Shown here: positions 1 to 64,000 of the stretch, piece by piece
Position numbering within the stretch: the first letter of the stretch is position 1
Layout of the letters: every line of letters starts with the position of its first letter
Assembly (NCBI GenBank): GCA_014804795.1
Contig: JAAUZC010000036.1
Location: 1 to 64,000 of the forward strand
DNA from: Lachnospiraceae bacterium
GTDB lineage: Bacteria; Bacillota; Clostridia; Lachnospirales; Lachnospiraceae
Direction of reading: 5' to 3'
DNA: 64,000 nucleotides
Notes under the pieces: model-generated
The model's input: only the letters and a program-made list of their open reading frames with translations
The model's database searches: none
What the model was told of the DNA's origin: nothing
Translations under genes and position numbers: made by a program

Positions 1-39
1 ATCTTCAATATATTCCATCCAGTTCAGTAATTCTTCCAT
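1..39 (-). CDS. Start of an unknown gene leaving the window (partial)
   Basis: On the minus strand an ATG at 39-37 opens 13 codons that run without a stop to the window edge (MEELLNWMEYIED). An AAAGGA-like site lies about 11 bases upstream. An in-frame ATG also exists at 51, but it would sit on top of that site, so 39 is preferred. Too little is visible to name a family. It could be a chance reading frame. Confidence 0.35.
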   Translation of the reverse strand, partial: MEELLNWMEYIED

Positions 40-337
40 GATACAGACCATCCTTTTTTCTTTCAGTTTATCAGAAAAAGGGATGGTTCACAATTTATTT
101 ACTCATGCGTTTGTCGTGTCTTTTCAAAATTATTCCTTGACATATAAATTGAACTGTGATAGGTTATTAAAAAAGTTTTGGAGAACATGGAAATGCAGAA
201 TTTACATCATACAATGAACTATATGTACATGTATTACAGACGTACTTAGAAGTAATTGTGTTTCGATTGGATGCACAGTTACGCAGGTAGGTCTGATATG
301 TCTGTGCATATAAATCGGTAGGTGTAAGTTGTAATTA
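40..337. other. AT-rich non-coding stretch with one promoter-like site
   Basis: No convincing gene is seen. A plus-strand promoter-like pair is present: TTGACA at 137-142, 17 bases, then TAGGTT at 160-165. Downstream of it lies a 20-codon frame (187-249, MEMQNLHHTMNYMYMYYRRT) whose GGAG is only three bases from the ATG. I regard that frame as probably chance. The DNA is visibly more A+T-rich than the rest of the window, in keeping with an accessory region. Confidence 0.4.
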
Positions 338-346
338 TGATATAAT
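338..346 (+). promoter_or_regulatory. Extended -10 promoter element before the decayed acetyltransferase
   Basis: TG at 338-339 followed by one base and TATAAT at 341-346 forms an extended -10. No good -35 hexamer is seen at the usual distance. It points at the hairpin at 371-406 and the broken gene at 426-628, so that gene seems to keep its control region. Confidence 0.4.
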
Positions 347-370
347 GTTTGTAATAACCGATGATTTTAG

Positions 371-406
371 AAATGCACTGGACATATTATGTTTGGTGCA
401 TTTTTT
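371..406 (+). terminator. Hairpin with T-run in the leader of the decayed gene
   Basis: AAATGCAC at 371-378 pairs perfectly with GTGCATTT at 396-403. Inside the loop ACAT and ATGT can pair again, and six T residues occupy 401-406. The shape is that of an intrinsic terminator. As it lies between the -10 at 341 and a good ribosome site (GGAAAGGAG) at 411-419, it could be an attenuator or the end of an older transcript. Confidence 0.5.
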
Positions 407-425
407 GTTTGGAAAGGAGATAGTT

Positions 426-628
426 ATGAAATTAGAATATGAATAATTGTGATAAAATTAAGGAGTGGTCATGATGGAAGCAGAGGGGATACAAAAGTGG
501 CATTGGTAGCATTTGAGAAAAATGTATCGGGTAATATTTTGGGGGAAAAGATGGGTTTTACTGTAAGAGATGGTTTGATATACAGAAACAAAAGTATACA
601 TGAACTCAAAAGAATTGATGTAGTTTAA
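426..628 (+). pseudogene. Decayed GNAT acetyltransferase remnant
   Basis: A ribosome site (GGAAAGGAG) is followed by ATG at 426, but the frame stops after six codons (MKLEYE). Shifting frame gives NNCDKIKEWS from 442 and a further shift gives a tail from about 470 to the TAA at 626. That tail reads like the end of a GNAT enzyme: VALVAFEKNVSGN, GEKMGFTVRD, YRNKSIHELKRID. Two frameshifts and only about 65 codons mean the protein is broken and probably internally deleted. The promoter and ribosome site remain in place. The GNAT assignment rests on the tail motif alone. Confidence 0.5.
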
Positions 629-640
629 GATGGAGGATAT

Positions 641-1126
641 ATGAAAGTAGAATTATTAAGAGCAAATATTGGTGATGCAAAGGAATTACATGCCATGCAG
701 GTAAAAGCATTCAAAGAACTGTTAGAGAAATATCAGGATTTTAACACAAGTCCCGCAAATGAAAATGTGGAAAAAGTAGAAGCCCGTTTGAAGCAGGATT
801 TTACGTTTTACTATTTTATCTGTATCGGACAGCAAAAAGTCGGAGCTATTCGTATTGTTGACAAAAAGGAAACTGCAAAAAACAAGAGAATTTCTCCCAT
901 TTTTATATTGCCGGAATTTCAAGGTAAGGGCGCTGCACAGAAAGCAATCAGGCTATGTGAAGAGGTTCATGGAAGCGAAAATTGGGAACTGTCCACAATT
1001 TTGCAGGAATCGAAAAACTGTCATTTGTATGAGAAGATGGGATATCGACAGACAGGCAAAACAGAAGTCATAAATGAAAGACTTACGCTTGTATTTTATG
1101 AAAAAAGGGAGGAAGACAGAATATGA
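641..1126 (+). CDS. GNAT-family N-acetyltransferase
   Basis: A 161-residue protein of normal size for a single GNAT domain. GNAT enzymes move an acetyl group from acetyl-CoA to an amine; the substrate here is unknown. The acetyl-CoA binding strand and loop are visible as SPIFILPEFQGKGAAQKAI (about residues 85-103), matching the family's Q/RxxGxG/A signature, and CHLYEKMGYRQTG near residue 126 is the usual C-terminal motif. GGAGG-like sequence lies just before the ATG. Its stop overlaps the start of the next gene (ATGA), so the two are probably translated together. It directly follows a broken GNAT gene, which may be an older relative. Confidence 0.82.
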   Translation: MKVELLRANIGDAKELHAMQVKAFKELLEKYQDFNTSPANENVEKVEARLKQDFTFYYFICIGQQKVGAIRIVDKKETAKNKRISPIFILPEFQGKGAAQKAIRLCEEVHGSENWELSTILQESKNCHLYEKMGYRQTGKTEVINERLTLVFYEKREEDRI

Positions 1127-1968
1127 ATGTAATAATACTTGGCTCCGGCGGTTGTGTCAGCACACCAAGGGCATGTTGTAACTGTCGTGTATGTACAGAA
1201 GCGAGAGAAAAAGGATTCCCTTATGCCAGAACGGGATGCAGTCTGTTTATTGAAGATGCGAATATACTGATTGATACACCGGAAGATATCAATGCTTCAT
1301 TGAATAATTCCGGCATACAGAAAGTGGAGCATATTTTATACAGTCATTGTGATCCTGATCATACAATGGGAATGCGTGTGATTGAACAGTTGAAAATGGA
1401 TTGGCTTGCCGTTTCGATAGGGAAGAAACTGGATAATCCGATAGAAATTATTTCTTTACCGCCCATTCTCGAAGATGTAAAAAAGCAGGGCACAAAGTAT
1501 GGCTCAGCCATTGGATATTATGAAGCCAAAGGTCTTGTTTACACAAAAGAAATTCGTGCTTTTCAAAAAGATAATATTTTGGTTGAGTTGATTCCGGTAG
1601 ATGAACACGAACATGTGGCGATATTTGTGATTTCTTCTAACGGTAAAAAAATAATTTATGCTCCGTGCGATGTAAAGCCGTTTCCAAAATCAGAGAAATT
1701 TCAGAATGCTGATGTCTTGATTATTGGCAATACCATTGTTGGGGATATATTAAAAGACGGCTTTGTGTTGAAGGAAGATAATCCGCTGAGAAAAGAGCTG
1801 TTTACTTTAGATGAAATTGATACCATACGGAAACAGTATGGTATCAAAGAAGTTATTATTACACATCTGGAGGAGGACTGGGGAAAATCATATGACGATT
1901 ATAGGGAATTGGAGAAAAAATTGAACTTCATTCAATTTGCGTATGACGGATTGAAAATACAGTTATAA
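1123..1968 (+). CDS. PhnP-like metallo-beta-lactamase-fold hydrolase
   Basis: 281 residues with the fold's opening strand (MNVIILGSGG) and a Cys cluster (C18, C19, C21, C24) like the structural zinc knuckle of PhnP-type phosphodiesterases, which act on cyclic phosphate esters. The metal motif reads H75-C-D77-P-D79-H80, so the second His of the usual HxHxDH is Asp. Later metal ligands are plausible at DEHEH (about residue 165), APCDVKP and ITHLEED. The start codon overlaps the stop of the acetyltransferase gene. The fold is clear; the substrate is not, and the changed motif means even metal content is uncertain. Confidence 0.72.
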   Translation: MNVIILGSGGCVSTPRACCNCRVCTEAREKGFPYARTGCSLFIEDANILIDTPEDINASLNNSGIQKVEHILYSHCDPDHTMGMRVIEQLKMDWLAVSIGKKLDNPIEIISLPPILEDVKKQGTKYGSAIGYYEAKGLVYTKEIRAFQKDNILVELIPVDEHEHVAIFVISSNGKKIIYAPCDVKPFPKSEKFQNADVLIIGNTIVGDILKDGFVLKEDNPLRKELFTLDEIDTIRKQYGIKEVIITHLEEDWGKSYDDYRELEKKLNFIQFAYDGLKIQL

Positions 1969-2290
1969 GTGAGGTTAGGGCTAGCCTTTGCCAGCCCTTG
2001 CAGTCATTACCACAGTTCAAGAATGCTGTTGTGGTACATATTGTATTCTGTATATATGAATCTCATATCTTATCTGACCTTTCTTTGTTAATTAAATTTT
2101 TGGAGAAATTAAGAAAGCATTTCAATCAGTTCTTTCTGCCCAATTTATTCTGTGTTATAATTCTTGACAAGGAAAACTTGTTCAACAAGTTTTTCTTGTT
2201 TGTTACAGGTTTTTCTTTCCCTTATTTTTGCCCTTATAAGGATTCAGTAACAAAAACAATCCGTTGGATTGTTTGGGAAAAGGATATAAC
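1969..2290. other. Hairpin-rich non-coding DNA
   Basis: No credible gene. Four inverted repeats crowd this stretch: GGGCT/AGCCC (1978-1982 with 1993-1997), TACCACA/TGTGGTA (2008-2014 with 2030-2036), the 14-bp arms at 2167-2199, and AAACAATCC/GGATTGTTT around a three-base loop (2254-2274). The first could end transcription of the hydrolase gene, but it has no T-run. A 98-codon plus-strand frame starting at 1998 has odd composition and no ribosome site, and I treat it as chance. Confidence 0.5.
2167..2199 (+). repeat. Strong 14-bp inverted repeat
   Basis: Left arm 2167-2180 and right arm 2186-2199 pair over 14 positions with one G-U, around the five-base loop TTCAA; the core AAAACTTG/CAAGTTTT is perfect. 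It could be an operator, a terminator (T-rich right arm) or a relic of a mobile element end. No matching second copy was noticed elsewhere in the window. Confidence 0.6.
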
Positions 2291-2654
2291 ATAAAGGTAA
2301 GCATAAGGGCAGACTCGCAAACGCGTGATATTGATTTGGGATGCAGTACACTTTTGGCAGACAGATTGGAAAAACAAGGATATTGCATTAATAAAAAACG
2401 AGAAAACCGGCCGGCCTTATCAAACTCTACCGTTGGTTGATATCTCCCCATTCAACCAGCGGCGTGTAGATTCTATCTTTAAAAACATTTAGACTGACAG
2501 CGAAAGGAAGCAACTGAATGGATCAAGCGAAAATCGGGAGATTTATCGCTATGAGTTAGAGTTTGGCGGACAGAATCCCTCTGCCACAGTTGCATTTTGG
2601 GAAAAAGGTACTTATAATAAAAGGAAAAGAAAAGAAGGGAATGAGACGACATAT
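2291..2654 (+). pseudogene. Decayed reading frame of unknown family
   Basis: From 2291 one frame reads VSIRADSQTRDIDLG, LADRLEKQGYCINKKRE and RPALSNSTVG before TGA at 2438. The next frame continues at 2439 with DISPFNQRRVDSIFKNI, meets TAG at 2490, and then stays open (ERKQLNGSSENREIYRYELE, FGGQNPSATVAFWEKG) to the next gene. The composition is protein-like across the breaks, so I read it as one gene of about 120 codons broken by a frameshift and a stop. No start codon with a ribosome site is seen. I do not recognise the family; the style suggests an accessory or mobile-element gene, which is inference. Confidence 0.4.
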
Positions 2655-5609
2655 ATGTTTGAAAAGGTCAAAAAGCATCAGCGTGCGTTGCTGGTTGCTT
2701 TAATTGCCGTTTGCATGGGAGCTGCTCTGGCCGGTGGAGTTCAGTATTTTAAGAAATTGCAGAACAATCTCTTAAGCAGCGCGATCCAGGATGTGATGAA
2801 TGTGACTTTGCAGCAAAAGCAGTCTTTCGACGATTTTATTTCCATGGAACGGGAGCGCCTGCACGACTGTGCGGAGTATTTTTCCCAAAACGGGCATGAC
2901 GAGGATCTTCAGGACTTGTTGGCTGTCTTTGCGGGAGCGGATGCAAACTTTGCGGTGATATGTCTGGAGGATAGCTGGATCTACAGCGGCAAGTACGGCA
3001 AGGTCATGCACTCGGAGCCGGAGGAGATGGACGAATACAACGGCCTGTCCGGCAGCGGTATTCGCGACAACTACGTCGGGCTCACATCCGGTGTTCCAAA
3101 ATTTGCCTTTTACGAATCCTTTACTTTTCGGAATGGGCATCCCGGGCTGGTTCAAAAGAGCTATGACCGGAGCAAGGTGCTGGAGACGTTCTCCCTCTCC
3201 CTTTACAACGGGCAGGGATACGGGTACATTCTGGATTCAAATGGAGATATTTTGATGCGGTCTGTCGAGAACACCAGCGGCCGCACATATGATAATGTGT
3301 TTACTGCGCTGACAGATACTCATAGCTCCCAGGAGGAGATCAACACCTTCATGGAGGCGCTTAAGGGGCATGAGACGGGAGGCATCATTTTTGACGGGGA
3401 CAATGGTCGCTTCGTCTATACATACACCCCGTTAGAAAGTGTGGAGGGATGGTATCTGCTCTCGATCGTACCGGAAAAAGTGATGCGGGAAGAGTCGGAC
3501 CAGATGCTGCAGGACACCCAAACGACACTGGCGTTTATGGCCGCAATTTTGATTTTCTGTCTGGTGTTCTTTCTGCTGATCTGGCGGACACAAAAAGATA
3601 TTGATGCCAAGGACAAGGAGATCAAATACCAGGCCGGGCTGTTTGAAGTTTTTGCCTCTTATCTTGCCGGTAATCAGGACGATGTGTACCTCATACTGGA
3701 TCACAAGACGGAGAAGCTGGAATACATCAGTCCCAACGTGGAGCAGGTACTGGGCGTAAGCGGAGAAAAGCTGTTTGACTATATCCGCTCTTCTGACATG
3801 GAAATCGATGCTGAAGCAACCCGGGTTTATTACGAGAAGCTAAACGCCATGAGCCCCGGCGAGTCGGTTGCGCCCCGGAATACGGAACGGATGGATCCCA
3901 GGACCGGAGAGAGAAAATATTTTGTGGAACGGGCCTACTGTACCGACATCCAGGGTCAGATCAAACGGGTTTGCTGCATCTCGGACCGCACAAAGGAGCA
4001 GAAAGCGCAGGACTCCCTGTCGGAAGCTTTGGGGATGGCTCAGGCCGCCAATGATGCCAAGACCGCCTTCCTCGGCAATGTCAGCCATGATATCCGCACG
4101 CCTATGAATGCCATCATCGGCTTTTTGTCTCTGATGCGGGATGAGGCGGAGAATCCCGACACTGTGCGGGAGTACACCCAGCGTATCGATGCCGCCAGCC
4201 AGCACCTGCTGGGGCTCATCAACGATGTGCTGGATATGAATAAGATCGAAAGCGGGGGAGCCACGCTGAACATCTCTGAAATAGATGTAGCGGAGGTCAT
4301 TGAGGAAATCAACACGATCATCCGGCCTCAGGCCAGAGCGAAGAACCAGACTTTTGATATCTTCGTCCCCCATATGAACTATGAATACCTGTTGGGGGAC
4401 AAACTGCGAATCAACCAGATTCTCATCAATTTGCTCTCCAATGCCGTAAAGTACACGCCAAAGGATGGTGCGCTCCAGCTGCGGGTGGAGGAGCTGCCCC
4501 AGGTGGTGGACAATTACAGCCGCGTCCGCTTTACCGTCAGCGACAACGGCATGGGAATGAGTGAGGATTATTTAAAGGTCATCTTTGAACCCTTCACCCG
4601 GGAAGAAACCAAGGCTGCTCATCAGATTCAGGGCACTGGTCTTGGCATGGCCATCACCAAGAGCCTGGTGGATTTGATGGGAGGCACCATCCGTGTGGAA
4701 AGTGTTCCGGGAGAAGGCAGTACTTTTACTGTGGAATTAGAGCTGCGCATTCAGGAGCGGGAGGACGATCCCCGGTTCTGGACGGACCACAAGGTGACGC
4801 GCATGATCGTGGCGGATGACGACGAGGATGTCTGCCGCAACATTGTCAGAACCATGTCCGCAGTAGACGTAGATTGTGCTTACGCTACTGACGGCGAGTT
4901 GGCTCTTAGGATGATGCGGGAGAGTTGGGACGCTGGTCGGCTCTATGATCTGGTTCTTCTGGACTGGCAGATGCCGGGCTTAAGCGGCCTGGAAACAGCC
5001 AGATTGATTCGGAAGGAGTATTCCGACAAGATTCCTATCCTGCTGCTGACGGCTTACGACTGGAGCGAGATTGAGCAGGAGGCCATGGAGATCGGTGTAA
5101 ATCACTTCATGCCAAAGCCTTTCTTTATGGGCGCTTTTAAGGACGCTATCCGCCGCATTCTGGACCACCAAAAGAAGGAAGAAGGCAGCGGATCCGACGT
5201 GGTACGGGGCAAGCATATTCTGGTCGTGGATGACATCAAAGTCAATCGGTTCGTTCTGGTGAAAATTCTAAACGGGTTGGGAGCGGTCTGTGATACAGCC
5301 GGAAATGGCCGGGAGGCTGTGGAGAAATTTCAGGTTTCCCAGCCGGGGGACTACGATTTGATCCTGATGGATGTCCAGATGCCGGTGATGGACGGCTACA
5401 GCGCTACCCGTGCCATACGAGCCGGGGAACACCCGGAAGCAAAGACCGTGCCGATCATCGCCATGACGGCCAATGCCTTTGTGGATGACGTGCGGGATGC
5501 GATCGAGTCCGGTATGGATGCCCATATCGCCAAGCCGGTTCAGATTGATAATCTCAAAGCCACCATTCGGCAGGTGTTAGATAGCCGGGACGAGCGGAGC
5601 GAGGAATGA
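2655..5609 (+). CDS. Membrane hybrid histidine kinase with two receiver domains
   Basis: 984 residues. A first membrane segment (about 11-31) and a second (about 291-309) enclose an extracellular sensor region of Cache type. A PAS-like domain follows (about 340-440), then HisKA with the phosphorylated His478 in NVSHDIRTPMNAIIGF, then the ATPase with NQILINLLSNAVKYT and GTGLGMAI. Two receivers end the protein: the first with Asp770 (LLDWQMPG), the second with Asp906 (LMDVQMPVMDG). No Hpt or output domain is present, so a separate phosphotransfer partner is expected. Base composition is clearly higher in G+C than the flanks (4141-4200 is 38/60 G+C; 1501-1560 is 24/60), suggesting transfer. It lies alone beside decayed DNA. 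Confidence 0.9.
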   Translation: MFEKVKKHQRALLVALIAVCMGAALAGGVQYFKKLQNNLLSSAIQDVMNVTLQQKQSFDDFISMERERLHDCAEYFSQNGHDEDLQDLLAVFAGADANFAVICLEDSWIYSGKYGKVMHSEPEEMDEYNGLSGSGIRDNYVGLTSGVPKFAFYESFTFRNGHPGLVQKSYDRSKVLETFSLSLYNGQGYGYILDSNGDILMRSVENTSGRTYDNVFTALTDTHSSQEEINTFMEALKGHETGGIIFDGDNGRFVYTYTPLESVEGWYLLSIVPEKVMREESDQMLQDTQTTLAFMAAILIFCLVFFLLIWRTQKDIDAKDKEIKYQAGLFEVFASYLAGNQDDVYLILDHKTEKLEYISPNVEQVLGVSGEKLFDYIRSSDMEIDAEATRVYYEKLNAMSPGESVAPRNTERMDPRTGERKYFVERAYCTDIQGQIKRVCCISDRTKEQKAQDSLSEALGMAQAANDAKTAFLGNVSHDIRTPMNAIIGFLSLMRDEAENPDTVREYTQRIDAASQHLLGLINDVLDMNKIESGGATLNISEIDVAEVIEEINTIIRPQARAKNQTFDIFVPHMNYEYLLGDKLRINQILINLLSNAVKYTPKDGALQLRVEELPQVVDNYSRVRFTVSDNGMGMSEDYLKVIFEPFTREETKAAHQIQGTGLGMAITKSLVDLMGGTIRVESVPGEGSTFTVELELRIQEREDDPRFWTDHKVTRMIVADDDEDVCRNIVRTMSAVDVDCAYATDGELALRMMRESWDAGRLYDLVLLDWQMPGLSGLETARLIRKEYSDKIPILLLTAYDWSEIEQEAMEIGVNHFMPKPFFMGAFKDAIRRILDHQKKEEGSGSDVVRGKHILVVDDIKVNRFVLVKILNGLGAVCDTAGNGREAVEKFQVSQPGDYDLILMDVQMPVMDGYSATRAIRAGEHPEAKTVPIIAMTANAFVDDVRDAIESGMDAHIAKPVQIDNLKATIRQVLDSRDERSEE

Positions 5610-5678
5610 AAGAGAAGGCTTTCGTCATCTTTTTGAGAATATAAAAGATATACTTTAGGATTGTATGGGAGAGCAACT

Positions 5679-6560
5679 ATGAAAAAACTTCTTCTGATTT
5701 ACAACCCGGTATCGGGAATGACAAAGACGAGACTCAGTTTACAAAAGGCAGTAGAATTTTATGACAGTCAGGATTATCTTGTGACTGTCTGCTTTGTGAA
5801 CCGTCTGGAAGACTATAAAGACAGTATAGATTTTAAATCTTATGATCTGATCGTGTGCAGCGGCGGCGACGGAACGTTAAATATAACCGTGTCTTTCCTG
5901 ATAAAGAAAAATCTGCCTGCGCAGATTGCCTATATTCCGTCCGGTTCCACAAATGATTTTGCCTACAGCCTCGGGCTTTCCGGGGATGAAGATGCACGTC
6001 TGCAAAATACAGTGGAGGGCATGCCGAAAAAAATCGATGTGGGGCGCTTTAATGCCTCGCGGTATTTTCTGTACGTGGCGGCCTTTGGAATTTTTACGAA
6101 AGTATCCTATACAACACCCCAGAAAATAAAAAATATGTTGGGACATGCGGCATATATTCTGGAGGGCATCAAAAGTATTGCTGAACTGAAAAGCTATCAC
6201 ATAACGGCCGAGTTAGACGAAGAAACGGTAGAAGGAGATTTTATTCTTGGGATGGTCACTAATTCGCTGTCCATCGGAGGATTCAAAAATATTCTGCCTT
6301 CGGATACTTCGCTGGATGACGGCTTATTTGAGGTCGTTCTTGTGAGAACGCCGAAGACGTTAGCCGTATTGAATGAGATGGCGGTTTCTCTGTGGGGCGG
6401 AACGCCGGAAGATGATCAATATATTTTCTATAGAAAGACCTCCAAAATCATCCTGCGCGCAGAAGAAAAAATATCCTGGACGTTGGATGGTGAATTTGGA
6501 GGCGAAGAAGATGTTGTACGGATAGAGAACAGGAAAAAGCTGCTCTCTATCATCTGTTAA
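5679..6560 (+). CDS. Diacylglycerol kinase-family lipid kinase
   Basis: 293 residues from ATG 5679, chosen because GGGAGA lies six bases before it; an upstream in-frame TTG at 5661 has no ribosome site. The protein carries the family marks LLIYNPVSG at the N-terminus, CSGGDGTLN (the nucleotide-binding loop) and PSGSTNDFAYSLGL, followed by a beta-sandwich domain with SLSIGGFKNI. DagK/YegS-type enzymes phosphorylate diacylglycerol or related lipids at the inner membrane face, recycling lipid after cell-wall polymer synthesis. The substrate cannot be told from sequence. It converges on the L,D-transpeptidase gene with 17 bases between stops. Confidence 0.88.
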   Translation: MKKLLLIYNPVSGMTKTRLSLQKAVEFYDSQDYLVTVCFVNRLEDYKDSIDFKSYDLIVCSGGDGTLNITVSFLIKKNLPAQIAYIPSGSTNDFAYSLGLSGDEDARLQNTVEGMPKKIDVGRFNASRYFLYVAAFGIFTKVSYTTPQKIKNMLGHAAYILEGIKSIAELKSYHITAELDEETVEGDFILGMVTNSLSIGGFKNILPSDTSLDDGLFEVVLVRTPKTLAVLNEMAVSLWGGTPEDDQYIFYRKTSKIILRAEEKISWTLDGEFGGEEDVVRIENRKKLLSIIC

Positions 6561-6577
6561 ACATAAAATGTCTGTTA

Positions 6578-8260
6578 TTACTGTTCTGCGGGTGGTATCT
6601 GGGAATCTTCCGGCACGACAGTGTTTTCCTCCGGAACCGGCGGTTCCTCCACAGGGTTTTGGCCCTCTTCTGCAGGGGGAGGCAATTCCGCAGGAGCCGT
6701 TTCTGCATCCGGTTCTTCAGGTTGAGCAGGCTGTTCCTCCACGCCCGGTTCTTCGGATTCGGCGGGGTTATTTTCCGCGGCAATCTGTTCTTCGGAAAGG
6801 GAGTTTGGATTCTGCTGTGTTCCGCCCAGATGGTAGCATAATACGGGAATGCCTTTTTCAATGTTCTCAAAAATTACTTTTGCAACGGAAGGCGGAAGGT
6901 TAATACAGCCGTGAGAACCGTTTGTCTGGTAAATGGCGCCGCCGAAAGAAGAGCGCCAGGAACTGTCATGCATACCGATATTTCCGTTGAAAGGCATCCA
7001 GTAGGAAACAGGGGTTCTGTAATCCTGCCCTTTCAGTGTCGCATTGCGTTCTGTATAAGTAATGGCATAAGCGCCGGCCGGTGTCGCATTTCCCTTAGAG
7101 GGATTTCCCGAAACAAAGTCGGATTCAATCAGCAGTTCTCCGTCTTTATAGTAGAATAAATGCTGTGCGGTGAGATTGATCTCCACATAGGTATTGCCGT
7201 AATCGGCGCCGTCATGGCTTGCTGCGCTTAACAGGTAAGCCGGTTCTTTCGTGACAGTTTTTCCGTCACGAATTACGGAAAGCAGGTTTTCTGTCTCTGT
7301 TTTCTGATCGATCTGCCAGCCGTAAAAGCCGTTTTTGATCGTAACCGTTTCACCGTAAGAAGTCTCCAGTGTTTTGGGAGAATAAGCTGTATTATATTTC
7401 TTTGCAAGATCTTTTACAAACTGTGCCGCCGCTTCCTCGTCAATTTCTATTTTCCCGTTTTTATCAAAAGAAATCCATTGGGTGATCGTAGCGCCGTCCA
7501 GAACCTCTGTCTGAGAATCAAACTGATAAGTGACAGACATGTCATAATAAGTCTGGCGACGGGTAAATTCTTCCTGTAACGAAGCATCATCATCAGAAAT
7601 TTCGGGAAGCCTGTAAAGTCCGTTATCTCTTAAAGAAAGAGAGCTTTCCAGGGTGTTCACCGCATTTGATACCGCCGCATAAAACTCCTCTGTCAAAATG
7701 GTATTTCCCCAAACGGCCGGAACGATCTCATAACCGGTGTTTTCATCATAACTGATATAAGCGTTTTCAGGGGATATCCATTTCTTTTTATCCATACAGG
7801 ATAATGCATCTACAGCAGCGCGAAGGTTTTCTTCGTCATAGTCGATATCCAGAGTATATTCCTTTTCAAGGAATCCCTGAAATCCCCAGGTAAGTATATC
7901 CTGGCCGCTCAATATGGTCTGAAGCATATTGTCATCTCTTGCATAAAGCCCGATATCACTGCCGGTTATCTGTTCTGTATTTCCGTCATCCTCCGATAAA
8001 GCCAGTGTGTATAAAGCAATATCGGCATTCAATACTTCCTGCGCCTGAGAGGGGGTCAACCCCGAAACATCAATGCCGTTGATAATGGTGGCGGGAAAGA
8101 AAACATTTCTATAGTATAAGCCGATTAAAACATATATAATAATGACTGCAGCAAAAGTACCGCCCAATCCAATATATAATTTTTTGAGTCTGGACTTAGG
8201 AGCAGAGTTTTTACTGCTGCCTTTATCTTGTTTTTCTGTTGCTTCTTTTGCTTCCTGCAT
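6578..8260 (-). CDS. L,D-transpeptidase (YkuD) with peptidoglycan-binding repeats
   Basis: 560 residues from ATG 8260; AAAGG lies 11 bases upstream, and a longer frame to 8326 lacks a ribosome site. A short cytoplasmic head is followed by one membrane segment (about 29-48). The extracellular part contains PG_binding_4-type repeats beginning with IINGIDVSGLTPSQAQ. The YkuD domain has GMHDSSW and SHGCINLPPS with the catalytic Cys452. The tail of roughly 70 residues is rich in Pro and Glu. The enzyme makes 3-3 peptide crosslinks, or attaches proteins, in peptidoglycan outside the membrane. The VanW protein at 49675-51213 shares the same DVSGMT-type repeat. Confidence 0.9.
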   Translation of the reverse strand: MQEAKEATEKQDKGSSKNSAPKSRLKKLYIGLGGTFAAVIIIYVLIGLYYRNVFFPATIINGIDVSGLTPSQAQEVLNADIALYTLALSEDDGNTEQITGSDIGLYARDDNMLQTILSGQDILTWGFQGFLEKEYTLDIDYDEENLRAAVDALSCMDKKKWISPENAYISYDENTGYEIVPAVWGNTILTEEFYAAVSNAVNTLESSLSLRDNGLYRLPEISDDDASLQEEFTRRQTYYDMSVTYQFDSQTEVLDGATITQWISFDKNGKIEIDEEAAAQFVKDLAKKYNTAYSPKTLETSYGETVTIKNGFYGWQIDQKTETENLLSVIRDGKTVTKEPAYLLSAASHDGADYGNTYVEINLTAQHLFYYKDGELLIESDFVSGNPSKGNATPAGAYAITYTERNATLKGQDYRTPVSYWMPFNGNIGMHDSSWRSSFGGAIYQTNGSHGCINLPPSVAKVIFENIEKGIPVLCYHLGGTQQNPNSLSEEQIAAENNPAESEEPGVEEQPAQPEEPDAETAPAELPPPAEEGQNPVEEPPVPEENTVVPEDSQIPPAEQ

Positions 8261-8314
8261 ATGTAAAACTGCCTTTCTGCTATAAAATATATCTATGATT
8301 TTTTTGTATATTTT

Positions 8315-8343
8315 ATTATAATGCAATATAGGGAAAAAAGCAA
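8315..8343 (-). promoter_or_regulatory. Promoter of the L,D-transpeptidase gene
   Basis: Reading the minus strand, TTGCTT (8343-8338), 17 bases, then TATAAT (8320-8315). It lies about 55 bases before the ATG at 8260, in the divergent gap shared with tcdA. Confidence 0.5.
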
Positions 8344-8480
8344 AGAGAAGGTATTGGTAAATCCGCTGAAAATATCGGGAAAATACCCATGGGATTTTAC
8401 AGATTCCGCAGAGTTATATGAAAGAAAAACGAATAGAAGAAACAGCGGATAACAGTATTTTATAAGAAGGAGACATATAG

Positions 8481-9266
8481 ATGCTGACACAGTTTTCAAG
8501 AACGGAATTATTGTTGGGAAAAGAGGCGATGAACAAATTATCCGGCTCAAGAGTTGCGGTTTTCGGGATCGGAGGAGTGGGAGGATATGTCTGTGAAGCC
8601 CTTGTGAGGAGCGGAGTCGGGGCATTTGATCTGATCGATGATGATAAGGTCTGCCTGACAAATTTAAACAGGCAGATCATAGCTACCCGAAAAACCATAG
8701 GAAAATATAAGGTGGAAGTGATGAAAGAGCGGATTCTTGAAATCAATCCTGACGCAAATGTCATAATGCATCAATGTTTTTTCCTGCCGGAAAATGCAAA
8801 TGAATTTCCCTTTGAAGAATATGATTATATTGTGGATGCGGTAGATACGGTTACCGCTAAAATTGAACTTGTTATGAAGGCGCAGGAAAAAAATGTGCCT
8901 GTTATCAGCAGTATGGGTGCCGGGAATAAATTAGATGGCAGTCAGTTCAGGGTTGCCGACATCTATAAGACACAAATGTGCCCTCTGGCAAAGGTCATGC
9001 GGAGAGAACTGAAAAAACGCGGCGTAAAGAAATTAAAAGTCGTATATTCCGAAGAAAAACCTATAAGACCGTTTGGGGATATGTCAATTAGTTGCAGAAC
9101 AAATTGTATTTGCCCGCCTGGGGCAAAGCATAAGTGTACAGAACGAAGAGATATACCGGGCAGTGTGGCTTTTGTGCCGTCTGTGGCAGGACTGATCATT
9201 GCGGGGGAAGTAGTGAAAGATCTGTGCAGGGAAGAAATTGAGACGATAAATGGCAGCAGGATTTAA
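8481..9266 (+). CDS. tcdA: tRNA threonylcarbamoyladenosine dehydratase TcdA (ThiF family)
   Basis: 261 residues, the usual TcdA length. TcdA uses ATP to cyclise the threonylcarbamoyl group of t6A at position 37 of ANN-decoding tRNAs. The Rossmann glycine loop is VFGIGGVGGYVCEAL (about 28-42), followed by LIDDDKVCLTNLNRQI with the DxDxVxxxNxNRQ adenylation motif, then a conserved DAVDTVTAK and SSMGAGNKLD. An AAGGAG site is ten bases before the ATG. HesA/MoeB-type adenylating enzymes are related, but the lack of a partner thiS or moaD and the overall length favour TcdA. It is divergent from the L,D-transpeptidase gene. Confidence 0.9.
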   Translation: MLTQFSRTELLLGKEAMNKLSGSRVAVFGIGGVGGYVCEALVRSGVGAFDLIDDDKVCLTNLNRQIIATRKTIGKYKVEVMKERILEINPDANVIMHQCFFLPENANEFPFEEYDYIVDAVDTVTAKIELVMKAQEKNVPVISSMGAGNKLDGSQFRVADIYKTQMCPLAKVMRRELKKRGVKKLKVVYSEEKPIRPFGDMSISCRTNCICPPGAKHKCTERRDIPGSVAFVPSVAGLIIAGEVVKDLCREEIETINGSRI

Positions 9267-9282
9267 ATTCCCGCTGCCATTT
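9248..9282. terminator. Two-way terminator hairpin between tcdA and rubredoxin
   Basis: AAATGGCAGC (9248-9257) pairs with GCTGCCATTT (9273-9282), with two more G-C pairs inside and an AT-rich loop. The arms carry A on one side and T on the other, so it can end transcription from both directions. It overlaps the last codons of tcdA and lies 18 bases past the rubredoxin stop. Confidence 0.65.
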
Positions 9283-9300
9283 TCAGATAAAAATCTAATC

Positions 9301-9471
9301 TTACGGTGTTTCTACTACTTTCTTAAACATGGATTTGTCGATGCCGCATATCGGGCATACCCAGTCGTCCGGCAGATCTGTGAAAGCCGTTCCGGGAGCG
9401 ATGCCATGTTCCGGATCGCCTTTTACAGGATCGTAAGTGTAACCACAAGGATTGCAAAAATATTTGTCCAT
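9301..9471 (-). CDS. Rubredoxin
   Basis: A 56-residue protein starting at ATG 9471 with AAGGAG eight bases upstream. Two CxxC pairs, C6-x2-C9 (CNPCGY) and C39-x2-C42 (CPICGIDK), make the single-iron site; the spacing, the aromatic residues and [13 protein letters not shown] are textbook rubredoxin. It carries electrons in the cytoplasm, here most likely to the rubrerythrin encoded 84 bases upstream on the same strand, as part of the peroxide defence of an anaerobe. Confidence 0.95.
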
Positions 9472-9555
9472 AATTGAAATCTCCTTTTCCTTTGTATTAT
9501 ATTACTGCTCCGGATCGTTATATATGCGGAGCAGATTTTGCAGAGAACGTACCGT

Positions 9556-10095
9556 TTAGCCGAAGTATCTGTCTAACAGACCCTTAAACGCTTTGCCGTG
9601 TCTTGCCTCGTCGCGTGCCATTTCATGAACAGTGTCATGAATAGCATCCAGGTTAGCAGCTTTTGCTCTCTTAGCAAGATCAAACTTACCGGCAGTAGCA
9701 CCGTTTTCAGCTTCTACTCTCATCTCAAGGTTTTTCTTTGTGGAATCGGTTACAACTTCACCGAGCAGCTCTGCAAATTTAGCAGCATGTTCAGCTTCTT
9801 CATAAGCAGCTTTTTCCCAGTAAAGGCCGATTTCAGGATAACCTTCTCTGTGAGCTACTCTTGCCATAGCAAGGTACATACCTACTTCAGAACATTCGCC
9901 GTTGAAGTTTGCTCTTAAGTCTGCCAGAATATCTTCAGAAACGCCTTTTGCTACGCCTACAACATGCTCTGCAGCCCATGTCATTTCTTCGCCCTGTGCT
10001 GTGAACTTATCGGGGCCAACGCCACACTGAGGACATTTCTCGGGTGCCTGATCTCCCTCGTGAACATAACCGCATACCTGACATACAAATTTCAT
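9556..10095 (-). CDS. Reverse rubrerythrin (rubredoxin domain first)
   Basis: 179 residues. The rubredoxin-like iron site is at the N-terminus (C5-x2-C8 in [10 protein letters not shown] and C21-x2-C24 in CPQCGVGP), and the ferritin-like di-iron domain follows. Its helices carry the ligand motifs [24 protein letters not shown] and [13 protein letters not shown]. This domain order is the reverse of classical rubrerythrin and is typical of Clostridia. These proteins reduce hydrogen peroxide to water with electrons from rubredoxin or NADH oxidoreductases. The gene lies 34 bases after perR and before the rubredoxin gene, so peroxide induction through PerR is likely. Confidence 0.95.
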
Positions 10096-10129
10096 TGTTT
10101 TAGTCTCCTTTTCTTTTTACATATTTTAT

Positions 10130-10546
10130 TTAAACCGGGGAAACACCCGGCTGTAAACCTGAAGTTTTCTTGCAGCAGTTGCCGCAGACACCATAAAAAT
10201 AGGTAATGTGCCCGGCAATCTGTCCGTCAAAGTTGACGCCGGCGATATCTTTTATTGTATCAATATTATCCATTTGCAGATCGATCACACTGCCGCATTC
10301 ACTGCAGATAAAATGATAGTGCGGAAAAGTTTTTGCATCAAAATGATCAACTCCGTCTCCCACATTCAGTTTCTGAATCTCGCCCAGATCCGTGAGAAGC
10401 TGAAGATTCCGGTAAACCGTACCGAGACTGATATTGGGGAATGTTTCCCGAACATCCATATAGACCATATCCGCCGTAGGATGGTCTTCTCTATGCATAA
10501 GGTTTTCCTTGATAACTTCTCTCTGCCTGCTGTATTTCAGTGCCAT
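10130..10546 (-). CDS. perR: Peroxide-sensing Fur-family repressor PerR
   Basis: 138 residues: a winged-helix domain (about 1-65, ISLGTVYRNLQLL recognition helix) and a dimer domain. The regulatory metal ligands expected for PerR are present at H22, D70, H76, H78 and D89, and the structural zinc Cys pairs at C81/C84 and C121/C124. PerR with iron represses peroxide-defence genes until a ligand His is oxidised. It is the first gene of an operon with the rubrerythrin and rubredoxin genes, so self-regulation is likely. Fur and Zur are related, but H22 in the HPTAD context and the neighbours favour PerR. Confidence 0.9.
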   Translation of the reverse strand: MALKYSRQREVIKENLMHREDHPTADMVYMDVRETFPNISLGTVYRNLQLLTDLGEIQKLNVGDGVDHFDAKTFPHYHFICSECGSVIDLQMDNIDTIKDIAGVNFDGQIAGHITYFYGVCGNCCKKTSGLQPGVSPV

Positions 10547-10584
10547 AAGATCTCCTTGATAAAAATAGGAATGATTACTAATTT

Positions 10585-10612
10585 AATATAACATAAATCC
10601 GGCACTTGTCAA
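10585..10612 (-). promoter_or_regulatory. Promoter of the perR-rubrerythrin-rubredoxin operon
   Basis: On the minus strand a perfect TTGACA (10612-10607) is followed by 16 bases and TATATT (10590-10585). The transcript would start close to AT-rich sequence containing ATTAGTAAT, which may hold the PerR operator, though no clean box is seen. AAGGAG precedes the perR ATG. Confidence 0.65.
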
Positions 10613-10688
10613 CATCTACAGCATATTTTTATATTTTTTTTAGAAGATTATTCTGCTCTTTTTACAAAAGAAAACCAATAATATGATA

Positions 10689-10750
10689 TAATAACCGCAG
10701 GAGAAAAATAAGCGACTGCGAAGCAGGCATTTATTTTTCTGCGGTTATTA
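10689..10750 (+). repeat. Long hairpin in the leader of the kinase/regulator operon
   Basis: TAATAACCGCAG at 10689-10700 is exactly complementary to 10739-10750. After a three-base bulge (10701-10703) the arms continue as AAAAATAA (10704-10711) with TTATTTTT (10731-10738), and the loop itself contains CTGC-GAA-GCAG (10716-10726). It lies in the gap between divergent perR and the kinase gene. Confidence 0.7.
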
Positions 10751-10754
10751 ACGA

Positions 10755-10822
10755 GCAAATGTCCGATAAAATCGGACGAGGGAGCGCAATGCGAACAAAG
10801 TTCGCATAAAGCGCGGATTTGC
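10755..10822 (+). promoter_or_regulatory. Three-way-junction inverted-repeat element
   Basis: A closing helix GCAAAT (10755-10760) with ATTTGC (10817-10822) encloses two perfect seven-pair hairpins with AAA loops: GTCCGAT/ATCGGAC (10761-10777) and TGCGAAC/GTTCGCA (10790-10806). The second is lengthened by GCGC (10784-10787) with GCGC (10811-10814). The element ends about 32 bases before the kinase ATG, so it would be in the 5' leader or in the promoter. I recall similar GC-rich palindromes before operons in Lachnospiraceae, but that is memory, not a search. Confidence 0.6.
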
Positions 10823-10854
10823 GAGTATAGATAATATAATCCAGGAATTGCGTA

Positions 10855-12057
10855 ATGAAATTAAAAACAAGACTGTTAATAGCATTTTTAATTATGATAT
10901 TTGTGCCGCTGATCCTGACGGTTGTTGCATTCTACACGATCGGCGCGATCATTGTGGGAGAGGAGCATCAGTTTTCGCTGGAACCGGCAGCGCTTCTTCG
11001 CATTAAGGAACTGATCCCGCCGGATTTTCTGGGTTCCATGACAATAGCGATAGCGTTAATTCTTGTATTTACGGCACTTGTGCTGAGTTTATGGATCTAC
11101 TCCAGTGTATTTAACCCGGTGCAGGAACTGAATATCGCGATGAAAAATATTGCGGAAGGAAATCTGGATTATCAGATACCTACGCCGAGCGATAAACAGA
11201 GGGGAGAGATGGCGGAGCTTGCTATTAATTATGAAGATATGCGGCTTCGGCTAAAAGAGTCCACGGAGGAGAAACTGCAGCGCGAAAATCAGAATAAGGA
11301 ATTGATTTCCAATATCTCCCACGATCTGAAAACGCCGATCACGGCAATCAAAGGCTATGTAGAAGGAATTATGGACGGCATTGCCAATACGCCGGAAAAA
11401 ATGGATAAATATATCCGGACGATTTATAATAAAGCAAACGATATGGACAGGCTGATCAATGAACTGTCGCTTTATTCCGGAATTGATACGAACCGGATTC
11501 CCTATAATTTCCACAGACTGAATGTGGCGGATTATTTTCAGGATTGTCTGGAAGAGGTGGGGCTTGATCTGGAATCGGAGGATATTGAGCTGAGTTATTC
11601 CAATCTGGTGACGCCGGAGACAATGGTGATCGCCGACCCCGAGCAGTTAAAGCGGGTTATCAACAATATCGTAAGCAACAGTGTGAAGTATCAGGATAAA
11701 AAACCGGGCAGTATTGACATTCGTATTTTGGATGAGATAGATTCGATTCGCATTGAAATAGAAGATAACGGCAGAGGCATCGCGCAGAGGGATCTCCCGA
11801 AAATATTTGAGCGATTTTACCGGACGGATGCGTCAAGAAATTCTACAAAGGGGGGCAGCGGTATTGGGCTTTCCATTGTAAAGAAGATCATAGAAGATCA
11901 CGGAGGATATATCTGGGCCACCAGCAAAGAGGGCGAAGGAACCTGCATGCATATTGTGTTACGAAAATATGAGGAAGTAAGACAGGAACGGGAAAGCTAT
12001 GATGTGGATGACAGTGCATCGGAAAATACACCAAAGAGAAACCCGATAAAGAAATAA
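10855..12057 (+). CDS. HAMP-containing membrane sensor histidine kinase
   Basis: 400 residues. Two membrane segments (about 7-29 and 60-82) are joined by a short outer loop of about 30 residues, so little extracellular sensing domain exists. A HAMP linker (about 83-135) leads to HisKA with His156 in ISHDLKTPITAIKGYVEGI, then an ATPase domain with NNIVSNSVKY, DNGRGI and GGSGIGLSIVKKI. The C-terminal 25 residues are polar. It autophosphorylates and passes phosphate to the response regulator encoded 36 bases downstream. The short loop suggests sensing within the membrane or through another protein, as in intramembrane-sensing kinases. The signal is unknown. Confidence 0.9.
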   Translation: MKLKTRLLIAFLIMIFVPLILTVVAFYTIGAIIVGEEHQFSLEPAALLRIKELIPPDFLGSMTIAIALILVFTALVLSLWIYSSVFNPVQELNIAMKNIAEGNLDYQIPTPSDKQRGEMAELAINYEDMRLRLKESTEEKLQRENQNKELISNISHDLKTPITAIKGYVEGIMDGIANTPEKMDKYIRTIYNKANDMDRLINELSLYSGIDTNRIPYNFHRLNVADYFQDCLEEVGLDLESEDIELSYSNLVTPETMVIADPEQLKRVINNIVSNSVKYQDKKPGSIDIRILDEIDSIRIEIEDNGRGIAQRDLPKIFERFYRTDASRNSTKGGSGIGLSIVKKIIEDHGGYIWATSKEGEGTCMHIVLRKYEEVRQERESYDVDDSASENTPKRNPIKK

Positions 12058-12093
12058 AATAGTGACAGATCCATAGAAAGGCAGGAAATGGCG

Positions 12094-12783
12094 ATGAGTA
12101 AGATATTAATTATCGAAGATGAAGAATCTATTGCGGATTTGGAAAAGGACTATCTGGAACTGAGTGATTTTCAGGTGCATATTGAAAACAGTGGGAATGG
12201 CGGTCTGGAGGCGGCGCTTGCAGAGGATTTTGATCTGGTAATACTGGATCTGATGCTGCCGGGCATGGACGGTTTTGAGGTGTGCAGGAAAATTCGCGAG
12301 AAAAAGGATATTCCTATTTTAATGGTGTCAGCGAAAAAAGATGACATTGATAAGATCAGAGGCCTGGGATTGGGGGCAGATGATTATATGACGAAACCGT
12401 TCAGCCCCAGTGAGCTGGTGGCCCGCGTAAAGGCCCACATGGCACGTTATGACAGACTGGTCGGTTCCGCACAGAAGCGCAATGACATTGTGGAAATTCG
12501 CGGTATTAAGATTGATAAAACGGCCAGACGCGTCTGGATAGACGGGGAGGAAAGAACATTTACAACAAAGGAATTTGACCTGCTGACTTTCCTTGCTGAA
12601 AATCCGAATCACGTCTATACAAAGGAAGAATTATTCCGCGAAATCTGGGATATGGATTCCATCGGCGATATTGCTACGGTGACAGTGCACATTAAAAAGA
12701 TTCGTGAGAAAATTGAGTTTGATACGTCTAAGCCGCAGTATATAGAGACAATTTGGGGGGTAGGGTATCGGTTTAAAGTCTGA
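12094..12783 (+). CDS. OmpR-family response regulator
   Basis: 229 residues from ATG 12094; an earlier in-frame ATG at 12088 abuts the AGGAA site, so the second start fits better. The receiver has the acidic pocket IIEDEES, phosphorylated Asp52 in VILDLMLPGMDGFEV and a Lys in DDYMTKPFSP. The C-terminal winged helix has FDLLTFLAENPNHVYTKEEL and VTVHIKKIREKI, and ends in the standard YIETIWGVGYRFKV. It binds DNA when phosphorylated by the kinase just upstream. A strong terminator follows, so the pair forms its own operon. Confidence 0.93.
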   Translation: MSKILIIEDEESIADLEKDYLELSDFQVHIENSGNGGLEAALAEDFDLVILDLMLPGMDGFEVCRKIREKKDIPILMVSAKKDDIDKIRGLGLGADDYMTKPFSPSELVARVKAHMARYDRLVGSAQKRNDIVEIRGIKIDKTARRVWIDGEERTFTTKEFDLLTFLAENPNHVYTKEELFREIWDMDSIGDIATVTVHIKKIREKIEFDTSKPQYIETIWGVGYRFKV

Positions 12784-12800
12784 GAATACTCCGTATCGGA

Positions 12801-12833
12801 AAGCTTCAGGGGGAAAGCCCCTGAAGCTTTTTT
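12801..12833 (+). terminator. Intrinsic terminator after the response regulator
   Basis: AAGCTTCAGGGG (12801-12812) pairs perfectly with CCCCTGAAGCTT (12818-12829) around a five-base loop, followed by TTTT (12830-12833). Confidence 0.9.
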
Positions 12834-12859
12834 GTACGGTAAATTTTTAATACTCTGAT

Positions 12860-13987
12860 TCAGATTGTCTCAAGATATGCCGAGATGTATTTTAAAGCGG
12901 CACCTTTCGCAGCGGAATTTTTTCCGCACAATCCCCTGTTGATGAAACTATAGTCTACCCGAAATGCCGACTGTTCTCGCACATAGTCCTCTAAAAGACG
13001 GATATCTTCGTCTGTCATAAAAGAATCCAGATACCCACCAATGATAATTTCACTTCCGCAGACCATGCGGATATTGTCAATAGCAAGAGCCAGTTTGCGA
13101 AGATACCCATTCCAAATCTTTTGTTCTTTTATCTGTCCCTGGCGAAGTCTTTCAAAAAATACCGGAATTTCCATATCAATACTGGCACGCAGACTGTTTG
13201 CAGAGCAGTAGGTTTCCACACAGCCGCGTTTTCCGCAGTAGCAGGGGAGTCCGTCGGGAATGAGGCACATGTGCTCGATAGCACTGTTCATTTCTGCATT
13301 TCCCCGGTGTGGTACGCCGTTAAAAATCAGAGTTCCGCCGAAATGCGGATTTAAGGATAAATAAACGGCTTCTTTTAGATTTTTACGACGCCATATTTCA
13401 GCAACGGCGGCGGCATCTACATTGTGCAGCAGGCAGCAGGACCAGGGGAGCAGCCGGGAGAAGGCGGCTCGGGTAAGATTCTGCGTATTCATCGCATCAC
13501 CATAGATTATGGAATTGCCATCTGCAGATACGATACCCTGAAGGGAGATACCAACGCCCAGAATCAGATCCGGAGAAAAGCCGCTGTCATCCACGAAAGT
13601 TCGTATGCTGTCGGCAAACTGTCGTCTGTAGGAATCTGAATTGCTGTAGAGTAACGGCAGGGAGCAGGCGGATACGGTTTCCCCAAAAAGATCAAGAATG
13701 ACAAGCTGTATGTTATCTTCCCATATATCTGCGCCCACTGCCAGACGGATTCGGGAATTACAGTGGTAGGCCTCAGCCTTCCGGCCACCAGTGGATTCTA
13801 AATTCCCGTCCTTAATCACCAGACCTTCCTCCAGAAAATCCGACAGGTTCTGCGCTACAGTGGGACGGCTCAACTGAAGAGCCTGCGCGATGGCAGGCCG
13901 TGAGGTACTTATATTTTCGTATATAAAACGGTAAATTTGACTGCGGTTGCTTTTTCGAATATCAGCGGCTGACATCGTTTCTTTCAT
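12860..13987 (-). CDS. ROK-family transcriptional repressor
   Basis: 375 residues from ATG 13987, which has GGAGG eight bases upstream; the longer frame starts before that site. The N-terminal winged helix (STSRPAIAQALQLSRPTVAQ, about 29-48) is followed by the ROK sugar-kinase-like domain with AVGADIW, ILGVGISLQG and the zinc-binding cluster CYCGKRGCVETYCS. ROK repressors of the NagC/XylR type release DNA when a sugar or sugar phosphate binds. The gene is divergent from a sugar ABC operon whose promoter contains an 11-bp inverted repeat, so control of that operon is the obvious role. The sugar is not known. Confidence 0.9.
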   Translation of the reverse strand: MKETMSAADIRKSNRSQIYRFIYENISTSRPAIAQALQLSRPTVAQNLSDFLEEGLVIKDGNLESTGGRKAEAYHCNSRIRLAVGADIWEDNIQLVILDLFGETVSACSLPLLYSNSDSYRRQFADSIRTFVDDSGFSPDLILGVGISLQGIVSADGNSIIYGDAMNTQNLTRAAFSRLLPWSCCLLHNVDAAAVAEIWRRKNLKEAVYLSLNPHFGGTLIFNGVPHRGNAEMNSAIEHMCLIPDGLPCYCGKRGCVETYCSANSLRASIDMEIPVFFERLRQGQIKEQKIWNGYLRKLALAIDNIRMVCGSEIIIGGYLDSFMTDEDIRLLEDYVREQSAFRVDYSFINRGLCGKNSAAKGAALKYISAYLETI

Positions 13988-14047
13988 AATAACAGCCTCC
14001 ATTATGTAAAATTATTTTGTAAATGTATTGAGAAAACACTTTTGTTT

Positions 14048-14076
14048 AAAATAACAATTTTAAAAGTTGATGTCAA
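14048..14076 (-). promoter_or_regulatory. Promoter of the ROK repressor gene
   Basis: On the minus strand a perfect TTGACA (14076-14071), 17 bases, then TATTTT (14053-14048), some 60 bases before the ATG at 13987. Confidence 0.6.
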
Positions 14077-14161
14077 TTAAAATTGGTGAAAAAACAGAAA
14101 AAATGTTACTTTTTGGTGAATATTACTGAAAATATAACAGTAATTTTGATGAAAATTACCT

Positions 14162-14200
14162 TTGAAAAATATGTTTCTATATAGTAGACTAGAAACATAT
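14162..14200 (+). promoter_or_regulatory. Sugar-operon promoter with overlapping operator palindrome
   Basis: TTGAAA (14162-14167), 17 bases, TAGACT (14185-14190). Over it lies a perfect inverted repeat: ATATGTTTCTA (14169-14179) and TAGAAACATAT (14190-14200) with ten bases between. A repressor bound there would block the polymerase. A second, smaller repeat, ATTACTG/CAGTAAT, is at 14122-14144. The divergent ROK regulator is the likely ligand-responsive protein, by inference from position. Confidence 0.55.
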
Positions 14201-14248
14201 AAGTAAAATACTTTTACAAAACTTACTAACAAAATGGAGGAAACGAAC

Positions 14249-15301
14249 ATGAGAAAAAATTTCTTAAAAAAGGCAGCGGTAGGGATGTGTGTAATTACCA
14301 TGCTGGCGGCTTTGACAGGATGCGGCGCGAAGAATGAACCGGCACCGGCTGAGAGTGCAGCACCGCAGGAAGAGGAAGCGGAACCGGAGGAGAGCGAAGC
14401 CGCGGAGAGTACTGCGGATGCGAGCGAATCCAAGAGCATCTACATCATCGCACCGGAGACTGGCAATGCTTGGGTCAGACTGAAACAGGGTGTGGATGCA
14501 GCCTGTGCAGAGTATGGCTGGGAAGGGACGCTGACAGCGCCTACACAACCGTATGATCCGGTTGAGATGGCGGAACTGTGTGGCACAGCAGTAAATGCCG
14601 GTGCAGATGTTATCATGATCTTTACAGCGGACACAGAATTCTTCAAAGATGTTATTGAGGAGGCGAAAGACCGCGGTGTTTACATGATCTCCATCGCAAA
14701 ACCCAATGAGTACTGTGACCTGCGTGTGGGAACCGACGATGTGGAAATGGGTCAGAACTTTGCAGAAGCACTGGTGCAGGCTATGGGAGATACACCGATC
14801 AAAGTGATTGAGATGATGAGTGATGTAACTTCTGAAGGACAGATGGGTCAGATTACACCGTTTGAAGAGAAGCTGAAAGAGCTGGCTCCCGATGCTGAGA
14901 TCGTAGACAGAATTGACTGCGATTACAATACAGCTACGGCGGCAGATAATATGTCTGCAGTTTATGGGGCACACCCGGAAGCAAACTGTGTTATTTCCAT
15001 CGACGGAGCCGGTGCGGTTGGCTGTGCTACCTTTGTAAATGAGAAAGATCTGGAAGGACAGTTTCTGGTTGTCGGCGTCGATGATGATGCGGCTGTTATA
15101 AATTGTATGCTGGAGGGAACAATCGGGATTACTGTTGTAAACCAATGGTATGAGTACGGTTATCAGGCAACACAGTTTGCTTATCAGCATCTGGTGGAGG
15201 GCAAAGAGCTTGACTTCAATCAGGGCGTAAACAGCCTGATCCTGACACCGGACAAGGCGGAAGCTTATGCGGTGGAAAACAATATTGATCTGAATCAGTA
15301 A
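14249..15301 (+). CDS. Sugar ABC transporter substrate-binding lipoprotein
   Basis: 350 residues from ATG 14249 with GGAGG eight bases before it. A basic head and hydrophobic stretch end in the lipobox LTGC, so the mature protein is lipid-anchored outside the membrane. An acidic Ala/Glu/Ser-rich linker of about 40 residues follows, then a periplasmic-binding-protein type I fold (ribose/galactose class): SIYIIAPETGNAWVRLKQG, NAGADVIMI, SIDGAGAVG and VVGVDDDAAV. It delivers a sugar or related small molecule to the permease encoded next. The ligand is not evident. It heads a four- or five-gene operon under a probable ROK operator. Confidence 0.9.
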   Translation: MRKNFLKKAAVGMCVITMLAALTGCGAKNEPAPAESAAPQEEEAEPEESEAAESTADASESKSIYIIAPETGNAWVRLKQGVDAACAEYGWEGTLTAPTQPYDPVEMAELCGTAVNAGADVIMIFTADTEFFKDVIEEAKDRGVYMISIAKPNEYCDLRVGTDDVEMGQNFAEALVQAMGDTPIKVIEMMSDVTSEGQMGQITPFEEKLKELAPDAEIVDRIDCDYNTATAADNMSAVYGAHPEANCVISIDGAGAVGCATFVNEKDLEGQFLVVGVDDDAAVINCMLEGTIGITVVNQWYEYGYQATQFAYQHLVEGKELDFNQGVNSLILTPDKAEAYAVENNIDLNQ

Positions 15302-15335
15302 AACGATAGTTTGCCATCCGGGAGGTAATTCGGAA

Positions 15336-16301
15336 ATGAAAAAAAGTAAAACGAATATTTTAAATATGGTATTAGCACAAAAAGAGATTGGTGCAGTGCT
15401 GCCACTTGTCATTTTGATGATATGTGTGTTGGTTGTTAATCCGGCATTTTACGGAAGTGCAAATATATTTGATGTGTTGCGAACGACAGCATTTGCATTT
15501 TTCCTTGCAGTCCCGGTTACTTTCCTGATGGCATCCGGCGGAATGGATCTCTCTATCGGTGCGGTGGTCAGCATCGGAGGAGTTATTGTGGGGCAGGCGA
15601 TGCGGGCAGGCCTTCCGATCTGGCTCAGCATTTTGCTGGCGATGTTTGGCGGCTGTATCGTCGGTTTTGTAAACGGAATTTCTATTGTGAAATTCCGTCT
15701 GCCGGCGTTTATCATCACGTTGGCGACACAGTACTGCGTCAACGGTATCAACAGCGTCTGGACAAACGGTAAGAGCATTACAGGGCTGTCAGACAGCTTC
15801 AAAAATCTCGGGCAGTACCGCCTGTTGGGTGTAGTGCCGATTCCGATTTTGTATGCCCTGATCTTCGGTATCATCGGATGGATCGTTTTGACCCAGACAA
15901 AGATCGGCCGGGCGGTGTTAGCTGTTGGCGGCAACCGTGATGCGGCTTATCTGGCCGGAATCAACGTGACGGCTACTCAGGTTGCCATTTACGTCATCAC
16001 GGCTGCAATGGCAGCGCTGACCGGAGTGGTCTATGCAGCCAGATTCGGAGCGGTTCAGACATCTATCGGCAGTGGTATTGAGCTCACTACTATCGCGGCA
16101 GTTATCATCGGCGGGACAAGTATGTTCGGCGGCGTGGCAACCATGGTCGGTTCTCTTCTGGGATGCCTTCTGGTTTCAACGATTTCCAATGCGTTAGTAT
16201 TAATGGGGATTTCCGTGTATTGGCAGAATCTGATTTTCGGTCTGATTCTAATCGCGGCACTTTACATAGACCGGTATCGTCAGAAAATTATCAATTCCTG
16301 A
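15336..16301 (+). CDS. Sugar ABC transporter permease (RbsC type)
   Basis: 321 residues, strongly hydrophobic with eight to ten membrane segments, the normal size for the BPD_transp_2 family. The family marks are SGGMDLSIGAVVSIGGV (about 67-83) and the cytoplasmic coupling loop GGNRDAAYLAGINV (about 198-211), which docks with the ATPase. GGGAGG precedes the ATG. It forms the membrane channel with itself and the double ATPase encoded ten bases downstream. The same fold also serves purine nucleoside importers, but the RbsB-like binding protein and ROK gene point to a carbohydrate. Confidence 0.92.
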   Translation: MKKSKTNILNMVLAQKEIGAVLPLVILMICVLVVNPAFYGSANIFDVLRTTAFAFFLAVPVTFLMASGGMDLSIGAVVSIGGVIVGQAMRAGLPIWLSILLAMFGGCIVGFVNGISIVKFRLPAFIITLATQYCVNGINSVWTNGKSITGLSDSFKNLGQYRLLGVVPIPILYALIFGIIGWIVLTQTKIGRAVLAVGGNRDAAYLAGINVTATQVAIYVITAAMAALTGVVYAARFGAVQTSIGSGIELTTIAAVIIGGTSMFGGVATMVGSLLGCLLVSTISNALVLMGISVYWQNLIFGLILIAALYIDRYRQKIINS

Positions 16302-16316
16302 TGCGGAGGTGTGGAG

Positions 16317-17849
16317 ATGAGTAAAGAAGTAATTCTGGAAATGCGTCATGTGACAAAGAAGTTTCCGGGTGTCATTGCATTAAATGATGTTTCCATTGCC
16401 GTAAACAAGGGCGAGATCATGGCTGTCTGCGGAGAAAACGGTGCGGGAAAATCCACATTGATGAAAATTTTAAGCGGAAGCTATACCAGCGCCGAATATG
16501 AGGGCGAAATATGGATCAATGGAGAAAAGATCAATATGGCAAATGTCCATACGGCGCAGGAAAACGGAATAGAGATGGTTTATCAGGAACTGAATATGAT
16601 CCTGACATCCAGTATCGCAGAAAATCTGTATGTGGGCCATCTGCCGGGAAAAGGACAGAAGGTTGACTGGAAACGTCTTTATCAGGGAACCGAAGAGGTT
16701 CTGGAAAAATTAAAGCTGAAGGTATCCCCGAAGGTTCAGGCGGGTTATTTGAACAGCGGACAGCTCCAGATGCTGGCTATCATGCGGGCTGTGATCAAGA
16801 ATCCGCGTATTATCGTGCTGGATGAACCGACCAGTTCTTTAACTGACAATGAGGTGGAGATCCTTTTTGGCCTGATGGAGGAACTGCGCAGGAAAGGTGT
16901 TGCGATCCTGTTTATTACCCATAAGCTGGACGAGGTATTTCGGATGGCGGACCGTGTAGCGATTTTACGGGACGGTCAGATGATCTCTGTATATGATATC
17001 GAAAATGTGGACAATGAGAGCCTGATCGAAGGGATGGTTGGAAGGAAATTAGACAAACAGTTTCCGAAAGTGAAGGCCGAGATCGGGGAGGAGGTTCTGC
17101 GGGTGGAACATCTTACCGTGCCGAGTCCCAGTGTCAAAGGAACAAATATTGTTGAAGATATCAGTTTCTCCCTCCATAAAGGTGAGGTTCTGGGCTTTGG
17201 CGGTCTGGTAGGAGCAGGCAGAAGTGAAGCTTTGGGTGCGGTGTTTGGCCAGCTTACCAAAAATGTAAAGAAGGAAGTTTATATTAAAGGGGAAAAGGTT
17301 GAAATTAAGAATCCGAGACAGGCTAAAAAGAGCGGTATCGGATTTGTGACCGAAGAGAGACGGCTCACAGGTTTTATTCCCACATTTTCTATCTGCAACA
17401 ATCTGACGATCTGTATTTTGGATAAGATTTCAAAGGCATCTTTTTTGAAGAAAAAAGAGGAGCGCGGACTGTCACAGGGTATGTTTGAGAGAATGCACGT
17501 GAAAGCACCATCCCTGGATTCCAAGGTGGTTACGCTGTCGGGTGGAAATCAGCAGAAAGTTGTCCTCGGCAAGTGGTTGTTAGCGAATACGGATATCCTG
17601 TTTATCGATGAACCCACCAAGGGAATCGATGTAGCGGCAAAAGCGGAGATTTATACACAAATCTGTGAGCTGGCGGCCCAGGGAGTAGGGATCATTATGG
17701 TGTCTTCCGATATGCAGGAACTGGTTGCCATGAGTGACCGTGTAGTCATTCTGAGCAATGGGCATGTGACCGGCGAGTTTGAAAATGAGGAAATCACACA
17801 GGAAAATATATTGAAGGCGGCGATTAAGGAAGAGGCGAGGGTGGAATAA
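16317..17849 (+). CDS. Sugar ABC transporter ATPase with two nucleotide-binding domains
   Basis: 510 residues from ATG 16317, six bases after GGAGGT; an upstream GTG in the same frame overlaps that site. Domain 1 has Walker A GENGAGKST and Walker B IIVLDEPTSSL, with an altered signature NSGQLQM. Domain 2 has the degenerate Walker A VGAGRSE typical of RbsA/MglA proteins, a full signature LSGGNQQK and LFIDEPTKGID. It powers uptake through the permease encoded just upstream. The following gene starts two bases after its stop. Confidence 0.93.
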   Translation: MSKEVILEMRHVTKKFPGVIALNDVSIAVNKGEIMAVCGENGAGKSTLMKILSGSYTSAEYEGEIWINGEKINMANVHTAQENGIEMVYQELNMILTSSIAENLYVGHLPGKGQKVDWKRLYQGTEEVLEKLKLKVSPKVQAGYLNSGQLQMLAIMRAVIKNPRIIVLDEPTSSLTDNEVEILFGLMEELRRKGVAILFITHKLDEVFRMADRVAILRDGQMISVYDIENVDNESLIEGMVGRKLDKQFPKVKAEIGEEVLRVEHLTVPSPSVKGTNIVEDISFSLHKGEVLGFGGLVGAGRSEALGAVFGQLTKNVKKEVYIKGEKVEIKNPRQAKKSGIGFVTEERRLTGFIPTFSICNNLTICILDKISKASFLKKKEERGLSQGMFERMHVKAPSLDSKVVTLSGGNQQKVVLGKWLLANTDILFIDEPTKGIDVAAKAEIYTQICELAAQGVGIIMVSSDMQELVAMSDRVVILSNGHVTGEFENEEITQENILKAAIKEEARVE

Positions 17850-17850
17850 A

Positions 17851-18510
17851 TTGAATTGGATATCAGGGTTAAAAAGGATTGCCATATTTTTGGCAGGACT
17901 GCTTATACTGGCTTTCGGTATTGCGTTTTCTACCGTATCGGGTTTGGGGATTTCTCCGTTAAACAGTCTGGCCTTTGTTCTGGGAGAGATTGCGGAAATA
18001 CAGATGGGATATATCACCATGATCCTCTATGTGGTCTATGTATTTATTGAGTTTTTGATCAAGGGGAAAGACTTCCGTGTGGCGGATTTGCTGCAGGTTC
18101 CGGTGGCGGTTTTATTTGGATTTTTTGTGAACTGGACAAAGGGCTGCCTTTCCGGCATTATATGTACCAATTATTTACAGCAGATTTTATGTATTCTCAT
18201 AAGTATAGTACTGATAGCTGCGGGAACTACCACCTATGTAGTGCCAAAGCTGGTATATCAGGCACCGGAAGGTCTGATCATGGCGATCTGCGGCCGATGG
18301 CACAAGAAATTCGGTACGGTGAAAACAGGATTTGATATAACGGTGGTGGTTCTCTCGTTTCTGGCAGGAGTGATTTTTAGCGGGAGAGTTATGGGAATCA
18401 GAGAAGGCACACTGCTTGCAGCCTTTGGTGTGGGTATTTGTGTGAACTTTTTCGGAAAAACATTGAAGCCATGGCTGGAACGATGGATGGAGAAAAGCAG
18501 TAAATCGTAA
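17851..18510 (+). CDS. YczE-like multi-pass membrane protein
   Basis: 219 residues with five or six hydrophobic segments and the N-terminal pattern FAGLLILAFGIAFS-like (IAFSTVSGLGISPLNSL), which marks the YczE/YyaS/YitT-related membrane family; its biochemical role is unknown. Translation appears to begin at TTG 17851, six bases after GGTGG, two bases past the ATPase stop; no ATG fits better. The tight spacing makes it part of the sugar ABC operon. Why a YczE-like protein travels with this transporter is unclear; a role in export or in sensing would be speculation. Confidence 0.75.
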   Translation: MNWISGLKRIAIFLAGLLILAFGIAFSTVSGLGISPLNSLAFVLGEIAEIQMGYITMILYVVYVFIEFLIKGKDFRVADLLQVPVAVLFGFFVNWTKGCLSGIICTNYLQQILCILISIVLIAAGTTTYVVPKLVYQAPEGLIMAICGRWHKKFGTVKTGFDITVVVLSFLAGVIFSGRVMGIREGTLLAAFGVGICVNFFGKTLKPWLERWMEKSSKS

Positions 18511-18522
18511 AGGAGAAAAAAT

Positions 18523-19377
18523 ATGCGTGATTTTTTTTCGGCAACAAAAATATCAGAGCGTTTGTATATAATAAGAGAGAGTTATTGTGATCAGGACGGC
18601 TTTACATTGGGGCTGGTGATCGGAGACGAGAAAGCGGTGGTGATAGACAGCGGTCTGGGAGCAGTGGACGGGCTCAGACGGTTTGCGGAGAGTCTGACGG
18701 ATAAGCCGCTTATATGTCTTGTGACTCACGGGCATCCTGACCATGCAGGTGGTGCAATTCTCTTTGACAAGTCCTATATGAGCAGTCAGGACGATAAGGA
18801 ACTTGTCTGGGGGCTTACACGGGAACGAAGATTGGGAGATTTAAAGGATTTTTGCCGTAATGATCCGGAGGTGGAGGCTTATGCAGCAGAACATTGCGTG
18901 GATTGTACCGGTTATACCTATGAAAAGCTGAAGGATAAACAGGTATTTGATCTTGGGGGTGTTAAGCTGGAGGCCCTGGCCATGCCAGGACATACGAAAG
19001 GATCTTATATCTTTATAAATCATGAGGATGAATACATTTTTACAGGGGATGCGGTCAGTGAGACACTTATGGTGACAAGTTATGAGAGAAGCGCCATGGA
19101 GGACAGCTGCCGGGCATTGGAACGTCTAGTGAGAACAGCTCAGGGTATGTCGCATCCTGTGTTGTATGCGGCGCATTATGCGGAACCGGTGGATCTGCAG
19201 ATAGCCATAGATCTTCGAGATGCATGTGTAGAAGTTTTGGCGGGAAAGACAGACAAGGACACCAGAACCCATTTCAAATATGCGGAGCTGAATGATCCAA
19301 ATATCGTGCTTTATAAGCATGTTGCAGGACAGGTATCTGTCACATATAATGCGGCGATTCTTCAGCAGAACATTTGA
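18523..19377 (+). CDS. Metallo-beta-lactamase-fold hydrolase
   Basis: 284 residues with the complete metal motif THGHPDHAGG (about residues 67-76), GHTKGSYIF with the third His (about 157) and FTGDAVS with the bridging Asp. The last His is likely in AAHYAEPV. AAAGGAG stands before the ATG. The fold covers glyoxalase II, lactonases, phosphodiesterases and others, and the substrate cannot be told. It is the last gene of the sugar ABC operon (12 bases after the YczE-like gene) and is followed by a terminator, so it may hydrolyse the imported compound or a product of it. Confidence 0.85.
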   Translation: MRDFFSATKISERLYIIRESYCDQDGFTLGLVIGDEKAVVIDSGLGAVDGLRRFAESLTDKPLICLVTHGHPDHAGGAILFDKSYMSSQDDKELVWGLTRERRLGDLKDFCRNDPEVEAYAAEHCVDCTGYTYEKLKDKQVFDLGGVKLEALAMPGHTKGSYIFINHEDEYIFTGDAVSETLMVTSYERSAMEDSCRALERLVRTAQGMSHPVLYAAHYAEPVDLQIAIDLRDACVEVLAGKTDKDTRTHFKYAELNDPNIVLYKHVAGQVSVTYNAAILQQNI

Positions 19378-19411
19378 GTTCGGATAAAACATATACCATT
19401 TTTGTAAAGAT

Positions 19412-19440
19412 AAAAACGGAGTGATACAGGCTCCGTTTTT
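19412..19440. terminator. Two-way terminator between the sugar operon and the YitT gene
   Basis: AAAAACGGAG (19412-19421) pairs perfectly with CTCCGTTTTT (19431-19440) around a nine-base loop. The plus strand ends in a T-run, and the minus strand does too, so the hairpin serves both converging units. It touches the stop codon of the minus-strand gene. Confidence 0.85.
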
Positions 19441-20303
19441 TAATCATTCGGTCTCTGGTAAAACCGCCCTGTAATCTGCTGTGTATTCATTGTATTGATA
19501 AACGCATTCGGGTCGATCTGTTTTATTTTTCTGGTGATCAGTTTGATCTCATCTTTTCCGACAACAGAGTAAAGCATATTGCATTCCTGTCTTTTATAAC
19601 AGCCGATTCCTTTAAAGAGCGTTGCGTCGTGATTTGTTTCTTCGCGTATTTCCTCATATATTTCATCCGGTTTAGAAGTAATAATGAGCAGAGTCTGTTT
19701 CTGATAACGTTTATACAGGGCGTGCAGGACCTGAGTGGATGTAAACTGGAAGATAATGGAATACAATGCTTCGTTCCAGCCGAACAGATACCCCGCAATC
19801 GCAAGAATAATGCAGTTTCCGGCAAATATATAATTCCATGTCTCAATACCGAATTTTTCCGAAAAGAAAATAGCGATGAAATCGGTGCCGCCGCTGGTGG
19901 CGTGGGCGTAGAGACAAAGAGAAATAGCGCATGCGTTGAGGATACCGCCGAACACGGCGACAAGCAAAATATCGTTTGTCATCTGAAAACCGGACAGTAC
20001 ATCCGTAAAAATACCGGTCAGCACGATCATCAGGCAGGAATACCAAGTAAATTTTTTCCCGATATATTTAAAACTGATGAAGGCCGGAATGGCATTTAAG
20101 GAAAAATTGATCAGGGAATAGGACAGATCGATATCCCAGAAATGTTTTGCAATCTGCTGGATCAGTAATGTCAGTCCGCTGAAACCGCCGGGTAAAAGAT
20201 CTCCCGCCCGCACAAAGCTTTTGATGTTCATAGCCATCAGAAAAGCGGCGGTGATAATTAGAAGAGCACGTTTGAAATTATCTAAGATAGCTGTCTTTCT
20301 CAT
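19440..20303 (-). CDS. YitT-family membrane protein (DUF161 + DUF2179)
   Basis: 287 residues from ATG 20303. A longer frame begins with TTG at 20351, but that base adjoins the -10 box, so it cannot be within the message. Five or six membrane segments (RAGDLLPGGFSGLTLLIQQI near residue 33 is the family signature) are followed by a soluble C-terminal DUF2179 domain of about 80 residues (LIITSKPDEIYEEI). YitT-type proteins are common in Firmicutes; their function is not settled. It is a single-gene unit with its own promoter and a shared terminator. Confidence 0.85.
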   Translation of the reverse strand: MRKTAILDNFKRALLIITAAFLMAMNIKSFVRAGDLLPGGFSGLTLLIQQIAKHFWDIDLSYSLINFSLNAIPAFISFKYIGKKFTWYSCLMIVLTGIFTDVLSGFQMTNDILLVAVFGGILNACAISLCLYAHATSGGTDFIAIFFSEKFGIETWNYIFAGNCIILAIAGYLFGWNEALYSIIFQFTSTQVLHALYKRYQKQTLLIITSKPDEIYEEIREETNHDATLFKGIGCYKRQECNMLYSVVGKDEIKLITRKIKQIDPNAFINTMNTQQITGRFYQRPND

Positions 20304-20351
20304 AGTAGTATTATTTCCCGTAATCCCTTTTTTATATGTAATCTGTGACAA

Positions 20352-20360
20352 ATTATAGCA
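20352..20360 (-). promoter_or_regulatory. Extended -10 promoter of the YitT-family gene
   Basis: On the minus strand TGC followed by TATAAT (20360-20352) makes an extended -10. The -35 region is weak. The transcript would start near 20345, leaving a leader of about 40 bases before the ATG at 20303. Confidence 0.55.
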
Positions 20361-20438
20361 TAAATTTCCAAAAATGAAAGGGATTTTTACAACACTATTA
20401 TTTTTCGCGTGGATATTTTTAACTAAGCCGGGTATTCC

Positions 20439-20467
20439 TTGAAAGAAACCATGTTTTCTGGTAAGAT
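20439..20467 (+). promoter_or_regulatory. Promoter of the pseudouridine synthase gene
   Basis: TTGAAA (20439-20444), 17 bases, TAAGAT (20462-20467), about 35 bases before the TTG start at 20503. Confidence 0.55.
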
Positions 20468-20502
20468 ATAAAAATCAGGAAGGTAACAGAAGGGCGGGAA
20501 AT

Positions 20503-21228
20503 TTGAGAGCAGATATCAATATTGTTTACGAGGATGAAGATATTTTGGTTTGTCGCAAGCCGGCGGGACTGGCGACGCAGTCAGCCAGGGTGGCGGCGCC
20601 GGATCTTGTCAGTGAGTTAAAGAATTATCTGGCACAGAAAAATGAGTCTTATCTGGCAGTGATTCACAGGCTGGATCAGCCGGTGGAGGGTCTTCTTGTT
20701 TTTGCAAAAAATAAAACAGCGGCAGAAAAGCTGAATGAACAGCTTCGGAAAAATGAGTTTAATAAGGTTTATTATGCAGTTGCTTTTAATCAGCCTCCGG
20801 TGCAGGAGGGGATGTTAGAGGATTATATGATAAAGGACGGTTCCCGGGCAAAAATTGTTACGGCAGATACACCGGGGGCAAAAAAGGCGGCGCTGCATTA
20901 TAAACTGATCGCGATAGAAAAGGGGCGTTCGCTCTATGAAGTGCGTCTGGAGACAGGGCGGTTTCATCAGATCAGGGCACAGATGGCACATGCAGGGATG
21001 CCGCTTCTTGGGGATAAAAAGTATGCGGATGCGGCGATTCAGATTTATTCTGAGATGCATGGGATTAAGAATGTGGCGTTGTGTGCGTATAAATTGAAGC
21101 TAATACATCCAAGGAGCGGGGAAGAGATGCTTTTTGTGAGTAAACCGGCCGGGGATGTTTTTCAGGATTTTCAAAAAAGAAAGATAAATAATGAGAATAG
21201 ACAGAGCAAGAAGGAAGACGATAAATGA
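20503..21228 (+). CDS. RluA/RluD-family pseudouridine synthase
   Basis: 241 residues beginning at TTG 20503, preceded by GAAGGGCGG. The catalytic Asp lies in VIHRLDQPVEGLLVFAKN (about residues 50-67), the HRLDxxTSG-type motif of the RluA family. RLETGRFHQIRAQMAHAG and LGDKKYAD are the other two conserved blocks. It lacks an N-terminal S4 domain, so it is a compact form. It converts uridine to pseudouridine in rRNA or tRNA; the target site is unknown. Its stop overlaps the start of the next gene (ATGA), a curious coupling to a membrane polymerase-like protein. Confidence 0.88.
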   Translation: MRADINIVYEDEDILVCRKPAGLATQSARVAAPDLVSELKNYLAQKNESYLAVIHRLDQPVEGLLVFAKNKTAAEKLNEQLRKNEFNKVYYAVAFNQPPVQEGMLEDYMIKDGSRAKIVTADTPGAKKAALHYKLIAIEKGRSLYEVRLETGRFHQIRAQMAHAGMPLLGDKKYADAAIQIYSEMHGIKNVALCAYKLKLIHPRSGEEMLFVSKPAGDVFQDFQKRKINNENRQSKKEDDK

Positions 21229-22898
21229 AATCAGGTGAGATAGAACCGAAAGAGCAAAGACAAATGAGAGCAGATGCAATAGAATCAGAAGTTAAAAAAA
21301 CATGGAATCTGAGTGATATCCTGGAAATCCTTTGTCACACGGGGGTTTATATATTTCTGTTTTTTCTGGTGGTTATATATTCCTTTTATGCGCCGGAAGG
21401 CTATATTCAGATTGCAACGAATAAATATCAATTCTTTCGGAAGATGTGTCTGATCACGGCAGGAATTATGATACCGCTTGTCACGTTGAATTATATTGTG
21501 TCGCCGGCCGAGGACACTTCGGGAAAAAAGAAACAGGGTATTTCCCTGACGGATCTTTTTGTGCTTCTTTTTGCGCTTGTCAATATCATTTCCTTTTTCT
21601 TTTCGGAGTACAGAGAGGAGGCAATTTGGGGCACAAGCGGCTGGTATCTGGGGTTTGCCATGCAGTTGTTTTTTATTGGCATCTATATTATGATATCACG
21701 GTTTTATGACTGGAAGATCGATGTACTGCCGGTTTTTATGGGTGTTACATTTGTGTTATTTTTGTGGGGGATACTCAACCGGTTTTCTGTTTATCCGATT
21801 GATATGCATTATGACAGTGAGTCTTTTCTTTCCAGTATAGGGAATATCAACTGGTTTTGCGGTTTCTGGTCTGTGTTTTTTGTAGTTGGAGCGGTATTGT
21901 ATGTGGTCACAGAGAAGCGAAGCCTGCGCATTTTTTCTGGCATTTACTGTGTAGTGGCTTTGGGACTTGCAGCAGTGGAGGGAAGTGACAGCGCTTTTAT
22001 TTCTATGGGTGTTGTGTTCTTTCTCCTGTTTCTTTTGTCATTTCAGAAGACGGAATATATGAAAAGACTGTTGGAAGAGGGAATGTTTTACTGCGGCGCC
22101 TGTCAGGTGATGCGGCTTATCACGGTGATTGCGCCGGAGAGCCTGAACAGGGCGGGATTCACTATAGAGTTGATGCTGGGGAATCTGACGCTTGTGGTAT
22201 TTATTATATTGGCTATACTGCGCATTTCGCTGGAACGGGCGGATAAAAAGTATAAAAAATGTACTGCAGATAATGCCGTCAGGGAAGAGCAGACGGAAAC
22301 AGAATTGATACATAAGTGGAAATGGTTAAAATATACATTCATCGGTCTGACGATCATTGTGGCGGTGGTTTATCTGATATTACTTATCATCAATACGAGA
22401 ACGCCGGGGATTCTGGGACCGTTATCAAAATATCCTGTGCTTTTATTTGACGGACACTGGGGGAGCAACCGCGGCTCTACATGGCGGGACGGATTGCTGA
22501 TCTATAAGACTTTATCATGGAGGCAGAGGCTTTTTGGTGTCGGACAGGACTGCTTTTCTATCTACGGTTACAGCATACCTGAGCTGGAAGCAAGATTCAG
22601 GGAAGAATGGCCCACTTCACGCCTGACAAATGCGCATAATGAGTGCATTACTTATTTAGTGAATCTGGGAATTTTCGGAATGCTGTCGTTTATTGGTATT
22701 TTCTGGAGCAGTTTTAAGCGCCTGATCAAAAAGGCGGCGAAAGAGCCTATATGTTATGTGTTTGCAGCAAGTGTGTTGTCCTATTTTTTCCATAACCAGT
22801 TCAGTTTTTCCCAGGTGTTAAATACACCATATATCTTTATGATGTTAGGAATGGGGGAGAGTCTGATGAGGAGAGTAGACTTGGAAAGTAAAACGTAG
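21225..22898 (+). CDS. O-antigen ligase/polymerase-like membrane protein
   Basis: 557 residues with about eleven hydrophobic segments. A large outer loop between the last segments carries the Wzy_C (O-antigen ligase-related) pattern: NRGSTWRDGLLIYK, RLFGVGQDCFSIYG and, decisively, NAHNECITYLVNLGIFGML. Such proteins join or polymerise lipid-linked glycans at the outer face of the membrane. No glycosyltransferase or flippase gene adjoins it, so its glycan is unknown; teichoic-acid or capsule-type ligation would be a guess. Its ATG overlaps the stop of the pseudouridine synthase gene and translation is probably coupled. Confidence 0.78.
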   Translation: MKSGEIEPKEQRQMRADAIESEVKKTWNLSDILEILCHTGVYIFLFFLVVIYSFYAPEGYIQIATNKYQFFRKMCLITAGIMIPLVTLNYIVSPAEDTSGKKKQGISLTDLFVLLFALVNIISFFFSEYREEAIWGTSGWYLGFAMQLFFIGIYIMISRFYDWKIDVLPVFMGVTFVLFLWGILNRFSVYPIDMHYDSESFLSSIGNINWFCGFWSVFFVVGAVLYVVTEKRSLRIFSGIYCVVALGLAAVEGSDSAFISMGVVFFLLFLLSFQKTEYMKRLLEEGMFYCGACQVMRLITVIAPESLNRAGFTIELMLGNLTLVVFIILAILRISLERADKKYKKCTADNAVREEQTETELIHKWKWLKYTFIGLTIIVAVVYLILLIINTRTPGILGPLSKYPVLLFDGHWGSNRGSTWRDGLLIYKTLSWRQRLFGVGQDCFSIYGYSIPELEARFREEWPTSRLTNAHNECITYLVNLGIFGMLSFIGIFWSSFKRLIKKAAKEPICYVFAASVLSYFFHNQFSFSQVLNTPYIFMMLGMGESLMRRVDLESKT

Positions 22899-22928
22899 AC
22901 AGAGAGAAAATAAAAATGAGGATTACCG

Positions 22929-22955
22929 TTCCAGAATGGAATTATATGTTATAAT
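22929..22955 (+). promoter_or_regulatory. Promoter of the GlpA-like gene cluster with a small palindrome
   Basis: An extended -10, TG (22947-22948), one base, TATAAT (22950-22955). Upstream, TTCCA (22929-22933) and TGGAA (22937-22941) form a short inverted repeat where a -35 would lie, so a regulator may act there. The ATG at 23011 follows after a leader of about 50 bases. Confidence 0.5.
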
Positions 22956-23010
22956 GTAAAGATGAATGAAGAATAAGAAAACAAATAAAGAATGATAAGG
23001 AGTGTTCAAA

Positions 23011-24471
23011 ATGTATGATGTATTGATCGTGGGCTGTGGCATAGTAGGTGCGGCGGCCGCTTATCAGCTCTCAAAATATAAGCTGTCCGTCTGTGTGTGC
23101 GAGAGATATAACGATGTGGCTAACGGTTGTACAAAGGCAAATACGGCGATTCTTCACGCAGGTTTTAACTCTCCGGTGGGGAGTCTGGAAGCAAGACTAA
23201 ATGTACGGGGAATCGAGCTGGCGGCGGAAATATGCGAAAAACTTTCGGTAGAACGAATTCAGATGCCGACGTTTATTATCGCTTATGATACACCGCATGA
23301 ACTTGCATATATTGAAAAGCTGTATGAGCGGGGGGTGGCAAACGGTGTAAAAGGTCTGCGGATCGTAGACCGCGACGAGGCGCTTGCGTTAGAGCCCGGA
23401 CTGAATCCAAATATAAGGGCGGCATTATATGCGCCGGGTTCCGGTATTGTCAATCCGTGGGAATATTGTATTGCGATGGCGGAGACCGCCGTGCGAAACG
23501 GCGCAGAAGTAAAACTGGAAAGCGAAGTAACAGCCATCGAGAAAAAAGATGACTATTTTGTTGTGACGACTTCCACCGGTATTTATGAGGCGCGCTATGT
23601 GGTGAATGCGGCTGGTGCTTTTTCTGCAGATGTTTATGCGCTTGTCGGCGGGAAAGACCTTATACAGAAAAATTATGCGGGGCAGTATTACATCCTTGAT
23701 AAAAGTCAGGGAGAAAAACTGCACTCGATCATATTTCCGTGTCCGGATGAGCGCGGCACGAAGGGGATTTGTGTCACACCGACTGTACATGGAAACCTGC
23801 TCGTGGGACCGGATTTTTATGAAGTACAGGATGGAGACCATGTGGGGACTGATCCGGCAACGTTAGAGAATTTAAAAGAAGCGGGGCACCGCTCTGTGCC
23901 GGGAGTTGATTTCCGCGAGGTTATCCATGAATATGCCGGAGTGCGGCCGAATACGAACTGTCCGGATTTTGTGATCGGAGAAGCACCGGAATGTCCGCAT
24001 TTTATTAATCTGGCGGGCATCAAGTCGCCGGGACTTTCCAGTGCGCCGGCGATTGCGGAGGAGTTGGAACAGATTCTTGCGCAGTGCGGGCTTACTCTTG
24101 AGAAGAAGGATCATTTTACAGATCGCAGGGAGCGGATTATTTTCCGCACGTTAAGCGATGACGAAAAACGGGAAGTGATAAAGAGAGATCCACTGTATGG
24201 TCGTGTGATCTGCCGTTGTGAGACTGTGACGGAGGGTGAGATCGTGGAGGCGATTCACCGTCCTATCGTGCCGCGGACGATCGATGCGATCAAGAGGCGC
24301 TGTAATGCCGGTATGGGAAGATGCCAGGGCGGATTTTGCAGTCCCCGCGTCCATAAGATTCTGGCGAGGGAGCTGGGCGTCAAAGAGGAAGATATTCTGA
24401 TGGATGAACAGGGAACATTTCTTATTACATCCGCACTGAAAGAGGAGGCGGCAGATGAGAATGGAATATGA
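23011..24471 (+). CDS. GlpA-like FAD-dependent dehydrogenase with [2Fe-2S] tail
   Basis: 486 residues from ATG 23011, eight bases after AAGGAG. The N-terminal FAD loop is VGCGIVGAAAAYQL. The DAO fold of glycerol-3-phosphate dehydrogenases covers about 380 residues (LHAGFNSPVGSLEARL, VNAAGAFSADVYALVG, IHEYAGVRPNTNCPDF). The tail has the BFD-like iron-sulfur site, CRCETVTEGEIVEAI plus RRCNAGMGRCQGGFC. Such proteins oxidise glycerol-3-phosphate or a related 2-hydroxy acid. The second subunit (FAD protein) and a DUF1667 protein follow with overlapping starts, an arrangement known in Firmicutes. No glycerol kinase or facilitator gene is nearby. Confidence 0.85.
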   Translation: MYDVLIVGCGIVGAAAAYQLSKYKLSVCVCERYNDVANGCTKANTAILHAGFNSPVGSLEARLNVRGIELAAEICEKLSVERIQMPTFIIAYDTPHELAYIEKLYERGVANGVKGLRIVDRDEALALEPGLNPNIRAALYAPGSGIVNPWEYCIAMAETAVRNGAEVKLESEVTAIEKKDDYFVVTTSTGIYEARYVVNAAGAFSADVYALVGGKDLIQKNYAGQYYILDKSQGEKLHSIIFPCPDERGTKGICVTPTVHGNLLVGPDFYEVQDGDHVGTDPATLENLKEAGHRSVPGVDFREVIHEYAGVRPNTNCPDFVIGEAPECPHFINLAGIKSPGLSSAPAIAEELEQILAQCGLTLEKKDHFTDRRERIIFRTLSDDEKREVIKRDPLYGRVICRCETVTEGEIVEAIHRPIVPRTIDAIKRRCNAGMGRCQGGFCSPRVHKILARELGVKEEDILMDEQGTFLITSALKEEAADENGI

Positions 24472-25735
24472 TGTGATAGTGGTCGGCGGAGGTCCGGCAG
24501 GATTGGCGGCTGCGTGCAGTGCACGCGAGGCGGGAGCAAACGATGTCCTTATTATTGAGCGTGACACCGAGGCAGGCGGCATATTAAATCAGTGTATTCA
24601 TAATGGTTTTGGTCTGCATTATTTCAAAGAGGAACTGACAGGGCCGGAATATGCGGGGCGTTTTATAAAGCTGGCGAAGGAGGCAGGCGTTCAGTTTTTA
24701 TTGGATACCATGGTATTATCGGTGGACGGGCATACTGTTACGGCCTGTAATGCAGCGGATGGTCTGCTTATTCTGACCGGGAAAGCGATCGTACTGGCAA
24801 TGGGCTGCCGGGAGAGAACAAGAGGAGCAATAGCGATTCCGGGCGACCGGCCGGCGGGTATTTTTACAGCGGGAACGGCACAGCGTTATCTCAATATAGA
24901 AGGGTATATGGTAGGACGCCGGGTAGTTATTCTGGGAAGCGGAGATATCGGATTGATCATGGCAAGGCGTATGACTCTGGAGGGTGCAAAGGTGCTTGCC
25001 TGTGTTGAGATCATGCCATACTGCAATGGGTTAAACCGAAATATTGTCCAGTGCTTGAATGATTATGACATTCCGCTCTACCTTTCCCATACCGTTACAA
25101 ATGTGGAGGGGCTGCACCGTGTAGAGCGGGTGACAGTGGCAAAAGTAGATGAAAAGAAAAAGCCCATTCCCGGGACAGAAATTTATTTTGACTGTGATAC
25201 ATTACTGCTGTCGGTGGGACTCATTCCGGAGAATGAGTTGACGAAAGATGCAGGTATTTTGTTGGATAATGCGACAAAGGGCGCGGCGGTTTATGAGAAT
25301 ATGGAGACCCGGAGTGAAGGGATTTTCAGCTGCGGCAATGTTGTCCATGTCCATGATCTGGTGGACTTTGTCACAATGGAAAGCAAAAAAGCCGGAGCCG
25401 CAGCTGCGGCATATGCAGCGGGGGTAAGGTGCCCCAAGGATGGAAAGGTGATTACCATGAAACCCGGGGCGCATGTCACCTATACTGTTCCGCAGGCTGT
25501 CCGAATGCATCATGCAGCAGAAAGCGTGGAACTTTCCTTCCGGGTTGATCAGGTGATCGGCAACAGTGAAATTCAGGTGACCGACGGGGAGAATCTGGTC
25601 TGCCGTTTTGCAAGAAAACAGATGGCACCCGGCGAGATGGAGCATATTACGATACCAGAAGTACTGCTTAAGCGGGTAAGCGGAGAGGAACTCTGTATTT
25701 CCGTGAAGAACTTAAATCAGGAGGAGCGGGTATGA
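24455..25735 (+). CDS. NAD(P)/FAD-dependent oxidoreductase, partner of the GlpA-like protein
   Basis: 426 residues starting at ATG 24455, six bases after GGAGG and overlapping the previous gene by 17 bases. It has an FAD loop VVGGGPAGLAAACSA (about 8-22), a second Rossmann loop VVILGSGDIGLIMARRM (about 154-170) and GIFSCGNVVHVHD near residue 285. The family is the pyridine-nucleotide-disulphide oxidoreductase superfamily without a redox-active CxxC pair; the C-terminus (about 100 residues) is family-specific. It probably moves electrons between the GlpA-like subunit and NAD(P) or a carrier. Confidence 0.85.
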   Translation: MRMEYDVIVVGGGPAGLAAACSAREAGANDVLIIERDTEAGGILNQCIHNGFGLHYFKEELTGPEYAGRFIKLAKEAGVQFLLDTMVLSVDGHTVTACNAADGLLILTGKAIVLAMGCRERTRGAIAIPGDRPAGIFTAGTAQRYLNIEGYMVGRRVVILGSGDIGLIMARRMTLEGAKVLACVEIMPYCNGLNRNIVQCLNDYDIPLYLSHTVTNVEGLHRVERVTVAKVDEKKKPIPGTEIYFDCDTLLLSVGLIPENELTKDAGILLDNATKGAAVYENMETRSEGIFSCGNVVHVHDLVDFVTMESKKAGAAAAAYAAGVRCPKDGKVITMKPGAHVTYTVPQAVRMHHAAESVELSFRVDQVIGNSEIQVTDGENLVCRFARKQMAPGEMEHITIPEVLLKRVSGEELCISVKNLNQEERV

Positions 25736-26079
25736 CGGAATTAATCTGTATTGTTTGTCCAAAGGGTTGTCATTTATGTGTAGACGAGGAAAACGGATAT
25801 GCGGTGAAAGGTAATTCCTGCGACCGCGGCGAAGAATATGGGAAGCGGGAGGTACAAAATCCCGTGCGTGTGCTCACAAGTACCGTGTATGTTGAGGGAG
25901 CAGGAGGGCGGTGCTGCCCGGTAAAGACAAGCGAAGCGATACCGAAGAAAGATATCTTTCGGGCGATGGCGGAATTAAAGGGGTTGACGGTGCAGGCACC
26001 GGTAAAAACCGGTGATGTGATAGTGAAAAATGTCTGTGGCAGCGGTGCGGACTGGATTGCTACGAAGGATATGAAGTAG
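25732..26079 (+). CDS. DUF1667 protein, third component of the GlpA-like system
   Basis: 115 residues whose ATG overlaps the stop of the upstream gene (ATGA). Four Cys near the start (C6, C9, C13, C16 in CIVCPKGCHLC) look like an iron-sulfur or zinc site. GNSCDRGEEYGKREVQNP, then TSTVYVEGAG and PVKTSEAIPK are the conserved DUF1667 blocks. The family occurs beside GlpA-like dehydrogenases in anaerobes; a role as electron carrier is inferred from the Cys pattern and from this gene order. No experimental function is known to me. Confidence 0.85.
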   Translation: MTELICIVCPKGCHLCVDEENGYAVKGNSCDRGEEYGKREVQNPVRVLTSTVYVEGAGGRCCPVKTSEAIPKKDIFRAMAELKGLTVQAPVKTGDVIVKNVCGSGADWIATKDMK

Positions 26080-26098
26080 AAGACAGAGGGAATATATT

Positions 26099-26509
26099 AT
26101 GAATGTACTTGTCATTGATGCGCAGGGCGGAGGGATTGGAAAGCAGCTTGTTTCTTCGATCAGATCAAATTATCCGGAAATTCATATTACTGCTGTAGGA
26201 ACGAATACGACCGCAACGTCTGCCATGCTGAAAGCCGGTGCAGATGAAGCGGCGACCGGGGAAAATGCGGTTGTCGTAAACAGCAGACGAGCGGATGTCA
26301 TTGTCGGACCAATCGGTATTGTCATTGCGGATGCGCTGCTTGGCGAGATAACGCCTCTGATGGCAAAAGCCGTTGCACAAAGTGACGCCAGACGGATTTT
26401 GATACCGGTCAATCACTGCAATAATATTGTGGCAGGCGTGGAAGATTTGAATATGAACCGGTTAATCCGGAGCGCGGTTGAGGAGATTAGCAGGATATGT
26501 GGCGGTTGA
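26099..26509 (+). CDS. DUF3842 protein
   Basis: 136 residues with a Rossmann-like opening, MNVLVIDAQGGGIGKQLV, and the conserved blocks TAVGTNTTATSAMLKAGAD, VGPIGIVIADALLGEITP and LIPVNHCNNIVAGV. The glycine-rich loop suggests a nucleotide or phosphate ligand. DUF3842 has no established function; it is found in Clostridia. It lies 19 bases after DUF1667, apparently as the last gene of that unit, and just before the structured leader of the ABC importer. It may therefore belong with either system. Confidence 0.82.
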   Translation: MNVLVIDAQGGGIGKQLVSSIRSNYPEIHITAVGTNTTATSAMLKAGADEAATGENAVVVNSRRADVIVGPIGIVIADALLGEITPLMAKAVAQSDARRILIPVNHCNNIVAGVEDLNMNRLIRSAVEEISRICGG

Positions 26510-26540
26510 CTTTTTATAGAATATAAGATAGAATAAATCA

Positions 26541-26659
26541 GGTCGCATGAAGCGGCCGTGATTAACGCAGAAGTGTTAAGGTTTGCAGGCAAAAATATGG
26601 ATGGAATCGTATGCCATGAAGGCTCACAAATTCTCTGAAGGGAATCTGTGCGCTTTTTT
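26541..26659 (+). promoter_or_regulatory. Structured leader ending in a terminator (candidate riboswitch)
   Basis: Three stem-loops in a row: GGTCGC/GCGGCC (26541-26557), TTAACGC-AGAA-GTGTTAA (26562-26579), and GGC..ATATG/CGTAT..GCC (26588-26615, with an A-rich bulge). Then a 14-position hairpin with loop TGAA, arms 26622-26635 and 26640-26653, two mismatches, is followed by six T (26654-26659). The GCC at 26613-26615 can pair either with GGC 26588-26590 or with GGC 26621-26623, which would link the third stem to the terminator. The importer ATG is 48 bases downstream. I could not match it to a known riboswitch class. Confidence 0.6.
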
Positions 26660-26707
26660 AATGCTTATTGGAAAATTTTTGGAAATAAGATGGAAAGGAA
26701 AAGCAAA

Positions 26708-28297
26708 ATGAAAAAAATCTTCGCACTTCTTATAACAGTGATAATGTTATTTGCAGCTACCGCCTGTGGAAGGGCAGAGTCCGGCAGCGATACCGCGTCC
26801 AAAGACAGTGTTGTGATCGCCATTGGTTCCGAGCCCGAAACACTCGACCCGACAAAAGGCTGGGGGCACGGAAATTCTCCGATCGTGCAGAGCACACTTG
26901 TGAAATATACCGCCGATCTGGCTTTTGAAAACGATCTTGCAACAGACTATAAACTCTCTGAGGACGGCCTGACATGGACATTCACGATCCGTGACGATGT
27001 ATTTTTTACGGACGGGGAAAAGCTGACTGCTTCTGATGTCGCTTTCACGTTGGAAACGGCAAAGGCGGCACAGGGATCTGTCGATCTGACCTATATGGAG
27101 AGCGCCGCAGCACAGGATGATACGACAGTTGTTGTTACGCTGTCCAGACCTACTTCTATTTTTCTTAATACCGTTGCCTCCGTCGGTATTGTTCCGGAGC
27201 ATGCTTACAGCAAAGACTATGGCAGAAATCCTATCGGCTCAGGTCCTTATCAATTGGTGGAATGGAAACCGCAGGAGCAGCTCATGTTCACAGCGAACGA
27301 GAATTATTATGGCGGTGCGCCGGGCATTAAAAATGTAACCGTTGTATTCATGTCGGAGGATGCGGCGTTGGCTGCGGTTCAGGCGGGGGAAGTTGATGTT
27401 GCTTATTCCAGTGCAACACTTGGCACAACAGTAATTGACGGTTATCATATAGAAGCGATCACTTCTGCAGACAATCGTGGCTTTACGCTTCCTGTTTGGC
27501 CGGATGAGGGAAAAACTACGGAGAGCGGTGCGCCAATCGGGAATGATGTGACTTGCAATATCGAAATCCGTCAGGCGATGGCCTATGCTATTGATCGTCA
27601 GTCGGTTGTGGACGTTTCGCTGAACGGCTTTGGCAGGCCCGCATACTCGGAAAATGACGGTATGCCGTGGAACAATCCTGAAGTAGTTATCGAAACGGAT
27701 GTGGAGTATGCGAAGAAGCTGCTTGCGGATGCCGGCTGGGCAGATATGGATGGCGACGGTATTGTGGAAAAGAATGGTTTAAGGGCGGAGTTCAATTGTA
27801 TTTATCCGTCCGGGGACTCGGTTCGTCAGGCTGTAGCGATGGCCGCCGCCGAACAGGTGAAAGAAATCGGCATCCAGATTCATGTGGAAGGTGTAAGCTG
27901 GGATGAAATTATGCAGAGAATGTTCTCGGAAGCGGTTATGATGGGTTGGGGTTCTGCAATCCCTAACGAGACATATTATCTATATCGTTCGGAAGGTGCC
28001 CTGTTGGATGATTTTTATAATCCTGAGGGATATAAGAGCGGTGTGACCGACGAATATCTGAATGCGGCGATGGAAGCACTGACAGTGGAAGATGCCAACG
28101 AAAACTGGAAAAACGTGCAGTGGGACGGCACTACCGGTACGGCAATGCGGGGGGAATGTCCCTGGGTATGGATCGTTAATCTGGATCATGTGACGTATGT
28201 GCGCGACGGCCTTTCTATCGGGGAACAGCCGATTCACGGTCATGGACACGGTCTGCCGTTAATTCAGAATCTGCAGGAATGGGCGTGGGCCGAATAA
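26708..28297 (+). CDS. Nickel/peptide-type ABC transporter substrate-binding lipoprotein
   Basis: 529 residues from ATG 26708, seven bases after AAGGAA; the frame extends upstream into the terminator, which cannot be coding. A signal sequence ends in the lipobox ATAC. The body is SBP family 5 (SEPETLDPTKG, YKLSEDGLTWTFTIRDDV, NPIGSGPYQLVEWKP, MAYAIDRQSVV). Near the end the stretch PIHGHGHGLPLIQNLQEW has alternating His-Gly. The family carries peptides, nickel-chelates and other cargo; the His-rich site hints at a metal, but this is inference. It heads an operon of five genes behind a structured leader. Confidence 0.85.
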   Translation: MKKIFALLITVIMLFAATACGRAESGSDTASKDSVVIAIGSEPETLDPTKGWGHGNSPIVQSTLVKYTADLAFENDLATDYKLSEDGLTWTFTIRDDVFFTDGEKLTASDVAFTLETAKAAQGSVDLTYMESAAAQDDTTVVVTLSRPTSIFLNTVASVGIVPEHAYSKDYGRNPIGSGPYQLVEWKPQEQLMFTANENYYGGAPGIKNVTVVFMSEDAALAAVQAGEVDVAYSSATLGTTVIDGYHIEAITSADNRGFTLPVWPDEGKTTESGAPIGNDVTCNIEIRQAMAYAIDRQSVVDVSLNGFGRPAYSENDGMPWNNPEVVIETDVEYAKKLLADAGWADMDGDGIVEKNGLRAEFNCIYPSGDSVRQAVAMAAAEQVKEIGIQIHVEGVSWDEIMQRMFSEAVMMGWGSAIPNETYYLYRSEGALLDDFYNPEGYKSGVTDEYLNAAMEALTVEDANENWKNVQWDGTTGTAMRGECPWVWIVNLDHVTYVRDGLSIGEQPIHGHGHGLPLIQNLQEWAWAE

Positions 28298-28325
28298 TTT
28301 GGATAGAAAGGGCATGGTTATTATT

Positions 28326-29321
28326 ATGAAAGGGACAGGCGGGCGGCTTGTATGTATTTTGGTAAAAAACAGTATAAAAATCATATCACTTCTGTTTGCC
28401 GTGAGTGCAGTATCGTTTGTGCTTGTGAGTGCGTCGCCTGTTGACCCCGTCGGGCAGTATATTCTGGGGCTGGGCACGGCAGTTTCGCCGCAGCAGCGTG
28501 TTGAAATAGAAAATTACTGGGGAGTGAACGAACCGCCCATGGAACGGTATTTGGGCTGGCTTTCGGAACTTTTGCGGGGCAATCTCGGGGAGTCGGCTCT
28601 CTACCGCAGACCCGTTGCGGATATCATCGGGGAGCGGTTTGTCAATTCTATTGCGTTGATGCTTTGTGCATGGCTGCTTTCCGGGGTGATCGGCTTTGGA
28701 CTGGGCTGCATTATGGGAATGTATCAGGGGAAACTGCCGGACAGAATGTTGAAAAAGGTTTGCTATATTCTTAGTTCAACGCCGACATTCTGGCTGGGAC
28801 TTGTCTTTCTGTTACTATTTTCCGTCCGGTTAAAATGGTTTCCGATCGGTTTCTCCGGACCCATCGGCGTGGCGGACAGTGATGTGACGATATGGCAGAA
28901 ACTTCATCACCTGATATTACCGGCATTTACATTGAGCCTTATGTCTTTTGCGGGAATTGCTCTGCACACCCGCGGGAAACTGATAGATGTGTTAAACAGT
29001 GAATACGTATTGTTTGCAAAAGCGCGGGGGGAGGGGAAATGGACGATCCTGCGCCGTCATGGGCTGCGGAATATTGTTCTTCCTGCGTTGACATTGCAGT
29101 TCGCGTCTTTTGCGGAATTATTCGGCGGTTCGGTCGTGGCGGAAAATGTATTCAGTTATCCGGGACTTGGCAGTGCGGTATCTGCGGCCGGGCTGAACTG
29201 CGATGTACCGCTGTTGCTTGGCATAACACTGTTTTCCGCTCTGTTTGTCTGTGTCGGCAATATGATCGCTGATCTGCTCTACGGGATTGTTGATCCGCAG
29301 ATCCGGGAGGTGAATCAATGA
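28326..29321 (+). CDS. ABC transporter permease (NikB/DppB type)
   Basis: 331 residues from ATG 28326; ATG 28314 is also possible, since the GAAAGGG site is one base from 28314 and thirteen from 28326. Six hydrophobic segments are typical of BPD_transp_1 permeases. The N-terminal segment, LVSASPVDPVG, the outer region EPPMERYLGWLSELLRGNLG, and the coupling loop EYVLFAKARGEGKWTILRRH (about residue 229) are standard for the DppB/NikB family. Its stop overlaps the next gene (ATGA). Confidence 0.85.
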   Translation: MKGTGGRLVCILVKNSIKIISLLFAVSAVSFVLVSASPVDPVGQYILGLGTAVSPQQRVEIENYWGVNEPPMERYLGWLSELLRGNLGESALYRRPVADIIGERFVNSIALMLCAWLLSGVIGFGLGCIMGMYQGKLPDRMLKKVCYILSSTPTFWLGLVFLLLFSVRLKWFPIGFSGPIGVADSDVTIWQKLHHLILPAFTLSLMSFAGIALHTRGKLIDVLNSEYVLFAKARGEGKWTILRRHGLRNIVLPALTLQFASFAELFGGSVVAENVFSYPGLGSAVSAAGLNCDVPLLLGITLFSALFVCVGNMIADLLYGIVDPQIREVNQ

Positions 29322-30142
29322 AGAAGATGAACCGCCGCACAAAAGTTGTGATCCTGACGGCTGTCATGGCAGTCGTGTTGATAACGATTTATATGATTGG
29401 CATTTTTATGCCGGAAGATGCCGTGACAGGCAGTTTTTTGAATGCAAAGAGACCGCCCTCATGGGCGCAGCCTTTTGGTACGGACGCTTTGGGGCGCGAT
29501 CTGTTTCTGCGTACGCTCAAAGGCCTGTCAGTCAGCATGACAGTGGGGATTGCGGCGTCTCTGATCAGCGCGGTGATTGCTGTGATCGTGGGTATTGCCG
29601 CGGCGACAGGCTCCAAATGGGTGGACGGTTTTATCAACTGGATCATCGATCTTGTGATGAGTGTTCCTCATACGATCCTCGTGATTTTGATCTCTTTTGT
29701 TATGGGACGGGGGATGAAAGGCCTTCTCATCGGTATTGCGGCAACGCACTGGTGCTCTCTGGCAAGACTGATCAGGGGAGAAGTTCTTAAACTCCGCGGT
29801 CAGCAGTATATAGCGGTATCCCGCAAGCTGGGAAAATCAAGCAAGTGGATTCTCGTGCACCATCTGCTGCCGCATTTGGCGCCGCAGTTTTTGGTAGGAT
29901 TGATTCTTCTGTTTCCGCATGCGATCCTCCATGAAGCATCCATATCTTTTCTCGGCTTCGGCCTGTCGCCGGAGCAGCCTGCAATCGGTATCATTCTGTC
30001 GGAAAGCATGCGGTATCTCTCAGCGGGAATGTGGTGGCCCGCGGTTTTGCCGGGATTGACACTTGTGTTGATCGTATTGATGATGGACAAGCTGGGGGAT
30101 AATCTGCGTATGATTTTGAATCCGCACAGCGCGCAGGAATAA
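29318..30142 (+). CDS. ABC transporter permease (NikC/DppC type)
   Basis: 274 residues, five or six membrane segments. PFGTDALGRDLFLRTLKG near residue 52 is the hallmark of DppC/NikC proteins, followed by the coupling loop QQYIAVSRKLGKSSKWILVH (about 155-174) and ASISFLGFGLSPEQPAIG. Together with the preceding permease it forms the channel. Start overlaps the previous stop by four bases. The next gene begins 11 bases after its stop. Confidence 0.9.
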   Translation: MKKMNRRTKVVILTAVMAVVLITIYMIGIFMPEDAVTGSFLNAKRPPSWAQPFGTDALGRDLFLRTLKGLSVSMTVGIAASLISAVIAVIVGIAAATGSKWVDGFINWIIDLVMSVPHTILVILISFVMGRGMKGLLIGIAATHWCSLARLIRGEVLKLRGQQYIAVSRKLGKSSKWILVHHLLPHLAPQFLVGLILLFPHAILHEASISFLGFGLSPEQPAIGIILSESMRYLSAGMWWPAVLPGLTLVLIVLMMDKLGDNLRMILNPHSAQE

Positions 30143-30153
30143 AGGGGGCTTCG

Positions 30154-31089
30154 ATGAAACAAAAAGAGGATTCTTTACTTGAAATACATGATCTGTCGGT
30201 TTCTTTTCGCATGTATGACCATGGACTGGAACAAACCGATCTACAGGTTATTTCCAATCTTTATCTGACAGTATACCCCGGTGAGATCGTGGCCGTCGCA
30301 GGTTCCTCCGGTTCCGGTAAAAGTCTGCTTGCTTCTGCGATCCTCGGCATTCTGCCCGGCAATGCTTCTTTGAGAGGGCATCTGCATTATAAGGGAGAGG
30401 AGCTGACACCCAGGCGGCAGAAATACCTTCGGGGGAGTGAGATCGCACTGGTTCCGCAGTCGGTTTCCTATCTTGATCCGTTGATGAAAATCGGCGTGCA
30501 GGCGGACGGACATAAAAAGCCGTATCCGACTGAAAAACGGAGAAGCGTTTTCAAACGGTTGGATTTGCCGGATAAAACAGAACAATTATTTCCGTTCCAG
30601 CTTTCCGGCGGGATGGCAAGGCGCGTATTGGTGGGAGCCGCATTGATCACCGATGCGCAGCTCGTCATTGCGGATGAACCTACCCCCGGGATGAGCCTGG
30701 AACAGGCGATGGAAGCGCTGCAGATGTTCCGCGAGATGGCGGATGAGGGGAAAGCGGTTATTCTGATCACCCATGATATTGATCTGGCGGTTGAGTTTGC
30801 AGACAGGGTTGCCGTATTTTATGCCGGCACTACGGTGGAAACAGCACCGGCGGCCGATTTTAAAAATGGTCCGGATTCGCTGCGCCATCCTTATTCCAAA
30901 GCTTTGTGGCGCGCTCTGCCGCAGAACGGGTTTTGGCCGATTCCCGGATTTCAGCCTTATGCCGGTAATCTTCCGAAAGGATGTCTGTTTGCCCCGCGCT
31001 GTCCATATAAGACCGCCGAGTGTGAGAGGGAACTTCCTTCCGTAAAAGAAGTGCGCGGCGGAGAAGTGAGGTGCTGCCATGCCACTTGA
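30154..31089 (+). CDS. ABC transporter ATPase (NikD/DppD type)
   Basis: 311 residues. Walker A is GSSGSGKSLLA (about 49-59), Walker B is LVIADEPTPGM, and the H-loop is LITHDID. The signature reads LSGGMARR, a slightly unusual form of LSGGQ. The C-terminal oligopeptide-transporter extension is present, with three Cys (CLFAPRCPYKTAEC) as in DppD/OppD proteins, where related motifs bind an iron-sulfur cluster. It hydrolyses ATP to drive the importer. Overlaps the next gene by 11 bases. Confidence 0.9.
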   Translation: MKQKEDSLLEIHDLSVSFRMYDHGLEQTDLQVISNLYLTVYPGEIVAVAGSSGSGKSLLASAILGILPGNASLRGHLHYKGEELTPRRQKYLRGSEIALVPQSVSYLDPLMKIGVQADGHKKPYPTEKRRSVFKRLDLPDKTEQLFPFQLSGGMARRVLVGAALITDAQLVIADEPTPGMSLEQAMEALQMFREMADEGKAVILITHDIDLAVEFADRVAVFYAGTTVETAPAADFKNGPDSLRHPYSKALWRALPQNGFWPIPGFQPYAGNLPKGCLFAPRCPYKTAECERELPSVKEVRGGEVRCCHAT

Positions 31090-31696
31090 AGCAAAAAATG
31101 TCTACTTTCGCTATGATAAAAAACAACCCTGGGTGCTGGAAGACAGAAGCCTGATATTGCATAGAGGAGAGAGGCTGGCGTTGTCCGCACCGAGCGGTTA
31201 CGGGAAAACAACGTTGGCGATGCTGCTTGCGGGATATCTGAAACCGACACAAGGCAGAATCCTGTTAGATGATAAACCGCTGCCGCAAAAAGGCGTCTGT
31301 CCGGTTCAACTGATTTATCAGCATCCGGAGAAGGCGATCAATCCGCGGTGGCGGCTGAGACGTGTGCTGGAAGAAAGCGGGGAGCTGCGGGAAGAGATGC
31401 TGGATGCTCTGGGGATCGAACGAGCCTGGCTGAATCGATTTCCGGGGGAATTGTCCGGCGGTGAACTGCAGAGATTTTGCGTGGCGAGAGCACTGTCCTG
31501 CGGTGCAGAGTATCTGATCTGCGATGAGATTAGCACCATGCTGGATGCGATCACGCAGGCACAGATCTGGAATGCGGTTTTAAAGGAAGCGGATAAACAT
31601 AATATGGGAATGATTGCGGTCACGCACAATAAGCATCTCGCCGGGAGAATCGCGACGAGGATTGTGGATTTGACAGACGGGAAACTCAGGTTATAA
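31079..31696 (+). CDS. ABC transporter ATPase (NikE type, short)
   Basis: 205 residues, shorter than the usual 260-330 because it has no C-terminal extension. Walker A is PSGYGKTTLA (about 39-48), the signature LSGGELQR, Walker B EYLICDEIS and the H-loop VTHNKH. It would pair with the ATPase just upstream, whose gene it overlaps. The last gene of the importer operon; recD2 starts 30 bases later. NikE-like proteins of nickel importers are similarly compact, in mild support of that reading. Confidence 0.87.
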   Translation: MPLEAKNVYFRYDKKQPWVLEDRSLILHRGERLALSAPSGYGKTTLAMLLAGYLKPTQGRILLDDKPLPQKGVCPVQLIYQHPEKAINPRWRLRRVLEESGELREEMLDALGIERAWLNRFPGELSGGELQRFCVARALSCGAEYLICDEISTMLDAITQAQIWNAVLKEADKHNMGMIAVTHNKHLAGRIATRIVDLTDGKLRL

Positions 31697-31726
31697 TTAA
31701 TGATGCAGAAAACAGGAGGCACTACC

Positions 31727-33979
31727 GTGGTTAAGATCCGTTGTGTTGTAGAGCGAATTACATATCAGAATCCGGAGAACGGATACTCTGTCTTAAAATG
31801 CAGGGTAAAAGGCTATAGTGAACTGGTGCCGGTGGTAGGTAATCTTCTTGACGCCAATGTGGGTTCCGTTCTTCTTGCGGAAGGAAACTGGAAAGTGGAC
31901 TCCAGGTATGGCAGGCAGTTTGTGGCAGAGAATTGGGAAGAGACGCTGCCGGCCACTGTTTACGGTATGGAAAAATATCTGGGTTCCGGTCTGATCAAAG
32001 GTGTCGGACCCAAGTTTGCAAAGCGTATCGTCCAGAAATACGGTATAGATACCTTTACCGTGATCGAGGATAATATAGAGCTTCTGATCGAAGTAGAGGG
32101 TATCGGAAGAAAGCGTGTGCAGATGATAGCACAGTCCTGGGAGAGACAGAAAGAAGTCAAGAATATCATGCTCTTTTTGCAGGAGCATCAGGTTAGTTCT
32201 TCCTTTGCGGCAAAAATATATAAACAGTACGGCAATGACAGCATTGCGGTGATGAAAGAGAATCCGTATCGGTTAGCGGATGATATCTGGGGAATCGGAT
32301 TCCGGACGGCCGATCAGATCGCGGAAAAACTTGGTTTTGAAAAGGAATCTTATGTGCGGCTTCGCAGCGGTCTTATGTATACGTTGTCGGAGCTTTCAAA
32401 CGATGGACATGTCTATGCAGAGAAGAAACAGCTGATTGACAAAGCATCGAAGCTTCTGGAAGCATCCCCGGAAACTGTCATCATGACAATGGATGATATG
32501 CTTTTCAGACAGGAGCTGATCCAGGAAAAAAATATCATAAAAAGCGATGAGGAAGGAAATCCCATTACACCGATATATCTGCCGCCGTTTTATTTTGCAG
32601 AGATCGGTGTGGCCGCAAAATTAAAGAAGCTTGCTGCATCACCTGCGGGCGACAGGCTCTATACAAAACTGATGGAAACAAGGGCAAAAACAGGGAATAA
32701 AAGCCTGTCTGTGGATGTGGAAGCTATTCAGAAAAAAGTAGGGATGACCTATGATGAAATTCAGGCGGATGCCATCAGGCAGGCGGCGACGGCGAAAGTC
32801 ATGGTGCTGACCGGGGGACCGGGTACAGGAAAGACAACAACGACCCACGGAATTATTTCTGCGTACAGGGCATACGGGCTTAAAATTCTGCTTGCAGCGC
32901 CGACAGGGCGTGCGGCCAAGAGAATGACGGAAGCAACGGGGCTGGAGGCCAAGACGATCCACAGACTGTTGGAGTGCAAGCCGCCGGAAGGATATCAGAG
33001 GAACGAGGAGAATCCTCTGGAGGGAGATGTATTGATCGTAGATGAGTGTTCTATGATCGATATCATTCTGATGAATTCACTGTTGAAAGCACTGCCGCCC
33101 ACGATGCGGCTTATTATGGTCGGAGATATAGACCAGCTTCCGTCGGTAGGGGCAGGAAATGTACTCCGTGATATGATAGATTCAGGGAGTTTCCCCGTCA
33201 TCAGGCTCACAAGGATTTTCCGTCAGGCGCAGACAAGCCGTATTATCATGAATGCCCATTGCATAAATGAGGGAAAGATGCCGGATATCTCCAATGGCAA
33301 AAATACGGACTTTTTCTTCATGGAAAACGAAGAGGCGGAAAGTGTTGTCCCTCAGATTGTAGAGTTAGTGAAGACAAAGCTGCCCGGGTATTATCATGCG
33401 GATCCGGCGCAGATACAGGTACTGACGCCGATGCAGCGCGGTGTGGTGGGGGCAACGAATCTGAATCTGGCATTGCAGGAAGCATTGAATCCGTCGGAGC
33501 ATGAGATTTTTATGCGGGGACGGGGGGCAGTTACGATGCCGAAAGACTGTTTAAGAAGAAGCGGTTTTGCGTTCCGGGCGGATGACAAGGTCATGCAGAT
33601 CAAGAATAATTATGACAAAGAAGTCTTTAACGGAGATATCGGAATAATAGAGTCTGTCAATGTGCAGGACAGAACATTACAGGTGAATTTTGATAATCGC
33701 AGTATTGCGTATGATGTTACAGAATTGGATGAGCTTGTGCACGCTTATGCGACAACGATCCATAAGGCGCAGGGATCGGAGTATCCGATCGTTGTCATGC
33801 CGGTGCTGATGAATCATTATGTGATGCTGCAGAGGAACCTGATCTACACGGGAATCACCAGAGCAAAGAAGATTCTGGTAATGGTAGGTACCAGAAAGGC
33901 TTTATCCTACGCGGTAAGAAATGTAACGGTTACAAAGCGGAATACCCTGCTGAAAGAAAGGCTGGAAAGAAGTGGATGA
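31727..33979 (+). CDS. recD2: RecD-like ATP-dependent DNA helicase RecD2
   Basis: 750 residues starting at GTG 31727, seven bases after GGAGG; an earlier ATG at 31700 precedes that site. The N-terminal domain (about 1-320) holds helix-hairpin-helix repeats (GVGPKFAKRIVQKYG, VEGIGRKRVQMIAQ, GIGFRTADQIAEKLG), which marks RecD2 rather than RecBCD RecD. The superfamily 1B motor has Walker A GGPGTGKTTTT with Lys369, motif II VDECSMID, and TTIHKAQGSEYP. RecD2 unwinds DNA 5' to 3' and acts in repair and fork restart without RecB or RecC. Position after the importer operon appears incidental. Confidence 0.93.
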   Translation: MVKIRCVVERITYQNPENGYSVLKCRVKGYSELVPVVGNLLDANVGSVLLAEGNWKVDSRYGRQFVAENWEETLPATVYGMEKYLGSGLIKGVGPKFAKRIVQKYGIDTFTVIEDNIELLIEVEGIGRKRVQMIAQSWERQKEVKNIMLFLQEHQVSSSFAAKIYKQYGNDSIAVMKENPYRLADDIWGIGFRTADQIAEKLGFEKESYVRLRSGLMYTLSELSNDGHVYAEKKQLIDKASKLLEASPETVIMTMDDMLFRQELIQEKNIIKSDEEGNPITPIYLPPFYFAEIGVAAKLKKLAASPAGDRLYTKLMETRAKTGNKSLSVDVEAIQKKVGMTYDEIQADAIRQAATAKVMVLTGGPGTGKTTTTHGIISAYRAYGLKILLAAPTGRAAKRMTEATGLEAKTIHRLLECKPPEGYQRNEENPLEGDVLIVDECSMIDIILMNSLLKALPPTMRLIMVGDIDQLPSVGAGNVLRDMIDSGSFPVIRLTRIFRQAQTSRIIMNAHCINEGKMPDISNGKNTDFFFMENEEAESVVPQIVELVKTKLPGYYHADPAQIQVLTPMQRGVVGATNLNLALQEALNPSEHEIFMRGRGAVTMPKDCLRRSGFAFRADDKVMQIKNNYDKEVFNGDIGIIESVNVQDRTLQVNFDNRSIAYDVTELDELVHAYATTIHKAQGSEYPIVVMPVLMNHYVMLQRNLIYTGITRAKKILVMVGTRKALSYAVRNVTVTKRNTLLKERLERSG

Positions 33980-34003
33980 AGGCAATTCTTGATTGTCTAC
34001 ACC

Positions 34004-34033
34004 TTTACACATCCGGTTTTACTGGTGTATAAT
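34004..34033 (+). promoter_or_regulatory. Promoter of proS
   Basis: TTTACA (34004-34009), 18 bases, perfect TATAAT (34028-34033). The ATG at 34088 is about 50 bases downstream. There is no room for a T-box leader in the 108-base gap. Confidence 0.6.
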
Positions 34034-34087
34034 CATCAATGAAGTATCTTTATGCAGTTGATAAACAGAAATGAAGAGGGAGAGGAA

Positions 34088-35518
34088 ATGGCAGATAAAA
34101 AATTAGTGGAAGCGATCACCTCCATGGAGGAAGATTTTGCGCAGTGGTATACAGATGTAGTAAAAAAGGCGGAACTGATCGATTATACAAGCGTCAAGGG
34201 CTGTATGGTGATCCGCCCGGCGGGTTATGCAATCTGGGAGCTGATTCAGAAACAGCTTGACGATATGTTTAAGGAGACAGGCGTGCAGAACGCATACCTG
34301 CCTATGTTTATTCCGGAAAGCCTTTTGCAGAAAGAAAAAGATCATGTAGAAGGCTTTGCGCCGGAAGTCGCATGGGTAACCCATGGCGGGCAGCAGGAGC
34401 TGCAGGAGAGACTTTGCGTTCGTCCTACTTCCGAAACGCTGTTCTGTGATTATTATAAAAATGTGATACAGTCCTATCGGGATCTGCCCCAGGTGTTAAA
34501 TCAGTGGTGTTCCGTAGTGCGCTGGGAAAAAGAGACGAGACCATTCCTCAGAAGCCGGGAATTTTTATGGCAGGAGGGTCATACTGCACATGCAACAGCC
34601 GAGGAAGCGGAAGAAAGAACCCTGCAGATGTTAAATGTGTACGCTGAGTTTTTAGAGAATGTGCTGGCGATTCCTGTGATAAAAGGACAAAAGACTGAGA
34701 AAGAGCGGTTTGCGGGAGCTGTGGCTACCTATACGGTGGAAGCGCTGATGCATGACGGTAAGGCGCTGCAGTCCGGTACAAGCCATAACTTTGGCGATGG
34801 TTTTGCAAAGGCTTTCGGTATTCAGTTTACAGATAAAGATAATACGTTAAAGCATGTGCATCAGACATCCTGGGGTATGACGACCCGTCTGATCGGTGCG
34901 GTGATCATGGTGCATGGCGATAATTCGGGGCTGGTGCTGCCTCCGAGGATTGCACCGGTTCAGGTCGTTATTGTTCCAATCCAGCAGAGGAAAGAAGGTG
35001 TGCTGGAAAAAGCAGCCGAACTGAAAGAGATGCTGAAAGATTACCGTGTCAAAGTGAATGACAGCGATAAGAGCCCGGGATGGAAATTCTCTGAACAGGA
35101 AATGCGCGGTATTCCTCTGCGCGTTGAAGTAGGTCCGAAAGATATTGAGGCAGGAAAGTGCGTGATCTGCCGTAGGGATACAAGAGAAAAGATAGAAGTG
35201 ACTTTTGAAAAACTGGAAGAAACCGTGAGAGAGCTGCTTCAAAAAATGCAGGTGGAGATGTTGGAGCGTGCAAGAACACATCGGGATGCGCATACTTATG
35301 TTGCAAAAGATTATAATGAGTTCAAACAGGATTTCACGGAAAAAGCAGGCTTTGTAAAGGCAATGTGGTGCGGTTGTCAGGAGTGTGAAGATAAGATAAA
35401 GGAAGAACTTTCTGTGACCAGCAGATGTATGCCGTTTGAGCAGGAGCAGCTATCCGATGTATGCGTATGCTGTGGCAGGCCTGCGAAGAAGATGGTTTAT
35501 TGGGGGAAAGCATATTAA
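34088..35518 (+). CDS. proS: Prolyl-tRNA synthetase (short type 3)
   Basis: 476 residues from ATG 34088, preceded by GAGGGAGAGGAA; an upstream in-frame ATG at 34052 would put that site inside the gene. The class II catalytic core shows motif 2 ([20 protein letters not shown]) and motif 3 ([20 protein letters not shown]). The anticodon-binding domain starts at about residue 280. The C-terminal zinc-like region has [14 protein letters not shown] and [19 protein letters not shown]. The lack of the YbaK-like editing insert and the C-terminal extension make this the archaeal/eukaryal-like form. It charges tRNA(Pro). Confidence 0.96.
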
Positions 35519-35615
35519 AGACCGAGCTGAAAGCGAGGGATACGAACAAAAAGCGAAGCGTTTGTGAGTTTAGGGATTAATGTAGAACTGGAAAGATCAG
35601 ATGCGGGACTAAAAT

Positions 35616-36968
35616 ATGAAAAAAGAGATACAGATCATACTGCCGGAACAGGTAAAGTATATTATAAAGACGTTAAATCAGGCAGGTTTTGAGGCCTACG
35701 CTGTAGGCGGCTGTGTGCGCGATTCCATTATGGGGCGGAAGCCGGATGATTGGGATATCACAACAGATGCATCTCCAAAAGAAGTGAAAGCTCTGTTTCG
35801 CCGTACGGTCGATACAGGGATAAAACATGGTACTGTCACGGTGATGCTGCAAAAAACAGGATATGAAGTGACGACCTATCGGATTGATGGAGAATATGAG
35901 GACAACAGGCATCCGAAGCAGGTAGTATTTACAAAATCTCTGAAGGAAGATTTAAAGCGCCGGGATTTCACCGTGAACGCAATGGCGTATCACCCGGAAG
36001 AAGGGCTCATAGATCTGTTTGACGGCATCGGCGATATGGAGAAAAAATGTATCCGGTGCGTCGGCTGTGCAAAAGAACGCTTTTCGGAAGATGCTTTGCG
36101 CATCATGCGCGGTGTGCGATTTTGTGCCCAGTTTGGCTATACGATGGGTGAGGAGACAAAACAGGCGGCAGGAGAGCTTTCTGAAAATTTAAAGAGCGTC
36201 AGTGCAGAGCGAATCCATACGGAGTTAATAAAACTGTTGATTTCCGACCATCCTGATTATCTGCGGATTGCCTATGAACTGGGCATTACGAAGATTATCC
36301 TGCCGGAGTTTGATGTCTGTATGGAAACGCCTCAGAATAATCCTCACCATTGTTACAGTGTGGGTGAGCATACACTGCATAGTCTTTGCTTTATCAGAGC
36401 GGATAAAGTGCTGCGTCTTACGATGCTGCTGCATGATATCGGGAAGCCTCTTACAAAGACAACTGATGAGAAAGGAAAGGATCATTTTAAAAGACATCCG
36501 CGCGAGAGTGCAAGGCTGGCATATGATATACTGCGGCGGCTTAAGTTTGACAATGATACACTGCAGAAAGTATGCCGTCTGGTGGAATATCATGACTGGT
36601 CCATTGATCTTGAGGATAATGTAAAAATTTCCACAGTGCGGCGGCTCATAGCGAGAATCGGAGAAGATACATTTCCCGATATGTTTGAGGTAAATCGTGC
36701 CGATCTGTTGGCACAGAGCGATTATCTGCGTGAGGAAAAACTGAAAAAACAAGATCGACTGGAAGCAATATACAGAGAAATCAGAGAAAAAGGAGAATGC
36801 CTGTCGCTAAAAGATCTCTCAGTTGGCGGAAGAGATCTTTTGGAAAAAGGATTAAAACCCGGGAAAGAGCTGGGGGAAATTCTGCAGAGAATGTTTACGG
36901 ATGTTTTGGAGAATCCGGCACATAATAAAAAGGAATATTTATTAAAAAATTTGAACCAATATTTATAA
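35616..36968 (+). CDS. cca: CCA tRNA nucleotidyltransferase
   Basis: 450 residues. The nucleotidyltransferase head is AYAVGGCVRDSIMGRKPDDWD (about 29-49, shown in part), with the two catalytic acids in DDWDI. RRDFTVNAMAYHPEEGLIDL and RFSEDALRIMRGVRF are the other conserved blocks. A C-terminal HD domain is present (MLLHDIGKP, HHCYSVGEHT), as in bacterial class II enzymes with phosphohydrolase activity. It adds or repairs the 3' CCA of tRNAs. The 97 bases after proS hold a GAAC...GTTTGTGAG-type imperfect hairpin that resembles the element at 10.8 kb only loosely. The ribosome site is weak. Confidence 0.95.
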   Translation: MKKEIQIILPEQVKYIIKTLNQAGFEAYAVGGCVRDSIMGRKPDDWDITTDASPKEVKALFRRTVDTGIKHGTVTVMLQKTGYEVTTYRIDGEYEDNRHPKQVVFTKSLKEDLKRRDFTVNAMAYHPEEGLIDLFDGIGDMEKKCIRCVGCAKERFSEDALRIMRGVRFCAQFGYTMGEETKQAAGELSENLKSVSAERIHTELIKLLISDHPDYLRIAYELGITKIILPEFDVCMETPQNNPHHCYSVGEHTLHSLCFIRADKVLRLTMLLHDIGKPLTKTTDEKGKDHFKRHPRESARLAYDILRRLKFDNDTLQKVCRLVEYHDWSIDLEDNVKISTVRRLIARIGEDTFPDMFEVNRADLLAQSDYLREEKLKKQDRLEAIYREIREKGECLSLKDLSVGGRDLLEKGLKPGKELGEILQRMFTDVLENPAHNKKEYLLKNLNQYL

Positions 36969-37027
36969 CATACTTCGCCCTTTTGTTTCATAAGATAGGT
37001 TATGAACATTTTCAGGAGGCTTGCATT

Positions 37028-38023
37028 GTGAAACCGAGGGCAGTAAATGTGTTAGAGAGGTATGACCTGGAAGTGCTTCGTACCTGGAGGGTGCGGGGCG
37101 CTATTCTTTGTGAGACAGACAAAGGGCTTTTTATTTTAAAAGAATATAACGGGAGTGCGGAAAAGCTCCTGATGCAGGACGCATTTTTGACCTTTATAAG
37201 GAAACAGGGCTTTTTGCAGGCGGAAGAGTTTTTAAAAAATGAAGATGGAGAACTTCTGAGCCGGGATGTAGAGGGGTGCGGCTATATCGTAAAGACCTAC
37301 GTCGAGGGCAGAGAATGCAGCCCGGTGGGTGTCAGGGAAGTTTTATCGGACGGCTGCGCAGTCATGCGTACCTTGGCAAAACTGCATAAAGCAAGCTTTG
37401 ATTTTAAAGAAGTCTATGGTGCAAAACCGGGGCAGACATCCTTGCTACTCAAAGAATTTGAAAAGCATAACAGAGAACTGAAAAAAGTGCAGCGTTTTTT
37501 GAAGGAAAAAGGTCAGAAAAGTGACTTTGAGCATTTTTTGCAGCAAAACTATGATATATTTTTGGAACAGGCATTGACTGTTACGAAACAGTTAAAAGAG
37601 GAAGAAGTCGAGAACGGAAATGTGATCTTGTGCCACGGAGATTTTCAGTATCACAACGCGCTGTTTAGTGAGGGAAATGTCTGGCTCATGAATTTTGAGA
37701 GATGTGTCTGGGATGACAGAACCCGGGATATTTATCATTTCGTTCGAAAAATGTCGGAGAAAAACGACTGGCTGCCGGAGATGGGGAAAGCTTTATTAAA
37801 TGCTTACGAGAAGGAACTGGCACTGACGCCTGTAGACGGCAGGCAGCTTTATTACCGTTTCAGTTACCCGGAAAAATTCTGGAAGATAGTGAATTATTAT
37901 TACAACAGAGGAAAGGCTTTTATTCCCGATAAAAACAGGGAAAAGCTGGAAGTGTTGTTAGAGCAGGAAGAGAAAAGAAATACTTTTGTCGAAAACGTGA
38001 TCGTGAAAAGATTTTTGGTTTAA
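37028..38023 (+). CDS. CotS-family spore coat/phosphotransferase-like protein
   Basis: 331 residues starting at GTG 37028, eight bases after GGAGG; a frame open upstream to 36983 lacks a ribosome site. The fold is that of aminoglycoside-phosphotransferase-like kinases: LCETDKGLFILKEYNG (ATP-binding lobe), then the catalytic loop ILCHGDFQYHNALF, and MNFERCVWDDRTRDIYHF in place of the usual metal-binding segment. The CotS/YutH family in Clostridia and Bacilli is associated with the spore coat, and its enzyme activity is uncertain. The catalytic Asp and Asn are both present. Confidence 0.8.
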   Translation: MKPRAVNVLERYDLEVLRTWRVRGAILCETDKGLFILKEYNGSAEKLLMQDAFLTFIRKQGFLQAEEFLKNEDGELLSRDVEGCGYIVKTYVEGRECSPVGVREVLSDGCAVMRTLAKLHKASFDFKEVYGAKPGQTSLLLKEFEKHNRELKKVQRFLKEKGQKSDFEHFLQQNYDIFLEQALTVTKQLKEEEVENGNVILCHGDFQYHNALFSEGNVWLMNFERCVWDDRTRDIYHFVRKMSEKNDWLPEMGKALLNAYEKELALTPVDGRQLYYRFSYPEKFWKIVNYYYNRGKAFIPDKNREKLEVLLEQEEKRNTFVENVIVKRFLV

Positions 38024-38069
38024 AAAGAGAAAAGTATACTTTTTGATGAAATACGGAGGGAGCAGGTTC

Positions 38070-39560
38070 GTGGGAAAACAAAGGAAAAATCAAATTATAG
38101 CGGGAATGGCGGGTTTACTCTGTCTGTTGTTTTTGACGTCCTGTACCGGTGAAAAAGAGGCGGAAGAGGAAAAAAATACGACCGGCTTTGTGGCGGCGGA
38201 AACGGGTGTCTTTGATTCGGCGGACACTGCTGTGGTGGCGGAGATAGATCTGGAAGAAAAGACTGTCACACTGAAAAATATGGATATAAAAAGGCAATAT
38301 ACGCTTTCTTACGACGGAACGACGTTTTTTTATGATAAATACGGTACCGTGATCTCTGCAGCACAGCTGCAAAAAGGGGAAGTGGTGGACGTTACGTTTT
38401 TTAAAGGCCGAAAGCGTTTAAATACTCTGCAGATTTCCGGGGATGCATGGAACCATAAAAATATCAGCGACTATAAACTGGACGAGGAGAAGTTCCAGGC
38501 GGAAGTGGGAGCCGCCGTATATGCTTATTCAGAAGATATCGTTGTGATAGCGGATGGAAAACAGGCCGATCTGATCGATATCAATCCTGTCGATATTCTG
38601 ACATTCCGCGGCATAGGGACAGAAGTCTACAGCATTGTAGTGGAAAAAGGACACGGTTATGTGCGCCTGCGGAATGACGAATATTTTTATGGCGGATGGA
38701 TCGAGATTGGCAATAAGATCATACAGAAAGTGACAGAAAATATGATGCTGGCTGTACCGGAGGGAAGCCATCAGGTCGTGATCAGCAACAAGGGAACAAA
38801 CGGTGTGAAACAGATAGAAGTCCGCAAGGATACGGAACTGGAGCTGGATGTAGGGGATCTGCGGGGTGAGGAACCGCAGTACGGCACGGTCGTATTTACG
38901 ATCACGCCGGATACGGCGACGTTATATCTGGACGGAGATAAGACGGATTACAGTCTGCCCGTGCGGTTGGAGTGCGGCATTCATCAGATGATCGTGATGG
39001 CGGAAGGTTATGAGACGATAAGCCAGTATTTGAAAGTGGGACAGACATCCGCCGGAATTGAAGTGGAAATGAAAGCAAGAGAGGATGTATCCGGCAATGA
39101 TACCACAGAAGAGAATGTGCTTTCCGACAGCGAGATGTTGGAGGAAGTGAACAAACTCCTTGAAAAACAGGGGTACAGCGGTATCCGTGCCGAGGATCTG
39201 GTGGGAAGCGGTACGAACCAGAGTACGGCAAATAACAGCACCGGAACAAATAATACGGATACAAATAGTACAAATACAGGAAATACAAATACGGTGGGCA
39301 ACAATAATCAGACGAATACGAATGCGCCGATCACAAGTACGCTTTCCTATTATGTGACGATTGATGCGCCGGTCGGAGTGGAAGTCTATCTGGATGGGAA
39401 TTATATCGGGATTGCGCCGTGCAGTTTTAAGAAAGATGCAGGGTCTCATACGCTTACGCTTCGAAAGACCGGGTATGTGGCGAAATCTTATACGATTCAG
39501 ATTGACGAGGAGCAGAAGAATGTGAGTTATTCTTTCCTTGATCTGGTGAAGATTGAGTAG
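38070..39560 (+). CDS. PEGA-domain lipoprotein
   Basis: 496 residues from GTG 38070, after GGAGG; ATG 38046 is an alternative. A hydrophobic leader ends in the lipobox LTSC. Two PEGA domains are visible: VVFTITPDTATLYLDG (about residue 276) and YYVTIDAPVGVEVYLDGNYI (about 433). Between them lies a low-complexity stretch of about 40 residues made of Asn, Thr, Ser and Gly. PEGA domains are beta-rich modules on cell-surface or S-layer-linked proteins. The N-terminal 230 residues have no clear family. It lies 46 bases after the CotS-like gene and probably shares its operon; possible spore or surface role is inference. Confidence 0.75.
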   Translation: MGKQRKNQIIAGMAGLLCLLFLTSCTGEKEAEEEKNTTGFVAAETGVFDSADTAVVAEIDLEEKTVTLKNMDIKRQYTLSYDGTTFFYDKYGTVISAAQLQKGEVVDVTFFKGRKRLNTLQISGDAWNHKNISDYKLDEEKFQAEVGAAVYAYSEDIVVIADGKQADLIDINPVDILTFRGIGTEVYSIVVEKGHGYVRLRNDEYFYGGWIEIGNKIIQKVTENMMLAVPEGSHQVVISNKGTNGVKQIEVRKDTELELDVGDLRGEEPQYGTVVFTITPDTATLYLDGDKTDYSLPVRLECGIHQMIVMAEGYETISQYLKVGQTSAGIEVEMKAREDVSGNDTTEENVLSDSEMLEEVNKLLEKQGYSGIRAEDLVGSGTNQSTANNSTGTNNTDTNSTNTGNTNTVGNNNQTNTNAPITSTLSYYVTIDAPVGVEVYLDGNYIGIAPCSFKKDAGSHTLTLRKTGYVAKSYTIQIDEEQKNVSYSFLDLVKIE

Positions 39561-39652
39561 AGTAATGGAGCCGGATATCCATAGGACATGCAGTGCAGGA
39601 ACAGTATTAAAATTATAAAAAATAATCAATTTTTGCAAAAGAGGAAGAGAGG

Positions 39653-40360
39653 ATGGAGAAAAAGTACAGCTTTGAGGATTTTGTGAAGATAATAGAAAGA
39701 TTGCGGGCGAAGGACGGGTGCCCCTGGGACAGGGAACAGACGCACGACAGTCTGCGGCCGTGCATGATGGAAGAGGCAGCGGAGTTTGTAAGTTCCGTTC
39801 GGATTTATCATAAGAGCGGCAGCGCAGAAAATATGCGGGAAGAGCTTGGGGATATTTTATTGCAGGTGGTGATGCACAGTGTCATTGCCGAGGAAGAGGG
39901 ACTCTTTACATTGGATGATGTGGTGGAAGAAGTTTCGGAGAAGATGATCAGGCGCCATCCCCATATTTTCGGTACGGCCCAGGTGGACTCTTCTGAGCAG
40001 GTACTGCAAAACTGGGATGAGATTAAAAAGAAAGAAAAAGAAGGAAAAAGCTGGATTGAGTCTCCGCTTTGGGAGATTCCAAAGGAACTTCCGTCTCTGA
40101 CACGGGGGCCGAAGGTTTTAAAAAAGATAGACAAGCTGTATGAGAAAGCACCGGAGCGGGAAGAGAATGCAGAAAAGCTGCGTCAGGCGGTGAATGGACT
40201 TGCAGCATGCGGCGAAGAGACAGAAAAAGCGCAGATTGAAAAATTGTTGGGAGATGCGCTGCTTGGACTTTGTGAGATTGCCAGAAGAGAGAAGATATCA
40301 GCGGAGCAGGTGCTGATGGACAGGATAGATGAACTGATCGAAGAAAAAGAGGGAAAATAA
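39653..40360 (+). CDS. mazG: MazG-family nucleoside triphosphate pyrophosphohydrolase
   Basis: 235 residues. LRAKDGCPWDREQTHDSLRP (about 18-37) and the metal-binding EEAAEFVSS and REELGDILLQVVMHS, with further acidic residues, form the all-alpha NTP pyrophosphatase motif. A second, less conserved half has GPKVLKKIDKLYEKA and ends in EIARREKISAEQVL. MazG hydrolyses NTPs or dNTPs to the monophosphate and pyrophosphate, sanitising the pool or lowering (p)ppGpp indirectly. It lies downstream of the PEGA gene, 92 bases away. Confidence 0.93.
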   Translation: MEKKYSFEDFVKIIERLRAKDGCPWDREQTHDSLRPCMMEEAAEFVSSVRIYHKSGSAENMREELGDILLQVVMHSVIAEEEGLFTLDDVVEEVSEKMIRRHPHIFGTAQVDSSEQVLQNWDEIKKKEKEGKSWIESPLWEIPKELPSLTRGPKVLKKIDKLYEKAPEREENAEKLRQAVNGLAACGEETEKAQIEKLLGDALLGLCEIARREKISAEQVLMDRIDELIEEKEGK

Positions 40361-40372
40361 AAGAATTTTTTG

Positions 40373-40401
40373 TTGTATCAGAGAAAATAAAAGGATAGAA
40401 T
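40373..40401 (+). promoter_or_regulatory. Promoter of galK-galT
   Basis: TTGTAT (40373-40378), 17 bases, TAGAAT (40396-40401), about 60 bases before the galK ATG. The sequence between promoter and gene has no obvious operator repeat. Confidence 0.5.
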
Positions 40402-40461
40402 AGAAACAGATATGGAACTGTATGTAAAAGAATGAGATGGCACATAAAAACGGAGGGAGTA

Positions 40462-41625
40462 ATGAGAGAACAATTATTAAAGAAATTTGAGGAATTATTC
40501 GGGGATGCAGAAGGGGTAAAAGTTTATTTTGCTCCCGGGCGCGTGAATCTGATCGGGGAACATACGGATTACAATGGCGGACATGTATTCCCCTGTGCAC
40601 TGACGATCGGTACATATGGCGCCGCAAGAAAACGGCAGGATAATAAACTGCATTTTTATTCCATAAACTTTGAGAGAGTGGGTGTATTGGAGTCTGCCGT
40701 AGATGCACTGGGCGAGGCAAAAGAATCAGATTGGACAAATTATCCCAAGGGGGTAATTTGGGCTTTTGCAAAGCGAGGTTTTGAGATGCCCTGCGGTATG
40801 GATTTTGTTATATTTGGTAATATTCCCAATGGTTCGGGATTATCTTCTTCCGCCTCTCTTGAAGTGCTGACGGGCTTTGTTCTGCGGGATTTATATGGTT
40901 TTGATGTAACAAATACAGACCTGGCGCTTATCGGACAGTATGCTGAAAATAATTATAATGGAATGAACTGCGGTATTATGGATCAGTTTGCATCTGCTAT
41001 GGGGAAAAAGGACAATGCGATCTTTTTGGATACAGCGGATCTTTCCTATGAATATGCACCTATTGTTCTGGAAGGCGCAAAAGTTGTTGTAACAAACAGT
41101 AAAGTAAAACACAGCCTCGTAAATTCTGCTTACAATCAGAGAAGAAACGAATGCGAGACGGCACTTTCAGAGCTGCAGAATGTTGTGGATATCAAGGGAC
41201 TTGGAGATTTAAGTGAGGAAGAATTTGAAAAGTATAAATCGGCCATAAAAGATGAAGTGAGAGTACGCCGTGCAAAACACGCGGTATATGAAAATCAGAG
41301 AACCATCCGTGCGGTGGAAGCGCTGAAAAAGAATGATATTAAATTATTTGGTGAGCTGATGAATGCTTCCCATGTTTCCCTTCGGGATGATTATGAAGTA
41401 TCCTGCGAGGAAATTGATATTTTAGTGGAAGAGGCATGGAAGATTCCGGGCGTTATCGGTTCCCGTATTACCGGAGGCGGTTTCGGGGGCTGCACGGTAA
41501 GTATCGTAAAGGATGAGGCGATCGATACATTTAAGGAACAGGTTGAGCGGGCTTATGAAGAAAAGACGGGCAGGACAGCTGAGTTTTATATTGTCGAGAT
41601 TGGGAACGGGCCATGCATCGTGTAA
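40462..41625 (+). CDS. galK: Galactokinase
   Basis: 387 residues, normal galactokinase length, from ATG 40462 with GGAGGGA just before; the longer frame from 40432 has no site. The galactose signature is PGRVNLIGEHTDYNGG (about 27-42), the ATP loop GSGLSSSASLEV (about 124-135), the catalytic base Asp in NCGIMDQFASAMG and the GHMP C-terminal loop ITGGGFGGCTVS. It phosphorylates galactose to galactose-1-phosphate in the Leloir pathway; the next gene encodes the matching uridylyltransferase. No galE or galactose transporter lies in the window. Confidence 0.97.
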   Translation: MREQLLKKFEELFGDAEGVKVYFAPGRVNLIGEHTDYNGGHVFPCALTIGTYGAARKRQDNKLHFYSINFERVGVLESAVDALGEAKESDWTNYPKGVIWAFAKRGFEMPCGMDFVIFGNIPNGSGLSSSASLEVLTGFVLRDLYGFDVTNTDLALIGQYAENNYNGMNCGIMDQFASAMGKKDNAIFLDTADLSYEYAPIVLEGAKVVVTNSKVKHSLVNSAYNQRRNECETALSELQNVVDIKGLGDLSEEEFEKYKSAIKDEVRVRRAKHAVYENQRTIRAVEALKKNDIKLFGELMNASHVSLRDDYEVSCEEIDILVEEAWKIPGVIGSRITGGGFGGCTVSIVKDEAIDTFKEQVERAYEEKTGRTAEFYIVEIGNGPCIV

Positions 41626-41767
41626 GTTATAAGCAGACAGTGATCCGAAGTTGAAAATGTAAAAGCATTGTTTATGAAAGAATATTATACGGGCAGAGAA
41701 AATTGTTATAAAGAATCGGATGCCTTTTGACTGACGTGGCTTAGTCCGAAGAATGGAGAACAACAAT

Positions 41768-43285
41768 ATGAGTATTCACAGTAATATAAAAGCACTTGTA
41801 AAATATGGTCTGGAGACCGGTCTGGTAGAAAAAGAGGATGAGATATTTACCACAAACAGGCTGTTGGAATTATTTCAGTTGGATGAGATGGAAGATGCAG
41901 CAGAAGATGTGCCGGAAAGGGTAAATAGTGCAGACGGCAGCATGCTTGAGAAAATTCTGAAAGAAATGATGGATTATGCGCACGAAACGGGCCTGATGCC
42001 GGAAGATGATATCACACATCGGGATCTGTTTGATACAAAGATCATGAGTATGCTGATGCCGCGGCCGGGCGAGGTGATCAGGAAATTTCATGAATTGTAT
42101 GAAAGTTCTCCCAGAGAGGCTACAGATTTCTTCTATAAATTAAGTGAAGATTCCGATTATATCAGACGATATCGTATCATAAAAGATCAGAAGTGGGTGG
42201 CGCCTACCAAGTATGGTGATCTGGATATCACAATCAATCTCTCCAAACCGGAGAAAGATCCGAAAGCGATAGCGGCGGCCAAGCTTGCAAAACAGAGCGG
42301 TTATCCGAAGTGTCTTTTGTGCATGGAGAATGTAGGCTATGCGGGACGTGTAAATCATCCGGCAAGGCAGAACCATCGTATTATTCCGGTGACGATCCAG
42401 AATAGCAGATGGGGATTTCAGTATTCTCCGTATGTGTACTATAATGAACACTGTATCGTATTCAACGGCGAACACGTGCCGATGAAAATAGAGCATGGTA
42501 CATTCTGCAAACTGTTTGATTTTGTAAAGCAGTTCCCCCATTATTTTGTGGGTTCCAATGCAGACCTGCCGATCGTGGGAGGCTCCATTTTGAGCCATGA
42601 CCATTTCCAGGGCGGACATTATGAGTTTGCTATGGCGAAAGCACCGGTGGAGAAGACATTTACAGTAAAAGGCTATGAGGATGTGGAAAGCGGTATTGTC
42701 AACTGGCCTATGTCGGTTATCCGTTTGAGCGGTGAAAATACAGAGCGTATCATTGCACTGGCAGACCGTATTTTAGAAGCGTGGAGAGAGTACACGGATG
42801 AAGAGGCATTTATCTATGCATACACGGATGATGAGCCTCATAACACGATAACACCGATTGCCAGAAAACGGGGAGATAAGTTTGAACTGGATTTAGTCCT
42901 GCGCAATAACATAACTACCGGGGAGCATCCGTTGGGAGTTTATCATCCTCACGCAAAGCTTCATCACATTAAAAAGGAAAACATTGGTCTGATCGAAGTA
43001 ATGGGACTTGCGGTACTGCCGGCCCGCCTGAAAGAGGAGATGCAAAAGCTTTCCGAAGCGATTCTCACAGGAAAGGATATCCGCAGTGACGGGATGCTTG
43101 AAAAACATGCTGACTGGGTGGAAGAATTTTTGCCGAAATATGACAGGATAGATGCAGAAAATGTTCATGACATTTTGCAAAAAGAGATCGGCCTGGTATT
43201 TATGCAGGTGCTGGAAGACGCCGGCGTGTATAAACGGACGAAAGAAGGACAGGAAGCCTTTATGAGGTTTGTGGATACGCTGTAA
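41768..43285 (+). CDS. galT: Class II galactose-1-phosphate uridylyltransferase
   Basis: 505 residues from ATG 41768, where GGAGAA is seven bases upstream; an ATG 15 bases earlier overlaps that site. This is the long Firmicutes type of GalT, unlike the 350-residue E. coli form. Conserved blocks are CLLCMENVGYAGRVNHPARQ, HDHFQGGHYEFAMA with the HxHxG-like nucleotidylated His environment (SHDHFQGGHYE), and ITTGEHPLGVYHPH. It exchanges UMP between UDP-glucose and galactose-1-phosphate. It is 142 bases after galK and likely in the same operon. Confidence 0.94.
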   Translation: MSIHSNIKALVKYGLETGLVEKEDEIFTTNRLLELFQLDEMEDAAEDVPERVNSADGSMLEKILKEMMDYAHETGLMPEDDITHRDLFDTKIMSMLMPRPGEVIRKFHELYESSPREATDFFYKLSEDSDYIRRYRIIKDQKWVAPTKYGDLDITINLSKPEKDPKAIAAAKLAKQSGYPKCLLCMENVGYAGRVNHPARQNHRIIPVTIQNSRWGFQYSPYVYYNEHCIVFNGEHVPMKIEHGTFCKLFDFVKQFPHYFVGSNADLPIVGGSILSHDHFQGGHYEFAMAKAPVEKTFTVKGYEDVESGIVNWPMSVIRLSGENTERIIALADRILEAWREYTDEEAFIYAYTDDEPHNTITPIARKRGDKFELDLVLRNNITTGEHPLGVYHPHAKLHHIKKENIGLIEVMGLAVLPARLKEEMQKLSEAILTGKDIRSDGMLEKHADWVEEFLPKYDRIDAENVHDILQKEIGLVFMQVLEDAGVYKRTKEGQEAFMRFVDTL

Positions 43286-43382
43286 AGACGGATTAAAAAA
43301 GATGGTTTTTCGAGGGGGAATGTGTTATAATTTCTACATATTGAAAATTGACCGGAGTAAAAAACCGGGTGGTTCAGCAATG

Positions 43383-43417
43383 TTGACAGACATTTATGCG
43401 GCTGATAGAATAAATGT
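43383..43417 (+). promoter_or_regulatory. Consensus promoter containing a palindrome, before the second hybrid kinase
   Basis: A perfect TTGACA (43383-43388), 17 bases, TAGAAT (43406-43411). Within and after it sits a perfect inverted repeat, ACATTTAT (43390-43397) and ATAAATGT (43410-43417), 12 bases apart, so a dimeric regulator could cover the spacer and -10. A second, extended -10 (TGTTATAAT, 43323-43331) lies upstream and may give another start. The kinase ATG is at 43495 with GAGGAG before it. Confidence 0.6.
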
Positions 43418-43494
43418 ATTGAGCCATATAGGTTGAGTATAGGCACGGATGCGTAATTTCGGCGCGCTGCGACCTGTTTGAAGAGGAGATCATT

Positions 43495-46400
43495 ATGTAT
43501 CACTGCCATGTGAGGTTTCTTTATATCGGTAAAGAGCCGGAATTGTTTACACAATTTAAAGAGATGCCGCCGTTAGAGGCGTTTACACATGAATTTTGGG
43601 AAAGCGAAAAGCCGGAGGGAAATTCGGCTGCAAAGGCGGATGTAATCTTTGTTAATCTTCGTGATGTGGACGCTTTGGAAACAGTGCGGACACTGAGCAG
43701 CTTGAAAAAAGCGGAGGCGGAGCTTATTGTTCTTGCAGAAAGACAGCAGGTAGAGGTTCTGACGGATGTACTGCCGGAGATTGCAGATATCTGGACGCTG
43801 CCCATGTGTGCCGATGAACTGCGGTTTCGTTTTCTGCGCTGGCAGCAGGCGTGCAAAATCCGTAAGGATTACTGGCAGGCGAACCATTATCTGGACAGTG
43901 CTCTCGACAATTCGCCCAACCTTATCTGGTTTAAGGATAGAAACGGTATTCATGAAAAAGTAAATGACAGTTTCTGTGCGACGGTAGGCAAGACTAAAAG
44001 CCAGGTGGAGGGCAGAGGACACGCTTATATATGGGATGTGGAACAGGATGATCCTGCCTGCATTGAATCAGAGAATATCGTTATGGATACGCGGAAGCCG
44101 CGTATTTCCGAAGAAACGATCCAGACCGGTGAAGGGGTGAAGACTCTCTCGACCCACAAAGCTCCGCTGTATGATCTGGACGGCAGCGTTATGGGAACGG
44201 TGGGCGTAGGTATTGATGTGACAAAAGAACGGGCCTATGCGAAAGAACTTCTGCGGAAAAATCAGACGTTGGAGATGCTTTTTAAGACAATAGACTGCGG
44301 TATGATGTGCCATACTTTGGATGGAACCCGTATTCTCAGCATTAATCCTGCGGCACTGGAAATTCTGGGATATGAATCGGAAGAAGCCCTGATGCAGGAC
44401 GGTTTTCATCTGATCGCGCCTACGGTAGCCGCTGGTGATAAGGAGGAACTGGAAAGGCAGATCAGGTCGTTAAAGAAGCCGGGAGAGAGTGTAAGCATAG
44501 AGTATGCCGTCGAGCATACGAACGGGGAAGTCCGTCACATTATGGGAAACGTAAAGCTGATAGAGGAGAACGGAGAATTGTTCTATCAGCGTTATCTTCT
44601 GGACTGTACGGCACAGAAGGTCAAAGAAGAAAGAGCAAGAAAAGAAGTCGAAAAACGGCAGAAGGAGTTAATTTATGCTCTTTGCGTGGAATATAATCTT
44701 GTATGCTCTTTCAATCTGAAGACGGGAAAAGGCACGGCGCTTCGAATCGGCGAATGTAAAAACAATCTGTTAGAACCCATTTTTTCGGGAGAGCTGTTGT
44801 TAGAAGAGTGCATAGAAAAATACATAGAAACGGGAGTTTATGAAGAAGATAGAGAGCTGTTAAGGAATACGGTCATACGGGAAAGGCTGGAAGAGGCACT
44901 TTCCACAAGAATGATCTATTCGGTTAATTATCGTACTACCTGCTGCGGCGAGATACGGTATTTTCAGATGAAAATTGCCCGGGCGGGAGATTGGGATGAG
45001 AACCGGGGTATTGTGCTTGGTCTGCGCAGCGTGGATGAAGAGACGCGCAGCGACCGCGAAAAGAACGAACTGCTGGAGGATGCGCTTGCCCAGGCAAACC
45101 GTGCCAGCAAAGCAAAGAGCACGTTCCTTTCCAATATGTCACACGATATCCGGACACCGATGAATGCGATCATCGGATTTACAACGCTTGCTATTACGCA
45201 CATGGATTATAAGGATCAGGTGGAAGAATATCTGAAAAAGATTATGACTTCGGGGAACCATCTGCTCAGCCTGATCAATGATATTCTTGATATGAGCCAT
45301 ATTGAGAGCGGCAGGATTTCTCTGGAGGAAGCGCCCTGCAGCCTGCCGGATATTCTCCATGAACTGCGAAATATCACGCAGGGAGAGGTTCATGCCAAGC
45401 AGATTGATCTTTACATGGATGCCGTAGATATCCGGCATGAGCAGATTTTCTGTGACAGACTGCGGTTAAATCAGGTTCTTTTAAACCTGCTTGGCAATGC
45501 TATCAAATATACCGGCACAGGCGGCATGGTCAGCCTGAAAGTCATTGAAAAGACGGAATCACTGACGGGCTATGCAAATTATGAATTCCATATCAAAGAT
45601 ACGGGAATCGGCATGAGCGAGGAGTTTGTGGAACGCATTTTCGAGCCTTTTGAGCGGGAGCGCAATTCTACGATCAGCGGTATTCAGGGCACCGGACTGG
45701 GGATGGCTATCACCAAAAATATTGTGGATATGATGAATGGATCCATCTCCATAAAGAGTAAGAAGGGAGTCGGTACGGAGTGTGTAGTTTCGCTTACGTT
45801 CCGCCTGAACGAAGACGAAAAAATGCCCAAAGATTTACCGGAACTGAAAGGCTTCAGGGCACTGGTGGTGGATGATGATTTTAATACCTGCGACAGTATC
45901 AGCACAATGCTTCAGCAGATGGGGATGCGGGCGGAATGGACCCTTTCCGGAAAAGAAGCTGTTTTGCGCACGCGTCAGGCGGTGATGAGGGATGATCGTT
46001 TCTTTGTGTATGTGATCGACTGGCTGCTGCCGGATATGAACGGTATAGAAGTTGCCAGACGGGTGAGGCAGGAGACGGGAGAAGATGTACCGATCATTGT
46101 TGTGACGGCGTATGACTGGAGCGATATTGAAGAAGAAGCCAGAGCTGCCGGTGTAACGGCCTTTTGCAGTAAACCGCTGTTTTTCTCGGAGCTGCACAGA
46201 TGTCTTTACTCTATTGTAAATACGGATAAGGTATATAAAACGGAAGCGGAAATGCAGAAAGTAGTGCGATCCGGACGTATTCTTCTGACAGAGGACAACG
46301 AGCTGAATAGAGAGATTGCTGTTGCTATTCTGGAAGAAGCCGGTTTTTCTGTGGATGTTGCCGGAAACGGGCAGGAAGCTGTAATGATGTTGCGGGATTC

Positions 46401-46662
46401 TGTTCCGGGATATTATCAGGTGATACTGATGGATATTCAGATGCCGGTGATGAACGGATACGAAGCGGCCAGAACGATTCGTATGCTGGAAAATAAAGCT
46501 CTTGCGTCCATTCCGATTCTGGCGATGACGGCAAACGCTTTTGAAGAAGATAAACAGGAAGCGCTGCGCAACGGTATGAACGGCCATATCGCAAAGCCCA
46601 TCAATATTGAGACGTTGTTTGAAACGTTAGATGAAGTGTTGGGAAAAGAAGACAGAGCTTAA
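43495..46662 (+). CDS. Soluble hybrid histidine kinase: pseudo-receiver, PAS repeats, two receivers
   Basis: 1055 residues and no membrane segment. The first ~115 residues have a receiver-like rhythm (ADVIFVNLRDVDALETV), but the Asp site is Asn and the pocket is not acidic. PAS domains lie at about 130-250 and 255-380, with a weaker third at about 395-535. HisKA carries His550 (NMSHDIRTPMNAIIGF); the ATPase shows NQVLLNLLGNAIKYTG and GTGLGMAI. Receiver 1 has Asp842 (VIDWLLPDMNG), receiver 2 Asp980 (LMDIQMPVMNG). There is no Hpt domain. It resembles the kinase at 2655-5609 in its receiver pair. A single-gene unit. Confidence 0.9.
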   Translation: MYHCHVRFLYIGKEPELFTQFKEMPPLEAFTHEFWESEKPEGNSAAKADVIFVNLRDVDALETVRTLSSLKKAEAELIVLAERQQVEVLTDVLPEIADIWTLPMCADELRFRFLRWQQACKIRKDYWQANHYLDSALDNSPNLIWFKDRNGIHEKVNDSFCATVGKTKSQVEGRGHAYIWDVEQDDPACIESENIVMDTRKPRISEETIQTGEGVKTLSTHKAPLYDLDGSVMGTVGVGIDVTKERAYAKELLRKNQTLEMLFKTIDCGMMCHTLDGTRILSINPAALEILGYESEEALMQDGFHLIAPTVAAGDKEELERQIRSLKKPGESVSIEYAVEHTNGEVRHIMGNVKLIEENGELFYQRYLLDCTAQKVKEERARKEVEKRQKELIYALCVEYNLVCSFNLKTGKGTALRIGECKNNLLEPIFSGELLLEECIEKYIETGVYEEDRELLRNTVIRERLEEALSTRMIYSVNYRTTCCGEIRYFQMKIARAGDWDENRGIVLGLRSVDEETRSDREKNELLEDALAQANRASKAKSTFLSNMSHDIRTPMNAIIGFTTLAITHMDYKDQVEEYLKKIMTSGNHLLSLINDILDMSHIESGRISLEEAPCSLPDILHELRNITQGEVHAKQIDLYMDAVDIRHEQIFCDRLRLNQVLLNLLGNAIKYTGTGGMVSLKVIEKTESLTGYANYEFHIKDTGIGMSEEFVERIFEPFERERNSTISGIQGTGLGMAITKNIVDMMNGSISIKSKKGVGTECVVSLTFRLNEDEKMPKDLPELKGFRALVVDDDFNTCDSISTMLQQMGMRAEWTLSGKEAVLRTRQAVMRDDRFFVYVIDWLLPDMNGIEVARRVRQETGEDVPIIVVTAYDWSDIEEEARAAGVTAFCSKPLFFSELHRCLYSIVNTDKVYKTEAEMQKVVRSGRILLTEDNELNREIAVAILEEAGFSVDVAGNGQEAVMMLRDSVPGYYQVILMDIQMPVMNGYEAARTIRMLENKALASIPILAMTANAFEEDKQEALRNGMNGHIAKPINIETLFETLDEVLGKEDRA

Positions 46663-46707
46663 AGAACTTCTTTAATTTTAAACTGACAATTTAGTATAAG
46701 ATGCAAT

Positions 46708-46749
46708 AAGCCACTTCCGCATAAAAATATATGGAAGTGGCTTGTTTTA
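46708..46749 (+). terminator. Terminator after the second hybrid kinase
   Basis: AAGCCACTTCC (46708-46718) pairs perfectly with GGAAGTGGCTT (46733-46743) around a 14-base AT-rich loop, followed by GTTTTA. Confidence 0.8.
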
Positions 46750-46791
46750 TGAAGGGGTAGCAGCTGAGAAGAAAAACAAGCGAGGATTATC

Positions 46792-48630
46792 ATGAAATTT
46801 TTATTGACAGCGGTCCATGCAAAATATATTCATACAGGGCTTGCAATCTATAACTTGAGAAGTTATGCCGGAAAAGCAATGCAGGAGTATGTTGAGACGG
46901 CGGAGTATATGATCAATCAGAGTGTGGATAACATTTTGGCAGATATTTATCAGAGGAAGCCGGATGTGATAGGTTTTTCCTGTTATATCTGGAACATTTC
47001 GATGGTAAAAAGGCTGATTCGGGAGTTTCATAAACTGCGGCCGGAAGTACCGATCTGGCTGGGCGGTCCGGAGGTTTCTTATGAATATGACAAGCTTCTT
47101 GAAGATTTTCCGGAAGTGACGGGGATCATGCTTGGCGAGGGTGAAGAGACTTTTCGGGAACTGCTGCAGATATATGTGGAGGCGGAGAGAGATAGTACCG
47201 GGAAGGGCAGAATAAAAGAAGACGGTGCAGAGGAAAATGACACAGGAAAAAATCTTCGGGATTTGAAGCCGGCAATTCCCGGTACTGCGGTAAAGAGCAG
47301 CTTTTTCGGTGTCAGAAAACCACTGAATATGGATGAGCTTCCGTTTTGCTATGAAGATTTAAGCAGCGAAGAAGAGGCGGCGGCTCCCAATAAGATCGTA
47401 TATTATGAATCGAGCAGAGGCTGTCCTTTCCGGTGCAGTTATTGTTTATCTTCCATAGAAAAGCAGGTACGCCTGCGGAATGTGGAACTGGTGAAGCGGG
47501 AACTGCAATATTTTTTGGATAAAAAAGTAAAACAGGTGAAATTTATTGACAGGACCTTTAACTGCAACAAAGAGCATGCAATGGAGATATGGCGCTTTTT
47601 GCTCGAACATGACAATGGTGTCACAAATTTTCATTTTGAAATATCTGCGGAACTTCTGACAAAAGAGGAACTGGAACTTCTCTCCCGGATGAGACCGGGA
47701 TTGATACAATTGGAGATTGGCGTACAGACGACCAATAAAGAAACGCTGCATGCGATCCACCGTCCCGCAGATTTGGAAAAATTAAAAATAACAGTAATGT
47801 CAGTTCGAAGTTTCCGCAATATCCACCAGCACCTGGATCTGATCGCAGGCCTGCCATATGAAGACCTGGAGAGTTTTCAAAAGTCGTTCAATGATGTTTA
47901 CGCAATGGGTCCGAATCAGCTTCAGCTGGGATTTTTGAAAGTATTGAAAGGCTCGGAGATGTATGACAGGGCGGCGGAATACGGCATTGTGTATCAGTCG
48001 GAGCCGCCCTACGAAGTTCTCTATACGAGATGGCTTTCCTACGAGGAGGTGCAGGAACTGAAAAAAGTGGAGCGAATGCTGGAATTGTTTTACAATAGCG
48101 GCCAGTTTAGCCATGCGTTAATGGTACTTGAGAAACTTTTTGAAAGTCCGTATGCCATGTTTTTAGCGTTGGCAGAGTTTTATGAAAAGGAAGGGTATTT
48201 CCTGAACAGCCCTGCAAGAAATTATCGCTATGAGGTCATGCTGGAATTTGTGAAGAGCAGGAATGTGGGGGAAGAGGCGGAAAAACTGTTTAGGGAACTG
48301 CTCACCTTCGATTTTTATCTGCGGGAAAAGGCAAAAAGCAGACCGGTATTTGCAAAAAATATCCATGATCATTTCGGGGAGATATCAGCGTTTTACAGGA
48401 AAGAGGAAAAAGCGCCGGGGCTGCTCCCGGAATATGTGGCAAAGGGCTATGACAGCAAACAGATGATGCGTATGACGCATATGGATATTTTCTGTTATCC
48501 GGTATGGGATGAGAAGCGGCTTAAAGAAGTGAATTTAGAGAGGATAAGCCCAGAGAAAGAGAGACTTGTGTTATTTGATTACGAGAAGAGAGATCCATTG
48601 AGTTATGAAGCAGGGTATATGTTGATATAA
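46792..48630 (+). CDS. B12-binding-domain radical SAM protein (DUF4080 type)
   Basis: 612 residues. The N-terminal domain (about 1-130) is cobalamin-binding-like: DVIGFSCYIWNISMVKRLI and WLGGPEVSYE, EVTGIMLGEGEETFREL. The radical SAM core has C211-x3-C215-x2-C218 (SSRGCPFRCSYCLSS), which binds the [4Fe-4S] cluster and S-adenosylmethionine. The C-terminal portion (about 400-612) matches the DUF4080 pattern, e.g. SPARNYRYEVMLEF. The classical His/Asp loop for base-off B12 (DxHxxG) is absent, so B12 binding is not certain. It has its own ribosome site (GAGGATTATC before ATG). Substrate unknown. Confidence 0.85.
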   Translation: MKFLLTAVHAKYIHTGLAIYNLRSYAGKAMQEYVETAEYMINQSVDNILADIYQRKPDVIGFSCYIWNISMVKRLIREFHKLRPEVPIWLGGPEVSYEYDKLLEDFPEVTGIMLGEGEETFRELLQIYVEAERDSTGKGRIKEDGAEENDTGKNLRDLKPAIPGTAVKSSFFGVRKPLNMDELPFCYEDLSSEEEAAAPNKIVYYESSRGCPFRCSYCLSSIEKQVRLRNVELVKRELQYFLDKKVKQVKFIDRTFNCNKEHAMEIWRFLLEHDNGVTNFHFEISAELLTKEELELLSRMRPGLIQLEIGVQTTNKETLHAIHRPADLEKLKITVMSVRSFRNIHQHLDLIAGLPYEDLESFQKSFNDVYAMGPNQLQLGFLKVLKGSEMYDRAAEYGIVYQSEPPYEVLYTRWLSYEEVQELKKVERMLELFYNSGQFSHALMVLEKLFESPYAMFLALAEFYEKEGYFLNSPARNYRYEVMLEFVKSRNVGEEAEKLFRELLTFDFYLREKAKSRPVFAKNIHDHFGEISAFYRKEEKAPGLLPEYVAKGYDSKQMMRMTHMDIFCYPVWDEKRLKEVNLERISPEKERLVLFDYEKRDPLSYEAGYMLI

Positions 48631-48658
48631 TGTTTATATGCTTAATAAATTACCGCAT

Positions 48659-49297
48659 TTATCCTGCTTCATCTATCATGGTAAGGATTCTTCCCTTTGA
48701 AAGTGATCGAAGATTTTCTGCTTTTTCCCGAAGCGCGGAAATTTTATCCTGCTCTCCGGATTCCAGATAGAGTTTTATCAATCGCTCATAGGAAGCGGCA
48801 ATATCGGAACCGATGGAGACGGCGTAAGCAAGCACCGTTTTTGCAGCCTGTTTTCTTTCTTCTTCCGGGCAGGCATGCGCGCTCTCTCCCCAATTTTGCA
48901 GCAAAAAGCATGCCCACTCCTGAAGCAGCGTGATCAGGTCTTCAAAATTCTGATCATAGTCGGAGAGCAGATTGATATTCGGTGCGCCATAGGTAAGTTT
49001 TAATTCCGTATTGGAATAGCCTGCGAAATTCACAATTTTCTTTTCGGAAAGTTCCCGCAGTCTGGCATGGAATTCCTGTACTTCGGGCAGTCCTGCAAGA
49101 GTATCCATAGGCAGCTCATTTAGAGGAACTGCAATATAATCCAGATTGTCCAGAGATTTTCGTCTGGTGGAATCTGCTTCACGCTCCCGTTCCCAGAAAT
49201 TTTCGGCATATTTTCCCTCGGTTTTCGTTCTTTTTTTCAGGGAAAAAGAGAATAGAAAACCAAATATGATAAAACTTGCAAAAAAAGGGTATTTCAT
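48659..49297 (-). CDS. Membrane-anchored protein of unknown function
   Basis: 212 residues with an N-terminal hydrophobic segment (about 3-19) followed by basic residues, so probably anchored by its N-terminus. The rest is helical and polar: DYIAVPLNELPMDTLAGLP, HARLRELSEKKIVNFAGYSN, APNINLLSDYDQNFEDLITL and a C-terminal Glu/Lys-rich helix. Spacing of Leu suggests amphipathic helices. I do not recognise a family. The start is backed only by a weak GGGAT-like site. It converges with the radical SAM gene and is divergent from the small membrane protein gene. Confidence 0.65.
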   Translation of the reverse strand: MKYPFFASFIIFGFLFSFSLKKRTKTEGKYAENFWEREREADSTRRKSLDNLDYIAVPLNELPMDTLAGLPEVQEFHARLRELSEKKIVNFAGYSNTELKLTYGAPNINLLSDYDQNFEDLITLLQEWACFLLQNWGESAHACPEEERKQAAKTVLAYAVSIGSDIAASYERLIKLYLESGEQDKISALREKAENLRSLSKGRILTMIDEAG

Positions 49298-49408
49298 ATA
49301 TAATTATCCCAAATATACAGGGGAATCCTTTCTGATTATTTCCGCAAATAACGGCCAGCGGATATTGCCTGAGGAGAGTAAACAGGTCCCCGGACAGGAG
49401 TAAATATC

Positions 49409-49510
49409 ATGTTCAATAGAAATAAAAAATCTGTACGCATTATTTCGGGTATTATCATTATTCTGTTGGTGCTTGCCATGCTGGCATCAGTGCTTGCGTA
49501 TTTAGTATAA
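49409..49510 (+). CDS. 33-residue single-pass membrane protein (DUF4044-like)
   Basis: ATG 49409 stands eight bases after CAGGAG. The peptide has a basic head (MFNRNKKSVR) and one membrane helix (GIIIILLVLAMLASVLAYLV, residues 14-33). The layout resembles the DUF4044 family of Firmicutes, short basic-headed membrane peptides of unknown role; this is a likeness, not proof. It lies between the unknown anchored protein and the VanW gene, with a nested hairpin downstream. Confidence 0.6.
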   Translation: MFNRNKKSVRIISGIIIILLVLAMLASVLAYLV

Positions 49511-49590
49511 AGCTTAATCGGAGAAAAAATCAATATAATATATAAAATTATTGTTCACATTTTATTTAAAACGAAAAATAAATTTTTCAC

Positions 49591-49662
49591 AGACGAATTT
49601 ATTCGTCTTGCAAATATTGTGCCTGCGCAATGCGTAAAAGACACGCATAAAAGTTTGCAGGC
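49591..49662 (+). promoter_or_regulatory. Nested inverted repeats before the VanW-family gene
   Basis: AGACGAAT-TT-ATTCGTCT (49591-49608) is a perfect palindrome. Next, GCCTGC (49621-49626) pairs with GCAGGC (49657-49662), enclosing ATGCGT (49630-49635) with ACGCAT (49643-49648). The second structure ends four bases before the GGAAAGG ribosome site of the VanW gene, so it could control translation. No T-run follows. Confidence 0.5.
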
Positions 49663-49674
49663 TGTGGAAAGGGT

Positions 49675-51213
49675 ATGGTTATCAGTATGAAAAATTGGTG
49701 GAAAAAAATCGGGATAGCCGCTGCGTTTGCAGTTTGCTTTTTGAGCGCCGGGCAGAGTGCGCAGGCGGCGGGAAAAGACTGTAAGATCGAGGACGGTGTA
49801 ACGGTCGGAGATATCGATGTATCCGGTATGACCATCTCAGAGGCGGAAAGCGCAGTGGAAGCGTTTATAGAATCCCTGGGGAATGTGCCGATCACGCTCA
49901 GACTGCAGGACGGCAATGACACTGTGGGTACGGCGGGGGAATTTGGCATTGCATGGGAAAATGACGGAGCGCTGGAAGAGGCCGCTATGTTAGGTAAGCG
50001 GGGAAATATCGTACAGCGTTATAAAGCGCTTGAGGAATTGAAAAGTAACGGGCAGAATTATCCGCTGAATATCTCTTTTAACGAAGACCTTATTGAGAGT
50101 ATCTTAAACTCTTTAAGCGAGACATATGATCAGGAAGCAGTAGAAGCATTCCTGACAAAGACAGAGAGCGGCTTTCAGATTACGGGGGGTCAGACCGGGC
50201 ATGTGCTGGATATAGAAAAGTCCAAAGAGACTATTGTAAATTATCTGCAGAACAGCTGGGATTATGGAAACGCGTCCATTGATCTGGTGGTAACTTTGGA
50301 TGAACCCAGGGGAAATGCGGAAACACTGGGCAAGGTGAAAGATGTGCTGGGAACTGCTACTACGGCATACAAATCTTCCGGGCCCTCCCGTGTGACAAAT
50401 ATCAAGACCGGCTGCAGTCATTTAAATGGAATCACCCTTTATCCGGGGGAGCAATGTTCTGTTTTGGAAATGATCACACCGTTCTCCGTTGCAAACGGGT
50501 ATGAGCTGGCGGGCTCTTATCTGAACGGACAGGTCGTGGAAAGCCTGGGCGGCGGCATCTGTCAGGTATCCACTACACTTTATAACGCGGTTTTAAAAGC
50601 AGAGTTACAGGTAGATGAAAGAAGCAATCATTCTATGATCGTAACCTATGTGGAGCCGTCGGAGGATGCGGCAATTTCCGAATCCGGAGGGAAAGATTTT
50701 AAATTTACAAATAATAAAGAATATCCTATCTATATAGAGGGAACAACTTCATCCGATAAAACGATCACTTTTACAATCTATGGCGCGGAGGATCGGCCGG
50801 CAAACAGAGAAGTGACGTATATCAGCGAAGTATTGGAGAAAAATGTTCCACCTACGGAAAAAATCATACCGACCGGCGATCCGGTAGGTTATGTAAATGT
50901 GCAGTCCGTTCATATCGGTTATAAAGCGCGTCTGTGGAAAGTGGTGAAAGAAAACGGCGTGGAAGTCAGCAGAGAACAGGTAAACAGCAGCTCTTATGCA
51001 GCAGTTCCTCGTACGGCTACGGTCGGTACGAGTACAGCGGATCCCGTTGCTGCCGCCCAGATCCAGGAGGCGATCGCAACCGGAAGCATCGATCAGGTAA
51101 AGGCGGTGGCCGGAGCGATTTTAGCACAGCAGGCAGCGGCAGCAGCGGCCGCCGAAGGAGAACAGCCGGTAGGCGTTACGGAAGATGCGGGAACAGGTGC
51201 AACAGATGGCTGA
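49675..51213 (+). CDS. VanW-family cell-wall protein with peptidoglycan-binding repeat
   Basis: 512 residues; ATG 49675 is close to GGAAAGG, and ATG 49687 is a second possibility. A signal peptide (AAAFAVCFLSAGQSAQAAG) is followed by PG_binding_4-type repeat DGVTVGDIDVSGMTISEAE (about 37-55), then the VanW domain with YPGEQCSVLEMITPFSVANG and GGGICQVSTTLYNAVLKAE. A G5-like tail and an Ala/Gln-rich end (QQAAAAAAAEGEQ) finish it. VanW-domain proteins are linked with cell-wall changes such as glycopeptide resistance islands, but their activity is unknown. The last eight bases overlap the next gene. Confidence 0.85.
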   Translation: MVISMKNWWKKIGIAAAFAVCFLSAGQSAQAAGKDCKIEDGVTVGDIDVSGMTISEAESAVEAFIESLGNVPITLRLQDGNDTVGTAGEFGIAWENDGALEEAAMLGKRGNIVQRYKALEELKSNGQNYPLNISFNEDLIESILNSLSETYDQEAVEAFLTKTESGFQITGGQTGHVLDIEKSKETIVNYLQNSWDYGNASIDLVVTLDEPRGNAETLGKVKDVLGTATTAYKSSGPSRVTNIKTGCSHLNGITLYPGEQCSVLEMITPFSVANGYELAGSYLNGQVVESLGGGICQVSTTLYNAVLKAELQVDERSNHSMIVTYVEPSEDAAISESGGKDFKFTNNKEYPIYIEGTTSSDKTITFTIYGAEDRPANREVTYISEVLEKNVPPTEKIIPTGDPVGYVNVQSVHIGYKARLWKVVKENGVEVSREQVNSSSYAAVPRTATVGTSTADPVAAAQIQEAIATGSIDQVKAVAGAILAQQAAAAAAAEGEQPVGVTEDAGTGATDG

Positions 51214-51838
51214 TAGGTTTTTTGTGAACTTCTGCGGCTTAGATAAAATGTCCGAAAAGGAAAAGCGGAAGAAGTTCGGCAATATGGATATTGTGATGAC
51301 CGGTTTTGCGGGGCTGCGAGGCTCCGTGATGCTGGCGCGTGAAAAATATGATATATTGCAGAGCAGATATCCGGTTTCTTTTTTAGAAGGGGCAAAAAGA
51401 CAGGAAACGTTATTACGGCAGATACCGGAGGCCGCACCGGCCGGAAAGTCCGATGACTGCAGTGCATATTCCTTTTTAGACAAAGGCATCACAGGAATGT
51501 ATCTTCTTTCCGAGGGAGGCGTTTTTGCGGGGCTTTGGAATATGGGAAAGTCTGCAGGCATCGGACTGAACGTTTATATAAAAAATATCCCTATCAAGCA
51601 GGAAACAGTGGAGATCTGCAACTTTTTTGATGTGAATCCGTACCAGATGCAGTCGGAGGGAAGCTGCCTGTTACTTTCGGAGAACGGTTACAGATTAAAA
51701 AACGGTCTGTTGGAAAAGGGGATTTTTTCGGAAGTCATTGGCTTTGCAACGGAAAATAATGACAGGGTTGTCACAAATGGAGAAGAAAAGCGTTATCTGC
51801 AAAAGAATTACGAGGATGCGCTTATATCATTAAGTTGA
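51206..51838 (+). CDS. Free-standing AIR-synthase C-terminal domain protein (HypE-like)
   Basis: 210 residues from ATG 51206, overlapping the VanW gene by eight bases; ATG 51185 is an alternative. The second half is close to the AIRS_C domain of HypE/PurM/SelD: DKGITGMYLLSEGGVFAGLWN, MGKSAGIGLNVY, PIKQETVEICNFFDVNPYQM and SEGSCLLLSENG (shown in part). The usual N-terminal ATP-binding AIRS half (about 130 residues with GDDA) is absent; the first 70 residues look different (MTGFAGLRGSVMLAREKYDI). A role in hydrogenase maturation is often guessed for such proteins. I would not assert one. Confidence 0.7.
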   Translation: MADRFFVNFCGLDKMSEKEKRKKFGNMDIVMTGFAGLRGSVMLAREKYDILQSRYPVSFLEGAKRQETLLRQIPEAAPAGKSDDCSAYSFLDKGITGMYLLSEGGVFAGLWNMGKSAGIGLNVYIKNIPIKQETVEICNFFDVNPYQMQSEGSCLLLSENGYRLKNGLLEKGIFSEVIGFATENNDRVVTNGEEKRYLQKNYEDALISLS

Positions 51839-51870
51839 GGCAGCAAATATAAAAGTGGAAAGGAATGGAA

Positions 51871-52353
51871 ATGAGAGAACAATTATTGAAAATTATTGAG
51901 AAAAACAGCCGTATCGATTTAAAAGAACTGGCGGTTATATTGGGCGTGGAAGAAGCTGCTATTATTGAAGAATTACAGAAATGTGAAGCAGAAGGCGTGA
52001 TCTGCGGCTACCATACGATGATTGATTGGGATAAGGTAGGCGTGGAGAAAGTGTCCGCTTTGATAGAAGTGCGTGTGACACCGCAGCGCGGGCAGGGATT
52101 TGACAAGATTGCAGAACGTATTTATAAATATCCTGAAGTAAATGCAGTTTACCTGATTTCCGGCGGCTATGACCTGTTGGTGTCTTTAGAGGGAAAAACA
52201 CTGCGGGAAGTGTCTGCGTTTGTGTCCGATAAATTGTCTACGCTGGACACTGTGATCAGCACAGCGACACATTTTATTCTGAAGAAGTATAAAGATCATG
52301 GAACAATTCTGGAAAAGAAATATGAGGATACGAGAGAGAAGGTGACACCATGA
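51871..52353 (+). CDS. Lrp/AsnC-family transcriptional regulator
   Basis: 160 residues from ATG 51871, seven bases after AAAGGA; an ATG six bases earlier abuts that site. The winged helix (IDLKELAVILGVEEAAIIEEL, about 14-34, shown in part) is followed by an AsnC ligand-binding domain (IEVRVTPQRGQGFDKI, AVYLISGGYDLLVSLEGKT). Lrp/AsnC proteins are octameric regulators that sense amino acids. Its stop overlaps the start of the aminotransferase gene, so it likely controls amino acid metabolism with that enzyme, including its own operon. Confidence 0.92.
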   Translation: MREQLLKIIEKNSRIDLKELAVILGVEEAAIIEELQKCEAEGVICGYHTMIDWDKVGVEKVSALIEVRVTPQRGQGFDKIAERIYKYPEVNAVYLISGGYDLLVSLEGKTLREVSAFVSDKLSTLDTVISTATHFILKKYKDHGTILEKKYEDTREKVTP

Positions 52354-53522
52354 GGAATCCGTTAGCTGAAAAGATTGTTGATATTCCGTTTTCGGGAATA
52401 AGAAAATTTTTTGATATTGTGAGTGAAATGCCGGATGCCATTTCTTTGGGAGTAGGTGAACCGGATTTTGATACGCCCTGGCATATCAGAGACGAGGGGA
52501 TTTACTCTCTCGAGAAAGGACGTACTTTTTATACATCCAATGCCGGACTGAAAGAGTTAAAGATAGAAATTTCCAATTATTTAAAAAGACGGCAGAATCT
52601 GGAATATGATTACAATAAAGAAATACTGATTACTGTGGGCGGTTCGGAAGCTATCGATATCGGGATGCGCGTGATGCTAAATCCCGGGGAGGAAGTGCTG
52701 ATTCCTCAGCCCAGTTATGTTTCTTATGAACCTTGTGTGATATTGGCGGGCGGCGTGCCTGTTATCATCAATTTAAAACAGGAGAACGAATTCCGTCTGA
52801 CCGCACAGGAACTGCTTGATGCGATCACCGATAAAACAAAAGTTCTGGTGCTGCCGTTTCCGAATAATCCGACAGGCGCGATCATGGAAGAAAAAGACCT
52901 GCAGGAGATTGCGAAAGTTTGTGTCGAAAAAGATATTTTTGTCATGTCCGATGAAATTTACGCGGAGCTGACTTACAAAGAAAAGCATGTTTCTATCGCG
53001 CAGATGCCCGGGATGCAGGAAAGAACGATTCTGATCAATGGATTTTCCAAAGCATATGCGATGACAGGATGGCGTCTCGGCTATGCCTGCGGACCGGCAG
53101 ACATTATCGAACAGATGTTAAAAGTGCATCAGTATGCGATCATGTGTGCGCCGACCACAAGCCAGTATGCGGCAGTGGAAGCGATCAAGAACGGGGATGA
53201 AGATGTGCGGGAAATGCGGGAGGCATACGACCAGCGCCGCCGCTACCTGTTACATGAGTTTCAGGAAATGGGGTTAGAATGTTTTGAACCGTTCGGTGCA
53301 TTCTACATATTCCCGTCTATTCAGGAATTTGGCATGACAAGTGATGAGTTTGCAACGAGGCTTCTGCAGGAAGAAAAGGTGGCGGTTGTGCCGGGGACAG
53401 CTTTTGGCGCGTGCGGTGAAGGATTCCTTCGAATATCCTATGCATATTCGCTGGAAAACCTGAAAGTGGCAATCGGACGGATCCGGAATTTTGTGGAGCG
53501 GCTGCGGAGAGAGAAACAATAA
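52350..53522 (+). CDS. PLP-dependent class I/II aminotransferase
   Basis: 390 residues, fold type I. The ATG overlaps the Lrp stop (ATGA). Conserved features are LGVGEPDFDTPWHIRD, TVGGSEAIDIGMRV, VLPFPNNPTGAIM, SDEIYAELTY and the PLP Lys234 in GFSKAYAMTGWRLGYA; the final Arg is in EGFLRISYAYS. It moves amino groups between amino acids and 2-oxo acids. The family includes PatA and alanine or aspartate aminotransferases; the substrate is not resolved. The Lrp-aminotransferase pair recurs in Clostridia, which supports regulation by an amino acid. Confidence 0.9.
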   Translation: MRNPLAEKIVDIPFSGIRKFFDIVSEMPDAISLGVGEPDFDTPWHIRDEGIYSLEKGRTFYTSNAGLKELKIEISNYLKRRQNLEYDYNKEILITVGGSEAIDIGMRVMLNPGEEVLIPQPSYVSYEPCVILAGGVPVIINLKQENEFRLTAQELLDAITDKTKVLVLPFPNNPTGAIMEEKDLQEIAKVCVEKDIFVMSDEIYAELTYKEKHVSIAQMPGMQERTILINGFSKAYAMTGWRLGYACGPADIIEQMLKVHQYAIMCAPTTSQYAAVEAIKNGDEDVREMREAYDQRRRYLLHEFQEMGLECFEPFGAFYIFPSIQEFGMTSDEFATRLLQEEKVAVVPGTAFGACGEGFLRISYAYSLENLKVAIGRIRNFVERLRREKQ

Positions 53523-53525
53523 GAT

Positions 53526-54020
53526 ATGAACATCATCTTACATCAGCCGGAGATACCGGCTAATACAGGAAATATTGGCAGAACCTGTGTTGCAACAGGA
53601 ACAGGCCTGCATCTGATTGAGCCGCTTGGCTTCCGGCTGGATGAAAAATCTATAAAACGCGCCGGGATGGACTACTGGGACAGCCTTGATGTGACGAGAT
53701 ATATCAACTATCAGGAATTTCAGGAAAAACATCCCGGTGCAAAAATCTGGTTTGCCACGACGAAAGCGAAAAAGGCCTACTCGGAAGCAAATTTCGGTAT
53801 GGACGATTATATTATGTTTGGAAAAGAAAGCGCGGGAATTCCTGAGGAACTTTTGGTAGACCATGAGGAAGACTGCATCAGAATCCCGATGCTTGACAGT
53901 ATTCGGTCACTGAATCTTTCTAATTCTGTAGCGATCATCTTATATGAAGCGCTCAGACAGAACGGATTTCGGAATATGCAGTTACAGGGTGAACTGCACA
54001 GACTACAGTGGAGATCTTAA
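53526..54020 (+). CDS. trmL: tRNA (cytidine/uridine-34-2'-O)-methyltransferase TrmL
   Basis: 164 residues, SPOUT fold. PEIPANTGNIGRTCVATGTGL (about 8-28, in part) is the TrmL/SpoU signature. YIMFGKESAGIPEELL and RIPMLDSIRSLNLSNSVAII form the knotted cofactor site. TrmL methylates the wobble position of tRNA(Leu) isoacceptors. The gene begins three bases after the aminotransferase stop, so it probably shares that operon. Its length agrees with the E. coli protein (157). Confidence 0.93.
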   Translation: MNIILHQPEIPANTGNIGRTCVATGTGLHLIEPLGFRLDEKSIKRAGMDYWDSLDVTRYINYQEFQEKHPGAKIWFATTKAKKAYSEANFGMDDYIMFGKESAGIPEELLVDHEEDCIRIPMLDSIRSLNLSNSVAIILYEALRQNGFRNMQLQGELHRLQWRS

Positions 54021-54245
54021 ACCATGGGCTGGAAAACGTGTAACATTATTATTTTAAAAGGCAACATTTGACGTTTCAGGCTATCTTTATGCCCATTTTT
54101 CGGGCAATTTTCCATTTATTTATATCATTATCAATTATTTTATAATGTGAGCGCAGAAAAAAGAATTAAAGAGCGGCTGCCACTGCACCGGAGCCTCGGT
54201 TTTATTTTTTGCGCGCAGTATAAGAAGAATGAAGAGGTATTTACT

Positions 54246-55487
54246 ATGAATATAAAGAAGCAGATGGTACGAATGTACCTTTATGAAGCTGCGCTTTCTT
54301 TCCGTATGGTGGACGCAGTCTGGGTCATTTTTTTGTTGGAAAGAGGATTTTCTCTGGCACAGGCGGGCATTGCGGAAGGTGTCTACCACATTACAAGTAT
54401 GATATTTGAAGTGCCAAGCGGTATGGCGGCGGATCTTTTTGGCAGAAAGCGTACTTTAATCTTATCGGGAATAGCCGGCATATGCTCCGCAATTTTTATG
54501 ACATTGGAAGGTTGGACAGGATTTGTGTATTGTAGCATGATTTTTTCAGCGCTTGCCCTGAATCTTGCATCGGGTACAGAAGAAGCGCTGGTTTATGATA
54601 GTCTGTTAGAAGCTGGCCGTGAGGATAACTATAAAAAAGTATGGGCAAACAGCAGTCTGATTGCAAGGACAGCAAGCGCTTTTGCCTGCGCAGCCAGTCC
54701 TGTAGCTATTATGATGGGATTTAAGTATACTTATTATATCAGTGCATTTCTGTGTTTTTGTACAATACTTGCGGTGTCAGGTGTAAAAGAACCGGTCGTG
54801 ACGAAGCGTCAGGAAATGCGAAGCAGAAATAGCAACGGAAAGTCGGGTAAATGTCAGCAACAACAGATAAAGGCAGAACTGGGAAACCGCCTGAAAAAAC
54901 ATATTATTGAGACAGGAGGCTTTATAAAAAATCATCCGAAGACGATGGTAAAGCTGTTCGCAAATGCAGCGCTCGCCTGTCCCTGCTATCTTATTATGAT
55001 GTATCTGCAGGAGCACCTCGTAAACTGCGGCTGGCCGAAAAGTTTTATCGGTATTCCAATGTTGGTCATTCCGCTTGCGGGCGCTTTAGGAACAAGAATT
55101 GCAGTGAAAAATAAAAGCGGACTATCAAAAGCTTTGCTTATCTGCGGTGTCATAAGTGGTGTCGGAACATGTCTTGTGGGGAGCAGTGCGCTTATTATTG
55201 TACTTTGCGGCGCCTGTGTTCAGCGGATCTGTGAGGGATTTGCTGAAATTGTGGTCAGTGAAAATGTAAATAAGGATTTTACGAGTGACCACAGAGCGAC
55301 TTTAGTCAGCGTGGACAGCATGTGTTATTCTGTGCTGATGGTGATTGCAAGTCCGGTGACAGGTTTTTGGGGAGATCATTATTCGGTGAAAGCAGCCTTT
55401 TACCTGTTGGGAGGCGGACTTCTTCTGGGAACGGCAGCGGTAGGGCTGATCTACCATGTTATGTTTCGCGATTGGCAGCGGAAATAG
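54246..55487 (+). CDS. Major facilitator superfamily transporter
   Basis: 413 residues from ATG 54246, eight bases after GAAGAGG; an upstream frame to 54147 lacks a site. About twelve membrane segments. The loop 2-3 motif is GMAADLFGRKRTLILSG (about 63-79), the MFS DxxGRK signature. A hydrophilic stretch of about 45 residues between the two halves (KQEMRSRNSNGKSGKCQQQQ) marks the central cytoplasmic loop. The first helix lacks a clear substrate hint. The 225-base gap before it holds a GCCC/GGGC hairpin (about 54091-54105) and a TATAAT at 54141-54146. It converges with the sensor kinase gene. Confidence 0.88.
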   Translation: MNIKKQMVRMYLYEAALSFRMVDAVWVIFLLERGFSLAQAGIAEGVYHITSMIFEVPSGMAADLFGRKRTLILSGIAGICSAIFMTLEGWTGFVYCSMIFSALALNLASGTEEALVYDSLLEAGREDNYKKVWANSSLIARTASAFACAASPVAIMMGFKYTYYISAFLCFCTILAVSGVKEPVVTKRQEMRSRNSNGKSGKCQQQQIKAELGNRLKKHIIETGGFIKNHPKTMVKLFANAALACPCYLIMMYLQEHLVNCGWPKSFIGIPMLVIPLAGALGTRIAVKNKSGLSKALLICGVISGVGTCLVGSSALIIVLCGACVQRICEGFAEIVVSENVNKDFTSDHRATLVSVDSMCYSVLMVIASPVTGFWGDHYSVKAAFYLLGGGLLLGTAAVGLIYHVMFRDWQRK

Positions 55488-55534
55488 TATGACAGTATAC
55501 TTTTTGCAATCGGCCGTGGAAATCACTTACAGAT

Positions 55535-56953
55535 TTAATCCTCATCATCCGCCACAGGCAGCGAGAAAATAAACTCTGTTCCTACACCGACAGTGCTGAT
55601 CACGTTGATATGCTCGCCGTGCGCCATAATGATTTCTTTTGTGATGGAAAGACCAAGGCCGGTGCCTTTTTTGTCCTTGCCGCGGGACAGATCGGATTTA
55701 TAAAAACGATCCCAGATCAGTTTTAGATCCTCCTTGGGAATACCGATGCCGCGATCCTTGACAGAGACAAAGACTTTGTTTTTCTTTTCGGTGGTTTCGA
55801 TTTTGATAATAGAATCCTGGGGGCTGAATTTGATGGCATTATCCAGAAGATTATAAAGAACCTGCTGGATTTTGCCCATATCAGCCTCCACCGGCAATAC
55901 ATCGCCGGTCAGCACAAGTTCAATGGCTATCGATTTGTTTTTACAGACACCCTCAAAGGTGGCGGCAGTATTTCTGACGGTTGTATTCAGGTCAAAAACA
56001 GATTTTTCCAGATAGACCCCCTTTGTATTTAGATTATTCAGAGTAAGAAGGGAATCCGTCAGTTTTTTTAGACGTTCGGTTTCGTTCAGCACAATATTTA
56101 AATATTTTTCGTACAGCTCCTGCGGAACCGTACCGTCTAACATGGCTTCCAGATAGCCCCGGATGGAGGTGAGCGGAGAGCGAAAGTCGTGGGAGACATT
56201 TGCCACAAATTTTTTCTGGTTGTCCTCCGCGCGGGCGATCTCGCTTGCCATATAATTCAGGGAAGCCGCAAGGTAGCCCATTTCATCCGCACTTTCGACC
56301 GTAAATTCATAATGCATATTGCCGGAAGCATACTGCTCTGTGGCGGAAATGATCTTCTTTAGCGGAATATAAACGATTTCTGTAAAAAAGATCAGGATGA
56401 TCAATGACAGGACAAAGAGAATGAGCAGCATAATATAGGAAATATTCAAAAAGCTGCTGGATTCGGTCCGAATGGCGGACATGGACATATGAATGATAAC
56501 ATAGCCCTGCACTCTGTAATTGTAGGTGATGGGTGCAAATACACTGAGCATATCTTCCTCAAAATAGCCGAAGAATGTTCCTTCTGTATAATAGGAACCG
56601 GCGGTCGCCGTAGAATCAAAATTTTCAATCACCGTTTCTTTTTCGATATCTAACGGAGCGGAAGAGTCAAGTACCATACGTCCGGAGGGATTGATGATCC
56701 AGATCGTACTGTTCATATAAATGGCAAGAGCGTCTATCTGGTTCTTTACGGTATCTAAAGAGGTTCGATTACTGTAAAGATCGGACGCGTAAGTATTGGC
56801 AATCTGAATCGCCTCTTTGTAAAGAGATTCGGCATGATTTTTCTTGATATGGTCCAATGTCAGATTGGACACAAACGTAGCCACCACAACAAAGCCAAAG
56901 AAGCCGAAGATAAGATAAGCCAGTATGAATTTTAAGTAGAGAGTCTTTTTCAT
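55535..56953 (-). CDS. HAMP-domain sensor histidine kinase
   Basis: 472 residues, with AAGGAG eight bases before ATG. Two membrane segments (about 10-30 and 170-192) enclose an outer domain of about 140 residues. A HAMP domain follows (FFTEIVYIPLKKIISATEQY), then HisKA with His255 (NVSHDFRSPLTSIRGYLEAM) and an ATPase with NLLDNAIKFSP, DRGIGIPKEDL and GTGLGLSITKEI. It partners with the response regulator encoded 27 bases upstream. The signal is unknown; the architecture resembles ResE/PhoR-type kinases. Confidence 0.93.
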   Translation of the reverse strand: MKKTLYLKFILAYLIFGFFGFVVVATFVSNLTLDHIKKNHAESLYKEAIQIANTYASDLYSNRTSLDTVKNQIDALAIYMNSTIWIINPSGRMVLDSSAPLDIEKETVIENFDSTATAGSYYTEGTFFGYFEEDMLSVFAPITYNYRVQGYVIIHMSMSAIRTESSSFLNISYIMLLILFVLSLIILIFFTEIVYIPLKKIISATEQYASGNMHYEFTVESADEMGYLAASLNYMASEIARAEDNQKKFVANVSHDFRSPLTSIRGYLEAMLDGTVPQELYEKYLNIVLNETERLKKLTDSLLTLNNLNTKGVYLEKSVFDLNTTVRNTAATFEGVCKNKSIAIELVLTGDVLPVEADMGKIQQVLYNLLDNAIKFSPQDSIIKIETTEKKNKVFVSVKDRGIGIPKEDLKLIWDRFYKSDLSRGKDKKGTGLGLSITKEIIMAHGEHINVISTVGVGTEFIFSLPVADDED

Positions 56954-56980
56954 GCTTCAGTCTCCTTGGCTGTTTGCCCG

Positions 56981-57682
56981 CTACATTTTGACTTCAAATT
57001 TATAACCGATGCCCCAGATCGTGGCAAGTTTCCAGTTTTCGTGGTCATTGATCTTTTCCCGAAGACGCTTGATATGCACATCAACGGTTCTCGTATCGCC
57101 GATATACTCATAACCCCAGATCTGATCAAGAAGCTGTTCTCTTGTAAAAACATGATTGGGAGAGGAGGCCAGAAAATACAAAAGCTCCAACTCTTTGGGA
57201 GGCATTTCCACCGGCTTTCCCTTATAGAGAACGGAATAGTTGGTCTGATTGACAACAAGGTCGGGATATTCCACACATTTGATGTCGGAATCAGGAGGAA
57301 CCTGTACCACGGGTTTATACCGGCGCAGCACGGCCTTGACTCTTGCAACCAGTTCCTTGGAGTCGAAAGGTTTTTCCATATAGTCGTCAGCGCCCATTTC
57401 AAGCCCCAATACTTTATCAAAAATTTCCCCTTTTGCGGAGAGCATAATGATCGGCAGAGAGGATTTTGCGCGTATTTCGCGGCAGACCTGATAGCCGTCG
57501 ATGCCCGGCAGCATCAGATCAAGGAGCATCAGGTTCGGATGAAAACTGTCCACTGCGAGAAGAGCCGATTCCCCGTCGCCTACGATCATGGTTTCAAAGC
57601 ATTCTTTTGTGAGATAGAGGGAAATCAGTTCTGCGATATTATTATCATCGTCTACGATCAGAATTTTTTGTTTAACGGCCAT
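56981..57682 (-). CDS. OmpR-family response regulator
   Basis: 233 residues; GGAGG precedes the ATG at 57682. The receiver has the acidic triad VDDDN, phosphorylated Asp55 in LLDLMLPGIDGYQV and a conserved Lys in DDYMEKPFDS. The winged helix has PPKELELLYFLASSPNHVFT and DVHIKRLREKINDHENW, with the closing IWGIGYKFEV. It is 19 bases after mutS2 and before the kinase gene, all on the minus strand, so the three may be cotranscribed. Confidence 0.94.
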   Translation of the reverse strand: MAVKQKILIVDDDNNIAELISLYLTKECFETMIVGDGESALLAVDSFHPNLMLLDLMLPGIDGYQVCREIRAKSSLPIIMLSAKGEIFDKVLGLEMGADDYMEKPFDSKELVARVKAVLRRYKPVVQVPPDSDIKCVEYPDLVVNQTNYSVLYKGKPVEMPPKELELLYFLASSPNHVFTREQLLDQIWGYEYIGDTRTVDVHIKRLREKINDHENWKLATIWGIGYKFEVKM

Positions 57683-57701
57683 GAGACACTACCTCCTGAA
57701 A

Positions 57702-60113
57702 TTATTTTTTAAAAGTTGCAATTGTGACACCTGCGTCACCTTCGCCGAATTCTCCGAGTCGGAAGCTTTCCACATAGCGAACCCGCCTTAAATGCTGCTG
57801 TACGGCGCTTCTGAGCGCACCGGTTCCTTTTCCGTGAACAATGCGGACGCTTGGCAGGTGGGCGAGATAAGCGTCATCCAGATATTTATCAAGCCGGGCA
57901 AGCGCCTCGTCCGTGGTCATGCCAAGGAGGCTGATCTCTGTGGAGACAGAGAGGGATTTGCTCATCTTCATTTTGCCGGTGCTCGTTTTGCCGAGCCGTA
58001 AACCGGCGGGTGCGGTCACGTCGCTTTCCTGTACTAAAATAATATCGTTGATATTTGCCTGGGTGCGGATAATGCCGCACTGCACAAACAGATTACCTTT
58101 TTGGTCGGGCAGTGAGCTGACGGTGCCTTTCAGACCCATCGAGAGGATCTTCACAGCATCTCCAAGCTTTAGGTCGGAGGCTTTTAAGGGCTTCGTGCTT
58201 TGTGGCTTTGGAGTCTTTTTCAGAGAAAGTCTGTTGTTTTTTTCATCAATCTGCTTGCGGATTTTTTCGCGGGAGGCTTCCAGTTCTTTCATGGAAGCGC
58301 CGGGGCCGGCTTTCTGGAAAGCGCGAATCGTTTCGTCCGCGGTGTCTTTGGCCTCCTGCAAAATATCGCGGGCCTGTGCATGGGCTTCCTGTAAAATTTT
58401 TTCTCTGGAAGCGTTCAACTTTTCCTGTTTTTCCTCAAGCTGTTTTTTTAATGTCTCGATTTCTTCTTTATAAGAACGGATCTCCGCTTCTTCTTTTTCA
58501 ATCGTTACTTTGCTGCTCTCCAGATCCGCTATCAGATCTTCAAAACTTTCTTTCTCTTCACTGATCTGTGAGCGGGCAGTATCAATGATATATTCCGGCA
58601 GTCCGAGTCTGCGGGAGATGGCAAAAGCATTGCTCTTGCCTGGAATACCGATCAACAGCCTGTAAGTAGGGCGAAGCGTTTCCACGTTAAATTCACAACA
58701 GGCATTTTCCACAAAATCTGTGGACAGAGCATATACTTTCAATTCGCTGTAATGGGTGGTCGCCATCGTGCGGATGCCCCGGTCGTGCAGATAATTTAAA
58801 ATGGCGATCGCAAGGGCGGCGCCTTCTGTCGGATCCGTACCTGCCCCGAGTTCATCAAAAAGACAGAGGGAATTATCCTGTGCGCTTTTTAAGATCTGCA
58901 CGATATTTGTCATGTGGGATGAAAAGGTCGAAAGGCTCTGCTCAATGCTCTGCTCATCGCCGATATCCGCATAGACCTCGCGGAAAACAGAGAGTTCTGA
59001 GCGGTCAAGAGCGGGAATCTGCAGCCCCGCCTGTCCCATCAGAGTGAAAAGACCGACCGTTTTTAAAGAGACTGTCTTACCGCCGGTATTAGGGCCGGTG
59101 ATCACAAGCAGATCAAACTCTTTCCCCAAATGGATATCGATCGGCACGACCGCCTTTTTGTCGATCAACGGATGGCGTCCTTTTCGGATGTTAATATAAT
59201 AATCCTCATTGAAGATCGGGCGGGAGCCGTTCATGTCAAGGGCGAGGGAAGCTTTTGCAAATATAAAATCAAGCAGCGTCATAAGTTTACAGTTTTCCAG
59301 AATCGAAGCGGCATGCTCCGCAGTCCGGGCGCTGAGGTCTGCAAGAATGATTTCAATTTCGTCCTTTTCCTCTACAGCAAGCTCTTTCAGCCGGTTATTT
59401 AACACGACAACAGCCGCCGGCTCAATAAAAAGGGTGGAGCCGGTGGAAGACTGGTCGTGCATCATGCCGGGCACCTGTGCTTTATATTCCGCCTTTACAG
59501 GAATACAATAACGGTTGTTACGCTGCGTGATCACGGCATCCTGCAAATAGGTGCGGTAGGAGCCGTTTACCATGGAAAGAAGCTGGCTGTGGATCTTATC
59601 GCCGGTGGAAGCTATTTCCCGCCGTATCCTTTTTAAGTTGCTGCTGGCATCATCCGCAATCTCTTCCTCTGACAGGATACACCGTCTGATCTCCGAAGAA
59701 AGCTGCGAAAAAGGCTCCAATGCATCAAAATACGGGGTGAGAGAATCGCCGTCCGGTGCTTCTTCATCAGGCAGTGCGGTGCGGTTGCCTTCTTTGCCAT
59801 AATTTTTTACTCTTGCCACATTTTCCAACAGCATGGCAATCTTTAATAATTCGGAAGCGGTAAGGGTACTGCCCACTTCCAGACTTTTCAGAGAAAAGCC
59901 CAGATCTTTGTTGCTGCCGAAATTCGTAGAGCCTCTGCGCAGAAGTCGGGATGTGGCGTCCTGTGTTTCCTGTTGGGTCTGCTCGATCGTTGAACGCACA
60001 ACAGAAGGACGCAGGGCACGACACATGGTGCGTCCCGGCTCGGAAGTGGCGTGTTCCGCCAGAAGTTCTATGATTTTATGAAATTCCAATACTTTTAGTG
60101 CTTTGTCGTTCAT
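57702..60113 (-). CDS. mutS2: MutS2 (RqcU) ATPase with Smr endonuclease domain
   Basis: 803 residues, the standard MutS2 length. The MutS-type ATPase has Walker A TGPNTGGKTVSLKT (about 335-348), Walker B LCLFDELGAGTDPTEG and the dimer-interface helix-turn-helix MATTHYSELKVYALST. A long coiled-coil of about 110 residues (512-640) is followed by a KOW-like linker and the Smr domain (GMTTDEALARLDKYLDDAYL, HGKGTGALRSAV). It lacks the mismatch-recognition domain of MutS. MutS2/RqcU splits collided ribosomes in Bacillus, and it also suppresses recombination in Helicobacter. GAGAGGTAATT precedes the ATG. Confidence 0.95.
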   Translation of the reverse strand: MNDKALKVLEFHKIIELLAEHATSEPGRTMCRALRPSVVRSTIEQTQQETQDATSRLLRRGSTNFGSNKDLGFSLKSLEVGSTLTASELLKIAMLLENVARVKNYGKEGNRTALPDEEAPDGDSLTPYFDALEPFSQLSSEIRRCILSEEEIADDASSNLKRIRREIASTGDKIHSQLLSMVNGSYRTYLQDAVITQRNNRYCIPVKAEYKAQVPGMMHDQSSTGSTLFIEPAAVVVLNNRLKELAVEEKDEIEIILADLSARTAEHAASILENCKLMTLLDFIFAKASLALDMNGSRPIFNEDYYINIRKGRHPLIDKKAVVPIDIHLGKEFDLLVITGPNTGGKTVSLKTVGLFTLMGQAGLQIPALDRSELSVFREVYADIGDEQSIEQSLSTFSSHMTNIVQILKSAQDNSLCLFDELGAGTDPTEGAALAIAILNYLHDRGIRTMATTHYSELKVYALSTDFVENACCEFNVETLRPTYRLLIGIPGKSNAFAISRRLGLPEYIIDTARSQISEEKESFEDLIADLESSKVTIEKEEAEIRSYKEEIETLKKQLEEKQEKLNASREKILQEAHAQARDILQEAKDTADETIRAFQKAGPGASMKELEASREKIRKQIDEKNNRLSLKKTPKPQSTKPLKASDLKLGDAVKILSMGLKGTVSSLPDQKGNLFVQCGIIRTQANINDIILVQESDVTAPAGLRLGKTSTGKMKMSKSLSVSTEISLLGMTTDEALARLDKYLDDAYLAHLPSVRIVHGKGTGALRSAVQQHLRRVRYVESFRLGEFGEGDAGVTIATFKK

Positions 60114-60146
60114 GATAATTACCTCTCGTTACCTATTCTACCACAG

Positions 60147-60175
60147 ATTATAACTTTATGGGAAAAACTTTACAG
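60147..60175 (-). promoter_or_regulatory. Probable promoter of mutS2
   Basis: On the minus strand TATAAT (60152-60147) is preceded at 17 bases by CTGTAA (60175-60170), a weak -35. This overlaps the divergent plus-strand promoter at 60169-60197, so the two promoters could interfere. Confidence 0.4.
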
Positions 60176-60197
60176 GATTTTGCGAATAGATTATACT
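60169..60197 (+). promoter_or_regulatory. Promoter of the HtrA-like gene
   Basis: TTTACA (60169-60174), 17 bases, TATACT (60192-60197). The leader is about 65 bases to the ATG at 60269. Confidence 0.6.
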
Positions 60198-60268
60198 AAA
60201 GATGAAGGAGCAATCCCATAAAACAGGGGAATATCTCATTTGAAGTTGTATGATGAAATGGAGCATAT

Positions 60269-61771
60269 ATGCAGGAAAAAGAGCCGAAAGGGCAACAGTC
60301 TGATCTGGATTCGGAAATCAGTTCGGAGATCAATTTTATACAGGAAAAAATAAAAGAACGTCCTGTGAACCGGAAAAAACTGATACGACGGACAGTTATT
60401 ACGGTCGTTATGGCGATGGTATTTGGCTTGGTGGCGTGTGTTACGTTTTTGCTGTTGGAACCTGTGATCAACAGGATGCTTTATCCGGAGGAAGAGACAG
60501 AGATTGTCAGATTTCCGGAGGAAGAGCAGGAAGTGAATCCTGAGGACATGGTGGCGGACGAAGCGGAGCTGCAGATCATCCGCGAGGAAGGGGAAGGACA
60601 GGAAGGGAATGCCGCAGAGCAGGGCGATGCCCCGGAACAGGGGAATACAGCGGCGGAAGACGGCAGTGCAGAAGATGGCACAGACAATGTTCCGGACGGA
60701 GATCGTGACGGAAACCCGGAGGAGGGCGAAGATGTTCCGGACCCGGAAGAGGCAGAGGAAATTTCTCCCGAAGAGGCAGCGAAAATAGCGGCACTTGATA
60801 ATTATCAGGCACTGTATAATGCGCTTGGCGATTTGCGGGGGGAAGTGGAAAAGAGCATCGTTTCCGTGACATCCGTGACATCTGATGTAAACTGGATCAA
60901 TGATACGCTGGAAAATACCGGTGTGACATCGGGGCTGATCGTGGCCGACAACGGAAGGGAACTTTTGATCCTTGTCGGTTACGGAGAACTGAAGGAGGCG
61001 GATAGTATTTCTGTTTTGCTTGGAGAGGAACAGAAAGAAGCGAGTCTCAAAGAAGTGGATCTGACAACAGGTCTGGCGGTGATCGCCGTGCAGCTGTCGG
61101 AGTTAAGCAGGGAGCAGCGTGAAGAGATCACTTATGCATCTCTCGGCAGTTCTCTGGGGCGCGGACTGGTAGGGCAGCCTGTGATGGCAGTAGGCGCACC
61201 TATGGGCGGCAGCGGTTCGGTCTGCTACGGCATGGTAACTTCACAGGGAACGGCGCTCGGACTTTTGGATTCCAACTATAAGGTGCTGACAACGGATATT
61301 TATGGCAGCAGATCCGCCAGTGGCGTACTTGTCAACATGCGGGGGGAGATCGTCGGTATTCTGTATAACGGATATGAGAGCAGCGATATGTCAAACAGGC
61401 TTTGCGCTATCGGTATTTCAGAATTAAAAAGGACAATAGAAAAACTTTCGAACGGGGAAAAAATGGTATATCTGGGGACCCATGGAGTGGATATCAACGG
61501 GACTATTTATCAGGAATATCAACTGCCAAGAGGTGCATATGTGACAAATATTGACATGGATTCTCCGGCGATGCAGGCAGGCCTGCAAAATGGAGATATC
61601 ATCATAAAAGTTGACGACACGGACATTTTATCCTATACAGAATTTGCGAATTTATTAATAAAATCCCAAGTGGGGCAGAGCCTTCGGCTGACAGTGGCAA
61701 GGCAGAGCCAGGGAAGAGGAGAATATCAGGAAATGAATGTGACTGTGACATTGCAGGAGCAGAAACCATAA
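60269..61771 (+). CDS. HtrA/DegP-like pseudoprotease with PDZ domain
   Basis: 500 residues, ATG five bases after GGAG. A polar head of about 40 residues, one membrane segment (about 46-67), an acidic linker (about 75-175) and then the trypsin-fold and PDZ domains of the S1C family. The catalytic Ser position in the usual GNSGGPLV is Ala350 (SRSASGVLV), the catalytic Asp in DLAVLK is Gly (LTTGLAVI), and no His occurs where the His-bearing strand should be. So the triad is gone. PDZ follows (PRGAYVTNIDMDSPAMQAG, about residue 419). Probably binds peptides or partners outside the membrane without cutting. Not mere decay: the frame is intact. Confidence 0.82.
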   Translation: MQEKEPKGQQSDLDSEISSEINFIQEKIKERPVNRKKLIRRTVITVVMAMVFGLVACVTFLLLEPVINRMLYPEEETEIVRFPEEEQEVNPEDMVADEAELQIIREEGEGQEGNAAEQGDAPEQGNTAAEDGSAEDGTDNVPDGDRDGNPEEGEDVPDPEEAEEISPEEAAKIAALDNYQALYNALGDLRGEVEKSIVSVTSVTSDVNWINDTLENTGVTSGLIVADNGRELLILVGYGELKEADSISVLLGEEQKEASLKEVDLTTGLAVIAVQLSELSREQREEITYASLGSSLGRGLVGQPVMAVGAPMGGSGSVCYGMVTSQGTALGLLDSNYKVLTTDIYGSRSASGVLVNMRGEIVGILYNGYESSDMSNRLCAIGISELKRTIEKLSNGEKMVYLGTHGVDINGTIYQEYQLPRGAYVTNIDMDSPAMQAGLQNGDIIIKVDDTDILSYTEFANLLIKSQVGQSLRLTVARQSQGRGEYQEMNVTVTLQEQKP

Positions 61772-61805
61772 AACAATTGTGCGGAACCGGAACAGGAGGA
61801 CACAG

Positions 61806-62750
61806 ATGAAATTTATTAAAGACTTTAAAGAGGGAGATAAAATATTTGATATTTATCTCTGCAAACATAAAATATCGGCGGTGACGAAGAATGGAAAGGC
61901 TTATGAGACAGCAATACTGCAGGATAAGACCGGTACCATCGATGCAAAAATATGGGATCCCAACAACGCAGGCATCGGCGATTTTGAGGCGATGGACTAT
62001 GTGGAGATCTACGGGGATGTCAACAATTTTCAGGGAACACTGCAGCTCAATGTGAAGCGCGCCCGCTATGCAAAGCAGGGGGAGTACGATCCGAAAAGCT
62101 ATCTGCCGGTGAGCGCCTATAATATAGAAGATATGTACGGTGAAGTGATGCAGTACATAAAGGGAATCGCCAATCCGTATCTGCAGAAGCTGTGTCAGAA
62201 GATCTTTGTGGAAGACAAGGAATTTGCGGAAAAATTTAAAAGTTCCTCAGCGGCCAAATCCGTACATCATGGTTTTATGGGCGGGCTTTTGGAGCATACG
62301 TTGAGTGTGGTAAAGCTTTGTGATTTTTACTGCACAAGATATAAAAAATTGAATAAGGATTTATTAATTACGGCGGCTCTCTGCCACGATATCGGAAAGG
62401 TGAAAGAATTGTCTGCATTTCCGATGAATGATTATACGGATGACGGGAATTTTCTCGGACATATTGTGATCGGAACGGAGATGGTGGGAATGAAGATCAG
62501 GGAAATAGACGGTTTTCCTGAAAGGCTTGCCATGGAACTGAAACATTGTATTTTATCCCATCACGGGGAATTTGAGTTTGGATCTCCGAAAAAACCGGCT
62601 ATTATTGAAGCGGTGGCGCTTAACTTTGCGGATAATACGGATGCGAAGCTGGAGACTTTTACGGAATTACTGAATAATGCATCGGATAAAGGGTGGCTTG
62701 GATTTAACAGACTGTTGGATTCCAATGTGACGGCGACGCGGATGGAGTAA
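61806..62750 (+). CDS. YhaM-like 3'-5' exoribonuclease (OB + HD domains)
   Basis: 314 residues from ATG 61806, six bases after GGAGG. The N-terminal OB fold (about 1-120: DGKTAYETAILQ-like core KNGKAYETAILQDKTGTID) is followed by a HD phosphohydrolase domain with VHHGFMGGLLEHTLSVVKL, ALCHDIGKVKEL and HIVIGTEMVG, H...HD...D metal ligands. YhaM in Bacillus trims single-stranded RNA or DNA from the 3' end. The length matches the 314-residue Bacillus protein. It follows the HtrA-like gene by 34 bases. Confidence 0.88.
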   Translation: MKFIKDFKEGDKIFDIYLCKHKISAVTKNGKAYETAILQDKTGTIDAKIWDPNNAGIGDFEAMDYVEIYGDVNNFQGTLQLNVKRARYAKQGEYDPKSYLPVSAYNIEDMYGEVMQYIKGIANPYLQKLCQKIFVEDKEFAEKFKSSSAAKSVHHGFMGGLLEHTLSVVKLCDFYCTRYKKLNKDLLITAALCHDIGKVKELSAFPMNDYTDDGNFLGHIVIGTEMVGMKIREIDGFPERLAMELKHCILSHHGEFEFGSPKKPAIIEAVALNFADNTDAKLETFTELLNNASDKGWLGFNRLLDSNVTATRME

Positions 62751-62809
62751 ATTTCATTGTTATTAAAGCTTGATTTAATTATTTGCAAATCGGGGTAGTG
62801 GGGAAAAGG

Positions 62810-64000
62810 ATGACATTTCAGAAAAATCAAATCTATACAGTGACAATAGAGGATATTGGAACAGAAGGGGAAGGGATCGGCAAAATTGACGGCTTTTCCC
62901 TTTTTGTGAAGGATGCGCTGCCGGGAGATGTGGCGAAGGTGCGGCTGACAAAGGTGAAGAAGAATTATGCTTATGCCAGACTGGAAGAAGTGCTTACGCC
63001 ATCCCCTGACAGAGTAGAGCCGCCCTGCCCTTTTCACAGGCAGTGCGGGGGATGCCAGATTCAGGCGCTTTCCTACGAGAAACAGCTGGCATTTAAACAG
63101 GCTAAAGTGGAGAATAATCTGGTGCGGATCGGCGGATTTGCGCCGGAAAAAATTCAGGAAATCATGGAGCCCATCATTGGTATGGATGATCCATGGCGTT
63201 ATCGGAATAAAGCGCAGTATCCGTTTGGATATGGGAAAGACGGAAAGCTTATAACAGGGTTTTATGCGGGGCGGACGCACTCAATCATTGCCAATACGGA
63301 TTGTCTGCTTGGAGTACCGGAAAATAAGGAGATACTGGAAATCATACTGGAGCATATGGAGCGGTATCAGGTGCAGGCCTATGATGAAAAGACAGGAAAA
63401 GGACTTGTGCGGCATGTGCTGATTCGAAAAGGGTTCTCCAGCGGCGAGCTGATGGTTTGTATAGTGCTGAATATCAAAAAGACAGGGCAGGTACAATGTA
63501 GCGGAGAATGGATTCCGGAGCAGAATAAGCTGGTGGACAGGCTTGCGCTGATTCATGGTATGATGAACATTTCTGTGAATGTCAACCATGAGAAAACGAA
63601 TGTGATCATGGGAGAGGAAACTCATACGGTCTGGGGCAGAGATAAGATCCGGGATACGATGCATCTGTTCCGTACTGACGGGGAAGAATTTGTAAAAACT
63701 GACAAAAGTGTCATATATGAGATTTCTCCGCGTTCTTTCTATCAGGTCAATTCCACACAGGCGGGGAAGCTTTACTCTACGGCGCTTTCCTATGCCGGAT
63801 TGACAGGAAAGGAAACGGTGTGGGATCTGTACTGCGGAATCGGGACTATTTCTCTGTTTCTTGCGAAAGAAGCGGGGAAGGTTTACGGCGTGGAGGTGAT
63901 ACCGGAAGCCGTTGAGGACGCCCGCGAAAATGCCCGGAAAAATAATATTACCAATGCAGAATTTTTTGTGGGGGCAGCAGAAAAAGTACTGCCGGAGTTT
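62810..64000 (+). CDS. rlmD: RlmD/RumA-type 23S rRNA (uracil-C5) methyltransferase (partial)
   Basis: 397 residues, running off the right edge with no stop in 1191 bases. An N-terminal TRAM-like domain (TVTIEDIGTEGEGIGKIDG) is followed by the Fe-S cysteines in CPFHRQCGGCQ plus NTDCLLG. The SAM-binding part has LYSTALSYAGLTG, WDLYCGIGTISLFLAKEAG and VIPEAVEDARENARKNN. It methylates C5 of uridine in 23S rRNA; U1939 (RlmD) or U747 (RlmC-like RlmCD) cannot be told apart. ATG 62810 follows GGGGAAAAGG. The C-terminal catalytic Cys lies beyond the window. Confidence 0.88.
   Translation, partial: MTFQKNQIYTVTIEDIGTEGEGIGKIDGFSLFVKDALPGDVAKVRLTKVKKNYAYARLEEVLTPSPDRVEPPCPFHRQCGGCQIQALSYEKQLAFKQAKVENNLVRIGGFAPEKIQEIMEPIIGMDDPWRYRNKAQYPFGYGKDGKLITGFYAGRTHSIIANTDCLLGVPENKEILEIILEHMERYQVQAYDEKTGKGLVRHVLIRKGFSSGELMVCIVLNIKKTGQVQCSGEWIPEQNKLVDRLALIHGMMNISVNVNHEKTNVIMGEETHTVWGRDKIRDTMHLFRTDGEEFVKTDKSVIYEISPRSFYQVNSTQAGKLYSTALSYAGLTGKETVWDLYCGIGTISLFLAKEAGKVYGVEVIPEAVEDARENARKNNITNAEFFVGAAEKVLPEF

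Follow-up and report, generated by a model that had tools for sequence, protein, structure and literature searches.

Antiterminators of the BglG, SacY and LicT type act by stabilizing an antiterminator hairpin that is exclusive with a terminator, and the RNA that they recognize (RAT) is a single longer hairpin that measures about 30 nt and contains internal loops. For nickel, two kinds of regulator are familiar. The NiCo riboswitch controls mainly efflux genes, and LarR of Lactiplantibacillus plantarum is a DNA-binding activator of the Crp/Fnr type that governs the genes for the nickel-pincer cofactor together with nickel uptake. The RNA targets of the ANTAR proteins EutV, NasR and AmiR are dual hexaloop hairpins with A1 and G4, the second of which overlaps the 5' arm of a terminator (PMC3369931, PMC8934654), and the target sequence in eut is AGCAANGRRGCUY (PMC3369931).

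The leader described here lies in a window of 64,000 nucleotides (contig JAAUZC010000036.1, positions 1 to 64,000) from the 3.45-Mb genome of a Lachnospiraceae bacterium (assembly GCA_014804795.1), most of whose family-level relatives and named homologues belong to the Lachnospiraceae and related Clostridia. It spans 119 nt (26541-26659) and is comprised of two perfect hairpins, H1 and H2, a weak hairpin, H3, and an intrinsic terminator (Table 1). An initial annotation of the window had marked these positions as a structured leader, with sequence and coordinates that agree with ours, and had counted three stem-loops in it. Two of these are the perfect helices H1 and H2, while the third, probably 26588-26615, falls in the variable linker and is taken as not conserved, a judgment made from the alignments without a separate count of pairs. 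From sequence comparison, the leader is probably a transcription attenuator that is off by default and answers to a protein, with DUF3842, the product of the adjoining upstream gene, as the most likely candidate for that protein.

Table 1. Features of the leader locus, with positions in the window
Feature	Position	Strand	Basis or remark
Promoter, sigma-A-type, TTGACT-17-TAGAAT	26506..26534	+	promoter scan; also found 5' of H1 in homologues
Hairpin H1, 6 bp, GGUCGC-AUGAA-GCGGCC	26541..26557	+	fold; family loop consensus ANGAA
Hairpin H2, 7 bp, UUAACGC-AGAA-GUGUUAA	26562..26579	+	fold; 4 nt past H1
Linker, variable in length and sequence	26580..26608	+	family alignments
Hairpin H3, antiterminator, loop AUGAA 26616-26620	26609..26627	+	fold and covariation outside the model
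Intrinsic terminator with U6	26618..26659	+	fold; 5' arm shared with the 3' arm of H3
nikA-like substrate-binding lipoprotein	26708..28297	+	SBP_bac_5
nikB-like permease	28299..29321	+	homology
nikC-like permease	29318..30142	+	homology
nikD-like ATPase	30154..31089	+	homology
nikE-like ATPase	31079..31696	+	homology
DUF3842 protein, 136 aa, proposed trans-acting partner	26099..26509	+	PF12953, 1e-52

The fold of H1 has an energy of -8.9 kcal/mol and a z score of -4.6, the corresponding z score of H2 is -7.7, and none of 200 shuffles folds as stably as the full leader (z -3.05). The terminator, whose position 48 nt ahead of a five-gene importer (Nik/Opp type) the initial annotation had given correctly, has its stem at 26618-26657 and its six T residues at 26654-26659, and the ATG of the importer follows at 26708. 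A simple terminator scan passed over it because the stem has bulges, and its identification rests on folding and on the family alignment. The promoter, which was absent from the initial annotation, ends 6 nt ahead of H1, and the importer mRNA should accordingly begin with the leader. The core of H3 is formed by GCC at 26613-26615 paired with GGC at 26621-26623, and since the 3' arm of H3 is also the 5' arm of the terminator, H3 is the antiterminator; here the terminator is worth about -14 kcal/mol and H3 about -3 to -4 kcal/mol. That the same GCC can pair with either of two GGC sites had been proposed before. Both pairings are indeed possible, but only the site at 26621-26623 is conserved, and the one at 26588-26590 is not. 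A single-sequence fold prefers the latter, which is probably the third stem of the initial annotation.

An AUG in the H1 loop opens a short reading frame in the window, AUG-AAG-CGG-CCG-UGA (MKRP and a stop), and could in principle make the leader an attenuator that works through a leader peptide. The likelihood of this is practically negligible given that the gap between the promoter and H1 is too small for a ribosome-binding site and that only 12 of 63 leaders have an AUG in the H1 loop; the MKRP frame is not conserved, which refutes the idea.

Orthologous loci, 80 in all, were fetched with the binding protein of the importer as the query, and a first alignment was made of 12 leaders that lie directly 5' of nikA, the one in the window and 11 others. 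Both sides have changed in 20 of the 29 base pairs of this alignment, and 93.9% of its cells pair, versus at most 53% in slid controls. Of 397 family genomes, 49 gave a match at E <= 0.01 to a covariance model, R1, that was built from those 12 nikA leaders only; some of the weakest of these matches are due to chance. At many other loci R1 places the leader about 3 kb 5' of nikA, ahead of larE-larB-larC-nikABCDE. Lutispora thermophila DSM 19022 (L016) has its larEBC-nik genes downstream of such a leader. The compensatory changes that the initial annotation had proposed to look for across homologous importer leaders are seen in 27 of the 29 pairs in an alignment of 63 sequences, with a covariation score of 0.603 versus 0.272 +/- 0.009 for shuffled and <= 0.14 for slid alignments; fitting of the sequences to the model favors H1, H2 and the terminator in this alignment. 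H3, which lies outside the model, covaries as well (0.378 versus 0.257 +/- 0.014). That a conserved cis-regulatory RNA exists here is almost certain. A weak match elsewhere in the window (62231-62389, minus strand) was set aside as chance because it lies antisense within a coding gene, and weak model matches at L141, L148 and L149 (the end of a carbamate kinase gene, an XdhA-type gene and a tRNA region) were judged false.

These data also bear on a simpler reading, in which the DUF3842 gene upstream ends in a terminator and the other hairpins arose by chance. H1 starts just 31 nt past the stop codon of that gene, and a terminator there would be unsurprising. Chance hairpins would not be expected to covary in 63 homologues and to keep their loops, however, and a promoter fixed 5' of H1 puts the terminator inside the next transcript. 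The leader moreover recurs before a coherent regulon. We consider this reading extremely improbable, and the covariation and regulon data together refute it.

Across the family, the H1 loop has five nucleotides with the consensus ANGAA (AGGAA in 25, AUGAA in 12 and ACGAA in 7 of 63 leaders) and usually has GC closing pairs, the H2 loop is the four-nucleotide AGAA in 47 of 63 leaders, and the H3 loop is NNGAA. H1 and H2 stand 2-5 nt apart, with a spacer of 4 nt in 41 of 63 leaders, and the linker from H2 to the terminator varies from 8 to 162 nt. One short homologue (L021) has H1, H3 and the terminator only. The median terminator of the family has -19.9 kcal/mol and H3 has -3.2 kcal/mol; the terminator is part of the minimum-energy fold in 57 of 63 leaders, and of 63 transcripts cut before its 3' arm, 48 have H3, or a local hairpin equivalent to it, in the fold of lowest energy. 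The antiterminator and the terminator are mutually exclusive and both are conserved, as is characteristic of a protein-dependent antiterminator. Of 62 leaders, 44 have a promoter 5' of H1, in most cases at a distance of 6 nt; among control sequences the rate is 3.2%. In several leaders that lack one, DUF3842 is so close on the 5' side that the two probably share a transcript, with the leader as an interruption in it. Leaders of compact or divergent form, which have a terminator and hairpins with GAA loops, were also seen 5' of nikA at L009, L021, L085, L088 and L089, of which L088 sits on a contig labeled Anaerolineaceae, and from these the element may reach beyond the Clostridia.

An important question is whether such an RNA senses a ligand by itself. 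The initial annotation had read the leader as a transcription-terminating riboswitch, and a true riboswitch, in which the tandem hairpins bind nickel ion, the nickel-pincer nucleotide or a precursor and thereby shift the balance between H3 and the terminator, would agree with the exclusive terminator and antiterminator, the part of that reading that held, and with a regulon that is coherent for a metal or cofactor. An enzymatic role of DUF3842 in making or removing the ligand would even account for its co-occurrence with the leader. We nevertheless hold a riboswitch to be unlikely. The leader has no junction, pseudoknot or conserved aptamer-like core, its conservation consists of three copies of one small loop, its linker ranges over the lengths given above, and it tracks DUF3842. 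Rfam searches at the gathering threshold and at E <= 10, including the NiCo family, returned no relevant match, and the initial annotation had likewise seen no match to the features of known riboswitch families. The two outcomes that had been named in advance as counting against the leader, lack of helix conservation and membership of a known Rfam family, were both looked for, and neither occurred. A small loop that occurs three times, twice at a short fixed spacing and once where it would control the terminator, and that has no conserved core between its copies, points to the design of a protein-bound antiterminator.

The genes behind the leader give an indication of what it controls. Trained on nik leaders alone, R1 finds leaders ahead of larE-larB, larB-cbiM, FecCD transporters, ECF S-components and a two-gene membrane pair that often has larB or larC downstream of it, all of them genes that were new to the model. 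LarE and LarB were assigned by curated models and LarC by reading. Because the same leader precedes larE, larB and larC as well as nickel- and cobalt-type transporters, the cargo of the importer in the window is most likely nickel. The initial annotation had called the importer metal/peptide-type; the metal-type assignment stands through this gene context, although the binding protein matches NikA-type curated models well below all nickel-equivalog cut-offs. The window genome has its own larB, larC and larE on another contig (G000:C53:67-71 kb; L181:3139-6452), where larB and larE were recognized by homology search and larC from its translation, and that region has no recognizable copy of the leader.

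Several of the loci carry further genes and elements of note. The membrane pair (MACF..VPAAEAVVTT, about 140 aa, and MTLL..FAA, about 105 aa, with no Pfam match) separates the leader from larB, larC or larE at L127, L128, L131, L135, L142, L144, L146, L147, L239, L240 and L248, and its members are candidate new nickel uptake proteins. At L243, L244, L250 and L251, which belong to other families of the class, the order is DUF3842, leader, ECF S-component and a protein of about 315 aa whose C-terminal half is P-loop kinase-like. Here the leader heads an operon of another type, and no lar or nik gene occurs within the 1.5 kb fetched for such ECF S-component operons. At L125 (G354), genes that resemble parts of IS66-type transposases begin about 200 nt past a leader that forms a well-conserved pair with DUF3842, and the leader there has thus been cut off from its presumed target. 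A different, conserved GC-rich element (GCCCCGGCUGGCUGGCACCAAACCGGGGC ... GCCGACC ... AAAGGC) stands just 5' of nikA in Oscillospiraceae-type loci (L020, L028, L037, L045, L051, L053, L064, L065, L070, L077 and L083); it has no Rfam match in the nine loci scanned. Many nikA promoters (L037, L045, L051, L053, L063-L068 and L070-L087) have a C-tract/G-tract element near the -35 region, for example CCCCCCGGGGGGCTT, that resembles an operator and might be the site of a metal sensor.

What protein might act on the leader? Of 76 leader loci, 46 have the DUF3842 gene directly 5' of the leader and in the same orientation, and none has it downstream. A DUF3842 gene is present in each of the 28 family genomes whose leader match is strong (E <= 5e-5), versus 93 of 397 overall (p 6e-20), and it must be kept in mind that the sampled genomes are related, which makes this and the other co-occurrence tests partly non-independent. 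A further 22 of 23 distinct leader genomes have DUF3842 without linkage to the leader, and one genome that is 99% complete (G601) has the leader and lacks DUF3842. Among the 55 testable genomes that carry an orthologue of the importer, the leader (E <= 0.01) precedes it in 16 of 26 that have DUF3842 and in 0 of 29 that do not (Fisher p 2e-7), or in 16 of 25 versus 0 of 25 when short upstream regions are left out. DUF3842 therefore tracks the RNA more closely than it tracks the transporter or the pathway. The relation is not reciprocal, as many genomes with DUF3842 have no strong leader match and most of the best-scoring DUF3842 genes have no leader adjoining them. The family accordingly has other roles, or targets that escaped our search, and the link is one of genome and subfamily, not of universal adjacency. 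In the window, a likely operon just 5' of the DUF3842 gene (23002-26079) encodes a protein like type 2 glycerol-3-phosphate oxidase, a second FAD-dependent oxidoreductase and a 115-aa protein that, by eye, we take to be DUF1667-like.

Alternatively, the leader may be the target of some other RNA-binding protein, DUF3842 being a co-inherited gene of the pathway. DUF3842 has no recognized RNA-binding domain or known RNA-binding fold, and our comparison of co-occurrence covered two protein families, DUF3842 and ANTAR. Yet the protein follows the leader and not the transporter in the test above, accompanies the leader across differing downstream genes, and lies outside the controlled operon in every case, and we find this alternative quite unlikely. 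The structure model of DUF3842 is of low confidence overall (pLDDT 61) with a confident Rossmann-like N-terminal half, and it has no significant relative in the PDB. Cys 107 is invariant in 19 aligned leader-linked proteins and would suit a sensor of a metal or a nucleotide, which is speculation. By association, the chance that DUF3842 is the direct partner of the leader appears better than even. The literature that we searched, outside which most subscription papers fall, holds nothing on the leader or on DUF3842.

The other candidate is the ANTAR protein linked to glnA, for which the hairpins would be an unrecognized target. Small tandem hairpins, the second arm of which overlaps a terminator, follow the same logic; the 13-nt eut sequence resembles GC-ANGAA-GC, at a distance of about one loop base; and the window genome has one ANTAR gene. 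That gene adjoins glnA, though, and the loops of the leader have five and four nucleotides instead of being hexaloops with A1 and G4. Presence of ANTAR is independent of the leader (25 of 28 versus 323 of 369 genomes, p = 1; 348 of 397 family genomes overall), and the leader genomes G146, G207 and G402 have no ANTAR match. Binding by this protein is very improbable. At its own locus (G000:C53; L118:5400-7489), the ANTAR gene, which is the sole one in the genome, comes after glnA, and the glnA leader has a terminator-like hairpin with the loop AUGGG close to its promoter.

With DUF3842 as the favored partner, the leader may operate as follows. RNA polymerase would start at or beside H1, and H1, H2 and H3 would be repeats of one recognition hairpin with an (N)NGAA loop. 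When no protein is bound, the terminator would displace the weak H3 and transcription would stop ahead of nikA. A trans-acting protein would load on H1 and H2 and then on H3, and with H3 held in place the terminator could not form and the operon would be transcribed. The protein would be DUF3842, which, with a predicted Rossmann-like, nucleotide-binding N-terminal half, might report the state of the nickel or nickel-pincer cofactor pathway. We infer from sequence the direct binding of DUF3842 to RNA, the order of binding, its sign (antitermination as opposed to assisted termination), the signal and the nickel cargo. In our estimate the odds are about even that DUF3842 and the GAA-hairpin leader make up a new class of sensor-antiterminator in the Clostridia, one that senses nickel or nickel-pincer/nicotinate nucleotide status and, by binding of the protein to the repeated hairpins, switches on nickel uptake and the synthesis of the nickel-pincer cofactor, as well as vitamin-type uptake by ECF transporters in some families.

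If this is the case, gut Clostridia have control at the RNA level of nickel and of the nickel-pincer cofactor of lactate racemase-type enzymes, and one more protein family joins the short list of antiterminators. DUF3842 is assigned a testable function. The covariance model finds the regulon by itself, and the leader would help in naming the substrates of several uncharacterized transporters.

The leader resembles the ANTAR targets in its closely spaced pair of small hairpins, whose loops are conserved, in the overlap of a hairpin with the 5' arm of the terminator, and in a proposed read-through that depends on a protein. In most leaders, however, the overlapping hairpin is H3 and not H2, so that there are three hairpins, the last of them far from the first pair; the short loops carry GAA; and the leader has no association with ANTAR, the window genome having no dedicated ANTAR protein. 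The ANTAR proteins also serve mainly nitrogen genes, whereas the regulon of the leader is one of nickel and lar genes. With the BglG-type systems the leader would share an antiterminator hairpin that a protein stabilizes against a terminator. Compared with RAT, the leader is set apart by the form of its hairpins, which are simple and repeated, and DUF3842 has no BglG-type domain. Like the NiCo riboswitch, the leader would tie RNA-level control to nickel and cobalt, but it lacks the four-helix junction and any match to that family, and its genes are for uptake and cofactor synthesis instead of efflux. Like LarR, it spans nickel-pincer cofactor genes and nickel uptake, with control predicted at the level of RNA instead of DNA. 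The leader is probably a new RNA family with a probable new protein partner, within the established scheme of protein-dependent attenuation.
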